This document shows, in pieces, positions 1 to 64,000 of a stretch of 64,000 nucleotides of DNA (the stretch's first letter is position 1; each line of letters opens with the position of its first letter). Under the pieces are notes generated by a model, which did no database searches, was not told where the DNA came from, and saw only the letters and a program-made list of their open reading frames with translations. The DNA lies in NCBI RefSeq assembly GCF_000143885.2, contig NC_018581.1, forward strand, positions 2,666,001-2,730,000, in the 5' to 3' direction. Source of the DNA: Gordonia sp. KTR9 (GTDB lineage: Bacteria > Actinomycetota > Actinomycetes > Mycobacteriales > Mycobacteriaceae). The translations under genes and the position numbers were made by a program.

Positions 1-743
1 TGCGCGGGCTGCGCTCCAAGTCGGCATCCACCGAACGCAACGCGCAGATCGCCGCGCGGCGGGCCCAGCGGGCCGCGACGATCGGCTCGGTACTGAAATC
101 GACGGTCTCGATCGTCTTGCTCGTCTGGGTCGTGCTGTCGGTGCTCAGCGTGCTGGGCGTCAACATCGCACCGTTCATCGCCTCGGCCGGGATCGTCGGC
201 CTCGCAATCGGTTTCGGTGCGCAGAATCTGGTGCGCGACTTCGTGACCGGTGTGTTCATGCTGCTCGAGGACCAGTACGGCGTGGGTGACATCGTGGACC
301 TCGGCGAGGCGGTCGGCGAGGTGGAGTCGGTGGGACTGCGTGTGACCACCCTGCGCGACATCGACGGCACCCTCTGGTACGTCCGCAACGGTGAGATCGC
401 CCGCGTGGGCAACATGAGCCAGGAGTTCGCGGTCGCGCGCGTCGACGTCCCGGTGGCACCCGGCGCCGACATCGACAAGGCGCAGCAGGTGGCCGATGAC
501 GCGGCCCGCACCGCGATCGAGGAGGACTCGACGGACATTCTCGGACAGATCGAGATGCTCGGCGTCCAGGAGGTGTCGTCGGATCAGGTCGTCCTGCGAT
601 TGACGGTGAAGACCAAGCCGAACGGCCAGTGGGCGGTGCAGCGACGACTGCGCCGGGCGATCCTGCGGTCGTTCGTGGAGAACTCGATCGACCTGCCGTA
701 CTCGCGGGCCTGGGGGGCGCTGGCGGATTCCGTCGCGCCCTGA
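1..743 (+). CDS. Mechanosensitive ion channel (MscS family), 3' part only
   Basis: The reading frame is open from the first bases of the window, so the true start lies outside; the TTG at 117 is only an internal codon. The visible part holds a basic linker (RNAQIAARRAQRAA), one hydrophobic segment, and the MscS pore helix and beta domain: GLAIGFGAQNLVRDFVTGVF followed by EDQYGVGDIVDL. MscS-type channels open under membrane tension and release solutes during hypo-osmotic shock. The C-terminal region (VDVPVAPGADIDKA onward) matches the alpha/beta cytoplasmic vestibule. The N-terminal helices cannot be judged. It ends 41 bases before a strong hairpin terminator. Confidence 0.9.
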   Translation, partial: RGLRSKSASTERNAQIAARRAQRAATIGSVLKSTVSIVLLVWVVLSVLSVLGVNIAPFIASAGIVGLAIGFGAQNLVRDFVTGVFMLLEDQYGVGDIVDLGEAVGEVESVGLRVTTLRDIDGTLWYVRNGEIARVGNMSQEFAVARVDVPVAPGADIDKAQQVADDAARTAIEEDSTDILGQIEMLGVQEVSSDQVVLRLTVKTKPNGQWAVQRRLRRAILRSFVENSIDLPYSRAWGALADSVAP

Positions 744-755
744 GGGCTGCGGCGG

Positions 756-787
756 GACGATTGACCCACAAGACGATCAACCCACAA
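756..787. repeat. Tandem 16-bp direct repeat after the MscS gene
   Basis: Two adjacent 16-base units, gacgattgacccacaa (756-771) and gacgatcaacccacaa (772-787), match at 14 of 16 positions. They lie between the MscS stop codon and the terminator stem, and the last few bases of unit 2 form the foot of that stem. No protein-coding role is apparent. Confidence 0.75.
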
Positions 788-828
788 CGAGAAGAACCCC
801 GGCGGTGAGCCGGGGTTCTTCTCGTTGT
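784..828. terminator. Bidirectional hairpin terminator
   Basis: A perfect 19-bp inverted repeat (784-802 with 810-828) surrounds a 7-base loop. The core is gaagaaccccgg paired with ccggggttcttc. It sits between the plus-strand MscS gene and the minus-strand tRNA-Leu, so it can end transcription from both sides. The T-rich or A-rich flanks are modest, as is usual in high-GC actinomycetes. Confidence 0.85.
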
Positions 829-833
829 TCTCG

Positions 834-922
834 TGGTGTCCGAGGGGGGACTTGAACCCCCACGTCCGTTAATAGGACACTAGCACCTCAAGCTAGCGCG
901 TCTGCCATTCCGCCACTCGGAC
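834..922 (-). tRNA. tRNA-Leu, anticodon GAG
   Basis: On the minus strand the 5' end GTCCGAG (922-916) pairs with CTCGGAC (844-838), giving a 7-bp acceptor stem. The anticodon stem CTAGC/GCTAG encloses loop TTGAGGT, so the anticodon is GAG and it reads CUC and CUU codons. The long variable arm is typical of a type II leucine tRNA, and the T arm contains GGGGGTTCAAGTCCCCC. The discriminator base A at 837 is followed by an encoded CCA (836-834). It is transcribed towards the terminator at 784-828. Confidence 0.95.
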
Positions 923-1042
923 CTGCGTGCCGCGGTGAGGGTTCCGGCGATCTCTCGCCGGTGATCTTTCGACCCGTCTCGCTGCAGCGGGATAACCCTA
1001 ACCGAGGTTGCCCGTGTATCCCAAATCCCGTAGGAGTGAGGG

Positions 1043-2377
1043 GTGTCTACACAGTCTGCGACCGACGAAGTGGTCGATCTGGTCAGTCGATTGATCCGTT
1101 TCGACACCTCCAACACGGGCGAGCCCGAGACCACCAAGGGCGAGGAGGAGTGCGCCCGCTGGGTGGCCGAGCATCTCGAGGAGGTGGGCTACACGACCCA
1201 GTACGTCGAATCCGGGCGGCCGGGCCGGGGCAACGTGTTCGCGCGGCTCGCCGGACCTCCGGATTCCGAACGTGGCGCACTGCTCATCCACGCCCACCTC
1301 GACGTCGTGCCCGCCGAGCCGGCCGACTGGAGTGTGCATCCGTTCTCCGGGGCCATCAAGGACGGTTACATCTGGGGTCGGGGCGCGGTCGACATGAAGG
1401 ACATGGCCGGCATGGCCCTGGCGCTCGCGCGGCAGTTCAAACGGGACGGCACCGTCCCGCCCCGTGAGCTCGTGTTCGCCTTCCTCGCCGACGAGGAGGC
1501 CGGCGGGTCGTGGGGTTCGCACTGGCTCGTCGAGAACCGGCCCGACCTGTTCGAGGGCATCACCGAGGCGGTCGGCGAGGTCGGCGGCTTCTCACTCACC
1601 GTCGACCGGCCCGACGGCACGCAGCGGCGGCTCTATCTGGTCGAGACGGCCGAGAAGGGCCTCGCGTGGATGCGACTCACCGCAGAGGCCCGCGCGGGAC
1701 ACGGATCGTTCCTGCACGAGGAGAACGCCGTGACCGAGGTCGCCGAGGCGGTCGCCCGGATCGGACGGCACCGGTTCCCTCTGGTGATGACCGAGTCGGT
1801 GAGCCAGTTCCTGGCCGAGGTCAGCGCGGAAACGGGCCTGGACCTGAGTCCCGAGGCGCCCGACCTGGAGACGTCGCTGTTCAAACTGGGCAATCTCGCG
1901 CGGATCATCGGCGCGACGCTCCGCGACACCGCCAATCCCACGATGCTCAAGGCCGGCTACAAGGCCAATGTCATCCCGCAGAAGGCGGAGGCGGTCATCG
2001 ACTGCCGGGTGCTCCCCGGACGCCAGGCCGCCTTCGAGAAGGAGATCGACGAACTCATCGGTCCCAACGTGCGGCGCGAGTGGATCACCCATCTCGATTC
2101 CTACGAGACCACCTTCGACGGCGATCTGGTCGAGGCGATGAATGCCGCCGTCCTCGAACACGACCCCCAGGGAAAGACGGTGCCGTACATGCTCTCCGGC
2201 GGCACCGACGCCAAGGCATTCGCGAAGCTGGGCATCCGGTGCTTCGGCTTCGCGCCGTTGCGACTACCGCCCGAACTCGATTTCGCGGCGCTGTTCCACG
2301 GCGTCGACGAGCGCGTGCCCGTCGACTCGGTTCTGTTCGGCACCAAGGTCTTCGAGCACTTTCTGCGGCACAGCTGA
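1043..2377 (+). CDS. M20/M25/M40 family metallo-hydrolase (dipeptidase/deacylase)
   Basis: A 444-residue zinc-dependent M20 peptidase. Metal and catalytic motifs are visible: HAHLDV (83-88, ligand H85 and catalytic D87), GRGAVDMKD (112-120, bridging D117), and ADEEAGG with the Glu pair at 151-152. A lid (dimerisation) domain lies between about residues 200 and 330. The GTG start at 1043 is preceded by the ribosome site taggagtgaggg. In M. tuberculosis the syntenic gene is Rv2141c, sometimes called dapE2, but the substrate cannot be read from the sequence. DapE, carboxypeptidase G2-like and aminoacylase activities all use this fold. Confidence 0.92.
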   Translation: MSTQSATDEVVDLVSRLIRFDTSNTGEPETTKGEEECARWVAEHLEEVGYTTQYVESGRPGRGNVFARLAGPPDSERGALLIHAHLDVVPAEPADWSVHPFSGAIKDGYIWGRGAVDMKDMAGMALALARQFKRDGTVPPRELVFAFLADEEAGGSWGSHWLVENRPDLFEGITEAVGEVGGFSLTVDRPDGTQRRLYLVETAEKGLAWMRLTAEARAGHGSFLHEENAVTEVAEAVARIGRHRFPLVMTESVSQFLAEVSAETGLDLSPEAPDLETSLFKLGNLARIIGATLRDTANPTMLKAGYKANVIPQKAEAVIDCRVLPGRQAAFEKEIDELIGPNVRREWITHLDSYETTFDGDLVEAMNAAVLEHDPQGKTVPYMLSGGTDAKAFAKLGIRCFGFAPLRLPPELDFAALFHGVDERVPVDSVLFGTKVFEHFLRHS

Positions 2378-2482
2378 ACCCTCACCTAGAGTGAGCAGCA
2401 CGGCTTCTTCGGCGACCCTGACCTATCGGTCGGAGAATGCCCCGCACTCTTCCGACGCGCGAAACGTGAGAAAGGTGAACAC

Positions 2483-3028
2483 ATGTCGTCATTCGACCCG
2501 TACTCCCCGCTACCGAGCCTCCCCGGCTTCACCCTGACCTCGGAGAGCCTCACCGACGGGGCCGCGCTGGCCAACGGACAGGTGAGCGGGATCATGGGCG
2601 CGGGTGGCGAGGACCTCTCGCCGCAGCTGAGCTGGTCCGGGTTCCCCGCCGAGACCAAGAGTTTCGCCGTCACCGTGTACGACCCCGACGCCCCCACCGC
2701 CGCCGGGTTCTGGCACTGGGCGGTCGCCGACATCCCCGCCTCGGTCACGAGCCTCCCCGAGGGCGCAGGCGACGAGGAGGGTTCCGGGCTGCCCGACGGC
2801 GCGGTCACCCTCAGCAACGACGCCTCGCTGCGCCGGTACATCGGTGCGGCGCCGCCGCCCGGACACGGTCCGCACCGGTACTTCGTCGTCGTGCACGCCG
2901 TCGACACCGAGTCCCTCGGTCTGCCGGAGAACGCGACGCCCGCGTACCTGGGATTCAACCTGTTCTCCCACGCGATCGCGCGCGCAACACTCGTCGGGAC
3001 CTACGAACAGCCCGGCGAGAACGTCTGA
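2483..3028 (+). CDS. YbhB/YbcL family Raf kinase inhibitor-like protein (PEBP fold)
   Basis: A 181-residue phosphatidylethanolamine-binding-protein-like protein with the family signatures [26 protein letters not shown] (the ligand-site Asp-Pro-Asp and His) and [13 protein letters not shown]. The start ATG at 2483 follows gagaaaggtgaacac. Mycobacterial homologues (Rv2140c/TB18.6) sit beside the same M20 peptidase and pyrD. The cellular role of bacterial members is poorly defined: ligand binding or protease-inhibitor-like functions have been proposed. It converges on pyrD, with a hairpin between them. Confidence 0.9.
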
Positions 3029-3042
3029 CTCCGGCCATCGAT

Positions 3043-3069
3043 GGCCCGGTGGTGCGAGACCGCCGGGCC
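3043..3069. terminator. Convergent hairpin terminator
   Basis: The inverted repeat ggcccggtggt (3043-3053) and accgccgggcc (3059-3069) forms an 11-bp stem with one G-T wobble around loop gcgag. It lies between the stop codons of the PEBP gene (plus) and pyrD (minus), so it can serve both. Confidence 0.7.
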
Positions 3070-3080
3070 AACGGTGACCC

Positions 3081-4217
3081 TCACGGCTGGTTGCGAGCCG
3101 CGCAACCGACCGCGTCGGAGATCGAGGCGAAGCCACCTGCCCGCGCCCGCTGTGCGAGGCCGGCGTGGAGCTCCGTCAGCCACACCGGGCCTCCGTAGAT
3201 GAAGCCGGTGTAGACCTGCAGGAGGTCGGCGCCGGCGCAGATCCGTTCCCAGGCCTGGTCGACCGTCTCGATGCCGCCGACACTGACGAGCGCGATCCGG
3301 CCGCCCACCCGGTTGTAGAGCCGGCGCAGGACGGTCAGCGAGCGCGCGGCGACCGGCGGCCCGGACAGGCCACCCGCACCGATCTCCCGGACCTCGTCCG
3401 ACGAACTGCGCAGACCCTCACGACCGATCGTGGTGTTGGTGGCGACGATTCCGGCCAGGCCGAGTTCGACCGCCAGATCCGCCACGGCGTCGACGTCGTC
3501 GTCGACGAGATCGGGCGCGATCTTGAGCAGCACCGGGACGTGAACCACACCGAGTACCGCGGTCAAGATGGGCCGCAGCGAGTCCACGGCCTGCAGATCC
3601 CGCAGCCCCGGGGTGTTGGGCGAACTCACGTTGACGACGACGAAATCCGACAGGGGTCCCAGCAATTCGGCCGAGCGCCGGTAGTCGTCGATCGCGTCGT
3701 CGACCGGGACGACCTTGGTCTTGCCGATGTTGGCGCCGATGGGCACCGAGACCGGCCCCCGTCGGACATCCATCAGGTGCTGCGCGGCCACCTCGGCACC
3801 CGGATTGTTGAAGCCCATCCGGTTGATCAGCGCACGGTCGGCGGGAAGACGGAACAGGCGCGGCGTCGGATTGCCGGGCTGCCCCTGACCGGTGATCGTG
3901 CCGATCTCGGCGAAGCCGAATCCGATCTGGCCCCAGGTGTTCACCGCACCGGCCGTCTTGTCGAACCCGGCCGCCAGACCGATCGGGGCGGGGAAGTCGA
4001 CACCGAAGACCCGTGTGCGCAAGACCGGGTCGTGCTGGGCCAGCAGCTTGGCGGTCAGGAACGCCAGCGGCGGAAACCGTCCGACGACGCGCAGGACCGC
4101 GAAGACGATGTGGTGGATCCTCTCCGGATCGACGCGGAACATGATCGAGCGCAGGAGGGGATAGCACCACCGGTTGAGGACGGGAAGTACTCCGGTGGCT
4201 CTGCGGGACTTCAGCAT
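3081..4217 (-). CDS. pyrD: Quinone-dependent dihydroorotate dehydrogenase (class 2)
   Basis: A membrane-associated flavoenzyme of pyrimidine synthesis that oxidises dihydroorotate to orotate with quinone as acceptor. The 378-residue product starts at the ATG 4215-4217 (MLKSRRATG); the longer open frame only reads back through the upstream gene. Class 2 features are an N-terminal amphipathic segment ([18 protein letters not shown]), [37 protein letters not shown] with the catalytic Ser in that region, [17 protein letters not shown] and [17 protein letters not shown]. The start overlaps the end of the DUF5703 gene by 7 bases, so it is the third gene of a coupled minus-strand operon. Confidence 0.97.
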
Positions 4218-4555
4218 GCGCGTGCGCTCCGGGGGTCGTGGCCGTTCTGGTCGGGGGACCGATCGTCGGCCGAGTCGTCGCTGTGGGAGCCGCGTGAACC
4301 ACGCGGCGGGCGGCGCCGCTTCAGCAGCACTTTCCGGGTGCCGTCGGAGTAGAGCCGCACCCGCGACAGTTCCCAGCCGCCGAACTCGGCTTCGAGGGCC
4401 AGGCGCATCGAGGCGGTCACTCGGGTCACATCGGGTGGCAGACGCAACAGGACGCACTCGACGTCCTCCGTGGTGACCTCCCAGCCCTCCGGATAGCGGG
4501 AGCCGTGCCGAGCCGAGGTGCGTGCGGGTCGCGTGCCCGAACGATCAGGACTCAT
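4211..4555 (-). CDS. DUF5703 family protein
   Basis: A 114-residue protein with a compact domain (about residues 20-75: [20 protein letters not shown], then [20 protein letters not shown] and [17 protein letters not shown]), followed by a charged, low-complexity tail. I recognise it as the actinobacterial DUF5703 group; no biochemical function is known. Its ATG overlaps the stop of the upstream lipoprotein gene (ATGA) and its end overlaps the pyrD start by 7 bases, so all three are probably translated together. Confidence 0.8.
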
Positions 4556-5628
4556 TCGGCCCGCTCATCGGTGACCACCTGGAGTCCGCCGTCGCGCGCG
4601 GAGAGCACGTAGACGGTGCCCGACTCGTCGACCGCGATCCGGTCGGGCTGCACGACCGAGGCGAACCGCTGGACCTCGGTGGGTTCGCCGTCCGCCAGGT
4701 CATAGGCCACCACCTCGTTGTTGCCGGTCGTCGACACCCAGAGCCGGTCCCGGGTGTCGTCGTAGTCTACGGCGTACGGTCCGTCCGCAACCGGGTAGCG
4801 AAAGCGCATCACCAGAGGTGATCCGAAGAAGCCGAGGATCTCGCCGTCGCGGGTGTTGGCCACCAGCACCCGTCCGAACTCGTCCACGGTGGAGTTGGTC
4901 GCCCCGTTGCCCGCACGAAGAGCCGGCCCGAGTTCGCCGGACCCGGGGTCGACGGGGGTCACCGACGACTGTGCGCGATCCAGCACGACGACCTGCCCAC
5001 CGAGCTCCCCGGCCGATTCCGGCGCGGCCGTCAACGAGTCCACCCGGACGAACCGATCGACATCGTGCTTCTTCGCGAAGTCGGCGTCGTACACGAGAAC
5101 GCGTCCGTCCGCCGTGCCGACGACGAGGAAGCCGGTCGGGGTGCGCGTCACCGCGGTCGGCTGGTCGGACTCGAGATCGCCGGTCTGGACCCGGCCCTCG
5201 GCGTCGACGACGACGAGCACACCCGGGCCGGCGCCGACATACTCGCCGTCGTCACCCGCCGCCAGGGCGACGAGGCCAGGGACGGCGATGGTCCGCGGAG
5301 GCGCGGTCACGTTTCCCGCGTCGTAGCGGAGGATCTGGTTCCCGTCGGCCGAGAGGACGGCGACGGTCCCGCCCGACGTCGCGAGCGCGCGCGCCCCCGC
5401 GGGCGCGGGGACGACGGTGCCGGCGGGAGCCGACGCCGAACTCGCCGGCGCCTCGGGTGCGGTCGCCGGCGTCACGGTCGGTACGTCCGGCGTGCCGTCG
5501 TCGGATCCGCACGCGGTGATCATGCCCACACCGATCACCAGTGCCGCCGCCGCGGCGACCGGACCGCGCAATCGCGAGACGCCCGTGCGGAACTGGTGAG
5601 GGGGCTGGGATGGTCGCGGCGAGGACAT
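4552..5628 (-). CDS. Secreted lipoprotein with YncE-like beta-propeller repeats (LppL-like)
   Basis: 358 residues from the ATG at 5626-5628. An N-terminal basic stretch, a hydrophobic core ([15 protein letters not shown]) and a lipobox ending ITAC predict export and lipidation of the cysteine. A Thr/Pro/Ala-rich spacer follows. The rest has repeating beta-strand units such as [34 protein letters not shown] and [19 protein letters not shown], as in beta-propeller YncE/SMP-30 proteins. M. tuberculosis lppL occupies the same position next to pyrD. The function is unknown; a sensing or binding role at the cell surface is only a guess. Confidence 0.85.
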
Positions 5629-5728
5629 GTCCCCATCTTGCGTGACCGCATCCGAACGCCGGTCGGGAGGGTCGAGGCCGTGTCGCCAGTCGGGTCGACC
5701 GGGGCGGTCCCAAGTAGCATCGGGCGCC

Positions 5729-6571
5729 GTGACCGACACCATGACGTGGACCCAGTCGATCGTCCTCGGGGCGTTGCAGGGCCTCACCGAGTTCTTGCCG
5801 ATCTCGTCCTCCGGACATCTCCGGATCGCCTCCGAGCTGATGTTCGGCGAGGACGCCGGCGCCTCCTTCACCGCGGTCACCCAACTCGGGACCGAGGCCG
5901 CGGTCCTCGTGTTCTTCGGCCGCGACATCATCCGCATCGTCACCGCCTGGTTCCGGGGTCTGCGCCACGCCGACGAGCGGAACGTCGACTATCGGATCGG
6001 CTGGTATGTGATCTTCGCGACCATCCCGATCGGACTGATCGGCTATCTGTTCAAAGACGAGATCCGCACCACCGGTCGCAACCTGTGGCTCGTCGCGATC
6101 ATGCTCATCCTGTTCGCCGGGGTGTTCTGGCTGGCCGAACGGTACGGGCAGAAGCAACGGAACCTCGAGCAGCTGACCCTGCGCGACGGCCTCGTGATGG
6201 GCGGCGCGCAGTGCCTCGCGCTGATCCCGGGGGTGTCGCGCTCCGGCGCCACGGCGAGTGCGGGTCTGTTCCTCGGGCTCGAACGTGAAGCCGCGTTCCG
6301 CTTCTCGTTCCTGCTGGCCATCCCCGCGGTCACCGCGTCGGGCCTGTTCAGCCTCCCCGACGCCTTCGACCCCAGCGGAGAGGGCACGCAGGCCAGCGGA
6401 TCGCAGCTGCTCGTCGCGACGCTGATCGCCTTCGTCGTCGGCTACGCCGCGATCGCCTGGCTGCTGAAATTCGTCAGCGCGCATTCGATGAACTGGTTCG
6501 GCGCCTACCGCATCGTGCTCGGCGTGACGCTGATCGTGTTGCTGTCGACGGGCGTGATCTCGGCGACATGA
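5729..6571 (+). CDS. uppP: Undecaprenyl-diphosphatase (bacitracin resistance protein)
   Basis: An integral membrane phosphatase that recycles undecaprenyl pyrophosphate to the monophosphate carrier for peptidoglycan and arabinogalactan assembly. The signatures are [16 protein letters not shown] near the N terminus and [11 protein letters not shown] in the middle, with about eight hydrophobic helices. Two starts are plausible: GTG 5729 (used here) and ATG 5741, the latter matching the length of mycobacterial proteins. It is divergent from the lipoprotein gene, about 100 bases apart. The next gene follows after 68 bases on the same strand. Confidence 0.95.
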
Positions 6572-6639
6572 CGCCGCGCCCGCCGCGCCGGACTCCGCGC
6601 GCCGTGCGGGCCCGCGCGGCCGGTGCCTATGGTTGTGGG

Positions 6640-7401
6640 ATGACCGTGATCCTTCTCCGGCACGGCCGTTCGACGGCGAACACCTCGGGGGTGCTCGCCG
6701 GTCGCAGCGCCGGCGTCCATCTCGACGACCGCGGGCGCGCCCAGGCCGACGATCTGGTTCGACGCCTCGGCGACCATCTCGGCTCCATCCGGGCGGTGGC
6801 GCGGTCGCCGCTCGACCGGTGCGCCGAGACGGTCGCGCCACTGCTGGCCGCGCTGGGCACCGACGGGCAGGCGCCGCCCGAGATCGTCGTCGACGATCTC
6901 GCGGAGGTCGACTACGGCGGATGGACCGGTCGGTCGATCTCGGAACTCCTGAAGGAACCGCTGTGGAAGGTCGTGCAGCAGCAGCCCTCGGCCGCGGTGT
7001 TCCCCGACGGCGAGGGTCTGGCCGACGTCCAGGCCCGAGCCGTGCGTGCGATCCGTGAACTGGACCGGATCCATGGCGGACCCGACGGCTCCGGGGTGTG
7101 GATCGCCTGCTCGCACGGCGACGTCATCAAGTCGATCATCGCCGACGCCATGGGCACTCATCTCGATGCCTTCCAGCGCATCGTCGTCGAGCCGGCGTCG
7201 ATCAGCGTGATCCGGTACGCGTCGTCGCGCCCGTACGTGCACACGGTGAACACCACCGAGAACCTGTCCATACCGAAGCCCCCACCGCCGGCCGAGGACG
7301 GGCAGCGGCCCGCCGACGACGCGGTCGTGGGCGGCGACACCGGGGCGGATGTCGCGCCGTCGCCGAACGGGACCGCGACGATCCCGGCGACATCGGGATA
7401 A
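6640..7401 (+). CDS. Histidine phosphatase superfamily protein (MSMEG_4193-type)
   Basis: 253 residues from ATG 6640 (MTVILLRHGRSTAN). The RHG motif carries the catalytic His8, and the second catalytic His is His159 in ACSHGDVI. Other conserved parts are LDDRGRAQADDL, SPLDRCAETVAPL and DLAEVDYGGWTGRSISEL. It belongs to the phosphoglycerate mutase/acid phosphatase branch but its substrate is unknown. The C-terminal tail of about 35 residues is disordered. In actinobacteria this gene regularly precedes the DUF3090 and SCO1664-type genes, as here, which suggests a shared process. Confidence 0.92.
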   Translation: MTVILLRHGRSTANTSGVLAGRSAGVHLDDRGRAQADDLVRRLGDHLGSIRAVARSPLDRCAETVAPLLAALGTDGQAPPEIVVDDLAEVDYGGWTGRSISELLKEPLWKVVQQQPSAAVFPDGEGLADVQARAVRAIRELDRIHGGPDGSGVWIACSHGDVIKSIIADAMGTHLDAFQRIVVEPASISVIRYASSRPYVHTVNTTENLSIPKPPPPAEDGQRPADDAVVGGDTGADVAPSPNGTATIPATSG

Positions 7402-7426
7402 TGAACCAGACGACGAAGGAGGTGTG

Positions 7427-8161
7427 ATGTCTCGAGCCATCCATGTGTTCCGGAGCCCGGACCGCTTCGTGGCGGGCACGATCGGGCAGCCCGGTGACCG
7501 TACGTTCTACCTCCAGGCGGTCCACGAGGCCCGCATCATCAGCGTGATGCTGGAGAAGCAGCAGGTCCAGATCCTGGCGGACCGGATCGGCGCACTGCTC
7601 GACGAGATCCACCGCCGCTTCGGCACCCCGATCCCGCCGGAGACCGACCGGGTCGGCGACCTGAGTCCGCTGGTGATGCCGGTCGATGCCGAGTTCCGGG
7701 TCGGCACGATGGGTCTGGGATGGGACGCGGAGTCCGAGGCCGTGGTGGTCGAGCTGCTCGCCGTCACGGAGGGGGAGTTCGACGAGAGCGTCGTGCTCGA
7801 CGACACCGACGAGGGTCCGGACGCGGTGCGGGTCTTCCTGACCACCGCGGCCGCCCGTGAGTTCGCCGCGCGGTCGTCGAAGGTGATCTCGGCGGGTCGG
7901 CAACCGTGCCCGCTGTGCAGCGAACCGCTCGACCCCGAGGGCCACCTGTGTATCCGGACCAACGGCTACAAGCGGGATGCGGAGTTGAGCAAGTCCCTCG
8001 ACTTCATCGACCCCGATGTCTTCAACAGCCTTGCTGCACAGGGCGATCCGAGCCTTGCGGTCGACGACGACCCCTTGGGCCAAGAGGGGGGCGCACCGCC
8101 GCCCGGGGAGTCCGACGACCCCGACGAGCCCGGTGACGCCGACCCCTCCGCGCGTGACTGA
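7427..8161 (+). CDS. DUF3090 family protein with a putative zinc knuckle
   Basis: 244 residues from ATG 7427, with a strong ribosome site gaaggaggtgtg. The N-terminal DUF3090 region begins SRAIHVFRSPDRFVAGTIG and includes TFYLQAVHEARIISVMLEKQQ. A CPLC pair (C161, C164) followed by EGHLC (H173, C175) looks like a small zinc site. The tail after about residue 205 is acidic and Pro/Gly-rich. No biochemical function is known. The stop codon overlaps the next start by 8 bases, so it is coupled to the kinase-like gene. Confidence 0.9.
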   Translation: MSRAIHVFRSPDRFVAGTIGQPGDRTFYLQAVHEARIISVMLEKQQVQILADRIGALLDEIHRRFGTPIPPETDRVGDLSPLVMPVDAEFRVGTMGLGWDAESEAVVVELLAVTEGEFDESVVLDDTDEGPDAVRVFLTTAAAREFAARSSKVISAGRQPCPLCSEPLDPEGHLCIRTNGYKRDAELSKSLDFIDPDVFNSLAAQGDPSLAVDDDPLGQEGGAPPPGESDDPDEPGDADPSARD

Positions 8162-8987
8162 CGAGCCCGCGGCCGACCACGTCCTCCGCGAAGGCGAACT
8201 CACGATCCTCGGCCGGATCCCGTCGGCCAGCAACGCGACGCTCGTGTGCGACGCGGTGCTCGACACGCAGACCTCCGTGCGCTGTGTCTACAAGCCGGTG
8301 CGCGGGGAGGTCCCGCTGTGGGACTTCCCCGACGGCACCCTCGCCGGACGGGAGGTCGCGTCGTACCTGATCTCCGAGGCGCTCGGCTGGGACACCATTC
8401 CGACCACCGTGCACCGCGACGGCCCGCTCGGGCCCGGGATGGTGCAGCGCTGGGTCGAGACACCCGACAACACCGATCACCCGATCCCGGAGACCGAACC
8501 GCGGGTCGACCTCGTCGACCTGTGCCCGGTGGGTGCCGTACCCGCCGGATACCTCGCCGTGCTCCAGGCCTACGACCCGTACGGCGACCCCGTCGTGCTG
8601 GTGCACGCCGACGACCCGCGACTTCAGCGGATGTCGGTGCTCGACGTGATCCTCAACAACGCCGACCGCAAGGGCGGGCATGTGCTGGAGGGGCTCGACG
8701 GCGGCGTCTACGGCATCGATCACGGGATCTGCCTGCACAGCGAGGACAAGCTGCGGACGGTGCTGTGGGGCTGGGCGGGGGAGCCGGTCCCCGGGCACCT
8801 CGTGGCCGACATCGCCGAGCTCGCCGAGAGTCTGGAGACCGACGGATCGGCGCTGCGCGCGCAGCTCGTCGAACACATCACCCCCGACGAGGTCGAGTCG
8901 CTGGCGATCCGGGCGATCGTGGTCGCCGAGAGCGCGACCATGCCGCATCCGCCCGGCCATCGGCCGATTCCGTGGCCGCCGTTCTGA
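8154..8987 (+). CDS. SCO1664 family protein, PI3/4-kinase-like fold
   Basis: 277 residues from GTG 8154. It has features of an atypical protein/phosphoinositide kinase: a glycine-poor nucleotide loop (LGRIPSASNATLV), a candidate ATP lysine K47 in CVYKPVRGE, a Glu in AGREVASYL, a catalytic-loop-like NNADRKGGHVL (168-178) and DHG (189-191) where kinases have DFG. Databases name this family 'SCO1664 family' or 'phosphatidylinositol kinase-like'; activity is undemonstrated to my knowledge. It overlaps DUF3090, and its stop codon lies in a 10-bp tandem repeat. Confidence 0.88.
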   Translation: MTDEPAADHVLREGELTILGRIPSASNATLVCDAVLDTQTSVRCVYKPVRGEVPLWDFPDGTLAGREVASYLISEALGWDTIPTTVHRDGPLGPGMVQRWVETPDNTDHPIPETEPRVDLVDLCPVGAVPAGYLAVLQAYDPYGDPVVLVHADDPRLQRMSVLDVILNNADRKGGHVLEGLDGGVYGIDHGICLHSEDKLRTVLWGWAGEPVPGHLVADIAELAESLETDGSALRAQLVEHITPDEVESLAIRAIVVAESATMPHPPGHRPIPWPPF

Positions 8988-9010
8988 GGTGTCCTGAGAC
9001 GTCCTGAGGC
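8981..9010. repeat. 10-bp tandem repeat (x3) spanning the stop codon
   Basis: Three consecutive decamers, gttctgaggt, gtcctgagac and gtcctgaggc, begin at 8981, 8991 and 9001. The TGA stop of the SCO1664-type gene (8985-8987) lies in the first unit, and each later unit repeats TGA at the same phase. It is a short local duplication with no evident function. Confidence 0.7.
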
Positions 9011-9074
9011 GGTACGGTCCGTCGGGCGCGAGGGGAGTGAACAGCTCGCGCGCCGTGGGCAATACAGTGGACGC

Positions 9075-10325
9075 ATGCAGTCGTGGCCCGATCTCGAACT
9101 CCCCGCCGTTCCGGGCAGTGGACCCGCCCTCCGTCTCTACGACACCGCCGACCGTGCGGTCCGTCCCGTCTCGCCCGGGGCGACGGCGACCATGTACGTC
9201 TGCGGCATCACCCCCTACGACGCCACCCACCTGGGGCACGCTGCCACCTACGTGACCTTCGATCAGGTCAATCGGGTGCTGCGCGATCAGGGTCACGAGG
9301 TCCACTACGTCCAGAACGTGACCGACGTCGACGACCCGTTGTTCGAGCGGGCCGACCGCGACGGCATCGACTGGCGCGACCTCGGTGCTCGGGAGACGCA
9401 GCTGTTCCGCGACGACATGACCGCCCTGCGAGTACTGCCGCCACGCGACTACATCGGCGCGGTCGAGTCGGTCAGCGAGGTCGTCGAGGTCGTCGACAAG
9501 CTGTTGGCCTCCGGTGCCGCCTACACCGTGGACGACGCCGAGTTCCCGGACGTCTACTTCCGCACCGACGCCACCGAACAGTTCGGGTACGAGTCGGGCT
9601 ACGACCGCGAGACGATGGCGCGATTCTTCGCCGAGCGCGGCGGCGACCCCGATCGTCCCGGTAAGCGCGATCCGCTCGACGCGCTCCTGTGGCGCGCCGA
9701 ACGTCCCGGCGAACCGTCGTGGGAGTCGCCGTTCGGACCCGGCCGCCCGGGTTGGCACATCGAGTGTTCGGCGATCGCGCTGAACCGGCTCGGGATCGAG
9801 TTCGACATCCAGGGCGGCGGCAACGATCTCATCTACCCGCACCACGAGTACTCCGCCGCGCACGGCGAGGCCCTCACCGGTTCGCGACGGTTCGCCCGGC
9901 ACTACGTGCACACCGGAATGGTCGGCCTCGACGGCGAGAAGATGTCCAAGAGCCGCGGCAACCTCGTGTTCGTCTCGGTGCTGCGCGGCGACGGGGTGGA
10001 CCCGGCGGCCATCCGCCTCGCACTGCTCGCCGACCACTACCGCGGTGATCGGATGTGGACCGCCGAGGTCCTCGACACCGCTGTGCAACGACTCGCCCGG
10101 TGGCGTGCGGCGCTCGGCGCGAGCACCGGACCCGACGCCGGGCCGGTCATCGCGCGCCTCCGCCAGCACCTCGCCGACGACCTCGACACCCCCAAAGCGC
10201 TTGCCGCAGTCGACGGTTGGTGCGCAGACGTGCGCAACGGCATCGGTTCGTCGACGACGGCGCCCGCCGAACTCGCGGCCGCGGTCGATGCGCTGCTCGG
10301 GATCCCGCCGGCGCCCGGCGTCTGA
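9075..10325 (+). CDS. mshC: L-cysteine:1D-myo-inositol 2-amino-2-deoxy-alpha-D-glucopyranoside ligase
   Basis: It joins cysteine to GlcN-inositol in an ATP-dependent step of mycothiol synthesis. The 416-residue protein derives from cysteinyl-tRNA synthetase: zinc Cys43 in [10 protein letters not shown], a HIGH-type signature THLGHA (51-56), Cys231 and PHHEYS as further zinc ligands, and KMSKS at 289-293. It lacks the long anticodon-binding extension of true CysS, and the N terminus MQSW and gene position match MshC (Rv2130c). The M. tuberculosis neighbour cysQ is not present here. The ribosome site is weak. Confidence 0.95.
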
Positions 10326-10383
10326 GGAGCGCTGTCCTGCGCACCGAGATGTCTGCTCGGCGGCGTCTGGGTAGAGTGCTGGC

Positions 10384-10692
10384 GTGACGCGCGTGCAAGA
10401 GATCCGACCAGAGACCGACGCCGGGGTGTACACCGTCGTCACCCGGACGTCGACCTATCTGCTGGATTTCAGCGAGATGACGCTCCTGCGAGCCCCCGGG
10501 GTCGGTGGCACCGACAACGAGGACTGGACGGTCAGCCGGCTCCGGCGTGATTCCGAGGACATCCCGCTGCTCGGCGTGAAGTCCTGTCGCCTGGGAGAAT
10601 CCGCGCAGTTCTGGGTGCGCGCCGCCGACGATCCCGACGTCCGCACCTGGCGGATCACCACGCCCGTCGTGTCGATCGAGAAGATCGGCTGA
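10384..10692 (+). CDS. Small hypothetical protein next to mshC
   Basis: A 102-residue protein with a GTG start at 10384, 58 bases after mshC. It is predicted to be a mostly beta-strand soluble protein (VYTVVTRTSTYLLDFSEMTLL, then TWRITTPVVSIEKI) without signal peptide or membrane segment. I do not recognise a family. The codon pattern is like its neighbours, and it ends 16 bases before the convergent PAC2 gene. A real gene is likely but its role is unknown. Confidence 0.65.
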   Translation: MTRVQEIRPETDAGVYTVVTRTSTYLLDFSEMTLLRAPGVGGTDNEDWTVSRLRRDSEDIPLLGVKSCRLGESAQFWVRAADDPDVRTWRITTPVVSIEKIG

Positions 10693-10708
10693 CCCCCGGC
10701 AGCCGGGC

Positions 10709-11587
10709 TCAGGACCCGAACGGACCCTGACCGCGGCGCTTGAGATAGCGCTCGAACTCGGCGGCCAGTGCGTCGCCGTCGATCTTCGCCATCACCTCGT
10801 CCGGATCGACCTCGGCGTCGCCGCGCTCCTCGAGCCCGCGCACGTAGTCGGCGATCTCCTCGTCGTCCTCGGTCATCTCGGTGACCGCGCGTTCCCATTC
10901 CTCCGCCTGTTCGGGGAGCGTGCCCAGCGGCACCTCGATGTCGAGGACCTCCTCGACCCGGGTCAACAGCGCCACCGTCGCCTTCGGGTTCGGCGGCGTC
11001 GACACATAGTGGGGGACCGCCGCCCAGAACGACACGGCCGGCAGGCCCGCCTGGACGAAGAGGTCCTGGAGGACCCCGGTGATGCCGGTGGGCCCCTCGT
11101 AGCGGCTCTCGGCGAGGTTGTAGCGGGCCGCGGACTCGCTGCTGTAGGCGGCGCCGGTCACCGGCACCGGGCGGGTGTGCGGGGTGTCGGCGAGCAGGGC
11201 GCCCAGCATCACCGTGGTCTCGACCCCGAGCTCCTGCGCGAGGTCGACGATCTCCGCGCAGAACGCCCGCCACCGCATGTTGGGTTCGATCCCGCGGACC
11301 AGCACGATGTCGCGGTCGGCGCCGCGCGGACTGCAGTACGAGATGGACGTCGTCGGCCAGTCGATCCGGCGCGTGACACCGTCGATCTGATTCACGGTGG
11401 GGCGATTGACCTGGAAGTCGTAGTATTCATCGGAGTCGATGTCGGCGAGGGGTCGGGCGTCCCATTCGAGTGCCAGGTGCTCGACGGCGCTGCTGGCGGC
11501 GTCCCCGGCGTCGTTCCATCCCTCGAAGGCCGCGAGCAGAATGGGTCTGCGCAGCTGGGGAAGGTTCGACGTCTGCTCAGCGTTCAC
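10709..11587 (-). CDS. PAC2 family protein (proteasome assembly chaperone-like fold)
   Basis: 292 residues from GTG 11585-11587. It begins LPQLRRPILLAAFEGWNDAG, a strong PAC2 signature, followed by a Rossmann-like domain with DIVLVRGIEPNMRWRAFC and TVMLGALLADTPHTRPVPV. Homologues such as Rv2125 sit next to metH in mycobacteria. The fold resembles eukaryotic proteasome assembly chaperone 2 and archaeal ATP-grasp partner proteins; a role in proteasome assembly is not established for actinobacteria. It is divergent from metH with only 51 bases between the starts. Confidence 0.9.
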   Translation of the reverse strand: MNAEQTSNLPQLRRPILLAAFEGWNDAGDAASSAVEHLALEWDARPLADIDSDEYYDFQVNRPTVNQIDGVTRRIDWPTTSISYCSPRGADRDIVLVRGIEPNMRWRAFCAEIVDLAQELGVETTVMLGALLADTPHTRPVPVTGAAYSSESAARYNLAESRYEGPTGITGVLQDLFVQAGLPAVSFWAAVPHYVSTPPNPKATVALLTRVEEVLDIEVPLGTLPEQAEEWERAVTEMTEDDEEIADYVRGLEERGDAEVDPDEVMAKIDGDALAAEFERYLKRRGQGPFGS

Positions 11588-11638
11588 CGATCCAGCCTAC
11601 GACCGAACACGCAGAGAGGGCGAACTACGCTGTCAACC

Positions 11639-14600
11639 ATGTCCCCTGAACTCTCCGGAACCGATCCTCGCGATTTCGACACGACCTTCTTGTCGTCGAT
11701 GTCGCGCCGGGTGCTGATCGGCGACGGGGCGATGGGCACCATGCTGCAGGCCGCCGATCTGACTCTCGACGACTTCCGCGGCCTCGAGGGTTGCAACGAG
11801 ATCCTCAACGACACCCGTCCCGACGTCCTCGAGAGCATCCACCGCGCCTACTTCGAGGCCGGCGCCGACGCCGTGGAGACCAACACCTTCGGCTGCAACC
11901 TGTCGAATCTGGGCGATTACGACATCGCGGACCGCATCCGTGAACTGTCGTACAAGGGCACGGCGATCGCGCGCGGCGTCGCCGACGAGATGGGCCCCTC
12001 GGCCGACGGCACCGACCGGTTCGTACTCGGATCGATCGGGCCGGGCACCAAGCTGCCCAGCCTCGGCCACACCACGTATGCGGCCATCCGCGACGCCTAC
12101 CTCGAATGTGTTATCGGCATGCTCGAAGGCGGGGCCGACGCGGTCCTGATCGAGACCTCCCAGGATCTGTTGCAGGTCAAGTCGGCGGTGGTGGCCGCCC
12201 GTCGCGCGATGGAGCGGGTGGGTCGCCGGATCCCGATCATCACCCACGTCACGGTCGAGACGACCGGCACGATGCTCCTCGGATCGGAGATCGGCGCCGC
12301 GCTGACCGCGCTGGAGCCCCTCGGGATCGACCTCATCGGCCTGAACTGCGCCACCGGTCCGGCGGAGATGAGCGAGCACCTGCGGTACCTGTCCAAGCAC
12401 GCCCGCATCCCGGTGTCGGTGATGCCGAACGCCGGTCTGCCGGTCCTGGGCCCCAACGGTGCCGAGTACCCGCTGACACCCGAGGAACTCGCGCAGGCCA
12501 TGGCGCAGTTCGTCGGGGAATTCGGACTGGAGTTCGTCGGCGGCTGCTGCGGGACGACGCCCGAACACATCAGGCAGGTCGCGGCGGCGGTCGCCGAGGT
12601 GACCCCGGCGACCCGTACCCCGGAGCACGAGTCGGAGACGTCGTCGCTCTACTCCGCGGTGCCCTTCGACCAGGACGCGAGCTTCCTGGTCATCGGTGAG
12701 CGCACGAACACCAACGGTTCCAAGGCCTTCCGCGAGGCGATGATCGCCGAGGACTACCAGAAGTGCCTCGACATCGCGAAGGACCAGACCCGCGACGGCG
12801 CCCACATGCTCGACCTCAACGTCGACTACGTGGGCCGCGACGGTGCCGCCGACATGACCGCCCTCGCGAGTCGATTCGCGACGTCGTCGACGCTGCCGAT
12901 CATGCTCGACTCCACCGAGCCGGAGGTCATCCGGGCCGGTCTGGAGTCGCTGGGCGGGCGCTGCGCGGTGAACTCGGTGAACTACGAGGACGGCGACGGA
13001 CCGGACTCCCGGTTCACCAAGATCATGCAACTGGTCGTCGAACACGGCGCGGCGGTCGTTGCGCTCACCATCGACGAAGAGGGACAGGCGCGCACCGCCG
13101 ACTGGAAGGTCCGGGTGGCCGAGCGGCTCATCGCCGACATCACCGGCAACTGGGGCCTGGCCGAGGAGGACATCATCCTCGACACCCTGACCTTCCCGAT
13201 CTCGACGGGTCAGGAGGAGGTCCGGCGCGACGGCATCGAGACCATCGAGGCCATTCGTCGGCTGCACGAGGCCCACCCCGACGTGCACTTCACGCTGGGC
13301 ATCTCGAACATCTCGTTCGGACTCAATCCCGCGGCGCGACAGGTGCTCAACTCGGTCTTCCTGCATGAGTGCGTGCAGGCCGGCCTCGACACCGCGATCG
13401 TGCACGCGTCGAAGATCCTGCCGATGGCCCGGATCCCCGAGGAGCACCGCGAGGTCGCCCTCGATCTCGTCTACGACCGCCGGCGCGAGGGTTACGACCC
13501 GCTGCAGAAGCTTATGCAGCTCTTCGAGGGTGTCTCCGCCGCCTCGGCGCGGGAGTCGCGGGCCCAGGAACTCGCCAAGCTGCCGCTGTTCGAGCGGCTG
13601 GAACGCCGGATCGTCGACGGCGAGCGCAACGGGCTCACCGACGATCTCGACGAGGCGATGACGCAGGTGCCGCCGCTGTCGATCATCAACGACACACTGC
13701 TGTCGGGGATGAAGACCGTCGGCGAGCTCTTCGGATCGGGTCAGATGCAGCTGCCGTTCGTGCTGCAGTCCGCCGAGGTCATGAAAACCGCGGTGGCACA
13801 CCTCGAACCGCACATGGAGGCCACCGGGGAGGACGGCAAGGGCCGCATCGTCCTGGCGACGGTCAAGGGCGACGTGCACGACATCGGCAAGAACCTCGTC
13901 GACATCATCCTGTCCAACAACGGCTACGAGGTCGTCAACATCGGCATCAAGCAGCCGATCGCGACCATCCTCGACGTCGCCGCGGACAAGCGGGCCGACG
14001 TCATCGGCATGTCCGGATTGCTGGTGAAGTCGACCGTGGTGATGAAGGAGAACCTCCAGGAGATCAACTCCCGGGGTCTCGCCGGCGAGTACCCGGTCCT
14101 CCTGGGCGGCGCGGCGCTCACCCGCTCGTACGTCGAGAACGATCTCTCGGAGACCTACGAGGGCGACGTGCACTATGCGCGCGACGCTTTCGAGGGTCTG
14201 CGCCTGATGGACGACATCATGGCGGCCAAGCGCGGCGGGGGACCCGACCCGGACAGCGCCGAGGCGAAGGCGGCGGCGGAGAAGGCCGCCGAACGCAAGG
14301 CCCGGCACGACAGGTCCAAGCGCATCGCCGCCAAGCGCAAGGCCGCCGAGACGCCCGTCGAGGTGCCGGCCCGCTCGGATGTGGCCGCCGACAACGAGAT
14401 CCCGACGCCGCCGTTCTGGGGGTCGCGGATCGTCAAGGGCGTCCCGATCGCGGACTACATGCAGCTCCTCGACGAGCGCGCCCTGTTCCTGGGCCAGTGG
14501 GGTCTCCGCGGTGCGCGCGGCGGTGACGGACCGTCGTACGAGGAGCTGGTGGAGACCGAGGGCCGTCCGCGCCTGCGCTACTGGATCGATCGCCTGTCGA

Positions 14601-15229
14601 CCGAGAACATCCTGCAGCACGCCGCGGTGGTCTACGGCTACTACCCGGCGGTGAGCGAGGGGGACACGGTCCACGTGCTCACCGAGCCGGAACCGGATGC
14701 GCCGGTACGGTTCAGCTTCACGTTCCCGCGCCAGCAGCGGTCGAGGTTCCTGTGCATCGCGGACTTCATCCGGTCGCGCGACGACGCGAAGGCGGCGGGC
14801 AAGGTCGACGTGCTGCCGTTCCAGCTCGTCACCATGGGACAGCCGATCGCCGACTTCGCCAACAAGCTGTTCGCCGAGGACGCCTACCGCGACTACCTCG
14901 AGGTGCACGGCATCGGCGTCCAGCTCACCGAAGCGCTCGCCGAGTACTGGCATCAGCGCGTGCGCAGCGAGCTGACGTTCGGCGACCGCACGATGGACAG
15001 CGAGGACCCGAAGAACGCGCAGGGCTTCTTCGACCTCGAATACCGCGGTGCGCGTTTCTCGTTCGGCTACGGTGCCTGCCCCGATCTCGAGGACCGGGCC
15101 AAGATGATCGAGCTGCTCGAGCCCGGCCGGATCGGCGTCGAACTGTCCGAGGAGTTGCAGTTGCATCCCGAGCAGTCGACCGACGCGTTCGTGCTGCACC
15201 ATCCGGAGGCCAAGTACTTCAACACCTGA
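11639..15229 (+). CDS. metH: Cobalamin-dependent methionine synthase
   Basis: It transfers a methyl group from 5-methyltetrahydrofolate through cobalamin to homocysteine. The 1196-residue protein starts at ATG 11639; the longer open frame is only antisense to the PAC2 gene. The four modules are in order: homocysteine-binding (about 1-330, zinc Cys pair in FVGGCCGTTPEH), pterin-binding (from LVIGERTNTNGSKAF, about 348), B12-binding with DVHDIGKN (745-752; His747 is the axial cobalt ligand), and the AdoMet activation domain (about 920-1196). A Lys/Ala-rich linker precedes the last module. No cobalamin riboswitch fits in the 51-base upstream gap. Confidence 0.98.
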   Translation: MSPELSGTDPRDFDTTFLSSMSRRVLIGDGAMGTMLQAADLTLDDFRGLEGCNEILNDTRPDVLESIHRAYFEAGADAVETNTFGCNLSNLGDYDIADRIRELSYKGTAIARGVADEMGPSADGTDRFVLGSIGPGTKLPSLGHTTYAAIRDAYLECVIGMLEGGADAVLIETSQDLLQVKSAVVAARRAMERVGRRIPIITHVTVETTGTMLLGSEIGAALTALEPLGIDLIGLNCATGPAEMSEHLRYLSKHARIPVSVMPNAGLPVLGPNGAEYPLTPEELAQAMAQFVGEFGLEFVGGCCGTTPEHIRQVAAAVAEVTPATRTPEHESETSSLYSAVPFDQDASFLVIGERTNTNGSKAFREAMIAEDYQKCLDIAKDQTRDGAHMLDLNVDYVGRDGAADMTALASRFATSSTLPIMLDSTEPEVIRAGLESLGGRCAVNSVNYEDGDGPDSRFTKIMQLVVEHGAAVVALTIDEEGQARTADWKVRVAERLIADITGNWGLAEEDIILDTLTFPISTGQEEVRRDGIETIEAIRRLHEAHPDVHFTLGISNISFGLNPAARQVLNSVFLHECVQAGLDTAIVHASKILPMARIPEEHREVALDLVYDRRREGYDPLQKLMQLFEGVSAASARESRAQELAKLPLFERLERRIVDGERNGLTDDLDEAMTQVPPLSIINDTLLSGMKTVGELFGSGQMQLPFVLQSAEVMKTAVAHLEPHMEATGEDGKGRIVLATVKGDVHDIGKNLVDIILSNNGYEVVNIGIKQPIATILDVAADKRADVIGMSGLLVKSTVVMKENLQEINSRGLAGEYPVLLGGAALTRSYVENDLSETYEGDVHYARDAFEGLRLMDDIMAAKRGGGPDPDSAEAKAAAEKAAERKARHDRSKRIAAKRKAAETPVEVPARSDVAADNEIPTPPFWGSRIVKGVPIADYMQLLDERALFLGQWGLRGARGGDGPSYEELVETEGRPRLRYWIDRLSTENILQHAAVVYGYYPAVSEGDTVHVLTEPEPDAPVRFSFTFPRQQRSRFLCIADFIRSRDDAKAAGKVDVLPFQLVTMGQPIADFANKLFAEDAYRDYLEVHGIGVQLTEALAEYWHQRVRSELTFGDRTMDSEDPKNAQGFFDLEYRGARFSFGYGACPDLEDRAKMIELLEPGRIGVELSEELQLHPEQSTDAFVLHHPEAKYFNT

Positions 15230-15242
15230 TCGGGGACACGAG

Positions 15243-16007
15243 ATGACGGTTCGGGAGCGGACCGAGGGGCCGGTGCGGATCATCGGGATCGACCGGCCCG
15301 ATCGGCGCAACGCGGTCGATCGGGCGACTGCCGACGCGCTGGCGGATGCGTTCCGCCGGTTCGACGCCGACGACTCGGTGTCCGTCGCGGTGCTCTACGG
15401 CGAGGGCGGGACATTCTGCGCCGGTGCCGATCTCAAGGCGATCTCCGAGGGCGAGCCGAACCGGGTGGCACCCGACGGCGACGGTCCGATGGGTCCGACG
15501 CGGATGCGGTTGTCCAAGCCGGTGATCGCGGCGGTCTCCGGGCACGCCGTGGCGGGCGGGCTCGAGCTCGCGTTGTGGGCGGACCTGCGCGTGGCGGACG
15601 ACGACGCCGTCTTCGGGGTGTTCTGCCGTCGCTGGGGCGTTCCGCTGATCGACGGCGGCACGGTCCGTCTGCCGCGCCTGATCGGGGAGAGCCGGGCGAT
15701 GGACCTCGTGCTGACCGGCCGGGCGGTACCGGCGCAGGAGGCGCTGTCGATCGGGCTCGCCAACCGCGTCGTACCGTCCGGGACGGCGCTGACGGCCGCG
15801 GTCGCCCTGGCCACCGAGATCGCGGCGTTTCCGCAGACGTGCATGCGTGAGGACCGGCTGTCGGTTCTCGAACAGGACGGCATGGACACCGATGCGGCGA
15901 TCGCCAATGAACTGCGCCACGGCATGGCCTCGCTGGCGGCCGACACACTCGCGGGCGCAACCAGATTCGCCGGTGGGGCGGGCCGGCACGGCGAGGGCGT
16001 CGGATAG
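15243..16007 (+). CDS. Crotonase / enoyl-CoA hydratase family protein
   Basis: 254 residues. Crotonase-fold signatures are RPDRRNAVDR, GTFCAGADLKAI (first oxyanion-hole strand), GHAVAGGLELALWADLRVAD and GVFCRRWGVPLIDGGTVRLPRLIG. The residue after the last GVP motif differs from the Glu found in classical hydratases, so the reaction may be hydration, isomerisation or hydrolysis of an acyl-CoA. It starts 13 bases after metH and is probably cotranscribed. The stop codon lies inside a convergent hairpin shared with ppaC. Confidence 0.9.
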   Translation: MTVRERTEGPVRIIGIDRPDRRNAVDRATADALADAFRRFDADDSVSVAVLYGEGGTFCAGADLKAISEGEPNRVAPDGDGPMGPTRMRLSKPVIAAVSGHAVAGGLELALWADLRVADDDAVFGVFCRRWGVPLIDGGTVRLPRLIGESRAMDLVLTGRAVPAQEALSIGLANRVVPSGTALTAAVALATEIAAFPQTCMREDRLSVLEQDGMDTDAAIANELRHGMASLAADTLAGATRFAGGAGRHGEGVG

Positions 16008-16025
16008 GCGCCGGTCTGGCGCCTA
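16005..16025. terminator. Convergent hairpin that contains both stop codons
   Basis: A perfect 8-bp stem, taggcgcc (16005-16012) and ggcgccta (16018-16025), surrounds loop ggtct. The TAG at its left edge is the crotonase stop and the TAG on the opposite strand at 16025-16023 is the ppaC stop. The short convergent gap therefore works as a single symmetric element. Confidence 0.7.
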
Positions 16026-16946
16026 ACCGGCCAGCGCCTCCGTCAACTGCGGCACGATCTGCTTCTTGCGCGACACGATGCCCTTGCCGAAGGCATGACC
16101 GTCGATGACGGAGACCCCCAGAGCCTGCTCGACGGCCGCGGCCGGCTCGCCGACCACGAGGAGGTCGGAGTCGCAGGCGATCACGTCGGTGATGAGCAGC
16201 AGATAGAGGTCGTACCCCGCGGCGTCCTTCTCGGCGGTCATCGCGGCGAAGAACTCGTCGCGCCGGTCGAGGACCTCGGCGGAGTCGACGGTGGTGAGCT
16301 GCGAGACCCGCACCGTCTTCGGTCCCATCGCGAAGCTCTTGGAGTCCCGGCCGATGATCGCCGACGCCGGCTCGTCACCGAGTGCGGTGCCCGCGCGGAG
16401 CAGTGCGTCGCCGTACTCATCGACGTCGACACCGGCGATTGCGGCGAGCTCCGCCGCAGCCGCACGATCAGCGTCGGTGCAGGTGGGCGAGTTGAACAGC
16501 AGGGTGTCGGAGATGATGGCCGAGAGCATGATGCCCGCCTCCGGGCGGGGGATCTCGACGCCGTTCTCCGCATACATCCGGGTGAGGATCGTGCAGGTGC
16601 ACCCGACGGGCTCGACGCGGACGTACAGCGGCGCCGCCGTCTCGAAGTTGGCGATCCGATGGTGGTCGATGACCTTCAGCACGGTGACGTCGGCGATGTC
16701 GGCGACACTCTGCTGTCGTTCGTTGTGATCGACGAGCATGACGTCAGACGGCGCGGCGGTCTCGATCACACGCGGTGCGTCGAGGCCGAAATGCTCCAGC
16801 GCGAAGGCGGTTTCGAGGCTCGGATGGCCCAGGGCCACGGCTTCGACGTCACTGCCCAGCGCGGCTTCGAGGCCGGCGAGGCCGATCGCGGCCCCGATGG
16901 CATCGGTGTCGGGGTTGCGGTGTCCGAACACCAGGATCTTCGACAT
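16023..16946 (-). CDS. ppaC: Manganese-dependent inorganic pyrophosphatase (DHH family)
   Basis: It hydrolyses pyrophosphate and so drives biosynthetic reactions in the cytoplasm. The 307-residue family II enzyme has all metal motifs: GHRNPDTDA (H9, D13, D15), VDHNE (D73) and DHH (94-96), then the C-terminal DHHA2 domain with SRKKQIVPQ close to the end. The start ATG at 16944-16946 is well placed. It is divergent from the MFS gene (139-base gap). Confidence 0.96.
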   Translation of the reverse strand: MSKILVFGHRNPDTDAIGAAIGLAGLEAALGSDVEAVALGHPSLETAFALEHFGLDAPRVIETAAPSDVMLVDHNERQQSVADIADVTVLKVIDHHRIANFETAAPLYVRVEPVGCTCTILTRMYAENGVEIPRPEAGIMLSAIISDTLLFNSPTCTDADRAAAAELAAIAGVDVDEYGDALLRAGTALGDEPASAIIGRDSKSFAMGPKTVRVSQLTTVDSAEVLDRRDEFFAAMTAEKDAAGYDLYLLLITDVIACDSDLLVVGEPAAAVEQALGVSVIDGHAFGKGIVSRKKQIVPQLTEALAG

Positions 16947-17085
16947 GGGACCTCGGCTTTCTCCCTGGGCGACGACGCGTGGGCCCAGACTACGACGATC
17001 CCGGCAGATCGTGGGTGTCGTTCCGCGAGCGTGGATCCTCGTCGAGCTGACGCCCGCACCGCGGGGATCGTTCTAGATTGGCCCC

Positions 17086-18516
17086 ATGTCCACGACCGGA
17101 CGTCCACGCGTGATCCTGGTCGTCTGCTGTCTGAGCATGTTCCTCGTCGGACTCGACATCTCCGCGGTCAACGTGGCACTTCCGTCGATCCGTGCCGATC
17201 TCGACGCCACGCCGTCGCAGCTGCAATGGGTGGTCGACTCCTACACGCTGGTGGTCGCGAGCCTGCTCATCCTCGGCGGCGCCACCGGAGACCGGCTCGG
17301 ACGCAGGCGCATCTTCGGGGTCGGCCTGGTGATCTTCGGGACCGGCTCCGTGTTCTGCGCGGTGTCGCCGACACCGGAGGTCCTCATCGCCGCCCGCGCG
17401 GTACAGGCGGTCGGGGGATCGATGCTGAATCCGGTGGCGCTGTCCATCGTCACCGCCGTGTTCACCGAGCCGCGGGCGCGCGCTCGCGCAATAGGGCTGT
17501 GGGGAGGCGCATTCGGGGCGAGTCTGGCCTTCGGCCCGGTCGTCGGCGGGGCACTGGTGTCCGGTCTGGGCTGGCAGGCGATCTTCGTGCTCAACGTTCC
17601 GGTGTGCGGTCTCGCCGTCGTCCTGAGCAGGCGGTACATCCCGGAGTCGAGGACGCCGCGCGGTCGGCGGACCGACGTGGTGGGTCAGCTGCTGATCTTC
17701 GTCCTGCTGTCGACCCTGACCTTCGGGATCATCGAGGGCCACGTCCTGGGCTGGACGTCCGGCGCCATCGTCGGTTGTTTCGTGGTCGCCGCATGCTCGT
17801 CGGTGATCGTCGTCTGGTACGAGTCCCGACGCGACGACCCTCTCCTGGACCCCCGGTTCTTCGGCAGTGCGCCGTTCGGCATCGCGGTCGTCTGCGCGGT
17901 GATCGCGTTTGCGGCCACCGGGGGGTTTCTCTTCCTCAACACCCTCTACCTGCAGGAAGTCCGGGGGCTCACCCCGCTCAGGGCAGGTCTGATGCTACTG
18001 CCGATGGCGGTCGCCTCCGCGTGCTGTGCACCCGTCTCCGGGCGTCTCGTGGCCGCCCGGGGCGCGAGGACGCCGCTGTCCGCGGGTGGAGTCGGGATGG
18101 CGGCGGGCGGGTTGCTGCTCCTCGGCGTCGGCCCCGACACCGCGTTCATCCACCTCGGCGCGGCCTACCTCGTGTTCGGCATCGGGTTCGGACTGGTCAA
18201 CGCGCCCATCACGAACGCCGCGGTCTCGGGAATGCCGCAGACCCAGGCCGGTCTCGCCTCCGCGATAGCGTCCACCGGTCGCCAGGTGGGTACCGCGCTG
18301 GGCGTGGCGGTCTCGGGGGCCATCGCGTTCTCGGGAACGGCGGGAGCGGTGGCCGACGACCTGGCGTCGAACGCGCGTCCCTTCTGGGTGGTGGTGACCC
18401 TGTGCGGCGTGGCCGTCACGGCGCTGGCCTACCTCGCCACCGGCGCCTGGGCGGCCCGGACAGCGGTACGTACCCGCGACCGGTTCGAGTCCACGTCGGG
18501 CATCTGGGCGGCGTGA
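17086..18516 (+). CDS. MFS transporter, DHA2 (EmrB/QacA-type) drug:H+ antiporter
   Basis: A 476-residue polytopic membrane protein with about 14 predicted helices. The first helix has GLDISAVNVALPSI, loop 2-3 has GDRLGRRRIF (motif A), and helix 5 has FGASLAFGPVVGGALVSGLGW (motif C), characteristic of drug exporters. The second half includes GFLFLNTLYLQEVRGLTPL and GVGFGL-like segments. The substrate is unknown. No TetR-type regulator lies beside it. The next gene on the same strand is 160 bases away, and that gap holds no obvious feature. Confidence 0.92.
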   Translation: MSTTGRPRVILVVCCLSMFLVGLDISAVNVALPSIRADLDATPSQLQWVVDSYTLVVASLLILGGATGDRLGRRRIFGVGLVIFGTGSVFCAVSPTPEVLIAARAVQAVGGSMLNPVALSIVTAVFTEPRARARAIGLWGGAFGASLAFGPVVGGALVSGLGWQAIFVLNVPVCGLAVVLSRRYIPESRTPRGRRTDVVGQLLIFVLLSTLTFGIIEGHVLGWTSGAIVGCFVVAACSSVIVVWYESRRDDPLLDPRFFGSAPFGIAVVCAVIAFAATGGFLFLNTLYLQEVRGLTPLRAGLMLLPMAVASACCAPVSGRLVAARGARTPLSAGGVGMAAGGLLLLGVGPDTAFIHLGAAYLVFGIGFGLVNAPITNAAVSGMPQTQAGLASAIASTGRQVGTALGVAVSGAIAFSGTAGAVADDLASNARPFWVVVTLCGVAVTALAYLATGAWAARTAVRTRDRFESTSGIWAA

Positions 18517-18676
18517 GATATGACGCGCGGACTCAGGGTCGTTGTGGGGGCGGGTCATGTCCTCGAGATCGCAGCCCGACGCCGTCGGCACCACCACCTA
18601 CCAGGTAGTCGTTTCAGGCCGCCGTCGAATGGATACGAACCATCGGTGATCGACGCCGACGCGAAGGGAGCGACAC

Positions 18677-19147
18677 ATGTCCGATGTGAGTGATTTCTCG
18701 GAGACCTGCCGGCGCGTGGCCGACGCCGCGATGGAGGCAGGTGTGCGGATCGCGGTCGCAGAATCGCTGACCGGTGGCAATCTGGCGACGGAGCTGAGCA
18801 AGGCGCCGAATGCGGGTACGTGGTTCCGCGGTGGCGTCGTCGCCTATCACAAGGACGTCAAGTACAGCCTGCTCGACGTGCCCGAGGGGCCGGTGGTGAG
18901 CGAGACGGCGGCGCGCGCGATGGTGGCGACGACCGCCCGCCTCTTCGACGCCGATCTCGTCGTCGCGGTGACCGGCGAAGCCGGACCCGAACCGGACGAG
19001 GCTGCGCCGGGCACGGTGTGGTTCGGTCTGGACCACCGCGGCCGGGTCAGTGCGTCGCGTGAGGTGTTCGACGGCGAACCCGAGGAAGTCCTGGCCAAGA
19101 CCATCGGACACTCGCTGGCATTGATCGAGTCCTGTCTGCGGTCCTGA
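18677..19147 (+). CDS. CinA family protein (nicotinamide-nucleotide amidohydrolase domain)
   Basis: A 156-residue stand-alone C-terminal CinA domain. Its signatures are AVAESLTGGNLATELSKAP, TWFRGGVVAYHKDVKYSLLDV, VSETAARAMVATTARLF and VAVTGEAGPEPDE. The domain deamidates NMN to nicotinate mononucleotide, a pyridine nucleotide salvage step; the N-terminal MoaB-like domain of full CinA is absent. The ATG at 18677 follows gcgaagggagcgacac. Confidence 0.92.
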   Translation: MSDVSDFSETCRRVADAAMEAGVRIAVAESLTGGNLATELSKAPNAGTWFRGGVVAYHKDVKYSLLDVPEGPVVSETAARAMVATTARLFDADLVVAVTGEAGPEPDEAAPGTVWFGLDHRGRVSASREVFDGEPEEVLAKTIGHSLALIESCLRS

Positions 19148-19206
19148 ATGCCGGATCACGACCGCTACCCGTGAGGTGGTCGTCACGGTCCCACCCGGGA
19201 CCTACC

Positions 19207-20016
19207 ATGACGCACATGGCCGTCGAGGTGGGAAGCATGCTGCGGCAGTGGCGCTCTCGTCGCTCGCTGAGTCAGCTGGATCTTGCCTACGAGGTCGGCG
19301 TCTCACCCCGCCATCTCAGCTTCGTGGAGACCGGCAGGTCACGGCCCAGCCCGGCGCTGCTCGAGGCGCTCGCCGAACGCCTCGATGTCCCTTTGCGAGA
19401 ACGCAATTCGCTTCTTCTCGCCGCGGGTCACGCACCCCGCTACAGCGAGGAACCGCTGGACGCGGATGCCATGGCGCGCGTGCGCTCGTCGGTGCAGAGA
19501 TTGCTCGACGCCCACAACCCGAACATGGGCATGGCGCTCGACCGGACCTGGAACGTCGTCCTGGCCAACGACACCGCCCTCACACTTCTCGACATGCTCC
19601 CGCGTGACCTGCGATCGGGTCCGGTCAATCTGTTCCGGGTCTCCCTTCATCCGGACGGGTTCGCGCAGCGGACGCACAACTTCGACGAATGGGCGACCTA
19701 CCTGCTCGACCTGCTTCGACGGATGGCCCGGATCACCGGGGACCAGCGCCTGGCCGACCTGGAACGCGAGGTGTCGGCGTACCCGTCCGTCGCGGCACTC
19801 GACGGTCGCCTCGCGCGCGAGCGTGCCGAACCCCGGGACCGGGCGGAACTGCTGGTGCCGTTCCGGCTCGCACTCGGCGACCAGGTGCTGTCGTTCTTCA
19901 GCACGCTCACCACGTTCGGGTCACCGCGAGATGTGACGCTCGACGAGCTGACCATCGAGCTGTTCTACCCCGCCGACGAGCCCACCGAACGGTGGGTTGC
20001 GATGATGCAGGGGTGA
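19207..20016 (+). CDS. XRE-type HTH regulator with MmyB-like ligand domain
   Basis: 269 residues from ATG 19207 (MTHMAVEVGSMLRQWRSRR). The HTH covers about residues 10-65, with LSQLDLAYEVGVSPRHLSFV and ETGRSRPSPALLEALAERLD. The C-terminal part (from NPNMGMALDRTWNVVLAND) matches the MmyB-like PAS-type ligand domain that often binds fatty-acid-like molecules. The stop overlaps the next start (GTGA), coupling it to the HAD-hisE-hisG genes, an unusual context for this regulator class. The natural ligand and targets are unknown. Confidence 0.9.
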   Translation: MTHMAVEVGSMLRQWRSRRSLSQLDLAYEVGVSPRHLSFVETGRSRPSPALLEALAERLDVPLRERNSLLLAAGHAPRYSEEPLDADAMARVRSSVQRLLDAHNPNMGMALDRTWNVVLANDTALTLLDMLPRDLRSGPVNLFRVSLHPDGFAQRTHNFDEWATYLLDLLRRMARITGDQRLADLEREVSAYPSVAALDGRLARERAEPRDRAELLVPFRLALGDQVLSFFSTLTTFGSPRDVTLDELTIELFYPADEPTERWVAMMQG

Positions 20017-20786
20017 CAGACACCGCCCGACCGAGCCGGCCCGCCCCCGTCGGTACGTCCGTCCCCGCGACCTCGCCCTCGGGCGCGCGCCTGCCCGCCG
20101 CCGTGCTGTGGGACATGGATGGGACCCTGCTCGACTCCGAACCGATCTGGGACGTCGCGATGGCCGAGCTGGCCGCGCGGCACGGCATCGTCATGTCGCC
20201 CCGACTCCGCGAATCCACCCTCGGGAACTCGCTGCCCGACGCGCTTGCCAAGGTGCACGACGCGGCCGGTCTGTCCGCCGCGGAACGGGATCCGGATGCC
20301 GACGGGCGGTGGACCCTCGACCGGGTCGCCGAATTGTTCGCGCAGGCCCTGCCGTGGCGTCCCGGCGCGCCCGAAGCGCTGGACCTGGTGGCCGGGGCGG
20401 GGATCCCGATGGTCCTGGTGACCAACACGGTGCGGGAGCTCACCGAGGTGGCCCTGGAGACAATCGGGCGAGGACGCTTCGCCACCACGGTCTGCGGTGA
20501 CGAGGTCGCCGTGGGCAAACCCGCGCCCGATCCCTACCTGCGCGCCGCGGAACTCCTCGGCGTCCCGACGGCCGACTGCCTGGCCGTCGAGGATTCGCCG
20601 ACCGGTGCTCAGGCGGCGTCGGCCGCCGGATGTCCGACGCTCGTCGTCGAGTCGGCGGCACCGGTCGAGCCGGGTCGGCTGCGGGTCTTCCGGACATCCC
20701 TCGTCGGGCTGGACCTCGACGATGTGGCCGACGCATGGACCGGCGGTCTCGCGCGCATCACGACATGCAAAAATGAGGAATCGTGA
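20013..20786 (+). CDS. HAD family hydrolase (beta-phosphoglucomutase/phosphatase-like)
   Basis: 257 residues from GTG 20013. HAD motifs are [13 protein letters not shown] (nucleophile Asp), [20 protein letters not shown] (Lys), [15 protein letters not shown] helical cap lies between motifs I and II. The specific substrate is not evident. Its position in front of hisE could mean a phosphatase task near histidine biosynthesis, but similar HAD genes near hisE-hisG in relatives have no proven link. Both ends overlap neighbours by GTGA. Confidence 0.9.
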
Positions 20787-21046
20787 AGACTTTCGAGGAG
20801 CTGTTCGCCGAACTCAGCGACAAGGCGCAGAGCCGTCCCGAGGGTTCGGGTACCGTCGCCGCCCTCGACTCCGGTGTGCACACCCTGGGCAAGAAGATCA
20901 TCGAAGAGGCGGGTGAGGTCTGGCTCGCGGCCGAACACGAATCCGACGAGTCGCTCGGCGAGGAGATCTCGCAGCTCGTCTACTGGCTGCAGGTGATGAT
21001 GATCAAGCGGGGATTGACGCTGCAGGACGTGTACCGACATCTGTGA
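20783..21046 (+). CDS. hisE: Phosphoribosyl-ATP diphosphatase
   Basis: It removes pyrophosphate from phosphoribosyl-ATP in histidine synthesis. The 87-residue all-helical MazG-like protein has [38 protein letters not shown] (metal-binding Glu residues) and [17 protein letters not shown]. The GTG start overlaps the HAD stop (GTGA). hisG follows, as in mycobacteria. Confidence 0.97.
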
Positions 21047-21138
21047 CCGGGGCGACCCGGTCCGGACACACCTCCCGCACGACACAGTTCCGCTCCATCA
21101 CCGCGCCCGCGGGCGCAACCCACGAAAAGGACATCGAG

Positions 21139-21984
21139 ATGCTGCGAGTGGCCGTACCCAACAAGGGTGCGCTCTCCGAATCCGCGTCGGCCATCCTCTC
21201 CGAGGCCGGCTACCGACGCCGGACCGACGCCAAGGACCTCACGGTCCTCGACAACAACAACGACGTCGAGTTCTTCTTCCTCCGCCCCAAGGACATCGCG
21301 ATCTACGTGGCGTCCGGCCGCCTGGACCTGGGCATCACCGGGCGCGACCTCGCCCGGGACTCCGGCGCCGAGGTCGGCGAGCAGCTGGCGATGGGTTTCG
21401 GCTCGTCGAGCTTCCGCTATGCCGCGCCGGCCGACCAGCAGTGGAGCGTGGCCGATCTCGCCGGCAAACGGATCGCCACGTCGTACCCGAACCTCGTGCG
21501 TGAGGACCTGGCCGGTCACGGCATCACCGCCGACATCATCCGGCTCGACGGTGCGGTCGAGATCTCGATCCAGCTCGGCGTCGCCGACGCGATCGCCGAC
21601 GTCGTCGGTTCCGGTCGCACGCTGCGCCAGCACGGCCTGGTGGCCTTCGGGGAGTCGCTGTGCGATTCCGAGGCCGTTCTCATCTCCCGGCGCGACGCCG
21701 AACTCACCAAGGCCGAACGGCAATTCGTCGCCCGGGTCCAGGGTGTGGTGTTCGGACAGCAGTACGTGATGATCGACTACGATTGCCCCCGTTCACTTCT
21801 CGACCGGGCGTCGGTGCTCACCCCGGGCCTGGAGTCACCGACCGTGGCACCCATGGCCGACCCGGACTGGGTCGCCGTCCGTGCGATGGTGCCCCGCAAG
21901 GACCACCAGAACCTCATGGACGAGCTGTCCGAGCTGGGCGCGAAGGCGATTCTCGCCACCGACATCCGCTCCTGCCGGTTCTAG
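21139..21984 (+). CDS. hisG: ATP phosphoribosyltransferase, long form
   Basis: The first enzyme of histidine synthesis, joining ATP and PRPP, and feedback inhibited by histidine. 281 residues from ATG 21139 ([16 protein letters not shown]). The periplasmic-binding-protein-like catalytic part includes [20 protein letters not shown] and the PRPP site [14 protein letters not shown]. The C-terminal region (about 210-281, with [20 protein letters not shown]) is the ACT-like regulatory domain of the hexameric HisG-L type. A GTG at 21043 overlapping hisE would give a 32-residue extension, but that extension is not conserved-looking. Confidence 0.97.
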
Positions 21985-22039
21985 CTTTCGGTAGATCCAC
22001 CAGCCCCTGCTCCCTAATCTGAAAGAATCACAGACCTGC

Positions 22040-22490
22040 TGGCCCGCCCTGCTCCCTGAGGAGCGCCCGGAGCTTGCGGAGGGCGCGTCACGAAGGGTCT
22101 GGCGACCGAGGCTGCGAAACCCTTCGTGACGCTCGCAAGCTCGCTCCTCAGGGAGCGGGGGTCTTTCGTGGTCCACGACGGCCGCCAGGCCGCAGATACT
22201 GAGGTGCGAGGAGCGGATTCGACGAACTCCCCGCTCCCTGAGGTGCGAGGAGCGCATTCGACGAACGCCCCGTTCCCTGAGGTGCGAGGAGCGCAAGCGA
22301 CGAGCCACGAAGGGCGTGGCGACGCATCTCACCAGGACCCTTCGAGACGGCCTCCGCAGGCTCCGGCCTCCTCAGGGAGCAGTAGGCGGCGCGCTCGCTC
22401 GCACCTGAGGGGCAGGGGTGGCTGGCTTCGCTCGCACCTGAGGGTCAGTGGGTGGCTGGCTTCGCCCGCACCTCAGAAAGCAGAGGGCGT
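22040..22490. repeat. Composite repeat island: cruciform plus 39-bp tandem units and inverted copies
   Basis: This fills most of the only gene-free stretch over 300 bases (21985-22492), between convergent hisG and thioesterase genes. Left part: gctccctgaggagcg (22051-22065) is the reverse complement of 22142-22156, and inside it gcgtcacgaagggt (22085-22098) pairs with 22119-22132. Middle: tgaggtgcgaggagcg recurs at 22200, 22239 and 22278, an exact 39-bp period. Right: ctcgcacctga-type inverted copies start at 22398, 22431 and 22465, and tcctcagggagc (22369-22380) mirrors the left edge. A near-identical unit occurs inside cobN. No transposase or credible protein gene is present. Confidence 0.85.
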
Positions 22491-22492
22491 GG

Positions 22493-23359
22493 CTACCGCA
22501 CCGCGCTGAGCATCACCGTCTGGGCCGACCGCCCGATGTGACCGGAGGCGTCGTAGAGGTCGGCGAAGGTGCTGCCGAACCCGTCCGGGCCGGCGATCAT
22601 GTGGGCGTCGATCCCGACCCACGGTCCGCTCGGGACGCGCGTCAGGTGCACGGTGGTGTCGGTGTTCATCCAGGTCCACTGGTCCGGGCGCAGTCGGGTA
22701 CCCAGCCCGTTGGCGACGTCGATGACGGTGAACACCGACTCCAGGTCCTCGGTCTTCTCGCCGGCGACGAGCGGGATCGCCGGGCGCAGCCACACCGCGG
22801 GAGTCGAGCCGTTGCGTCCCTCGGCCCGGATCGACTCGATGGTGCCGATGAACCCCAGAGTGCCCCAGTCGACGGCCTCGCCGCTGTCGTCGGAGAAACC
22901 GATCACCGCTGCCGACTCGTCGGGACCGGGAGCCAGGGGAGCGGGACCGTTGGCGATCTCGGCGGTGTCGGCGACGCGCAGTCGCCAGCCCACCGATCGT
23001 GCCGCGGCGCGGAACGACCCGTCGGCCTGCTGCACCTGCAGTTCGGTCTCGACGAGGCTGATCTGGCGGCCGGGCCGGATGACCCGGGCGGCGACCCGGT
23101 TGATGCCCAACCCGACCGGCCCGAGGATCTCGGTGGTCACCCGCGTGAAGTGCTGGGCCGGATCGGGCTCGCATCGCAGCAGCGAACGCATCAGGAGGGC
23201 CGACGGGGGACCGCCGTGCTGCATGGTCGGCGACCACACGCTCAGCGTGGCGTCGGTCGGACGGAAGTACTCGAAGTCGCCTTCGGAATCAGACCCTGCA
23301 GAATTCGTCTGGGCAGAGTCCGACGGGGCGTCGACGGGTTCGTAGTACGAGTTCTCCAC
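22493..23359 (-). CDS. Acyl-CoA thioesterase family protein (double hotdog)
   Basis: 288 residues, GTG start at 23357-23359. The N terminus is an acidic, Ser-rich lead of about 30 residues. The first hotdog has MQHGGPPSALLMRSLLR with an active-site-like region, and the second includes WTWMNTDTTVHLTRVPSGPW and GIDAHMIAGPDGFGSTFADLYD. This organisation is typical of the actinobacterial TesB-like thioesterase family. The physiological acyl-CoA is unknown. It ends in front of the repeat island. Confidence 0.88.
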   Translation of the reverse strand: MENSYYEPVDAPSDSAQTNSAGSDSEGDFEYFRPTDATLSVWSPTMQHGGPPSALLMRSLLRCEPDPAQHFTRVTTEILGPVGLGINRVAARVIRPGRQISLVETELQVQQADGSFRAAARSVGWRLRVADTAEIANGPAPLAPGPDESAAVIGFSDDSGEAVDWGTLGFIGTIESIRAEGRNGSTPAVWLRPAIPLVAGEKTEDLESVFTVIDVANGLGTRLRPDQWTWMNTDTTVHLTRVPSGPWVGIDAHMIAGPDGFGSTFADLYDASGHIGRSAQTVMLSAVR

Positions 23360-23386
23360 GCGGTCACCTTATGACTGTCGGCATAG

Positions 23387-25345
<1,959 letters not shown>

Positions 25346-25524
25346 TCCCGCCCGCGGTCGCGGTGAAACATCGCGAATACGTTGCGAAGACGCACATTTA
25401 ACACACCGTCAACACCGGCGATTGCGCGGCAGACGGCGATTCCGCGTCGCGGCCGGTAGCGTAGGGATACGGCGCGAGCATTCCGATCGAGGGATCGGGT
25501 GATTGCCGGCGAGAGGAGTCAGCA

Positions 25525-27315
25525 ATGACCGAATCTGACCGCCACGACGCACTGGGGGACCGCGCGGTTCCCGAGAGCGCCAGTGCATCCGACGAGGGCT
25601 TCGTCCCCGCCTACACTCCGCCACTGTCGCGGAGCGGCTCGGACCCGTCTGCGCGAGGCGCAGCCGGCCGGCCGGCCGGGGATCTCCAGGAGCGTGTGGA
25701 CAGCCTCACCGCACGCAACGCGAAGCTGCTCGACACTCTCAAGGAAGCCCGCCAGCAACTCATCGCACTCCGCGAGGAGGTCGACCGTCTCGGTCAGCCG
25801 CCGAGCGGGTACGGCGTACTGCTGGACGTGCATCCCGACGCCACCGTCGACGTGTTCACCTCCGGCCGCAAGATGCGGCTGACGTGTTCACCCAACATCG
25901 ACACCGAGACGCTGACCAAGGGCCAGACCCTGCGCCTGAACGAGGCGCTGACCATCGTCGAGGCCTGTGAGTTCGACACCGTCGGCGAGATCAGCACGCT
26001 GCGTGAGGTGCTCGGCGACGGCAAACGCGCCCTGGTCGTCGGCCATGCCGACGAAGAGCGGGTGGTCTGGCTGGCCGAACCGCTCCTCGGCGAGGTCGAC
26101 GGTGAGGACGGTCTGCGTCGCAAGCTGCGCCCCGGTGACTCGTTGCTCATCGACACCAAGGCCGGCTTCGCCTTCGAGCGGGTGCCCAAGGCCGAGGTGG
26201 AGGATCTCGTCCTCGAGGAGGTCCCGGACGTCGGGTACGAGGACATCGGCGGCCTCGGTCGTCAGATCGAGCAGATCCGCGATGCCGTCGAACTCCCGTT
26301 CCTGCACAAGGACCTGTTCCGCGACTACCAGCTGCGTCCGCCGAAGGGCGTGCTGCTCTACGGTCCGCCCGGGTGTGGAAAGACGCTCATCGCCAAGGCG
26401 GTGGCCAACTCCCTGGCGAAGAAGATCGCGCAGGTGCGCGGCGACGACGCCAAGGAGGCGAAGTCGTACTTCCTCAACATCAAGGGCCCCGAACTGCTCA
26501 ACAAGTTCGTCGGTGAGACCGAGCGGCACATCCGGCTGATCTTCCAGCGCGCGCGGGAGAAGGCCTCGGAGGGCACACCGGTCATCGTGTTCTTCGACGA
26601 GATGGACTCGATCTTCCGCACACGTGGCTCGGGTGTCTCCTCGGACGTGGAGACCACCGTGGTCCCGCAGCTGCTCAGCGAGATCGATGGTGTCGAGGGC
26701 CTCGAGAATGTCATCGTGATCGGTGCGTCGAACCGCGAGGACATGATCGATCCCGCGATCCTGCGTCCGGGACGTCTCGACGTGAAGATCAAGATCGAAC
26801 GTCCCGACGCCGAGTCGGCGATCGACATCTTCTCGAAGTACCTGACCGAGGAGCTGCCGATCCACGCCGACGACATCGGCGAGTTCGGCGGTGATCGCAC
26901 GGCCTGCGTCAACGCGATGATCGAGAAGGTCGTCGAGCGGATGTACGCCGAGAGCGAGGACAACCGGTTCCTCGAGGTCACCTATGCCAATGGCGACAAA
27001 GAGATCATGTACTTCAAGGACTTCAACTCCGGCGCGATGATCCAGAACGTCGTCGACCGCGCCAAGAAGTACGCGATCAAGTCGCAACTCGACACAGGTG
27101 CGCCGGGTCTGCGTGTGCAGCATCTCTTCGATTCCATCCTCGACGAGTTCGCGGAGAACGAGGATCTGCCCAACACGACCAACCCCGACGACTGGGCCCG
27201 GATCTCGGGCAAGAAGGGCGAGCGGATCGTCTACATCCGCACCCTGGTCACGGGCAAGAGCGCCGGCGCGAGCCGCGCCATCGACACCGAGACGAACACG
27301 GGCCAGTACCTGTAA
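25525..27315 (+). CDS. mpa: Proteasome-associated AAA+ ATPase Mpa/ARC
   Basis: It unfolds pupylated proteins and feeds them to the proteasome. 596 residues: an N-terminal coiled coil (about 50-95) that binds Pup, tandem OB domains, and a AAA+ domain with Walker A GPPGCGKT (280-287), Walker B FFDEMDS (356-362) and sensor region [10 protein letters not shown]. The C terminus GQYL carries the penultimate Tyr that docks in the proteasome alpha ring. The gene follows a 179-base intergenic region and ends before a strong hairpin. Confidence 0.98.
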
Positions 27316-27331
27316 CGACCGACACATCCGC

Positions 27332-27372
27332 CGAGCAGACAGCCGACTCCCACGGGGTCGGCTGTCTGCTCG
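27332..27372. terminator. Strong hairpin terminator after mpa
   Basis: A perfect 16-bp inverted repeat, cgagcagacagccgac (27332-27347) and gtcggctgtctgctcg (27357-27372), surrounds a 9-base loop. It follows the mpa stop by 16 bases and ends 45 bases before the FHA-ABC start. There is no T run after it. It separates mpa from the next genes and suggests independent transcription. Confidence 0.85.
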
Positions 27373-27417
27373 ACAGAACCGCGTGAACAGCGCGTTCAGG
27401 CACTAGAGTTGTCGGCG

Positions 27418-29985
27418 ATGAACAACACATCGATGGCGCGTGGACGAGTGATCGTCGACGGTGGGGCACCGCATCCACTGGGCGGGTCCCCGCGCGTCAC
27501 CCTCGGGCGCGAGCCCGACAACGACATCGTGATCAACCACCCGATGGTGTCGCGCCGGCATCTGGCCATCGAGTGGCGCGGGGCGGCCTGGTGTCTGGTC
27601 GACATCGGGAGCACGAACGGCTTTTTCGTCAACGGTCAGCGGATGGCCGAGTTCATGGTGCCGGGCTCGATGCAGGTGCGCCTCGGCGACGTGACGACCG
27701 GTCCGGTCGTCGATCTCGTGGTCGACTCGCCGGCTCCCGGTCGCGGTATGCCGCCCCGGCCGGTTCCGCCGGTCTCGCGCCCGATGCAGTCGGGCCATCC
27801 CGCGTCGGGTCCCCGCTCGGCGGGTTTCCCGCCCGCCGGAGTCCCGGCCTCCGGGCAGATGCCCGCGCGCGCACCCGGCGGATACGGCCGTCCCGGCGAG
27901 CGCGCCGGAAGCGGAGCGGGCGGGCGGGTATTCGGCGGCACGGATCCGATGCCGCAGGAAGTGTTGAACGCGCCGCATCTGCAGGCGCTGCAGCAGAACG
28001 TGTCCGCGGTCTACCGGCTGCCCGGCGCGCCGACTCCGCCGGAGCGCGAGTCGATCTCACTGCGCGGGGTCCAGCGGATCGGTCGCACGCCCGACAACGA
28101 CATCGTGGTCAGCGATGTGCTGGCGTCGCGGCATCACGCGCAGGTGTCCAGCCGCGGGGCCGCCCTCGTCATCGAGGATCTCGGCAGCGTCAACGGGACC
28201 TTCGTCAACGGCCGGCGGGTGTCGAGCGCCCCGCTGACCGACGGTGACGTCGTCACGATCGGCAACAGCGACTTCGTGGTGTCCGGCGGAACCCTGATGC
28301 GCGGCCAGGAGAGTGCCGCGGTCGCCGACGGGCTCCATGTCCACGGGGTCAGCCTCGTCGTCGACGGCGGGAAGCGGTTGCTGGCCGACGTCGAGTTCAG
28401 TGCCAGTCCCGGCACGTTGACCGCGGTGATCGGCCCGTCGGGCGCGGGTAAGTCGACGGTGTCGAGGATCGCGGCCGGACTCAACTCGCCGACGAGCGGC
28501 CTGGTCACCTTCGAGAGCCGCAACGTGCACGCCGAGTACGACGCGCTGCGCACCCGCATCGGCATGGTGCCGCAGAAAGACGTGCTGCACCACAAGCTGA
28601 CGCTACGACAGGCGTTGCGTTATGCCGCGGAACTGCGCCTGCCACCCGACCTCTCGAAGGCCGACCGGGACCGGGTGATCGACGGGGTGCTCAGTGAGCT
28701 GCAGCTGACCGAGCACGTCGACACCAGGGTGGAGAAGCTGTCCGGCGGCCAGCAGAAGCGTGCGTCGGTGGCCATGGAGCTGCTGACGGGCCCGTCGCTG
28801 CTGATCCTCGACGAGCCGACCTCCGGTCTCGATCCCGCTCTCGACCGCCAGGTGATGGCCACGCTCCGCCGGCTCGCCGACGCCGGACGTGTGGTTCTCG
28901 TGGTCACGCACTCACTGACCTACCTGTCCATGTGCGACCAGGTGCTGCTGCTCGCCCCCGGCGGCAAGACATCCTTCTGCGGCCCGCCCGGACAGGTCGA
29001 GGGCGAGATGGGCACCTCCGACTGGGCCGAGATCTTCGCCTACGTCGCCGACCAGCCGGACACCGCGCACATGCGGTACCTGGACCGGCACCGCCGCGCA
29101 CCCGCTCCACCGCCGCCCCAGCGTCCTCCCGGCCCACCGATACCGGTGCCGCACACAAGCTTCCCCCGCCAGTCGTCGACCATCGCCCGACGTCAGGTAC
29201 GGCTGATCTTCGCCGACGTCGGCTACCTGGTGTTCCTCGTGTTGCTGCCGGTCGTGTTGGGGTTGCTCACGCTGGTGATCCCGGGTTCGAGCGGATTCGC
29301 GCGTCTCGAGGTGATCCCCAACGCGCCTCCACCCAAGGACGGCGCGGAGGCGATCCAGATCCTGGTCGTGCTCGTCGTCGGCGCGGCGTTCATGGGTGCG
29401 GCACTGACCGTGCGCGATCTGGTCGGTGAGCGCGACATCTTCGAACGCGAGCGTGCGGTCGGATTGCGGCCCGGCGCATACCTTTTCGCGAAGATCGTCG
29501 TGTTCTTCGTCGCCGCGGTCCTGCAGACGATCATCATGGTCGGCATCACCTTCGCCGGTCGCGGGCTGCCCGACTTCGGCGGACCGATCCTGCCGCCGCC
29601 GCTCGCGTTGCTGGTCGCGGTGGCTGTCCTGGCCTGTGTGAGCACGCTGGTCGGACTGGCCATCTCGTCGGCCGTGAAGTCCAACGAGCAGGTCATGCCG
29701 CCGCTGGTCATCGTCGTGATGGTCCAGTTGGTGTTCTGCGGCGGGCTCTTCAAGCTCGACGGCGTCGGGCTGGAGCAGTTGTCGTGGATCTTCCCGTCCT
29801 TCTGGGGCTACGTGGCCGCGGCCGGCAGTGTCGACCTCTACAGCATCAATGTCGCCGCCCCGCAGCGGATCACGCTGTGGGAGACGTCGATCGCCCACAC
29901 CGCGCTGGCGTACGGGGTGCTCGCGGTGATCAGCGCGCTGCTGCTCGCGTTCACCTACTCGCGTCTGCGTCTGAAGAAGCGCTGA
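27418..29985 (+). CDS. FHA-domain ABC transporter, ATPase and permease fused (Rv1747-like)
   Basis: 855 residues from ATG 27418. Two FHA domains come first: LGREPDNDIVINHPMVSRRH (29-48) and GRTPDNDIVVSDVLASRHH (from 222), separated by a Pro/Gly-rich linker. The ATPase has Walker A GPSGAGKST (339-347), signature LSGGQQKRASVAMELL (from 441) and LLILDEPTSGLDP. The C-terminal ABC-2 membrane domain (about 600-855) has roughly six helices. FHA domains bind phosphothreonine, and M. tuberculosis Rv1747 is regulated by the kinase PknF and exports glycolipids; a similar role is inferred. The stop codon is duplicated in a 23-bp repeat. Confidence 0.93.
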   Translation: MNNTSMARGRVIVDGGAPHPLGGSPRVTLGREPDNDIVINHPMVSRRHLAIEWRGAAWCLVDIGSTNGFFVNGQRMAEFMVPGSMQVRLGDVTTGPVVDLVVDSPAPGRGMPPRPVPPVSRPMQSGHPASGPRSAGFPPAGVPASGQMPARAPGGYGRPGERAGSGAGGRVFGGTDPMPQEVLNAPHLQALQQNVSAVYRLPGAPTPPERESISLRGVQRIGRTPDNDIVVSDVLASRHHAQVSSRGAALVIEDLGSVNGTFVNGRRVSSAPLTDGDVVTIGNSDFVVSGGTLMRGQESAAVADGLHVHGVSLVVDGGKRLLADVEFSASPGTLTAVIGPSGAGKSTVSRIAAGLNSPTSGLVTFESRNVHAEYDALRTRIGMVPQKDVLHHKLTLRQALRYAAELRLPPDLSKADRDRVIDGVLSELQLTEHVDTRVEKLSGGQQKRASVAMELLTGPSLLILDEPTSGLDPALDRQVMATLRRLADAGRVVLVVTHSLTYLSMCDQVLLLAPGGKTSFCGPPGQVEGEMGTSDWAEIFAYVADQPDTAHMRYLDRHRRAPAPPPPQRPPGPPIPVPHTSFPRQSSTIARRQVRLIFADVGYLVFLVLLPVVLGLLTLVIPGSSGFARLEVIPNAPPPKDGAEAIQILVVLVVGAAFMGAALTVRDLVGERDIFERERAVGLRPGAYLFAKIVVFFVAAVLQTIIMVGITFAGRGLPDFGGPILPPPLALLVAVAVLACVSTLVGLAISSAVKSNEQVMPPLVIVVMVQLVFCGGLFKLDGVGLEQLSWIFPSFWGYVAAAGSVDLYSINVAAPQRITLWETSIAHTALAYGVLAVISALLLAFTYSRLRLKKR

Positions 29986-30011
29986 CGCCTGGTCTCACGA
30001 AACGCTGACGC
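29976..30011. repeat. 23-bp-spaced duplication spanning the stop codon of the ABC gene
   Basis: gaagcgctgacgc (29976-29988) and gaaacgctgacgc (29999-30011) match at 12 of 13 positions at a 23-base spacing. The ABC gene's TGA stop (29983-29985) lies in the first copy. In addition gacgcctg (29984-29991) is the reverse complement of 30027-30034, which could form a weak stem across the convergent gap. Confidence 0.6.
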
Positions 30012-30024
30012 GCGGGTCCGTCCC

Positions 30025-30450
30025 TCAGGCGTCCCGCATCGTGGCGCACAGCACCTTCCGGTCGGCGTCGAGACGATCGGGGAGTGGTATCGCACTGATT
30101 GACGCCGGTTCGACGCGCACGTTCTCGATCCGGTGCCGCCGGCCGCGGTGCCGGACCGTGGCTTCCTGTGCGGCGGTCACATTGGCGACCCAGTCCGATC
30201 CGGCGCCGTAGTTCAGGACGACCCAGAATCGGTGATCCGATACGACGGCCATGACCGGCGTGCGGTAGCGACGCCCACTACGACGGCCCACGTGCTCGAT
30301 CACCGCCATGCCGGGCACCCGTCCGGCCCAGAGCCGCACGACCGGATTGGTCACGTACTTGTTCAGCACGGCGACCAGGCGCATCCGGCGCTGACCCAGC
30401 AGCGAGGCGATCCGCGAGGCCGTCCGAGCGACCGCCGACGACAAGGCCAT
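30025..30450 (-). CDS. Nitroreductase-family deazaflavin (F420)-dependent oxidoreductase (Ddn-like)
   Basis: A 141-residue split-beta-barrel protein. NKYVTNPVVRLWAGRVPGM, IEHVGRRSGRRYRTPVM and VLNYGAGSDWVANVTAA are typical of the Ddn/F420-dependent nitroreductase group, which uses reduced F420 to act on quinones and other substrates. No membrane anchor is apparent beyond a short hydrophobic N terminus. It lies tail to tail with the ABC gene and downstream of glgP, 117 bases away on the same strand. Confidence 0.88.
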   Translation of the reverse strand: MALSSAVARTASRIASLLGQRRMRLVAVLNKYVTNPVVRLWAGRVPGMAVIEHVGRRSGRRYRTPVMAVVSDHRFWVVLNYGAGSDWVANVTAAQEATVRHRGRRHRIENVRVEPASISAIPLPDRLDADRKVLCATMRDA

Positions 30451-30567
30451 TCGCTTCTCCCGTCACCGCACCGTCCGATCAGTGTGGCGGCACGACGCGG
30501 GTGGCGACATCCGGGACAACCCTGAATTCTCCTCCGGTGTCCGGCGGATCTGTCCCACGGCCGCCGG

Positions 30568-33216
30568 TCAGGCCAGGTGTGGACTCCCACCGGTCGACGT
30601 CGGGAAGCGCACCAGGCCGAGTTCGGATTCGGCGGACAGCTGCGGATGACTCGGCAGCACCCGGACGGTGTAGCCGAGTCGGCCCGACGCCGACGGCGGC
30701 ACGAGTGCGGAGAACACCACCCGGTCCGATGCATCGCGGTCGGGTTCGGGCGTCATGTCGGTGAACGTCGGATCGAGGATGTCATCGTCGTCGCCGACCC
30801 GGCCGAGCACGACCTGGACCGCCACCGACTCCGGTGCCAGGTCTCCGAGTGCGACGTGCGCCGTGACGTGGAGGCCGTCCGCGCGCGTCTCGTCCTCGAC
30901 CCCGGCCACCAGTACCGATGACCATCCGGTCTCCAGCGTCCGGCGGAAGGCCGCGAGGTCGCGTGCACCCGCATACGAGTCGGTGCACGCGGATTCGTAG
31001 GCCTTCGCCGCCGGGCAGTAGAGGTCGGTGGTGTAGTCGCGGACCATGCGCGACGCCAGCACTCGCGGCCCCAGTCGGGTGAGCGTGTGACGCATCATCT
31101 CCACCCACCGGCGGGGCACCCCGTTCTCGTCGCGGCGGTAGAACAGCGGGATCACCGTCTCCTCCAGGAGCGTGTACAGCGCCTGCGCCTCGAGGTCGTC
31201 GCGACGGTGCTCGTCGGCGATGCCCTCCGCCGAGGGGATGGCCCAGCCGTTCTCGCCGTCGGCCATCTCGTCCCACCAGCCGTCGAGAATCGACAGATTG
31301 AGCCCTCCGTTCAGCGCCGACTTCATCCCCGACGTCCCGCAGGCCTCCATCGGCCGCACCGGGTTGTTCAGCCACACATCGCAACCCGCGTAGATGGCGC
31401 GAGCCATGGAGATGTCGTAGTCGGGGAGGAACACGATTCGGCCGCGCAGTTCCGGATCCTCGGTGAACCGCACGACCTGCTGGATCAGTGATTTGCCCCC
31501 GTCGTCGGCGGGATGCGCCTTGCCCGCGATGACGAGCTGCACCGGCCGATCGGGGTCGGTGAGGATGGCGCGCATGCGCTCGGGATCGCGGAGCATCAGG
31601 GTGAGGCGTTTGTACGTGGCCGCCCGCCGGGCGAACCCGATCGTCAGCACGTGCGGGTCGAACAGGTCGGCGGTCCAACCCAGTTCGGCATCGGTGAAGC
31701 CCCGCTCGAGGCCGCTGGCGCGAGCACGGCGGCGCACCTCACCGACGAGTCCCGCACGTAACTCCTCATGCGTCTGCCAGATGGTCTCGTCGGACAGGCC
31801 CGCATACACCTCGGCCGCGGAATCCTCGTCTCCGCCGGCGAAGTCGCGCCACTGAGGGGCCACCCAGGTCGGACCGTGCACACCGTTGGTGACCGCTCCG
31901 ATGGGGACGTCGGCGGCGTCGAAACCCGGCCAGAGGTCGGCGAACATCTCGCGACTCACCGCACCGTGCAGTCGGGAGACCCCGTTGCTGCGTTGTCCGA
32001 GCCGAAATCCCATGTGTGCCATGTTGAACACACCCGGGTCGGCCTCGTCGCCGAGTTCGACGACCGTCGCCGCGGCCAGCCCCGGGAGCAGGCGGGACCC
32101 GCCACCGTCGTCGGCGTCGAGATACCGGGCCACGAGGTCCGCGGGGAACCGGTCGATACCGGCCGGCACGGGGGTGTGGGTCGTGAAGACGTTCGACGCG
32201 CGGACCACCGCCTCCGCGGTGTCGAAGTCGAGACCGCCGGCCACGAGCTCCCGGATGCGTTCCACCCCGAGGAAGCCCGCGTGTCCTTCGTTCATGTGGA
32301 ACACCGTCGGCTCGTCCCGGCCGGCGATGCGCATGTACTCGCGCAGCGCGCGCACGCCACCGATGCCCAGCAGGATCTCCTGCGCGATCCGGTGCTCCTG
32401 GTCGCCGCCGTACAGCCGGTCGGTCACGGCGCGCAGGGCGGCCCCGTCGGGCTGATCGTCGTTGTGGGCGATGTCGGAGTCGAGGAGCAGCAACGGGATT
32501 CGCCCCACGGACGCCACCCACACCTGAGCCGACAGGGTCGCGCCATCGGGCATCGCGACCTCGATGATGACCGGGTCCTCGTCGTCGACGCGGCTGACGC
32601 CGCCGCCGGTTCCGTCGTGTTCCCGGCGGTGCAGAAGGGTCAGGGGGAGTTCGGCGGGGTCGTTCACGGGATACCGCTCGATCTGCCATCCGTCGTGGTC
32701 GAGGCCCTGGCGGAAGTAGCCGGACCGGTACAGCAATCCGACGCCGATCAGCGGCAGGCCGAGGTCGGAGGCCGCCTTCAGGTGGTCACCGGCGAGGATG
32801 CCGAGGCCGCCGGAGTAGATCGGGAGGACCTCCGAGACGCCGAACTCCATGGAGAAGTAGGCGATTCCGGGCGGCACCACCCGGTCCTGTCCGGCACGGT
32901 CCTCGCCCGATGATCCCGCCGCGTACCTCTGGAACCACTGCGGTGCGTCGAGATACTCCCGGAGGTCGGCGTATGCGTCGGTCACCCGCGCCACGAAGTC
33001 CTCGTCGGCCGCCAGCTCGGCCAGTCGTCGCGGGTCGGCCTCGGCGAGGACCCGGAGCGGATCGCCGGTCGAAGACCACAGGTGCGGATCGATCGTGGCG
33101 AACAATTCCTGGGTGGGGAGGTGCCAGGCCCAGCGCAGGTTGTGCGACAACGGCGCGAGGTCCGCGATGCGGTCGGGCAGCGGGACTCGAACGGTGAACC
33201 GGCGGAATGCTTTCAC
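30568..33216 (-). CDS. glgP: Alpha-glucan (glycogen/maltodextrin) phosphorylase, GT35
   Basis: It releases glucose 1-phosphate from alpha-1,4-glucans in the cytoplasm. 882 residues from GTG 33214-33216 ([13 protein letters not shown]); a GTG seven codons earlier is possible. It belongs to the DUF3417-containing branch found in actinobacteria, including Rv1328: [51 protein letters not shown] and [14 protein letters not shown] with the PLP lysine. In mycobacteria it is unlinked to the proteasome genes, so its place here next to dop is a rearrangement. Divergent from dop (67-base gap). Confidence 0.96.
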
Positions 33217-33283
33217 GGCGTCGACCGTACTGCGCACATGCGGTGGTTGCGACCGGCGGCGAATGAACCTCTACCCTCGAAGG

Positions 33284-34783
33284 ATGCAGCGAATCATCGG
33301 GACCGAGGTCGAGTACGGAATCTCCGCGCCCGGCGACCCGACCGCGAACCCGATCATGACGTCCACGCAGGCCGTTCTCGCCTACGCCGCGGCCGCGGGA
33401 GTGCCGCGCGCGAAGCGGACACGCTGGGACTACGAGGTGGAGTCGCCTCTGCGCGACGCCCGTGGTTTCGACCTCGGCCGCGGGTCCGGGCCGGCTCCGA
33501 TCATCGACGCCGACGAGATCGGTGCGGCCAACATGATCCTCACCAACGGCGCCCGGCTCTACGTCGACCACGCCCACCCCGAGTACTCCGCCCCCGAGGT
33601 CACCGACCCCATGGACGCGGTCATCTGGGACAAGGCGGGCGAGCGCGTGATGGAGGCCGCGGCCCGCCACGTGGCCAGCGTCCCGGGCGCCCCGAAACTT
33701 CAGCTCTACAAGAACAACATCGACGGCAAAGGCGCGTCGTACGGCACCCATGAGAACTACCTCATGGCGCGGGACACGCCGTTCACCGCGATCATCGCCG
33801 GGCTGACGACCTTCTTCGCCTCGCGCCAGGTGATCACCGGTTCGGGACGGGTGGGCATCGGACAGTCCGGCGACGAGGCCGGTTACCAGCTGTCACAGCG
33901 GTCGGACTACATCGAGGTCGAGGTCGGGCTCGAGACCACCCTCAAGCGCGGCATCATCAACACCCGCGACGAACCGCATGCCGATCCCGAGCGGTACCGG
34001 CGCCTGCACGTCATCATCGGCGACGCCAACCTCGCCGAGACCTCCACCTACCTCAAGGTCGGGACCACGGCGCTCGTCCTCGATCTCATCGAGGCCGGCG
34101 TCGACTTCTCCGACATCGAACTCGCGCGACCGGTGCAGGCCGTGCACACCATCAGCCACGACCCGACGCTCACGGCGACCGTCGCCCTGACCAACGGCCG
34201 CGAACTCACCGGGCTGGCCCTGCAGCGGGAGTATCTGGAACGCTGCCAGAAATTCCACGAGCAGGAACACTCCGACGACGAGCGCGCCGCCCACGTCCTG
34301 CAGACGTGGGCCGACGTGCTCGACCGCCTCGAGCGCGATCCGATGGAGTGCGCCGACATCCTCGACTGGCCGGCGAAGTTGCGCATCCTCGAGGGTTTCC
34401 GCCAGCGCGAGAACCTGTCGTGGTCGGCGCCGCGCCTGCAGCTCATCGACCTGCAGTATTCCGACGTCCGGCTCGACAAGGGGCTGTACAACCGGCTCGT
34501 CGCGCGCGGATCGATGAAGCGGTTGGTCGACGAGAACGACGTGCTCGCCGCGATCAGCGAGCCGCCGCGCGACACGCGGGCCTACTTCCGCGGTGAGTGC
34601 CTGCGCCGGTTCGGTGCCGACGTCGCCGCGGCGAGCTGGGACTCGGTCATCTTCGACCTGGGCGGGGACTCGCTGGTCCGCATCCCCACACTCGAACCGC
34701 TGCGCGGTACCGCGGCGCACGTCGGCAAGCTCCTCGACTCGGTGAACTCGGCCGCCGAACTGGTGGATCAGCTCACCACCTGA
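33284..34783 (+). CDS. dop: Deamidase/depupylase of Pup
   Basis: It converts the C-terminal Gln of Pup to Glu and also removes Pup from substrates. 499 residues from ATG 33284 ([14 protein letters not shown]). Carboxylate-amine-ligase-type motifs are GTEVEYGIS (nucleotide/metal Glu), [32 protein letters not shown] and [21 protein letters not shown]. It resembles PafA but keeps the Dop-type insertion near residues 40-80. The mpa-dop adjacency of mycobacteria is broken here by about 5.9 kb. A 180-base gap separates it from pup. Confidence 0.97.
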
Positions 34784-34811
34784 CGTGACGCGGGGCTTGT
34801 GCCTCGTTCCG

Positions 34812-34841
34812 CCACACTTGTCGTCCCCACAGGTAGTGTGG
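34812..34841. promoter_or_regulatory. Dyad in the dop-pup gap, possible operator or hairpin
   Basis: ccacact (34812-34818) and agtgtgg (34835-34841) are perfect reverse complements separated by 16 bases. The element lies 28 bases after the dop stop and about 120 bases before pup. It could be an operator for the pup-prcBA operon or a weak stem that ends dop transcripts. No clear -35/-10 pair can be assigned, so the label is tentative. Confidence 0.3.
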
Positions 34842-34963
34842 GAGCACACGATTCCGCAGGGTCGAGACACCAGGGATCACCGCCGCGACAGCGACACCCG
34901 ATCCCGACTCTCCCTCGACCGCGGTAGCCCGCCAAGGGGCGATCGGTTTCAAGGAGGCAGCAG

Positions 34964-35155
34964 ATGGCGCAGGAACAGACCAAGCGTGGTGGCGGCGGCG
35001 ACGACGAGGGCGTGGGCCCCGATTCCGGCGCCGGACAAGAACGTCGCGAGAAGCTGGCCGAGGACACCGACGACCTGCTCGACGAGATCGACGACGTGCT
35101 GGAGGAGAACGCCGAGGACTTCGTGCGCGCCTACGTCCAGAAGGGCGGCCAGTGA
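34964..35155 (+). CDS. pup: Prokaryotic ubiquitin-like protein Pup
   Basis: A 63-residue disordered tag that is joined to lysines of target proteins. It has an N-terminal charged stretch ([11 protein letters not shown]), a helical Mpa-binding segment [20 protein letters not shown] and the C terminus YVQKGGQ. The terminal Gln must be deamidated by Dop before PafA can use it. The ribosome site ttcaaggaggcagcag is close to ideal, fitting a highly expressed protein. The stop overlaps prcB (GTGA). Confidence 0.98.
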
Positions 35156-36027
35156 GCGACAGGTTCGGTTCACTGCCCCCGCTGTCCCAGTCCCGTTCCG
35201 CTTTCGGTGCCGACATCTCGTCGTTCACCGACTTCCTCCGGACGCATGCGCCCGAACAGCTCCCGCAGGCCCAGATCGACCGCGTGGGATCGTTCGCCGG
35301 CGGCACGGACGGCGCCGGTGACATCCCGCACGGTACGACGATCGTGGCGGTGTCGTATCCGGGCGGGGTCGTCCTGGCCGGAGACCGCCGGGCGACGATG
35401 GGCAATCTCATCGCGACCCGGGACGTCAAGAAGGTCTACATCACCGACGAGTACTCGGCCGCCGGGATCGCCGGCACCGCCGGCATCGCGATCGAGATGG
35501 TGCGGTTGTTCACTGTGGAACTCGAGCACTACGAGAAGATCGAGGGCGTCCCGCTGACCCTCGACGGCAAGGTCAGCCGGCTGGCGTCGATGGTGCGCGG
35601 CAATCTCGGCGCCGCCCTGCAGGGCCTGGCCGCCATCCCGCTGCTCGTCGGTTACGACATCGATCACGACGACCCGAGCGAACGCGGACGGATCTTCAGC
35701 TTCGACGTCGCCGGTGACCGCCACGAAGAGTTCGGTGGGTACACCGCCATCGGCTCGGGGTCGGTGTTCGCCAAGTCGTCGCTGAAAAAGCTGTACCGCC
35801 CCGACCTGACCGCCGACGAGGCACTCGCGATCGCCGTCGAGTCGCTGTACGACGCGGCCGACGACGATTCGGCGACCGGCGGGCCCGATCTGGTCCGCAA
35901 GATCTTCCCGATGGCCGCGATCGTCGGGGCCGACGGGGCGCGGGAGGTGGACGCGACCGACATCGAGGCGGCGGCGCGCGCCGTCATCGAACGCCGGAGT
36001 GCCGAGCACCAGGGGGGTGCACGATGA
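35152..36027 (+). CDS. prcB: 20S proteasome beta subunit
   Basis: The catalytic subunit of the actinobacterial proteasome. 291 residues from GTG 35152. A propeptide of about 61 residues ends at GDIPHG; the mature N-terminal nucleophile is Thr62 in [19 protein letters not shown]. The Asp and Lys of the active site are within [19 protein letters not shown]. Starts by overlapping pup and its stop overlaps prcA (ATGA), so the three are strongly coupled. Confidence 0.98.
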
Positions 36028-36800
36028 CCTTCCCGTATTACGCCAGCGCCGAGCAGATCATGCGCGACCGCTCCGAGCTCGCCCGCAAGGGCATCGCCCG
36101 GGGTCGCAGCGTCGTGATCCTCACCTTCGCCGACGGCGTGCTGTTCGTCGCGGAGAACCCGTCGAACACGCTGCGCAAGACCAGCGAGATCTACGACCGG
36201 ATCGGTTTCGCGGCCGTGGGCAAGTACAACGAGTTCGAGAGCCTGCGCAAGGCCGGGATCCAGATCGCGGACATGCGCGGCTACAGCTACGACCGTGCCG
36301 ACGTGTCCGGGCTGTCCCTGGCCAACACCTACGCGAACGCACTCGGCAGTGTCTTCACCGAGCAGGCCAAGCCGTTCGAGGTGGAACTCTGCGTCGCCGA
36401 GGTCGCCCGACCGGGTAAACCGAAGCGTTCGCAGCTGTACCGGATCTCCTACGACGGGTCGATCACCGACGAGACACGCTTTCTCGTGATGGGCGGGGCG
36501 ACCGAGCCGATCGCGGCCGCGCTCAAGGAGAGCTACGAGCCGGACATGGAACTCGGACGGGCCATCGGTGTCGCGGTCGACGCGCTGACGGCTCCGGCCG
36601 ACAACGGCGGCGGGACCCCGACCGAACGTCGGGCGTTGGCCGCGGGTGACCTCGAAGTCGCGGTCCTCGACCACAACCGTCCGCGGCGCGCATTCCGGCG
36701 CCTCACGACGTCCACGGTCGAAGGTCTGCTCCCGGCGGCCGCGACCGCGACCGCCGATTCCGGCGAATCCCCTGGTGAGACGCCGTCCACCGAACAGTGA
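36024..36800 (+). CDS. prcA: 20S proteasome alpha subunit
   Basis: It forms the outer rings and gate of the proteasome. 258 residues: [20 protein letters not shown] is the N-terminal gating segment and first helix, followed by [20 protein letters not shown] and [21 protein letters not shown], the typical alpha-subunit core. The C-terminal 50 residues are low-complexity and Ala/Pro-rich. The start overlaps prcB. A 75-base gap leads to pafA. Confidence 0.97.
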
Positions 36801-36875
36801 TGAGAACGCTGCGGCTCGCGGCGGCCGGTGCGTGTCGACCGGTCCGCCGCGGCCCGCGCGAGTAGGGTTGGTCAA

Positions 36876-38234
36876 GTGCAGCGACGAATCATGGGCATCG
36901 AGACCGAGTTCGGTGTCACGTGCACCTTCCACGGCCACCGCCGCCTGAGTCCGGACGAGGTCGCCCGTTATCTCTTCCGGCGGGTCGTGTCGTGGGGCCG
37001 GTCGTCGAACGTCTTCCTGCAGAACGGCGCCCGCCTCTATCTCGACGTGGGTTCGCACCCGGAGTACGCGACCGCGGAGTGCGACAGCCTCATCCAGCTG
37101 ATCAACCACGACCGGGCGGGCGAGCTCGTGCTCGAGGACCTGCTCGTCGACGCCGAACAGCGACTCGCCGACGAAGGCATCGGCGGCGACATCTACCTGT
37201 TCAAGAACAACACCGACTCGGCGGGCAACTCGTATGGATGCCACGAGAACTACCTGGTCGTGCGGGCGGGGGAGTTCTCCCGCATCTCCGACGTCCTGCT
37301 GCCGTTCCTCGTGACCCGCCAGCTGATCTGTGGCGCCGGCAAGGTCCTGCAGACCCCCAAGGCGGCGACGTTCTGCCTGTCGCAGCGCGCCGAGCACATC
37401 TGGGAGGGCGTCTCCTCGGCGACCACCAGGTCGCGTCCAATCATCAACACGCGCGACGAGCCGCACGCCGACGCCGAGAAGTACCGCAGGCTGCACGTCA
37501 TCGTCGGCGACTCGAACATGTCCGAGATGACGACCCTCCTCAAGGTGGGTTCCGCGGCGCTCGTGCTGGAGATGATCGAGGCCGGCGTCGCGTTCCGTGA
37601 CTTCGCGCTCGACAACCCGATCCGCGCGATCCGTGAGGTCAGCCACGACCCTACGGGGCGACGGCCGGTACGACTCGCCGGCGGTCGGCAGGCCAGCGCC
37701 CTCGACATCCAGCGCGAGTACCACGCCCGCGCCGTCGAGCACCTCACCAACCGCCGACCGGACCCGGAGATGGACATGGTCGTCGACCTCTGGGGCCGCA
37801 TGCTCGACGCGGTGGAGAGCAACGATTTCGCCAAGGTCGACACCGAGATCGACTGGGTCATCAAGCGCAAGCTCTTCGAGCGCTACCAGAACCGGTACTC
37901 GATGGAACTGTCGGATCCGAAGATCGCGCAACTCGACCTGGCCTTCCACGACATCAAACGCGGCCGCGGCGTCTTCGACGTGTTGATGCGCAAGGGACTG
38001 GTCGCCCGGGCGACCACCGACGAGGCGATCAAGACGGCGGTCAACGAGCCGCCGCAGACCACCCGCGCAAAACTTCGCGGCGACTTCATCTCGGCCGCGC
38101 AGAAGGCGGGCCGCGACTTCACCGTCGACTGGGTGCACCTCAAACTCAACGACCAGGCACAGCGGACCGTGTTGTGCAAAGACCCGTTCCGCAGTGTCGA
38201 CGAGCGCGTCGATCGCCTCATCGCGTCGATGTGA
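36876..38234 (+). CDS. pafA: Pup-protein ligase
   Basis: It activates the C-terminal Glu of Pup with ATP and joins it to substrate lysines. 452 residues from GTG 36876 ([13 protein letters not shown]), the same length as the M. tuberculosis enzyme. Key parts are [10 protein letters not shown] (metal Glu), [52 protein letters not shown] and the C-terminal [20 protein letters not shown]. Position after prcA and before pafB is the standard arrangement. Confidence 0.98.
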
Positions 38235-38303
38235 GTGCCCGGGTTACCCGCGAACGCAGCGTGCCTCCGCACGCGGTGAGCGGCCACGTTCTAACCTGAC
38301 CCG

Positions 38304-39296
38304 GTGGCAACCCCCAAAGTCGAGCGTCTGCTCAACCTCGTGATCTGCCTGCTGTGGACGCGGCAGTACGTCACCGCGGAGTACATCCGCCGCAACGTTG
38401 CCGGCTACTCCGATGACGGGCAGTCCGACGAGGCGTTCAACCGGATGTTCGAACGGGACAAGAACGAGCTGCGGGATCTCGGGATCCCGCTCGTCACCGG
38501 CCGGTCGCCGATGGCGGCCGGCGGCGAGGGATACCGCATCGACCGCGACTCCTACGAATTGCCGGAGATCTCCCTGGAATCCGATGAGGCGGCGGCGATC
38601 GCCATGGCCGCCGCGCTGTGGGACACGCCGGAGGTCTCGACGCTGTCGCAGACGGCGATCCTCAAGCTGCGGGCAGCCGGGCTCGACGTCCGTTCCGAGG
38701 ACGATCTGGGGATCACCACGGGCGGGTCGTCGAGATCACTCGGCTCCGAAGAGGTCATCGCGGGCCTGCTCGCCGCGGTCCAGGACAGGCGTGCGGTCGA
38801 GTTCCGGCACCGGTCGTCGGCGGCCGCCGCACCGACCACCCGGCGCGTCGAACCGTGGGGAGTGGTGTCGCACCGGGGCCGCTGGTACGTCGTCGGTCAC
38901 GACCGCGATCGCGACGCGACCCGGACGTTCCGGCTGTCGCGGATCACGGCCGTCTCCGCGGTCGGTGCCGCCGACGCCGTCGTGGTGCCGGCGGGTACCG
39001 ATCTCCAGCAGATCGTCTCGGCGGCTGTCGATTCCGCTTCTGGTTCCGACGGCCGCACCGCGCGGATCTGGGTCGCGGCCGACCGGGCGTTCGGCCTCCG
39101 CCGGGCCGCGACGGCGACCGAGCCCGCCGACCTCGACGGCGACCCCGGCGACATCGTGACCCTCGAGATCCACTCGCTCACCACGGTCGCACGCATGGTC
39201 CTGGGTGTGGGCCGCGACGCGGTCGTCCTGGACCCGCCGGAGCTGCGTGACCTCGTCATCGCGAGCCTCGACCGCCTCAGCGGGGTGACGGTCTGA
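38304..39296 (+). CDS. pafB: WYL-domain transcriptional regulator PafB
   Basis: 330 residues, GTG start at 38304. A winged-helix DNA-binding domain (LLNLVICLLWTRQYVTAEYI) is followed by the WYL domain with VEPWGVVSHRGRWYVVGHDR and a WCX-like C-terminal extension. PafB and PafC act together as the activator of the LexA/RecA-independent DNA damage response in mycobacteria. The stop overlaps the pafC start (TGATG), so they are translationally coupled. Confidence 0.95.
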   Translation: MATPKVERLLNLVICLLWTRQYVTAEYIRRNVAGYSDDGQSDEAFNRMFERDKNELRDLGIPLVTGRSPMAAGGEGYRIDRDSYELPEISLESDEAAAIAMAAALWDTPEVSTLSQTAILKLRAAGLDVRSEDDLGITTGGSSRSLGSEEVIAGLLAAVQDRRAVEFRHRSSAAAAPTTRRVEPWGVVSHRGRWYVVGHDRDRDATRTFRLSRITAVSAVGAADAVVVPAGTDLQQIVSAAVDSASGSDGRTARIWVAADRAFGLRRAATATEPADLDGDPGDIVTLEIHSLTTVARMVLGVGRDAVVLDPPELRDLVIASLDRLSGVTV

Positions 39297-40267
39297 TGGC
39301 CGCCGCAGCACCGTCCCGCCTCAACCGCCTGCTGGCGATGGTCCCGTACTTCCAGGCCCGCCGCGGCATCTCGATCGTCCAGGCCGCCGCCGAACTCGGT
39401 GTGACCCAGGCGCAGCTCACGAAGGATCTCGAACTCCTCTTCGTCTGCGGACTCCCCGGGTACTACCCCGATGACCTCATCGAACTCGAGTTCAGTGAGG
39501 GTTACGTGACGGTCGGGTTCACCGCGGGCATGGACCGGCCCCTGCGGCTGACCACCGTGGAGGCCAGCACGCTCCTCGTCGCACTGCGAGCGCTCGTCGA
39601 GACGCCGGGCGTCGTCGATGTGGCGGCGGCTCGTCGGGCGATCGCGAAGATCGAGCAAGCGGTGGGTGCGACGGTGCCCGGGGTCGCCGGTGCGTCCGAC
39701 TCGGCTCCCGATCCGTCGGGGGAGAACCCCACCTACACGACGATCCGCGAGGCCACCAAGCACGCTCGTGCACTGCGCCTTCGCTACTACTCGGCCGGCC
39801 GCGACAGCGTCACCGACCGGGTGGTCGACCCGATCCGTCTGCAGGTCATGGATCAGCACACCTATCTCGAGGCGTGGTGCCGGATGGCCGAGGGCGTGCG
39901 GCTCTTCCGCTTCGACCGCGTCGACACCGCGTCCGAACTGGACGAACCGAGCCGTCCGCCGGCCGAGGCCGCGTCATCGAATCAGTCGGTGCTGGTGGCC
40001 GAGAACCCCGATCTCCCGGCTGTCGAGATCGAGATCGACGCCGACCATCTGTGGGTCCTCGACTACTACCCGCTCGAACCCGTCGAGAAGGTCGAGGACC
40101 GGCCCGACGCCGACCTGCCGGTCCGCGCCCGGCTCGTCTACGGCTCGCCGGAGTGGCTCACCCGGTTCCTGCTCGGATTCGGGGGAGCCGTCCGGGTCGT
40201 CGACGCGCCGGCCGTCGCCGCGGCGGTCGCCGACACCGCGACCGCGGCACGCAGGCGATATCGCTGA
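39296..40267 (+). CDS. pafC: WYL-domain transcriptional regulator PafC
   Basis: 323 residues from ATG 39296. The HTH segment RRGISIVQAAAELGVTQAQL lies near the N terminus, and the WYL core includes RVVDPIRLQVMDQHTYLEAW and RLFRFDRVDTA. It pairs with PafB in a heterodimeric damage-response regulator. A 108-base gap leads to tatA; no convincing terminator is seen, so read-through is possible. Confidence 0.95.
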   Translation: MAAAAPSRLNRLLAMVPYFQARRGISIVQAAAELGVTQAQLTKDLELLFVCGLPGYYPDDLIELEFSEGYVTVGFTAGMDRPLRLTTVEASTLLVALRALVETPGVVDVAAARRAIAKIEQAVGATVPGVAGASDSAPDPSGENPTYTTIREATKHARALRLRYYSAGRDSVTDRVVDPIRLQVMDQHTYLEAWCRMAEGVRLFRFDRVDTASELDEPSRPPAEAASSNQSVLVAENPDLPAVEIEIDADHLWVLDYYPLEPVEKVEDRPDADLPVRARLVYGSPEWLTRFLLGFGGAVRVVDAPAVAAAVADTATAARRRYR

Positions 40268-40375
40268 GGACCGCCCACCGCGGGGCCGGGCGGATCATCC
40301 GGCCGGGCCAGCTCCCCGCCGGGCGCGTCTCAGGTAGCATTGAACACTGTCTGATCCGAACTGAAGGGTGATCTC

Positions 40376-40648
40376 ATGGGCTTCACGTCATGGTGGCACT
40401 GGGCGATCGTTGCCATTGTGCTGCTGATCCTGTTCGGCTCGAAGAAGTTGCCGGACGCCGCCCGAGGTCTGGGACAGTCGCTGCGCATCTTCAAGAGCGA
40501 GGTCAAGGAGATGCAGAAGGACGACGACAAGGACTCGCAGGCCACCGCCGACGCGACGCCGGCCGACCCGTCGCGCCGTGAGCTGCCCGCGGGTGACTCC
40601 ACCCAGCCCGCCACGCAGCGCGACGCCGACGTCAAGAAATCGGCATAG
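40376..40648 (+). CDS. tatA: Sec-independent translocase subunit TatA
   Basis: A 90-residue pore-forming component of the twin-arginine export pathway. It has one N-terminal membrane helix ([17 protein letters not shown]), the [14 protein letters not shown] hinge motif and an amphipathic helix ([16 protein letters not shown]), then a charged flexible tail. The start ATG follows gaagggtgatct. tatC follows after 21 bases; no tatB is seen in the window. Confidence 0.97.
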
Positions 40649-40669
40649 GGGCGCGTCGGAGCATCGCCA

Positions 40670-41662
40670 GTGCGCACTCTTCCGATTCCCCGACGTCTCG
40701 ACCCCCGGCAGCGCAAACGAAAGCTCAACCCCGACGGCACCATGTCGTTGGTCGAGCACCTGTACGAGTTGCGCACTCGTATGGTCATCTCGATGCTGGC
40801 CATCATCGCCACGACGATCCTCGGGTTCCTCTGGTACAGCCACGGCTTCCTCGGCATCTCCTCGCTCGGCGACATGCTGCGCGGTCCGTACTGTGATCTG
40901 CCGCCATCGTCGCGTGCCTCGCTGACCGCCGACGACTCCTGTCGTCTTCTGGCGACCGGGCCGTTCGACCAGTTCATGCTTCGCCTCAAGGTGGCGCTCA
41001 CCGCCGGTGTCGTCATGGCCTGCCCGGTGTGGATCTACCAGATCTGGCAGTTCATCACCCCCGGTCTCCACGACCACGAACGCCGATACGGCATCCTGTT
41101 CGTCGCGATGGCGACGACCCTGTTCGTCAGCGGCGCGGTGCTGGCCTACCTGGTGGTCGCCAAGGCCTTCGACTTCCTGTTGACCGTCGGCAACGAGGTC
41201 CAGGTCACGGCCCTGGCCGGTGACCAGTACTTCGGATTCATGCTCAACGTGCTCGTGATCTTCGGCGTGAGTTTCGAACTCCCGCTCCTCATCATCGCGC
41301 TCAACGTGGTGGGAGTGCTGACCTACGCCCGGTTGAAGAGCTGGCGGCGCGGCCTCATCTTCACGGTCTTCGTCTTCGCGGCCATCGTCACGCCGGGCCA
41401 GGACCCGTTCACGATGCTGGCCCTGGCACTCGCGCTCACCGTCCTGCTCGAGTTCGCGATCCAGTTCGCGCGCATCTTCGACAAGCGCAAGGCGAAGAAG
41501 GCGTCGGCCTGGGCGAACCTCTCCGACGACGAGGCCAGCCCGCTGCCGCCGACGAAGCCGATCGCTCCGGCATCGCCGATCCCGGCGCCGGCGAACCATG
41601 TCGGCGCCGGCGCCACCCGCACGTCGACGCGGGCGCGCGCGACCTTCGACGACGTCCTGTGA
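40670..41662 (+). CDS. tatC: Sec-independent translocase subunit TatC
   Basis: The receptor for twin-arginine signal peptides. 330 residues from GTG 40670 with six predicted membrane helices. TatC motifs are [14 protein letters not shown] near the N terminus, [21 protein letters not shown], and [10 protein letters not shown]. The C-terminal tail beyond residue about 285 is longer than in many homologues and Ala/Pro/Thr-rich. The stop overlaps the helY start (GTGA). Confidence 0.97.
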
Positions 41663-44466
41663 CACAACTCGACTCGTTCACGTCGAGACTCGCTTTCCGG
41701 CTCGACGACTTCCAGCTCCGCGCGTGCGAGGCACTCGAAGGCGGGCACGGTGTGCTGGTGTGCGCGCCGACCGGCGCGGGCAAGACCATCGTGGGTGAGT
41801 TCGCCGTGCATCTGGCGCTGGCCGGTGGCACGAAGTGCTTCTACACCACGCCGATCAAGGCGCTCAGCAATCAGAAGTACAACGACCTGGTGGCGGTCCA
41901 CGGGGCCGAGTCGGTCGGGTTGCTGACCGGCGACAGCTCGATCAACCCCGATGCGCCCGTCGTCGTGATGACGACCGAGGTCGTGCGCAACATGATCTAC
42001 GCCGAGTCACGAGCTCTCGACGGGTTGTCGCACGTCGTGATGGACGAAGTCCACTTCCTGGCCGACCGGTTCCGCGGGGCGGTGTGGGAAGAGGTGATCC
42101 TGCACCTCGAACCATCGGTTCGGGTGGTAAGCCTGTCGGCGACGGTGAGCAACGCCGAGGAGTTCGGCGACTGGATTCAGACGGTTCGTGGCGACACCTC
42201 GGTGATCGTGGACGAGCACCGGCCGGTGCCGCTGTCCCAGCACATGCTCGTCGGGCAGCGGTTGTTCGACCTGTTCGACCCCGCCGACACCGGTCCGGCA
42301 CGCAAGGCCGGTACCCGGCCCCGGGTCAATCCGGAGCTGAAACGCCAGATCCGGCACCGGATCCTGATGGCCGACGACGAGCGGGAGTCGTCGCGCGGCC
42401 GTGGACGAGGTCGCGGCAGCGGACCCCGGCGTGACGGACGGGGACCGGCGCTGTCCCGGCCGAATCTCGTCACGCGTCTCGACCGGGAGGGCCTGCTCCC
42501 GGCCATCGGCTTCATCTTCTCGCGCGTCGGATGCGACGCCGCCCTGGCGCAGTGTCTGCGGTCGGGTATCTCGCTCCTCACCCCCGCGGAGATCGGCGAG
42601 GTCGACGCGATCGTCGACCGCCATCTCACCGAACTGTCGCCGACCGACCTCGATGTGCTGGGTGTGCACGAATGGCGAGAGGGGTTGCGCCGGGGGCTGG
42701 CCTCGCACCACGCGGGCATGCTCCCGACGTTCCGGCACACCGTCGAAGAGCTGTTCGTGCGGGGCCTGGTGCGGATGGTGTTCGCCACCGAGACGCTCGC
42801 GCTCGGCATCAACATGCCCGCGCGCTCGGTGGTCCTCGAACGTCTGGTCAAGTACAACGGTGAAGCCCATGTCGATCTGACCCCCGGCGAGTTCACGCAG
42901 CTGACCGGGCGGGCGGGTCGCCGCGGGATCGACGTCGAGGGCCACGCGGTCGTCGTGTGGACACCCGAGGTTGTCCCGGAGGAGGTGGCCGGCCTCGCCG
43001 GCGCGCGTACCTTCCCGCTGCGCAGCTCGTTCTCGCCGGAGTACAACATGGCGGTCAACCTCCTCGGACGGCTGGGCCTCGACGGCGCCCGCGAGCTGCT
43101 GCATCGGTCGTTCGCGCAGTTCCAGGCCGACCGGTCGGTCGTCGGGCAGGCGCGCAAACTGGACGAGGCCCAGCGGGCGCTGCGCAAACTCGACGGCGAG
43201 CTGGCGCGCACGGCGCAGGCGCGGGGGCTGGAACCTGCTGAGGCCGAAGCCGATTCGGAAGAAGAGCCCTATGCCGGCTTTCTCGGTTACGTCACGCTGC
43301 GCGAGGACATCCGCAGCCGCGAACGCGATCTCAAGTTCCGCAGGCGCACCGACACGCACGACGCCATCACCGCGGACCTGGCCGCGCTCAAACGCGGGCA
43401 TGTCATCGGCGTACCCGTCGGACGGCACCGCGGTCTGGCGGTCATCATCGAACCGGCCACGCAGGCGCAGGATCCCAAGCCGCTCGTACTGACCGAGGAC
43501 GCCTGGTGCGGTCGCGTCGGTACCCGCGACTTCGTCAATCCGCCCGAGGTGCTGGGCAACATGCGACTGCCGAAGAACGCCGACCGTCGCACCGGTCGCG
43601 GCCGACGCGATCTGGCGTCGGCGTTGCGATCGACCGGCATCGAGATGCCGCGCGGACGGCAGAAGAAGCGCGCCGACGCCGCCGACGACACCGAGCTCGC
43701 GCGCCTTCGACGCACCCTGCGTGCGCATCCGGCGCATCAGTTGCCGAACGGTGATGAGTTGTTCCGGCTCGCCGAACGCCGCAACCGGTTGTTGCGCGAC
43801 ATCGTCAACGCCGAGCGCAGCATCGGGGACCGGACGTCGACCCTCGGCGTCACGTTCGATCACATCGTCGGTGTCCTCAGCGAGTTGGGCTATCTCGAGC
43901 GCGTCGCCGAATCGACCGAGTCCACCGGCCACACGATGCTGGTTACCGACTCGGGCAAGCTGCTCGGCCGCATCTACAGCGAGAGCGACCTGGTGGTGAC
44001 CGAGTGCATCCGGGCAGGCGTCTGGGACGATCTCTCCGCGCCCGATCTCGCCGCGGTGGTCGCCGCACTGGTCTACGAGAGCCGGCGCGACAGTTACAGC
44101 GGAGTCGATGCTCTTCCGGGCAGCAGCTCGATGCGCGCCGCGATGGCGGCGACGGTCGGGATCTGGTCGCGGGTCACCGCGGTGGAGCAGCGGCATCGGG
44201 TGAGCCCGACACGCGAACCAGACACCGGATTCTCTGTCGCCGTGGCGACGTGGGCATCGGGCCGTTCGCTCGGCGAGGCCCTGCTCCTGGCAGGCGAACG
44301 CGGACAACTGCTCTCGCCGGGGGACTTCGTGCGGTGGAACCGGCAGGTCGTGGATCTTCTCGAACAGATCCGGCTCGGCGTGGGGTCCGACACCCGTCTC
44401 GGTGGGACGGCCCGGGCGGCGGTCAAGGCGATCCGTCGCGGGGTGGTCGCTGCCGAACTCGGCTGA
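41659..44466 (+). CDS. helY: Ski2/Mtr4-like DEVH RNA helicase HelY
   Basis: 935 residues from GTG 41659. Helicase motifs: I APTGAGKT (36-43), II DEVH (129-132), III SAT, and [14 protein letters not shown]. The C-terminal half (from about 460) has the DSHCT-like helical region of the Ski2 family. Roles in RNA processing or DNA repair have been proposed for mycobacterial HelY but remain poorly defined. Coupled to tatC. The stop codon lies in a 23-bp tandem duplication. Confidence 0.94.
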
Positions 44467-44506
44467 TCGTTTCGGCCGAACCCGGCTGATCGTTTCAGCC
44501 GAGCTC
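44458..44506. repeat. 23-bp tandem duplication and stem at the helY 3' end
   Basis: ggctgatcgtttcggccgaa (44461-44480, unit continuing to 44483) is repeated as ggctgatcgtttcagccgag from 44484 (unit to 44506). The helY TGA lies in the first unit and its copy lies in the second. In addition ctcggctga (44458-44466) is the reverse complement of 44495-44503, so the element could fold into a 9-bp stem and act as a terminator. Confidence 0.65.
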
Positions 44507-44707
44507 GGGTGCATGCATCGGTCGGTCGGCGGGTGTCGGTTCACCGGACGACGCGCCCGCGGGGCGCGTGCGATGTTTGCTGATAGTCCCAGGCAGCTGA
44601 GGTAACGTTCATCTGCATCCGGTGTCGGCGTGCCCGCCTCGATACCGCCGCGACGTCACAGTTCGCCGACACCCGTCGCCGGGTGAACGGCCGAGTGGGA
44701 GGGATTC

Positions 44708-45658
44708 ATGACCGACCCGTACAACCCCAACCCGTCCCAACCGAATCCCCCCGGCCCACATTCTTCCGGCCCCGATCCGCAAGCCGGCCCGCGAGCGTCC
44801 GGAGACCAGTCGGGTCCGGACGGCAAGACCGAGATCGTGAACCTCCCCGGCGCCGGCCAGGCCGGCGCACCACCGGCCGACCCGACCACCATGGCGCCGA
44901 ACCCGGCCGCGCAGACCCCGGGTTACGGCCAGCCGCAACAGGATCCGTATCAGCAGAACCCTTACCAGCAAGCGGGTGGACCTGCGGGGCAGCCTCCCCA
45001 TTCCGGTCCGGCCCAGTCCCAGCCGACGCAGGTCGGCAACCCCGGACAGTACGGTCAGCCCGGTGGTCAACAGTATGGCCAGCCGGGTGCTCAGTACGGC
45101 GCCGACCAATATGGTGCACCGGGGCAGTACGGTGCCCCAGGGCAGTACGGGGCCGGCCAGTACGGGGCGCCCGGACAGGGGCAGTACGGCCAGCAGCCCT
45201 ACGGCCAGAACCCGCAGGGCGCCACGGGACCGAATGCGCAGAACCCCTACGGCCAACAGCCCTACGGTCAGAACCAGTACGGTCAGAATCCGTACGGTGG
45301 CGGCGATCAGTTCAGCGGGATGGCGGCCGGGAAGTCGAACAAGACCGCCCGGACACTGATGTTCGTCGGCGGCGGCGCGCTGATCCTCATCGCCGCGATC
45401 GTGCTGATCACCGCGTTCCTCTTTCCCGGGTGGGCACCGAAGAACCTCGACCAGCAGGCTGCGCAGGACGGTGTGCAGCAGATCCTCACCGAGGATTATC
45501 AGGCCAGCGACGTCTCCGATGTGCAGTGCCCGTCGGGTCAGCGGGTCGAGACCGGTGCGTCGTTCACCTGCTCGGTCACCGTCGGCGGTCAGCAGCAGCA
45601 GGTCACCGTCACGTTCATCGACGACGACGGCCGCTACGAGGTCTCGCGCCCGAGCTGA
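44708..45658 (+). CDS. DUF4333 membrane protein with Gln/Tyr/Gly-rich repeats
   Basis: 316 residues. The first 210 are low complexity, with repeated YGQ and QYGAPG units; this part is probably disordered and cytoplasmic. One membrane helix follows (LMFVGGGALILIAAIVLITA, about 218-237), then an extracellular DUF4333 domain with two cysteines (VQCPSG and FTCSVTV) that may form a disulfide. M. tuberculosis Rv2091c holds the same position after helY. The function is unknown. The ATG at 44708 follows gtgggagggattc. Confidence 0.88.
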   Translation: MTDPYNPNPSQPNPPGPHSSGPDPQAGPRASGDQSGPDGKTEIVNLPGAGQAGAPPADPTTMAPNPAAQTPGYGQPQQDPYQQNPYQQAGGPAGQPPHSGPAQSQPTQVGNPGQYGQPGGQQYGQPGAQYGADQYGAPGQYGAPGQYGAGQYGAPGQGQYGQQPYGQNPQGATGPNAQNPYGQQPYGQNQYGQNPYGGGDQFSGMAAGKSNKTARTLMFVGGGALILIAAIVLITAFLFPGWAPKNLDQQAAQDGVQQILTEDYQASDVSDVQCPSGQRVETGASFTCSVTVGGQQQQVTVTFIDDDGRYEVSRPS

Positions 45659-45666
45659 CCGGCGAA

Positions 45667-45706
45667 GGGCCTCAGCCGGCTGTCACCCTCGGGGGCCTCA
45701 GCCGGC
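45667..45706. repeat. 14-bp direct repeat at the exonuclease 3' end
   Basis: gggcctcagccggc occurs at 45667-45680 and 45693-45706, spaced 26 bases. The second copy contains the exonuclease stop (TGA on the minus strand, 45700-45698); the first is its duplicate downstream of the gene. On the minus strand the core reads gccggctgag, the same core as the repeat at the cobN 3' end. Confidence 0.6.
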
Positions 45707-46675
45707 CTGGGGCCAGCCGAGGGCCTTGGCCAGCCGCCCCACCGACGCCCCGATTCCCAGTTCCTCGACGAGTTCGGCGAGGGCCGCGGGGTCGGCGGGC
45801 TCGGCGGGGAGTACATCCGGGCCGCTGTCGATCGTCTCGGCGTCGGTGCGCACCGAGACGACGATTCGCGCCGCCTGCAGGTAGTCGACCGACGCGAGCA
45901 GTGACTTCCGGCTCCGGGTCGGCACCGCTGACGACGGGTCGGCGGCAGCCGCCTCGAGTGCATCGAGGCTGCCGTACTCGCTGATCAGCTTCGCCGCGGT
46001 CTTCTCACCGATGCCGGCCACGCCCGGCAGCCCGTCCGAGGGATCCCCGCGCAACATCGACATCTCCGCGTAGCCGATCCCGGCGCGATCGACCGGCACG
46101 CCGTACTTCTCGGCGACCTCCACCGGCCCCATCATCTCGGCCTTGGCCAGGCCGCGGCCGACGTACAGGACGCGCACCGGGACCGGATCATCGGCGACCA
46201 CCTGCAGCAGGTCTCGATCACCGCTGACCACGATGACCGGATCCTCCGCCTCGTCATAGGCGAGCGTGCCGATCACGTCGTCGGCCTCACAACCGACGGC
46301 GCCCGAGGTCGCGATACCCGAAGCCGCCAGGACGGCCATGATCATGTCGACCTGCGGGGTGAGCGTGTCGGGCACCTCTTCGACGTCGATGTCCCTGCCT
46401 TCGACGTCGGTACCGCCGTCGGGAACCGCCACCCGGTGGGCCTTGTAGGTGGGGATCAGATCGGTGCGGAACTCCGGGCGCCAGTCCAGGTCCAGGCACA
46501 CCACCAGTCGCGTGGGTCGTTCGCGCACCACGAGATTGGCGATCGTGTCGAGGAAGCCCCGCACCGCGTTGACCGGGCGTCCGTCCGGGCTGGTCATCTT
46601 CTCCGGCAGGGCGAAGAACGATCGGAACCACAGGCTCGCGCCGTCGAGCAGCATCAACGAATCCGTCACCCCCAC
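45698..46675 (-). CDS. 5'-3' exonuclease (PIN/H3TH, DNA polymerase I nuclease-like)
   Basis: 325 residues; GTG starts at 46675 or two codons later. Metal-binding and DNA-binding parts are [45 protein letters not shown] and the helix-hairpin-helix [20 protein letters not shown]. It is a stand-alone homologue of the PolI N-terminal nuclease, likely for flap or primer removal (Rv2090 position). Its 3' end lies within a direct repeat. Confidence 0.93.
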
Positions 46676-46708
46676 ACTCTGTCATGAGTCGGCGGTAGTC
46701 TTCGTCGC

Positions 46709-47890
46709 ATGGCATCTGGGACCGGAACAGCACGGGTGGCGACGTCGGAGGCAGGGGCGGGGGCCGCGCCGCTCTTCGGCGCAGAGGTGTACCGCGACCG
46801 GGTTCGACGTGCCGCCGAACTCACCCGCGCGGCGGATCTGGACGCGCTCGTCGTCGCTCCCGGACCGGACCTGCGCTACCTGGTCGGGTCACGGGCGGAG
46901 ACGTTCGAACGGCTCACCGCGCTCGTGATCCCCGCGACCGGCGACGCACGGCTCGTGATCGCGCGCCTCGAGGTCCCGTCGCTGTCCTCCTCGGCGGTGG
47001 GCGATCTCGACATCGAGGTGGCCGACTGGGTCGACGGCGACGACGCCCATGCGCTGGCACTGGCCGGGTTGCCCTCGCAGCCGCGCATCGCCGTCTCCGA
47101 CTCCATGCCCGCCCTGCACGTGATCCCGCTCGCCCGGCACACCGGCGCCACACCGCAATTGGCGACCGACGTACTGCGCGAGCTCCGAATGATCAAGGAT
47201 GCCGCGGAAATCGACGCACTCCGCCGTGCGGGTGCCGCGATCGACCGGGTGCACGCGCGGATGGGCGACTGGTTGATCCCCGGCCGCACCGAACGGGAGG
47301 TCGCCGCCGACATCGCCGCCGCGATCCTCGAGGAGGGGCACACCGAGGCGGCGTTCATCATCGTCGGGTCCGGTCCCAACGGCGCCGATCCCCACCACGA
47401 GTTCTCCGACCGGGTCATCGAGCGGTCCGACATCGTCGTCGTCGACATCGGCGGTCCGGTCGAGCCGGGTTACAACTCCGACTCCACGCGCACCTACTGC
47501 TTCGACGACCCGCCCGCCGACATCGCCGATGCCTACGCCGCGCTGCTCGAGGCGCAGCGTGCGGCCGTGGCCGCCGTCCGGCCCGGGGTGAGCGCGTCGT
47601 CGATCGATGCCGCGGCTCGCGATGTCCTCGCCGCACGCGGCCTGGCCGAGCGGTTCATCCACCGCACCGGGCACGGGATCGGGCTGTCGGTGCACGAGGA
47701 GCCCTACATCGTCGGCGGCAACGACATCCCGCTGCGGGCCGGAATGGCGTTCAGCGTGGAGCCGGGGGTGTACGTGTCCGGGCATTGGGGAGCCCGGATC
47801 GAGGACATCGTGATCGTCACCGACGACGGCTGCGAGTCCGTCAACAACCGCCCGCATGAACTGGTCCGGCTGGACGGATCGAACTCCTAG
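46709..47890 (+). CDS. pepE: Xaa-Pro peptidase, M24 family
   Basis: 393 residues from ATG 46709. The N-terminal creatinase-like domain has LVVAPGPDLRYLVGSRAE, and the C-terminal pita-bread domain has the metal ligands in VVVDIGGPVEPGYNSDSTR, HRTGHGIGLSVHEEPYI (His and Glu) and FSVEPGVYV followed by GARIEDIVIVTDDG. It probably removes residues before proline from peptides in the cytoplasm; no signal peptide is evident. It corresponds to Rv2089c. Divergent from the exonuclease (33-base gap). Confidence 0.93.
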   Translation: MASGTGTARVATSEAGAGAAPLFGAEVYRDRVRRAAELTRAADLDALVVAPGPDLRYLVGSRAETFERLTALVIPATGDARLVIARLEVPSLSSSAVGDLDIEVADWVDGDDAHALALAGLPSQPRIAVSDSMPALHVIPLARHTGATPQLATDVLRELRMIKDAAEIDALRRAGAAIDRVHARMGDWLIPGRTEREVAADIAAAILEEGHTEAAFIIVGSGPNGADPHHEFSDRVIERSDIVVVDIGGPVEPGYNSDSTRTYCFDDPPADIADAYAALLEAQRAAVAAVRPGVSASSIDAAARDVLAARGLAERFIHRTGHGIGLSVHEEPYIVGGNDIPLRAGMAFSVEPGVYVSGHWGARIEDIVIVTDDGCESVNNRPHELVRLDGSNS

Positions 47891-47893
47891 GGG

Positions 47894-48310
47894 TCAGGCC
47901 GGCCGCGACTCGCTGAACAACGACGCCGAACCCAGTACGCGGCTCACCCTGATCTCGATCACCACGCGGCGGGGATTCGGCCGGGGTTCCCGGTATCGCT
48001 GCGCGTAGCGCTGCTCGGCCGCACGGACCTGGTCGGGTTCGCGGCGGACGGTCGCGGGTCCTTCTAGGGTCAGCCAGCGCGGGCCGTCGACGTTGGTGAC
48101 GGCGGCATATCCGCCGCGCTCGGTGTTGCGGACCTTCTGATTGCCGTCGGAGGTGATGACCCGGGCGAGGCCGGCGTCGGGATCCCAGGTGAATCCGACC
48201 GCGACGGCATGCGGGGTGCCGTCGGCGCGCAGGGTGGTGAGGGTGCCGAGGTGGCGTTCGGTGAGGAACGCGAGGGCATCGGATCCGAGGTCGGCGGCGG
48301 TGCGGGGCAT
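47894..48310 (-). CDS. PPOX-class F420-dependent oxidoreductase (biliverdin reductase-like)
   Basis: A 138-residue split-barrel protein with [49 protein letters not shown] and a C-terminal [11 protein letters not shown]. It matches the flavin/deazaflavin oxidoreductase B family; M. tuberculosis Rv2074, in the same position, reduces biliverdin with F420H2. Substrate here is inferred only. It converges on pepE, with the ends 3 bases apart. Confidence 0.9.
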
Positions 48311-48373
48311 GACCCCACGGTAGTGGCGACGGCGCGCACGACCGGTGTCGGGGCCGATGCGATACTGCTAGCC

Positions 48374-49171
48374 ATGGCGTCACGCAGCAAAGGGGCATCA
48401 GCGGGTCCGGATTCCGACCCGGTCGGTGCCCTCGTCCTGTTCGGCGGCCGCAGTGAGATCGGCGTGGCCACCGCCGCGCGTCTCGCGTCCGGGCGGACGG
48501 TCGTCCTGGCGGCCCGCCGTCCCGACGACCTGGGCGACGAGTCGGCACGACTGCTCGAGGCCGGGGCGGTCGCGGTACACACCGTGGCTTTCGACGCGAA
48601 CGACACCGACACCCATCCCGCGCTCGTCGAATCGCTGTCCGAACGGTTCGGTCCGATCGGGATCGCGATCGTCGCGTTCGGCATCCTCGGTGACCAGGCC
48701 CGGGCCGAAACCGATGTGGCACACGCACTTCAGATCGCGCACACCGATTACTACGCGCACGTCAGCGTGCTGACACCGCTCGCATCGGTGCTGCGCGCTC
48801 AGGCCTCCGGGACGATCATCGTCTTCTCCTCGGTGGCCGGCATCCGGGTGCGCCGGGCCAACTACGTCTACGGCTCGACCAAGGCCGGACTCGACGGGTT
48901 CGCCAGCGGTCTCGCAGATGCGTTGCACGGCAGTGGTGCTCGTCTGTTGCTGGCCCGCCCCGGCTTCGTCGTCGGCGCGATGACCCGCGACCTGATGGAC
49001 TCCGGCGTGAAACCGGCTCCGTTGTCGCGCAATCCCGAGCAGGTTGCCGACGCCGTGGCGCACGCGTACCGCAAGGGACGCGGCGAGGTCTGGATCCCGG
49101 GGGTGCTACGTCCCGTGTTCTTCGGTATGCGGCTGCTGCCACGCGCGGTGTGGCGGAGGCTTCCCCGATGA
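48374..49171 (+). CDS. Short-chain dehydrogenase/reductase (DprE2-like)
   Basis: 265 residues from ATG 48374 (MASRSKGASAG). Rossmann cofactor site LFGGRSEIGVATA, the catalytic Ser in VFSSVAGIRV and YVYGSTKAG with the Tyr and Lys. The C terminus (PGVLRPVFFGMRLLPRAVW) is like decaprenylphosphoryl-2-keto-ribose reductases; Rv2073c has this place in mycobacteria. A role in cell wall arabinan supply is possible but a second DprE2-type gene is usual elsewhere in the genome. Its stop overlaps cobL (ATGA). Confidence 0.88.
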   Translation: MASRSKGASAGPDSDPVGALVLFGGRSEIGVATAARLASGRTVVLAARRPDDLGDESARLLEAGAVAVHTVAFDANDTDTHPALVESLSERFGPIGIAIVAFGILGDQARAETDVAHALQIAHTDYYAHVSVLTPLASVLRAQASGTIIVFSSVAGIRVRRANYVYGSTKAGLDGFASGLADALHGSGARLLLARPGFVVGAMTRDLMDSGVKPAPLSRNPEQVADAVAHAYRKGRGEVWIPGVLRPVFFGMRLLPRAVWRRLPR

Positions 49172-50466
49172 GGTCACCGGGGGCAGCCGTCACGTCGACA
49201 GTCCCCACATCCGAGTTCGTGGTGGTCGGCATCGGTGCCGACGGTTGGCCCGGCCTCGGTGAGCCGGCACGCGACGAGTTACGCCATGCACGGGTGATCT
49301 ACGGCGCTGCACGGCAATTGGCGCTCCTCGACGGTGCTGCGCCCCGACTCGGTGCACAACTGCGGCCGTGGCGCTCACCGATGTCGGAGCACCTGGCCGA
49401 GCTCGTCGAGACGGGGGGCGTCGACGACGCCCACCCGGACACCGTGCACATCCTCGCCAGCGGCGACCCGATGTTCCACGGGGTCGGCGCGAGCATCGTC
49501 GCCCGCGTGGGTGCCGACCGGGTGCGGGTGTATCCGGCCGTGTCGAGTGCGAGTCTGGCCTGCGCGCGCCTCGGCTGGGACCTTGCGACGACCCGGATCG
49601 TCAGCGCGGTTCGCACCGAGCCGGGCGTCGTGCTCGGCGAGGTCACCGACGGTGCTCGCGTGCTGGTCCTGAGCCGCGACGAGACCACTCCCGCCGCCGT
49701 CGCCGAACTCCTCACAGATGCCGGTTTCGGTGCGTCGGCGATGACCGTCCTCGAGCAGCTCGGTGGCCCCGCCGAACAGATCGCCACCGACACCGCGGAG
49801 GGCTGGCACCGCAGGGCCGGCGATTCGCTGAACATCGTCGCCGTCGACTGCGTCGGACCACACCGGACCCGGCTTCCCGGTCGGGCGGACGAGGCCTACG
49901 AGCACGACGGCCAGATCACCAAGTCGACGATCCGCGCCCTCACCGTCTGCGCGCTCGAGCCGGCCGGGGCGCAGATCCTCTGGGACATCGGGGCCGGGTC
50001 GGGCAGCGTCGCGATCGAATGGTTACGCGCCGACGACCGCGGACTCGCGGTCGCCTTCGAGCGCGACCCCGAGCGCGCCGATCGGTTGCGACGCAATGCC
50101 GCTCGTCACGGCGTGGCGCACCGGCTCTCGGTGCGAGGACCGGCTCCCGACGAGCTGGCCGCCGCGCCGCAACCCGATGCGGTCTTCATCGGCGGCGGAC
50201 TGGACGAGGAGATCCTCGCGCTCGCCTGGGATGCGCTGGCGGATTCGGGCCGGCTCGTGGTGAACGCGGTGACCGTCGAGAACCAGGCCCTCGTGACACA
50301 ACGGCACGCCGACCAGGGCGGTACCCTGCGACGCCTGTCGGTGGAGACCGTCGCGCCCCTCGGCACGATGACCACCTGGCGTCCGGCCCTCCCGATCGTG
50401 CAGTGGTCTGTCGACAAACCGACGACTGGGCTTCCGGACGCTGGTCTCGCGGAGGCTGTCCGATGA
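49168..50466 (+). CDS. cobL: Precorrin-6Y C5,15-methyltransferase (decarboxylating), CobL
   Basis: It methylates precorrin-6Y at C5 and C15 and removes the C12 acetate carboxyl. 432 residues from ATG 49168, which overlaps the SDR stop. The CbiE half has VVGIGADGWPGLGEPARDEL and ILASGDPMFHGVGASI; the CbiT half has the AdoMet site LWDIGAGSGSVAIEW and FIGGGLDEEI. This fused form is typical of aerobic pathways. The stop overlaps cobM (ATGA). Confidence 0.96.
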   Translation: MRSPGAAVTSTVPTSEFVVVGIGADGWPGLGEPARDELRHARVIYGAARQLALLDGAAPRLGAQLRPWRSPMSEHLAELVETGGVDDAHPDTVHILASGDPMFHGVGASIVARVGADRVRVYPAVSSASLACARLGWDLATTRIVSAVRTEPGVVLGEVTDGARVLVLSRDETTPAAVAELLTDAGFGASAMTVLEQLGGPAEQIATDTAEGWHRRAGDSLNIVAVDCVGPHRTRLPGRADEAYEHDGQITKSTIRALTVCALEPAGAQILWDIGAGSGSVAIEWLRADDRGLAVAFERDPERADRLRRNAARHGVAHRLSVRGPAPDELAAAPQPDAVFIGGGLDEEILALAWDALADSGRLVVNAVTVENQALVTQRHADQGGTLRRLSVETVAPLGTMTTWRPALPIVQWSVDKPTTGLPDAGLAEAVR

Positions 50467-51239
50467 CCGTGTACTTCATCGGCGCCGGGCCGGGGGCGCC
50501 CGACCTGATCACGCTGCGGGGAGCACGGGTGCTGGGGGAGTGCGAGACCTGTGTCTACGCCGGATCGTTGGTGCCCGCGGAGCTTCTCGCACTGTGTCCC
50601 GAGGGTGCCGAACTCGTCGACACCGCCCGGATGCCGTTGTCGGACATCATCGATGTCATCGCGGCCGCCGACGCACGGGGGCATGACGTGGCCCGCCTGC
50701 ACTCGGGTGATCTCGCCGTCTACTCGGCGATGTCCGAGCAACAGCGTGAACTGACCGCACGCGGAATCCCTCATCAGATCGTGCCCGGTGTGCCGGCGTT
50801 CGCGGCCGCCGCGGCCGCACTCGACACCGAACTCACCGTGCCGGGCGTCGGCCAGAGCCTGTTGATCACGCGCGTGTCGACACTGTCGACGGACATGCCG
50901 CCGGGGGAGGACCTCGCGAGCCTCGCCATGACCGGAGTGACACTCGCACTGCATCTCGCGGCACATCGCGCGGAACAGGTCGTGGAGGCGCTCACCCCGC
51001 ACTACGGCAGCGACTGCCCCACCGCGACAGTTGCTTTCGCCAGTCGCGACAACGAGCAGATCGTGCGCTGCCCGTTGTCCCGGTTGCCCGAGACCCTGGA
51101 CGCCGCCGACATCCGCAAGACCGCGGTCATCTTCGTCGGGCGTGTGCTGGATCCGTCGACATCGGACGCCACCGACAGCTACCTGTACTCGCATGCGCGG
51201 ATGACCAAACTCCGCGCCGACCGCGACTCGTCGCGGTGA
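50463..51239 (+). CDS. cobM: Precorrin-4 C11-methyltransferase
   Basis: 258 residues from ATG 50463. It methylates C11 of precorrin-4. Family motifs are VYFIGAGPGAPDLITLRGAR, YAGSLVPAELL, RLHSGDLAVYSAMSEQ and VPGVPAFAAAAAAL, a typical tetrapyrrole methylase fold. Overlaps both neighbours (cobL and cobK) by four bases and is part of a cobL-M-K operon. Confidence 0.96.
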   Translation: MTVYFIGAGPGAPDLITLRGARVLGECETCVYAGSLVPAELLALCPEGAELVDTARMPLSDIIDVIAAADARGHDVARLHSGDLAVYSAMSEQQRELTARGIPHQIVPGVPAFAAAAAALDTELTVPGVGQSLLITRVSTLSTDMPPGEDLASLAMTGVTLALHLAAHRAEQVVEALTPHYGSDCPTATVAFASRDNEQIVRCPLSRLPETLDAADIRKTAVIFVGRVLDPSTSDATDSYLYSHARMTKLRADRDSSR

Positions 51240-51997
51240 ACAGTTCCGCCCCGGATCCCACCGAGCACGTGCTCATCCTCGGCGGAACGGGGGAGGCGCG
51301 CGCGCTGGCCTCGGGTCTGGCCGAGTCCGGCATCGAGTTCATCAGCTCACTCGCGGGTCGGGTCAACGACCCTCGCCTGCCGGTCGGTCCCGTGCGAATC
51401 GGCGGGTTCGGCGGAACCGAAGGGCTCCGGGACTGGCTGCGCAGCAATCGGATTCGTGCGGTGGTCGACGCCACCCATCCGTTCGCCGCGACCATCACCC
51501 GCAACGCTGCTCGGGCCGCCACCGATGCGGGTGTCCCGCTGCTGCGGCTGCGCCGGGACCCGTGGGTGCCCGGGGACACCGACACGTGGACCCGCGTACC
51601 CGACCTCCCCTCGGCCGCGCGGGAGGTGGACGCCCGTGGCGGACGCGTCTTCCTGACCACCGGTCGCCAGGATGTCGGCGTCTTCGCGGGGATCCGTTCC
51701 GCGTGGTTTCTGATCCGGGTCGTCGACGCCCCGACCGGAGCGCTTCCACCCCGCCACGAGGTGTTGCGTTCCCGCGGTCCCTACGACCATGCCTCGGAGT
51801 CGAGGCTGTTGCGCGACAACGACATCGACCTACTGGTCACCAAGAACAGCGGCGGATCACTGACCTCGGCGAAGCTGGTGGCCGCGGCCGAACTGGGGAT
51901 CGAGGTCATCATGGTCGACCGGCCCGCCGAACCCGACTCGCCGGTCGTCTCAGATGTCGGTGCCGCCCGGGACTGGCTCGAGGCGCTGCTCGACTGA
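51236..51997 (+). CDS. cobK: Precorrin-6A reductase
   Basis: It reduces precorrin-6A to precorrin-6Y with NADPH. 253 residues from GTG 51236, overlapping cobM. Motifs are LILGGTGEARALASGLAESG, DATHPFAATITRNAARA, RVFLTTGRQDVGVF and LLVTKNSGGSLTSAKL. Its last 48 bases overlap the 3' end of convergent cobIJ. Confidence 0.95.
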   Translation: MNSSAPDPTEHVLILGGTGEARALASGLAESGIEFISSLAGRVNDPRLPVGPVRIGGFGGTEGLRDWLRSNRIRAVVDATHPFAATITRNAARAATDAGVPLLRLRRDPWVPGDTDTWTRVPDLPSAAREVDARGGRVFLTTGRQDVGVFAGIRSAWFLIRVVDAPTGALPPRHEVLRSRGPYDHASESRLLRDNDIDLLVTKNSGGSLTSAKLVAAAELGIEVIMVDRPAEPDSPVVSDVGAARDWLEALLD

Positions 51998-53587
51998 CTG
52001 ATCGGCAGTCTCATCGGCGCTGTCCACCGGGCGGTGACTGCGTGGCGTGAACACCAGCGCACCCGCCGCGCGTGGGACCACCCTCGTCGCCGACGACCCG
52101 ATGATGATCATGGTCCGCATGTCCACGACGGCGGGATCGAAGTCCGCGACCGTGGTGATGGTGAGCTGCTCTTCCGGACCGCCGACGTCCCGACCGAGCA
52201 CGACGACGCGATCGGGCGACACCGTCTGGGCGAGGGTGTGCTGGAGGGCACCGACCTGCCAGGTGCGGCTCGCCGACCCCGGGTTGTAGATGGCGATCAC
52301 CAGGTCGGCACCGAGGGCGGCGCGGATGCGCCGTTCGATGACCGACCACGGCTTGAGCCGGTCGGAGAGCGAGATGATCGCGAAATCGTGCCCGAGCGGC
52401 GCTCCGACCGCCGCGGCGACGGCGGTGGCTGCGGTGACGCCGGGCACCACGCGTACCGGCACCTCGTGCCACCGCGGTTGCGCGGCGACCTCGGCGACCG
52501 CGGCGGCCATCGCGAACACGCCGGGATCGCCGGACGAGACGACGGCGACGCGAGCGCCGCGGCGGGCGAGATCCAGTGCGAACTCGGCGCGCTCGGCCTC
52601 GACCCGGTTGTCGCTCGCGTGCACTCGCTGACCCGGGCGCGGGGTGACGCGCTTGAGATAGGTGGTGTACCCGACGAGGTCGGTGGCCGTGGCGAGCTCG
52701 GCGCGCACCTCGGGGGTGGTCCAACTGTCGTGACCCGGTCCGAGTCCGACGACGACGAGCTCACCGGGGACCGGCTTCGGCTCGAACATCGGATTGTTGC
52801 GGCGTCCGGGGACGACGAGGATGGAGAAGTACGGCACCTCCGCGGGATCCACGTCGGCCGCCGGCAGCACCCGTTCGACCGTCGTGGAGGCGCGTTCGAC
52901 ATAGAACGCCTCGTCGAGACGCCCGGCCTCGCGGAGTGCATCGCGCACCCGCTCGAACGTGCGACCGAGCTTCATCACCACGATCGCGTCCGCGGAACGG
53001 AACCGGAAGAGCAGCTCCGAGGTCGACGCCGTACCCGGAACGACCGTCAGGGTCTCCTCGCCTTCGACGAGCGGGACCCCGGTCGCCGCCGACGCCGCGC
53101 TGACCGAGGTGACACCGGGCACGATCTCGGCGTCGAAGTGCGGCGACAGGCGCTTGTGCATGTGCATGTAGGAGCTGTAGAAGAGCGGGTCACCCTCGGC
53201 GAGGAGGACGACGTCGCGGCCGGCACGCAGGTGCACCGCGAGGCGTTCGGCGCTCTGGGCGTAGAAGTCGTCGAGCGCGCCCTGGTAGCCGCCCGGATGG
53301 TCGGTGGTCTCGGTGGTGACCGGGTACATCAGACGTTCCTCGGTCTGGCCGTCGCGCAGGTACGGTTCGGCGACCGACCTCGCGATGCTGTTGCCATGGC
53401 GCGCAGAGTGATACGCGATCACGTCCGCGGTGCTGATGAGGCGGGCGGCCTTCACGGTCATCAGTTCGCTGTCGCCCGGGCCCAGGCCGATGCCGTAGAG
53501 CGTGCCCTGGCGAGACGCGTTCCCGGCCGTCGAGGTGCCGTCCGGGTTCGTCGAGGTGCTGTGAGAATTCATGGGAGCCACCATCAT
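51950..53587 (-). CDS. cobIJ: Fused precorrin-2 C20- and precorrin-3B C17-methyltransferase
   Basis: 545 residues carry two tetrapyrrole methylases. The N-terminal CobI half has LYGIGLGPGDSELMTVKAAR and LAEGDPLFYSSYMHMHKR; the C-terminal CobJ half has VVVGLGPGHDSWTTPEVRAE, VSSGDPGVFAMAAAVAE and IAIYNPGSASRTWQ. CobI methylates C20, and CobJ performs ring contraction with C17 methylation. The start overlaps the cobH stop (ATGA), and the 3' end runs 48 bases into convergent cobK. A fused gene is also present in mycobacteria. Confidence 0.96.
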   Translation of the reverse strand: MMVAPMNSHSTSTNPDGTSTAGNASRQGTLYGIGLGPGDSELMTVKAARLISTADVIAYHSARHGNSIARSVAEPYLRDGQTEERLMYPVTTETTDHPGGYQGALDDFYAQSAERLAVHLRAGRDVVLLAEGDPLFYSSYMHMHKRLSPHFDAEIVPGVTSVSAASAATGVPLVEGEETLTVVPGTASTSELLFRFRSADAIVVMKLGRTFERVRDALREAGRLDEAFYVERASTTVERVLPAADVDPAEVPYFSILVVPGRRNNPMFEPKPVPGELVVVGLGPGHDSWTTPEVRAELATATDLVGYTTYLKRVTPRPGQRVHASDNRVEAERAEFALDLARRGARVAVVSSGDPGVFAMAAAVAEVAAQPRWHEVPVRVVPGVTAATAVAAAVGAPLGHDFAIISLSDRLKPWSVIERRIRAALGADLVIAIYNPGSASRTWQVGALQHTLAQTVSPDRVVVLGRDVGGPEEQLTITTVADFDPAVVDMRTMIIIGSSATRVVPRAAGALVFTPRSHRPVDSADETADQSVEQRLEPVPGGTDI

Positions 53588-54207
53588 TCCTGCGGGGTCG
53601 CGAGCGCGTTGACCGCGGCCGCGGTGATCGCCGAGCCACCGCGCCGGCCCGTGACCGTGATGAATTCGAGGTCATCGCGCTCGGCGAGTGCCGCGCAGGA
53701 CTCGACTGCGCCGACGAAACCGACGGGTGCCCCGACGATGGCGGCGGGCCGCGGTGCACCGTCGTCGATCATGTCCAGGAGCGCGAACAGTGCGGTCGGC
53801 GCGTTGCCGATCGCGACCACCGCTCCTTCCAGGCGTGGGAGCCAGAACTGCAGTGCGGCAGCGGTTCTCGTGGTTTCCATCTGCTCGGCGAGCGACGGGA
53901 GGGTGGGTTCGGACAGGTGGCAGAGCACCTCGTTGTCCGCGGGCAGGCGCTTGCGCGTGATCCCGGAGGCCACCATGTTGGCGTCGCAGAGGATCGGGGC
54001 GCCGGCCGCGAGCGCACCGCGCGCTGCGGCCACGACACCGGGCGTCGCGACGACGTCACGCGTCAGGTCGGTCTGGCCACACGCGTGGATCATGCGGACG
54101 ACCACGGTCGCCACGTCGGGCGCGAAGGCGGAGAGGTCGGACTCGGCGCGGATCGTGGCGAAGGACTGGCGGTAGATCGCGGCGCCGTCACGCAGGTACT
54201 CGGTCAT
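53584..54207 (-). CDS. cobH: Precorrin-8X methylmutase
   Basis: It moves a methyl group from C11 to C12 to give hydrogenobyrinate. 207 residues from ATG 54205-54207 (MTEYLRDGAAIYRQS). The catalytic His is H41 in RMIHACGQTD; other motifs are PILCDANMVASGITRKRLP, AIGNAPTALFALLDMI and AIVGAPVGFVGAVESC. Transcribed between cobG and cobIJ. Confidence 0.96.
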   Translation of the reverse strand: MTEYLRDGAAIYRQSFATIRAESDLSAFAPDVATVVVRMIHACGQTDLTRDVVATPGVVAAARGALAAGAPILCDANMVASGITRKRLPADNEVLCHLSEPTLPSLAEQMETTRTAAALQFWLPRLEGAVVAIGNAPTALFALLDMIDDGAPRPAAIVGAPVGFVGAVESCAALAERDDLEFITVTGRRGGSAITAAAVNALATPQE

Positions 54208-54220
54208 GGTGTTGACGAGC

Positions 54221-55417
54221 CTAACGGCGTCGCCGTTCGTATCCGCCTTCGGGCGTGGCCTGCACCGAGAGGTGTGATCCGGCCGGCGATCCGCAACCCC
54301 GGGCACAACCCACCCAGTGTTCGCGTTCGTCGACCGGGTCGCCGTCTTGCACCCGGGCCATCAGGTCGTCCCGGACCGGGGCGTGCGCGGAGGAGCATCC
54401 CGGGGCCCCGACGCAGCAGCTGACGGATGCCCAGGGCGAGGCGGCGTCGAAGATCAGGCCCATCGGGGCCAGCACGCGGACGACCGTCTCGGCCACGCCC
54501 TCGTCGAGGTCGCACAGCAGGATCTCGCGGTCGGGTGTGAAGACGACCGGCGCCTGGACGGCCGCGATGAACTCGGCCAGCCGGGCCGCCAGCCGTCCCA
54601 GTTCGACGACCGCGCCGAGCAGTACCGCCCCGTCGTCCTGGTCGAACCAACCGACGAGCGGTTCTCGGGTCACGTCCGGCGCGGCGTCGGGGTCGTCGCC
54701 GATCACGGGGTCGAGTGACGACGCGGCGAGGTCGGCGAGCCGGTGCCGGGAGTCGGCGTCGAGGTCGCGCACCCGCCACGCGCCGGGCGCGACCTCGCGC
54801 AGACCGGCGGCCACCGCGATCAGCGCACGCACGATCGCTTCCGAACCGGTGGCCGAGCCGACCGGGACCCCGCCGATGACGATGTCGGCCACGAGGGGAG
54901 TGTCCGCCGTGAGGGGAGGGTCGGTCGCGACAGAGCTGCCGGCCCGGATCACCGCGCAGGCGTCCGGCCGCCGGGCGGCGATGTCCCCGCGGCCGTCGTC
55001 GATGCCGAACAGGAACCGGCCCGACAGGGACGCTGCGGCCGGGTCGGCGCGCAAGGCGTCGTCGAGGGCCGCGGCAAGGGGCCGTGCGTCGGCGATCCCG
55101 CCGATACGGCCCGTGAGCGGGCTGAGTTCGATGTTGCGCACCTTGTCGTGGGTGCTGCTCGGCGCGAGTCCGGCGGCGACGACCGCCTCGGCGACGGCCT
55201 CGACGTCGGTGATCCCGCGCACCTGGAGATTGCCGCGCACCGTCAGCTCGAGGTGTCCGTCGGCATGTTCGGCCGCCGCCCGGGCGAGCAGCTCCAGCTG
55301 GTCCGGACGGATCCGACCGCCCGGCAGCCGGACCCGGGCCAGCGCGCCGTCGGCCGCCGGATGCGTGTCGAAGACCCCCGGGCAACGGTCGGCGGCGGGC
55401 CGGGCTGGCTGGTTCAT
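54221..55417 (-). CDS. cobG: Precorrin-3B synthase
   Basis: An iron-sulfur monooxygenase that converts precorrin-3A to 3B and marks the aerobic pathway. 398 residues from ATG 55415-55417. It is a sulfite/nitrite reductase-like protein with GNLQVRGI, KVRNIELSPLTGRIGGIAD, the C-terminal SCCVGAPGCSS and WVGCARGCGSPA, giving the four cysteines that bind a [4Fe-4S] cluster. 13 bases separate its stop from cobH. It is divergent from the riboswitch-controlled cobN. Confidence 0.95.
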   Translation of the reverse strand: MNQPARPAADRCPGVFDTHPAADGALARVRLPGGRIRPDQLELLARAAAEHADGHLELTVRGNLQVRGITDVEAVAEAVVAAGLAPSSTHDKVRNIELSPLTGRIGGIADARPLAAALDDALRADPAAASLSGRFLFGIDDGRGDIAARRPDACAVIRAGSSVATDPPLTADTPLVADIVIGGVPVGSATGSEAIVRALIAVAAGLREVAPGAWRVRDLDADSRHRLADLAASSLDPVIGDDPDAAPDVTREPLVGWFDQDDGAVLLGAVVELGRLAARLAEFIAAVQAPVVFTPDREILLCDLDEGVAETVVRVLAPMGLIFDAASPWASVSCCVGAPGCSSAHAPVRDDLMARVQDGDPVDEREHWVGCARGCGSPAGSHLSVQATPEGGYERRRR

Positions 55418-55447
55418 CCCACCAGCCTACGACCGGCCGGTGGGGTG

Positions 55448-55575
55448 GCCGTAGGCTGAACGCACCGCGAGCGGGCTGAAGCCGGTGCGATTCCGGCGCG
55501 GTCGCGCCACTGTGATCGGGGGCCGGGATCGACCGGCCATCCGGGAGTCAGACCAGTCCCTCGCACTGCACCCGC
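55448..55575 (+). promoter_or_regulatory. Cobalamin riboswitch upstream of cobN
   Basis: The conserved core is readable: gaagccggtgcgattccgg (55479-55497), the B12 box cgccactgtga (55504-55514), and the 3' part gggagtcagaccagtccc (55543-55560), framed by short complementary arms. Adenosylcobalamin binding in this class usually hides the ribosome site and lowers expression. A small stem ccggg/cccgg (55597-55601, 55610-55614) lies just before the cobN ribosome site cgaggagacacg, consistent with translational control. Edges are approximate. Confidence 0.85.
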
Positions 55576-55626
55576 CATCCACGGCACCGATACGCACCGG
55601 GCGCGACAACCCGGCGAGGAGACACG

Positions 55627-58600
55627 ATGATCCTGCTGCTCTCGACCTCGGACACCGATCTGCTCACGGCCTCCGCCGCCCACGACCCGGAACCCGGTTC
55701 AGCACTTGCCCCGGTCGCGTACCGCGGGGCCAACCCGTCGCGCATCCTGGTCGAGGACATCCCGGGACTCGCCGCCGACGTCGACCTCATCGTCGTGCGC
55801 ATCCTGGGCGGCGTGCGCGCCTGGGAGGACGGGCTCGCCGCGGTCGAGGCGACCGGCAAGCCGCTCGTCGTGTGTTCCGGTGAGCAACAGCCCGACCCCG
55901 ATCTGATGGCGCACTCGACCGTGCCCTCCGGCGTCGCCGCGCAGGCACACGACTACCTCGCCGCGGGCGGCGTCGCCAACATGGTGAACCTGCACCACTT
56001 CCTGTCCGACACCGTCCTGCTCACCGGCAACGGCTTCGAACTCCCGCAGCAGACCCCCGCCTGGGGCGTGCTGAAACGGACGCCTTCTCCGCTCCCTGAG
56101 GTGCGAGGAGCGCACGCCGAGTCTTTACTGCTCCCTGAGGTGCGAGGAGCGCACGCCGAGGCTTCTCCGCTCCCTGAGGTGCGAGGAGCGCACGCCGAGT
56201 CTTTACTGCTCCCTGAGGTGCGAGGAGCGCTAGCGACGAGCCACGAAGGGCCCGCCGACGCCCCCACGATCGCGGTCCTCTACTACCGCGCCCAGCACCT
56301 CGCGGGGAACACGCGCTACATCGCCGCCCTGTGTGACGCCATCGAGGCGAAGGGTGCCCGCGCGCTGCCGATCTTCTGCGCGTCGCTGCGGACCGCACCC
56401 GACGATCTCCTCGAACTGCTCGGCACCGCCGACGCGCTCGTGGTCACGGTGCTGGCCGCCGGTGGCGCCACCCCGGCCACCGCATCGGCCGGCGGCGACG
56501 ACGAGGCGTGGAACATCGAACGACTGGCCGCCCTCGACGTCCCCATCCTGCAGGGTCTCTGCCTCACCGGTTCCCGCGCGGACTGGGAGGACAGCGACGA
56601 CGGCCTGTCGCCACTCGACGTCGCGACCCAGGTGGCGGTGCCCGAGTTCGACGGCCGCATCATCACCGTGCCGTTCTCGTTCAAGGAGTTCGACGACGAC
56701 GGACTGCCCTGGTACCAGCCGGATCTCGAGCGCTGCGCACGGGTGGCGGGTATCGCCATCGCGCACGCCCGGTTGCGGCGGACGCCGGCCGCGGACAAGC
56801 GCGTCGCGGTCATGCTGTCGGCCTACCCGACCAAGCATGCCCGGATCGGCAACGCCGTCGGCCTCGACACCCCGCGCAGCCTGCTGCGCCTGCTCGCCGC
56901 GATGCGCGAGGCCGGATACGACATCGGGCCCGAGTCCGGACCGGAAGCGATTCCCGGTCTCGCAGAGGATGATTCGGATGCGCTGATTCATCAGATCATC
57001 GCCACGGGCGGCCAGGATGCGGACTGGCTCACCGAGGAGACCCTCGCGGCCAACCCGATCCGTCTGTCGGCGCGGGATTATCGGGCGTGGTTCGACACCC
57101 TGCCCGAGGGACTGCGCACGGCGGTCACCGAGCACTGGGGACCCGCACCCGGTGAGCTGTTCGTCGACCGCACCCACAATCCCGACGGCGACATCGTGAT
57201 CGCGGCACTGACCTTCGGCAACATCGCGATCATGGTGCAGCCGCCGCGCGGATTCGGCGAGAACCCGGTGGCGATCTATCACGACCCCGATCTGCCGCCG
57301 TCGCATCACTATCTGGCCTCGTACCGGTGGCTCGCCGCCCACGACACCGGCTTCGGCGCCGATGCGATCGTGCACGTCGGCAAACACGGCAACCTGGAGT
57401 GGTTGCCCGGCAAGAACCTCGGCATGTCGGCGGACTGCGGCACCGACGCCGCTCTCGGCGACCTCCCGCTCGTCTACCCGTTCCTGGTGAACGACCCGGG
57501 GGAGGGGACGCAGGCCAAACGACGTGCACACGCAGTTCTCGTCGACCACCTGATCCCGCCGATGGCGCGCGCCGAGTCCTACGGCGACATCGCCCGCCTG
57601 GAACAGCTGCTCGACGAACACGCCAACATCTCCGCGCTCGACCCGGCGAAGCTACCGGCGATCCGCCAGCAGATCTGGACGCTCCTGACCGCGGCCAAGA
57701 TGGATTCCGACCTCGGGCTCACCGAACGGCCCGACGAAGAGGTCTTCGACGACATGCTGCTGCACGTCGACGGCTGGCTGTGCGAGATCAAGGACGTGCA
57801 GATCCGCGACGGACTGCACGTGCTCGGCGAGCCCCCGCGCGACGACGCCGAGGTCGACCTGGTCCTGGCGATGCTGCGCGCACGCCAGCTCTGGGGCGGC
57901 ACGTCGGCCCTGCCCGGCCTGCGCGAGGCCCTCGGCCTCGTCGAGGACGGCTCGGCCGAGCGGAGTTCCGTCGACGCCGTGGAGGCCCAGGCCCGCGAAC
58001 TCGTCGCCGCGTGCGCCAAGGACGACTGGTCGGCGGCATCCGTCGCCGCGGCCACTGCGGGACTACCCGTGGCGGTCGGGGACGTGCTCACGTTCGCGGC
58101 CACCGAGGTCGTGCCGCGCCTGCGTCAGACGACCGGCGAGGTCCCGCGCGTGCTGCACGCCCTGGACGGTGGGTTCATCCCGGCCGGACCGAGCGGCTCC
58201 CCGCTGCGCGGCCTGATCAACGTGCTGCCCACCGGACGCAACTTCTACTCCGTGGACCCGAAGGCGGTGCCCTCGCGGCTGGCGTGGGAGACCGGCCGGG
58301 CGATGGCCGACTCGCTGCTCGAGCGCTACCTCACCGATCACGGCGAGTACCCCGCATCGGTGGGCCTCTCGGTGTGGGGCACCAGCGCGATGCGCACGTC
58401 CGGTGACGACGTCGCCGAGGTGCTCGCGCTGCTCGGGGTCATGCCCGTGTGGGACGAGATGTCCCGGCGCGTCTCCTCGCTGGAGCTGATCGGCCTCGAG
58501 GAACTGGGCCGCCCCCGCATCGATGTGACAGTCCGCATCTCCGGCTTCTTCCGGGACGCCTTCCCGCACGTCGTCACGATGCTCGACGACGCGGTCGCGC

Positions 58601-59439
58601 TCGCCGCGGCGGCCGAGGACGAGTCCGACGAGCAGAACTTCGTCGCCGCCCATGTGCGCGCCTCGATGTCCGACCACGGCGACCGGCGACGCGCCGTGAC
58701 GCGCGTGTTCGGATCCAAGCCCGGCACCTACGGCGCCGGGATCCTGCAGCTCATCGACTCCCGGGACTGGCGCAGCGACGAGGACCTGGCACGGGTCTAC
58801 ACCGAGTGGGGCGGTTACGCCTACGGACGTGACCTCGACGGTGTGCCCGCGGTCGACGACATGCGCGCCGCCTACAAGCGGATCGCCGTGGCGGCGAAGA
58901 ACACCGACACCCGCGAGCACGACATCGCCGACTCCGATGACTACTTCCAGTACCACGGCGGCATGGTGGCAACGGTGCGCGCACTCACCGGCAAGTCGCC
59001 CGAGGCGTACATCGGAGACAGCACCCGGCCCGACTCCGTCCGCACCCGGACGCTGTCGGAGGAGACCAGTCGTGTGTTCCGCGCCCGCGTCGTCAATCCG
59101 CGTTGGATCTCGGCGATGCAGCGGCACGGGTACAAGGGCGCCTTCGAGATGGCGGCGACGGTCGACTACCTCTTCGGCTACGACGCGACCACCGACGTCG
59201 TCGCCGACTGGATGTACGAGAAGCTCACCGAGTCCTATGTCCTGGACGAGACCAACCAGCAGTTCATGCAGCAGTCCAACCCCTGGGCGCTGCACGGTAT
59301 CGCCGAACGGCTGCTCGAGGCCGTCGAGCGCGATATGTGGCGCGAACCCCCGGCCGAGCTGCTCGACGCCCTGCGCAACGTCTACCTGCAGACCGAGGGC
59401 GACATCGAGGGCCGCGGCGAGGACGTCTCTGCCGGCTGA
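55627..59439 (+). CDS. cobN: Cobaltochelatase subunit CobN, with an in-frame repeat insertion
   Basis: The large subunit of the ATP-dependent cobalt chelatase of the aerobic pathway. 1270 residues from ATG 55627. Characteristic parts include PTIAVLYYRAQHLAGNTRY, CLTGSRADWEDSDDGLSPLD, VHVGKHGNLEWLPGKNLG, PFLVNDPGEGTQAKRRAH and VFGSKPGTYGAGILQLID. After WGVLKRT (about residue 152) a foreign-looking 59-residue stretch with four PEVRGA copies interrupts the usual sequence, which resumes at APTIAVLYY. It keeps the frame, so the protein may still work. The stop codon sits in a 22-bp tandem repeat. Expression is probably repressed by cobalamin through the upstream riboswitch. Confidence 0.94.
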   Translation: MILLLSTSDTDLLTASAAHDPEPGSALAPVAYRGANPSRILVEDIPGLAADVDLIVVRILGGVRAWEDGLAAVEATGKPLVVCSGEQQPDPDLMAHSTVPSGVAAQAHDYLAAGGVANMVNLHHFLSDTVLLTGNGFELPQQTPAWGVLKRTPSPLPEVRGAHAESLLLPEVRGAHAEASPLPEVRGAHAESLLLPEVRGALATSHEGPADAPTIAVLYYRAQHLAGNTRYIAALCDAIEAKGARALPIFCASLRTAPDDLLELLGTADALVVTVLAAGGATPATASAGGDDEAWNIERLAALDVPILQGLCLTGSRADWEDSDDGLSPLDVATQVAVPEFDGRIITVPFSFKEFDDDGLPWYQPDLERCARVAGIAIAHARLRRTPAADKRVAVMLSAYPTKHARIGNAVGLDTPRSLLRLLAAMREAGYDIGPESGPEAIPGLAEDDSDALIHQIIATGGQDADWLTEETLAANPIRLSARDYRAWFDTLPEGLRTAVTEHWGPAPGELFVDRTHNPDGDIVIAALTFGNIAIMVQPPRGFGENPVAIYHDPDLPPSHHYLASYRWLAAHDTGFGADAIVHVGKHGNLEWLPGKNLGMSADCGTDAALGDLPLVYPFLVNDPGEGTQAKRRAHAVLVDHLIPPMARAESYGDIARLEQLLDEHANISALDPAKLPAIRQQIWTLLTAAKMDSDLGLTERPDEEVFDDMLLHVDGWLCEIKDVQIRDGLHVLGEPPRDDAEVDLVLAMLRARQLWGGTSALPGLREALGLVEDGSAERSSVDAVEAQARELVAACAKDDWSAASVAAATAGLPVAVGDVLTFAATEVVPRLRQTTGEVPRVLHALDGGFIPAGPSGSPLRGLINVLPTGRNFYSVDPKAVPSRLAWETGRAMADSLLERYLTDHGEYPASVGLSVWGTSAMRTSGDDVAEVLALLGVMPVWDEMSRRVSSLELIGLEELGRPRIDVTVRISGFFRDAFPHVVTMLDDAVALAAAAEDESDEQNFVAAHVRASMSDHGDRRRAVTRVFGSKPGTYGAGILQLIDSRDWRSDEDLARVYTEWGGYAYGRDLDGVPAVDDMRAAYKRIAVAAKNTDTREHDIADSDDYFQYHGGMVATVRALTGKSPEAYIGDSTRPDSVRTRTLSEETSRVFRARVVNPRWISAMQRHGYKGAFEMAATVDYLFGYDATTDVVADWMYEKLTESYVLDETNQQFMQQSNPWALHGIAERLLEAVERDMWREPPAELLDALRNVYLQTEGDIEGRGEDVSAG
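56091..56250 (+). repeat. 39-bp tandem repeat array inside cobN
   Basis: gctccctgaggtgcgaggag begins at 56091, 56130, 56169 and 56208, an exact 39-base (13-codon) period. The spacers alternate between gagtctttact and gaggcttctcc types. The last unit ends with cgacgagccacgaaggg, as does the unit at 22278-22312 in the hisG-downstream island. In the cobN frame each unit encodes LPEVRGAHAE. Array length keeps the reading frame open. Confidence 0.92.
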
Positions 59440-59537
59440 GTTCGTTCCCTGTGCCGGCTGAGCCTCCTTCCGGTGCCGGCTGAGCTCGTTTCCGGTGCCG
59501 GCTGAGCCGCCTTCCGCTGGTTGAGCTTGTCGAAACC
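59431..59537. repeat. 22-bp tandem repeat over the cobN stop, plus a GGTTGAGC element
   Basis: gccggctgag recurs at 59431, 59453, 59475 and 59497, an exact 22-bp period with variable second halves. The cobN TGA (59437-59439) lies in the first unit, and the other units repeat it downstream. At 59519-59537 ggttgagcttgtcgaaacc follows, a 19-mer I remember as a common dispersed element in actinobacterial genomes (not verified). The remaining gap to fxsA (59632) holds nothing else recognisable. Confidence 0.8.
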
Positions 59538-59631
59538 ACCCCTCGGGAGAAAAATCGCCTCGTCGTTCGTTACCGGTGCAGACCCTGACGTCAACGGGTG
59601 CCGGACGGCACCGAAGGACAGGTGAAGCACC

Positions 59632-60141
59632 ATGGCACTCCGCTGGTTCGCGGCCTACGCCGTTCTGGAGATCGCCGCATTCGTCGCGATGGTCATGACC
59701 CTCGGATTCGGCTGGGCGGTGCTCATCAGTCTCGCCGCCGTCGTCCTCGGAGTCGTGGTCCTGCGCTGGCAGGGCCGCAAGGTCTTCGGGGAGTTGCGCC
59801 GCGCGTCCCGGAACGAGGTGGATGCCCGCGCCCCGCTCGCCGACACCGCGCTCGTCGCCGTGTCGACTCTTCTGCTGGTCATCCCGGGTGTCGTGTCCAC
59901 CGTGGCCGGGACCCTGCTGCTGTTCCCGCCGATGCGCCGTGTGATGCGACCGGTCGTCGCCGCGGTCGGCGCGCGTCGGGTCGCGACCGCCATGGACCGG
60001 GCCGGGGTGTATGCCACCGGTGTCTACGGCCCGGGGCGTGGCGCAACCGTCGTCGAGGGTTCCGTCGTGGAATCCGACACCCCCGAGCCGGGGTCCACCT
60101 CGACACCGTTCGGGACCCGAGGCCTGCCGCAGGGTCACTGA
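59632..60141 (+). CDS. fxsA: FxsA family membrane protein
   Basis: 169 residues. The N-terminal two or three hydrophobic helices (WFAAYAVLEIAAFVAMVMTL, AVLISLAAVVLGVVVL) and the segment ALVAVSTLLLVIPGVVSTVAG are typical of FxsA, a cytoplasmic membrane protein known in E. coli to modulate phage F exclusion. Its role in actinobacteria is unknown. The C-terminal 40 residues are disordered. The start ATG follows aaggacaggtgaagcacc. Confidence 0.9.
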   Translation: MALRWFAAYAVLEIAAFVAMVMTLGFGWAVLISLAAVVLGVVVLRWQGRKVFGELRRASRNEVDARAPLADTALVAVSTLLLVIPGVVSTVAGTLLLFPPMRRVMRPVVAAVGARRVATAMDRAGVYATGVYGPGRGATVVEGSVVESDTPEPGSTSTPFGTRGLPQGH

Positions 60142-60250
60142 ACCCGTCCTGATCTGCGCTTGGAACGTGTCGGCACCGCCCGCCGTGCCGACACACGCGC
60201 ACCCGGACCCCTCGCCACCCTCCACCGACGGCAAGGCAGACTGAACGATC

Positions 60251-61885
60251 GTGGCAACCCAACTGCTCCTCGGCGGCGCCGTGTACTCACCGACAGCCCC
60301 CGACGCGACCGCGATGGCCGTCACCGACGGAATCGTCGTGTGGGTCGGAACCGACGACGTCGGCCGCGCGCTTCATCCCGACGCCGAGGTGATCGATCTC
60401 GGCGGACTCTTCGTCAGTCCCGGCTTCGTCGACTCCCACGTGCACCTGACCTCCACCGGACTCGGCCTCGACGGTCTGACCCTGAACGAGGCGTCGAGCC
60501 GCACGCATTGTCTGCGGTTGGTGGAGGAGGCCGTGGCCGCCGAGTCCGCCCACGACGCCGGCGACCTCATCTGGGGTCTCGGCTGGGACGACTCGACCTG
60601 GGCGGGGGCCGAACCAGACGACGGCCGGTTCCCGACGACCAGCGAGCTCGACGCCGTGGTCGGGACGAGACCGGCCTACCTCGCCCGGATCGACGAGCAC
60701 TCGGCCGTGGCGTCCACCGCGCTGCGACGCCTGATCCCGGATCTGGCCGACGCCGTCGGCTACCACCCGGAGGAGCCGCTGGTCGCCGAAGCCCACCACC
60801 TCGTCCGGGGAGCGGCGCGGCTCCTGGTGACCGCCGCACACCGTGAACGTGCCCAGCGTCGCGCGCTGGACGTGGCCGCCGCCCACGGTGTGGTCGCCGT
60901 CCACGAGAACGGCGGACCCGACATCAGCGGCATGGACGATTTCCTGGCCCTCGCCGAACTCGACCATCCCGTCGAGATCCGGCGCTACTGGGGACAGGCG
61001 GTCACCGACGCCGATCACGCGCGCGAACTGATGTCGATCACCCGGGCCGACGCGCTCGGCGGCGACCTGTTCATCGACGGTGCCATCGGCTCCCACACCG
61101 CGTGGCTCTCCGAGCCCTACACCGACGACCCGCACACCCGCGGGATCAGCTACCTCGACGCCGAGCAGATCCGCGGCCACCTGCGCGCCTGCACGATCGC
61201 GGGCATCCAGGCGGGCTTCCACGTCATCGGCGACGCCGCGACCAATGCGGTCGTCGGAGCACTCGCCGAACTCGCCGACGAACTCGGCACGCCCGCGCTC
61301 GCGCGTTGCGCCCACCGGCTCGAACACGCCGAGATGGTCACGGCCGCCGACGCCGAGGTCCTCGCTCGCTGCGGCGTCATCGCCAGCATGCAACCGCTGT
61401 TCGACGCCGAATGGGGCGGGCCGGGTGATCTGTACGACGCGCGTCTCGGGTCGAGCCGCGCGGCCACGCTCAACGACTTCGCGATGCTGGCCAAAACCGG
61501 TGTGGCCCTCTCGTTCTCGTCGGATGCACCGGTCACGGCCATCGACCCGTGGTCGACGATCCGGGCCGCCGTGCACCATCATCAGCCGACCAACGCGATC
61601 TCGGCGCGCGGTGCGTTCGCCGCGACGACCCGGGGCGGCTGGCGTGCCGGGGGAGTCAACGACGGCGTCACCGGGACCCTCACGCCCGGCGCTCCGGCGA
61701 GCTACGCCGTCTGGGAGGTCGACGAACTCGTCGTCGCCGGATCCCACGAGAAGGTCCAGCGGTGGTCGACCGACCCGCGCTCCCGGGTCCCGGCGCTGCC
61801 GGACGTCTCGCCGGGGGCCGTGCTCCCGCGGTGTGTGCGCACCGTGCACCGGGGCCGGACCCTGTACGACCGGGACGCCGGGTGA
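60251..61885 (+). CDS. Amidohydrolase family protein (YtcJ-like)
   Basis: 544 residues, GTG start at 60251. Metal-dependent hydrolase of the amidohydrolase superfamily: DSHVHL (61-66, metal His63 and His65), HVIGDAATNAVVGAL, HRLEHAEMV, and SFSSDAPVTAIDPWSTIRAAV with the final Asp. The C-terminal segment returns to the beta-sandwich formed with the N terminus. Substrate is unknown; related proteins include metal-dependent formamidases and exoenzyme regulators. Its stop overlaps lnt (GTGA), so it is coupled to lipoprotein acylation genes. Confidence 0.9.
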   Translation: MATQLLLGGAVYSPTAPDATAMAVTDGIVVWVGTDDVGRALHPDAEVIDLGGLFVSPGFVDSHVHLTSTGLGLDGLTLNEASSRTHCLRLVEEAVAAESAHDAGDLIWGLGWDDSTWAGAEPDDGRFPTTSELDAVVGTRPAYLARIDEHSAVASTALRRLIPDLADAVGYHPEEPLVAEAHHLVRGAARLLVTAAHRERAQRRALDVAAAHGVVAVHENGGPDISGMDDFLALAELDHPVEIRRYWGQAVTDADHARELMSITRADALGGDLFIDGAIGSHTAWLSEPYTDDPHTRGISYLDAEQIRGHLRACTIAGIQAGFHVIGDAATNAVVGALAELADELGTPALARCAHRLEHAEMVTAADAEVLARCGVIASMQPLFDAEWGGPGDLYDARLGSSRAATLNDFAMLAKTGVALSFSSDAPVTAIDPWSTIRAAVHHHQPTNAISARGAFAATTRGGWRAGGVNDGVTGTLTPGAPASYAVWEVDELVVAGSHEKVQRWSTDPRSRVPALPDVSPGAVLPRCVRTVHRGRTLYDRDAG

Positions 61886-63567
61886 GCCCGCCGCGGGTCT
61901 CGCGGTCCTGGCTCGCACGCACCGCAACCGCCGCGGCCGCGGGCATCGCGATGTGGGCTGCCTTCCCGCCGCGTAACTGGTGGTTCCTCGCGGTCCTGGG
62001 ACTCGGCCTCCTGTTCGCCGCACTCTTTGTCGGCGCGCCCCGCGCGCGCACGGGCGCCTGGGTCGGTTTCGTCTTCGGCCTGGCGTTCTTCGTGCCGCTG
62101 CTCCCGTGGATCGGCGTCTACGTCGGCCCCCTCCCGTGGCTGGCGCTGGCCGCGATACTCGCCGGCTACCTGGCGCTGTTCGGCGCGATCGCCACCGTCA
62201 CGATGCGGTTGCCCGTGCCGCCGGTGTGGTTCACGGTGTCCTGGGTGCTCGTGGAGGCACTGCGCTCTGCCTTTCCGTTCGGCGGTTTCCCCTGGGGACG
62301 AACAGCTTTCAGTCAGGTCGACGGTCCGCTGCTGCCGCTGGCCTCGGTGCTCGGCGCGCCGGGACTGTCGGCAGGCGTCGCGCTGTTCGGCTCCTCGGTC
62401 GCCTGGCTGCTCGTGGTCCTCGTCCGCGCCTACCGGCGCACCAGCACCGGCATGACCTGGACCCCGATCCCGGATTCCGACGGCCCGGTTCTCCCCGAAC
62501 GTTCCTCGGGCGTGGTGCGCATCGCCACCACCGCGGTCGCCATCGCGTTGCTCGCCCCGATCGCGGCGATCGCGGCGACCCCCGCCAGCCTCGACCGGAA
62601 CATCGCCACCACCTCGGCGCGCATCGGCGCCGTCCAGGGGAATGTCCCGCGCCTCGGCCTGGACTTCAACGCCCAGCGCCGCGCCGTCCTCGACAATCAC
62701 GTACGCACCACGATGGCCTACGGCGGGGCGATCGACTCCGGACAGACCGAGCAACCCGACTTCGTCCTCTGGCCGGAGAACGCCTCGGACATCTCACCTC
62801 TGGACAACGCGGACGCCGCGGCCGAGATCACCGCCGCCTCCGAGGCCGTCGACGCACCCATCCTGGTGGGAACCCTCATCCGCAACCCCGACGGGCGGCC
62901 CACCAACTCGGTGCTCGTCTGGGACGGCGCGCGGGGTCCGGTCGCCCGCTACGACAAGCACATCGTCCAGCCGTTCGGTGAGTACCTCCCGTGGCGGCCG
63001 TTCTTCCGTCTGTTCTCGTCTTATGCCGACATGGCCGGGGATTTCCGCCCCGGCACCGGACCCACCGTGGTCGACGTGCCCGGTCGCTCCGGGACGGTGA
63101 CCGTCGGGGTCGCGACCTGCTGGGAGGTCGCCTTCGACCGGGCCGCGCGACAGTCCGTGCGTGAGGGCGCCCAGATGCTCTTCGTGCCCACCAACAACGC
63201 GACCTTCGGCCGGACCGAGATGACCTACCAGCAGTTGGCCATGTCACAGGTCCGCGCCGTCGAACACGGACGTGCCGTCGTCGTCGCGGCCACCAGCGGG
63301 GTGAGCGCGGTCATCGAGCCCGACGGATCCATCAGCCGACAGTCCGGCGTGTTCACCTCCGACGTCCTGACCGGACGTCTTCCGCTGCACGACGACATGA
63401 CCCTCGCGACCCGCCTGGGCCCGTGGCCGGAGGTGCTGGCGATCATCGCGGCGGTGGCCGGACTTTTGTTTGCGCTGCGCTCGCGTACTAGGTTCTCACT
63501 CAGGCCACGCAGGGTCGCCGCACGGGCGACCGGTGACACGAAGGAGCTCGATGGCATCGGGGATTGA
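61882..63567 (+). CDS. lnt: Apolipoprotein N-acyltransferase
   Basis: It adds the third acyl chain to the N terminus of lipoproteins in the cytoplasmic membrane. 561 residues from GTG 61882. The N-terminal half has about seven membrane helices, and the C-terminal half is a nitrilase domain with Glu299 (LWPENAS), Lys359 ([16 protein letters not shown]) and Cys413 ([11 protein letters not shown]) as the catalytic triad. In M. tuberculosis Lnt and Ppm1 are fused; here they are separate, overlapping by 17 bases. Confidence 0.95.
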
Positions 63568-64000
63568 CGCCACGGCAGGGCAGCGGCGGCCCGACGACGC
63601 GCCGCAACGCGTGGTCGGCGCCGACGGCACGGGCGCACTGGTCGTCGTGCCGACGTTCAACGAACGCGACAACCTGCCGCTGATCATCGGACGTCTGCAG
63701 GACGTGCTGCCGGGGGCGCACGTTCTCGTCGTCGACGACTCGAGCCCGGACGGTACGGGCGACGTCGCCGACGAACTCGCCCGCGCCGACGAGACCACGC
63801 GCGTGCACGTGATGCACCGCGTCGACAAGGACGGCCTGGGCAAGGCCTATCTCGCCGGCTTCGCGTGGGGACTCGACCGCGACTACGCCGTCATCGTCGA
63901 GATGGACGCCGACGGCAGCCACGCACCCGAACAGCTGCATCGACTCTTCGACGCCATCAACGACGGCGCGGATCTGGCGATCGGATCCCGGTACGTCCCC
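63551..64000 (+). CDS. ppm1: Polyprenol monophosphomannose synthase, 5' part only
   Basis: It makes polyprenyl-phosphate-mannose, the donor for lipomannan, lipoarabinomannan and protein mannosylation. ATG 63551 follows cacgaaggagctcg, and the frame is open to the end of the window (150 codons). The GT2 (DPM1-type) start is [36 protein letters not shown], and the metal-binding [13 protein letters not shown], then IGSRYVP. It overlaps the lnt 3' end by 17 bases, so the two are coupled. Confidence 0.95.

Follow-up and report, generated by a model that had tools for sequence, protein, structure and literature searches.

A short dispersed repeat read in frame within a loop of the cobaltochelatase subunit CobN in Gordonia

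The cobN locus and its in-frame array

The window analyzed here is the whole 64,000-nucleotide stretch of the Gordonia sp. KTR9 genome. It contains cobN, which follows a cobalamin riboswitch and features an in-frame array of a short repeat (Table 1). CobN scores 1113.5 bits against TIGR02257, where the cut-off is 822, and 1334 bits against PF02514. The first-pass annotation described four copies of a 39-bp unit inside cobN that are read as PEVRGA, and this is confirmed by one intact ORF and by TRF, which gives a period of 39 with 3.6 copies at positions 56091-56230 and a period of 78 at 100% at positions 56084-56230. The array had been placed at 56091 to 56250. The end holds; the start, however, is really at about 56084, and the last copy runs out to a complete element of 40 nt, CCCTGAGGTGCGAGGAGCGCTAGCGACGAGCCACGAAGGG. 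Over 69 nt the two halves of the array, 56084-56152 and 56162-56230, do not differ, which fits a recent duplication. Four matches to the 20-mer CTCCCTGAGGTGCGAGGAGC lie in the array and two more at positions 22234-22292 (one of these with one mismatch), compared to 0.00 in the shuffled window.

Table 1. Features of the window at cobN and at the intergenic array of the same element.
Feature	Position	Strand	Evidence
cobN, cobaltochelatase subunit CobN, 1270 aa	55627..59439	+	ORF, PF02514, TIGR02257, dN/dS
Cobalamin riboswitch just upstream of cobN	55478..55548	+	RF00174, 33.9 bits, gathering score 31.5
In-frame array, four copies of the dispersed element, 39-bp period, peptide (L)PEVRGA repeats	56084..56250	+	
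Complete 40-nt type A element, CCCTGAGG..CGAAGGG, last array copy	56211..56250	+	
Different 22-bp repeat, forms the last cobN codons (SAG) and the TGA stop	59430..59516	+	
Intergenic array of the type A element, complete element at 22275-22314	22199..22314	+	
Sister element type D, 44 nt, ends as type A, covarying stem	22054..22097	+	
Sister element type C, 34 nt, ends as type A	22120..22153	-	

Genomes are referred to below by G-numbers, which designate the Gordonia genomes in a sample of 59 that includes the genome of the window (G000). The 22-bp repeat is also found at the 3' end of cobN in G046, G015, and G022. The cobN genes of G055 and G021 end in GED and GEN, respectively, and both are free of this repeat.

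A dispersed element in Gordonia genomes

The repeat in cobN belongs to a dispersed element, here called type A. With up to two mismatches allowed, a 19-mer core is found at 144 sites of the own genome, and its reversed control has no site; with up to one mismatch the core is present in 18 of the 59 Gordonia genomes, own genome included. An exact 18-mer is counted 104 times, grouped into 67 clusters; since only exact matches enter this census, it leaves out more divergent copies such as the RHS ones described below. Sixty of the 67 clusters are located outside called genes, five are at gene ends, and two are internal, with genes called by a home-made codon-score caller that missed two gene-like ORFs and the bioD gene of G015. 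When the clusters were classed by their neighbors in a second pass, 36 lay between convergent genes, 25 between unidirectional genes, and 1 between divergent genes, and 5 overlapped a gene. The earlier proposal that a mainly intergenic dispersed repeat has become protein-coding thus agrees with the genome-wide copies, which lie mostly outside called genes.

Three sister types, B (33 nt), C (34 nt), and D (44 nt), occur at type A loci and have their ends in common with type A. Repeats are densely packed in the intergenic region at 22054-22480: besides the type A array it contains types C and D as well as other GC-rich repeats built on CACCTGAGGG cores. In the type D stem, 3 of 11 pairs show compensatory change and all 55 cells are paired, and covariation this high was reached in 1 of 500 shuffles, both values being based on 5 distinct sequences. 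The folding of type A is not better than that of shuffles (z of 0.29 as DNA and -0.82 as RNA), which gives no support to a strong hairpin for this type. Evidence for a palindromic nature of the element therefore comes from its ends and from the sister type D. An inverted CCCTGAGG lies within 300 bp in 28 of 62 intergenic clusters, a count taken without a control that carries no evidential weight.

The CobN loop in relatives

The best-ranked CobN relatives among 80 kept loci are from G. lacunae, G. amicalis, G. alkanivorans, and Gordonia sp. 'Campus'. The segment from NLHHFL to AQHL, which spans the array, is 105 residues long in the CobN of the window, 102 in G. lacunae, 91 in 'Campus', and 67 in G. 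amicalis. It is 52 residues long in G. alkanivorans and G. namibiensis, where the element is missing. The net gain is thus about 53 residues rather than the 59 estimated earlier, and the expectation that the flanks of the insert lie nearly adjacent elsewhere proves correct for relatives without the repeat. PEVRGA-type repeats were found in 3 of the 80 named CobN loci (L001, L002, and L004), and in none outside Gordonia, so the alignment with related genera proposed by the first-pass annotation leaves its reading standing. The public CobN of Gordonia sp. ABKF26 also features the element.

A CobN match was obtained in 58 of the 59 Gordonia genomes, and 30 of these loci were fetched; the other 28 do not enter the following counts. 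The element is present in 7 of the 30 fetched loci with 4, 3, 3, 2, 2, 2, and 1 copies, as counted from the peptide, and the reading frame continues through the loop in all 30. The seven occupied loci are spread over two clades; on a CobN tree from an alignment that left out the loop, this distribution needs no fewer than two changes. G035 and G026, relatives of G056 and G005, have an empty site, CCGAAGGGCCGACC, and the copy in cobN of G005 ends in CTCGAAGGGCCGACC. The sequence CGAAGGG is common to the 3' end of the element and the empty cobN target (loops L088, L089, and L090, from G005, G035, and G026, respectively), which may reflect a target preference or may be the remnant of a deletion. 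Sister species thus offer a direct view of the path from insertion to expansion, as their alleles are empty, single-copy, or expanded.

Outside the loop cobN is under purifying selection, with dN/dS values of 0.040-0.081 in seven comparisons. An AlphaFold2 model of CobN residues 1-410, built with 41 aligned sequences, has pLDDT values below 50 at residues 161-202, flanked by strands at 146-148 and 214-220, and the insert is predicted to be a disordered loop. The best PDB match of the model is M. tuberculosis CobN (7c6o), in which the two matched parts are four residues apart.

Other repeats have settled in the same loop. The CobN loop of G019 features two copies of CCTTTCGACAAGCTCAAGG that are read as FRQAQG, and this sequence is found at 104 sites of the G019 genome when up to one mismatch is allowed, but at no site of G000, G018, or G055. 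Four Rhodococcus or Rhodococcoides CobN proteins have HSAGSAPV-type repeats in the loop. The corresponding DNA core has 39, 43, 8, and 14 sites in the respective genomes with reversed controls of 0, five sites in a related genome that has no insert, and none in R. opacus. YPEPVEG, found in the loop of some Nocardia, was considered as a dispersed palindrome and rejected with 2, 2, and 0 matches in three Nocardia genomes.

Other genes that host the element

Type A is also read in genes unrelated to cobN. A 669-aa glycosyltransferase-like membrane protein of the own genome features six in-frame copies; it scores 20.8 bits against PF13231, under the cut-off of 26.1, and has no NCBIfam match. Its relatives contain five copies in G022 and one complete element in G055, and that of G046 contains a type B element whose reading frame is a different one. 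The relative in G035 has no PEVRGA copy. The G015 gene (L176) has an insert of about 1.8 kb at the same place, judged by match coordinates, and this insert contains stop codons. An RHS-repeat protein of 2134 aa with a T7SS signal domain (L217:1921-8322, G000:C2) features three in-frame PEVRGA-type units, and such units are also present in its G056 relative. A public CruF-similar protein, P0004, which is below NCBIfam cut-offs, begins with PEVRGA repeats. An apparent genic element at G000:C2:2750240 was discarded because its 422-aa ORF is a spurious open frame with a codon score of -69.9.

The element lies directly after the P-loop segment of bioD in G026, G056, G005, G022, G015, and G046, and the two BioD proteins tested, from G026 and G056, score above the cut-off of TIGR00347. 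No element follows this segment in bioD of G035, G021, and G029, and match coordinates give no such insert for bioD of the own genome. The pattern used for bioD missed 4 of 12 loci, one of which was regained with a looser pattern. In bioD of G056 and G015 (L224 and L230) the P-loop segment is followed directly by multi-copy arrays, which places them near the active site.

Of 18 regions with a peptide match, 4 were assigned by the gene caller to the interior of a gene, leaving over 30 residues to either side (bioD twice and RHS twice), 6 overlap a gene near an end, and 8 overlap none, although one of these 8, L208 in G015, proved to be bioD. Hosts in relatives were searched for with an LPEVRGA query, so the host set leans toward the LPEVRGA frame.

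Depletion in genes and frame of the genic copies

An unbiased DNA test asked whether the sequences flanking the element both show coding signal in a shared frame. This test returned genic calls for 2 of the 67 G000 clusters and 2 of the 80 G015 clusters, compared to 753 of 1260 random positions in the loci from the own genome (Fisher p 2e-46). The DNA-based census thus comprises 4 genic calls in 147 clusters, with 100 of the 106 G015 copies taken in, and compared with the random positions the element is strongly under-represented in genes. All four unbiased genic calls are on the sense strand in the LPEVRGA frame; they come from three genes, which is too few to build on for a bias in frame or strand.

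The spacings between copies differ between the two settings. Within genes they are multiples of three in 30 of 30 cases (12 arrays in 4 genes), and in intergenic arrays of the own genome they are multiples of three in 12 of 31 cases (17 arrays, 4 of which have only such spacings). The 12 genic arrays are not independent, and the contrast weakens to p 0.012 when each gene contributes a single array and to p 0.03 for the own genome alone.

Origin of the array and alternative explanations

The array probably derives from a REP-like Gordonia repeat that entered the CobN loop in the sense orientation and in frame, grew to four copies, and was tolerated. The 40-nt type A element would bring an open LPEVRGA frame into the loop, and growth to four copies would proceed by tandem duplication, most likely through slippage. 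Spacing would be free outside genes, and inside genes only frame-keeping copies in tolerant places would persist, so the disordered-looking loop would become longer with the enzyme not being destroyed. From its sequence cobN with the array still looks intact. The element is presumably mobile, slippage is the presumed cause of copy-number change, and the insert appears to be nearly neutral for CobN activity. PF01797, the RAYT-type Y1 transposase family, was matched in 0 of the 59 Gordonia genomes, with 5 of 14 control genomes positive in the same search, and mobilization by a RAYT was rejected on this basis.

An assembly artefact or sequencing chimera is extremely improbable. Tandem repeats are prone to mis-assembly, and four copies is the count as assembled; however, seven Gordonia genomes have distinct versions at this place, three loops are letter-identical to those in records named as G. 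lacunae, Gordonia sp. 'Campus', and G. amicalis, and the ABKF26 protein has the element as well. An assembly error, which the first-pass annotation named as an outcome that would overturn its reading, is therefore unlikely for the feature as a whole because other Gordonia genomes differ at the same place. That annotation also raised a contingency-like tract, in which changes in array copy number switch or tune CobN, and hence B12 synthesis, within populations. The tandem array, its near-identical halves, and the species-specific copy numbers are in line with such a locus, but it is very improbable. Every genic spacing observed is a multiple of three, and the element occupies a minority of the fetched CobN loci. 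The 39-bp period is frame-preserving, as stated earlier, so the unit keeps the frame and gives no on/off switch; a B12 switch is unsupported because no observed allele alters the frame. The frame stays open through the loop in all fetched Gordonia loci, and the variation in copy number is between species and in a loop predicted to be disordered, which speaks against this part of the earlier proposal.

A functional PEVRGA tract in CobN, which would serve, for example, as a linker or a binding site and be maintained by peptide-level selection, is considered improbable. The agreement of the four unbiased calls in strand and frame, though five of the six frames of the 43-nt element are open, and the filling of the same loop by other repeat peptides elsewhere would fit such a role. 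However, the unbiased set represents only three independent genes, the remaining hosts came from the LPEVRGA query and are frame-biased, the sister element in the G046 glycosyltransferase-like gene is in another frame, and the loop is short in most relatives and has low predicted order. It is similarly improbable that the CobN loop is a recurrent landing pad for the dispersed repeats of each lineage, with PEVRGA in one Gordonia group, FRQAQG in another Gordonia, and HSAGSAPV in Rhodococcus, and that the repeat-derived tracts of variable length in the cofactor enzymes CobN and BioD, in the latter next to the P-loop, are adjustable linkers that tune activity. Insertion of a REP-like repeat followed by tolerated growth remains the preferred reading.

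Relation to known repeat systems

With 40 nt, 104 exact 18-mers, and 60 of 67 clusters outside genes, the element agrees with the broad description of REPs (20-40 bp, high copy number, mostly intergenic). Passages of PMC3733652 describe REPs as short and mostly intergenic, located between convergent or unidirectional genes with some inside ORFs, and report that grouped intragenic REPs encode 43-82 residues and that two Xanthomonas species have different REPs at about the same recB site. The Gordonia element resembles the intragenic REPs in these passages in being short, mostly intergenic, and partly in ORFs, and in that several repeats occur at one gene site. In contrast to the GTAG/CGTC-tagged REPs of the same passages, it ends in CCCTGAGG and CGAAGGG, and a search of the genus sample, own genome included, gave no match to the RAYT family PF01797. 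The passages of PMC3733652 on tagged REPs do not mention Gordonia.

In-frame insertion into unrelated genes, a hallmark of Rickettsia palindromic elements (RPEs), is found here in cobN, bioD, the glycosyltransferase-like gene, and the RHS gene. Work by Ogata from 2002 is reportedly a source on these elements. Passages of PMC10969869 describe RPEs of about 150 bp in frame in many genes, and a passage of PMC5656822 describes one case of an in-frame RPE. As described there, RPEs and the Gordonia element are alike in being dispersed and fused in frame into unrelated genes, with a peptide that the host protein apparently tolerates. Compared by description, the Gordonia element differs from the RPEs of about 150 bp (PMC10969869) in having 40 nt and in enlarging as a tandem array. 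Repeat change at contingency loci flips the frame or expression on and off, and the genic spacings observed here all keep the frame. The MIRU/VNTR loci of mycobacteria consist of tandem copies, variable in number, of a dispersed actinobacterial repeat, and the array in cobN is similar by this description; MIRU/VNTR repeats are, however, longer and mainly intergenic.

Literature searches on palindromic, REP, or interspersed repeats in Gordonia returned no report of such a case, the REP matches being on unrelated topics as judged by their titles and the opening of their abstracts. Searches on PEVRGA or TTCGACAAGCTCAGG also returned none, the PEVRGA matches being on human peptide and disease topics by title, and among the matches listed for CobN with a tandem repeat or insertion no title indicates such an insert. 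As far as these searches reach, the kind of event is known; new are its occurrence in this genus, the element itself, and the finding that a single CobN loop has been used repeatedly. An actinobacterial case is thereby added to the protein-coding dispersed repeats, with three repeat families settled in one loop of one enzyme. CobN and BioD are direct test cases for the neutrality of such inserts, and the question is raised of what moves repeats in a genus with no detected RAYT transposase.

A longer variant of the element, read as AGPSERRRS..SHEGP, is present in cobN of G015 (L083) and bioD of G022 (L226). Its occurrence in two genes of two species is perhaps that of a nested or composite form.
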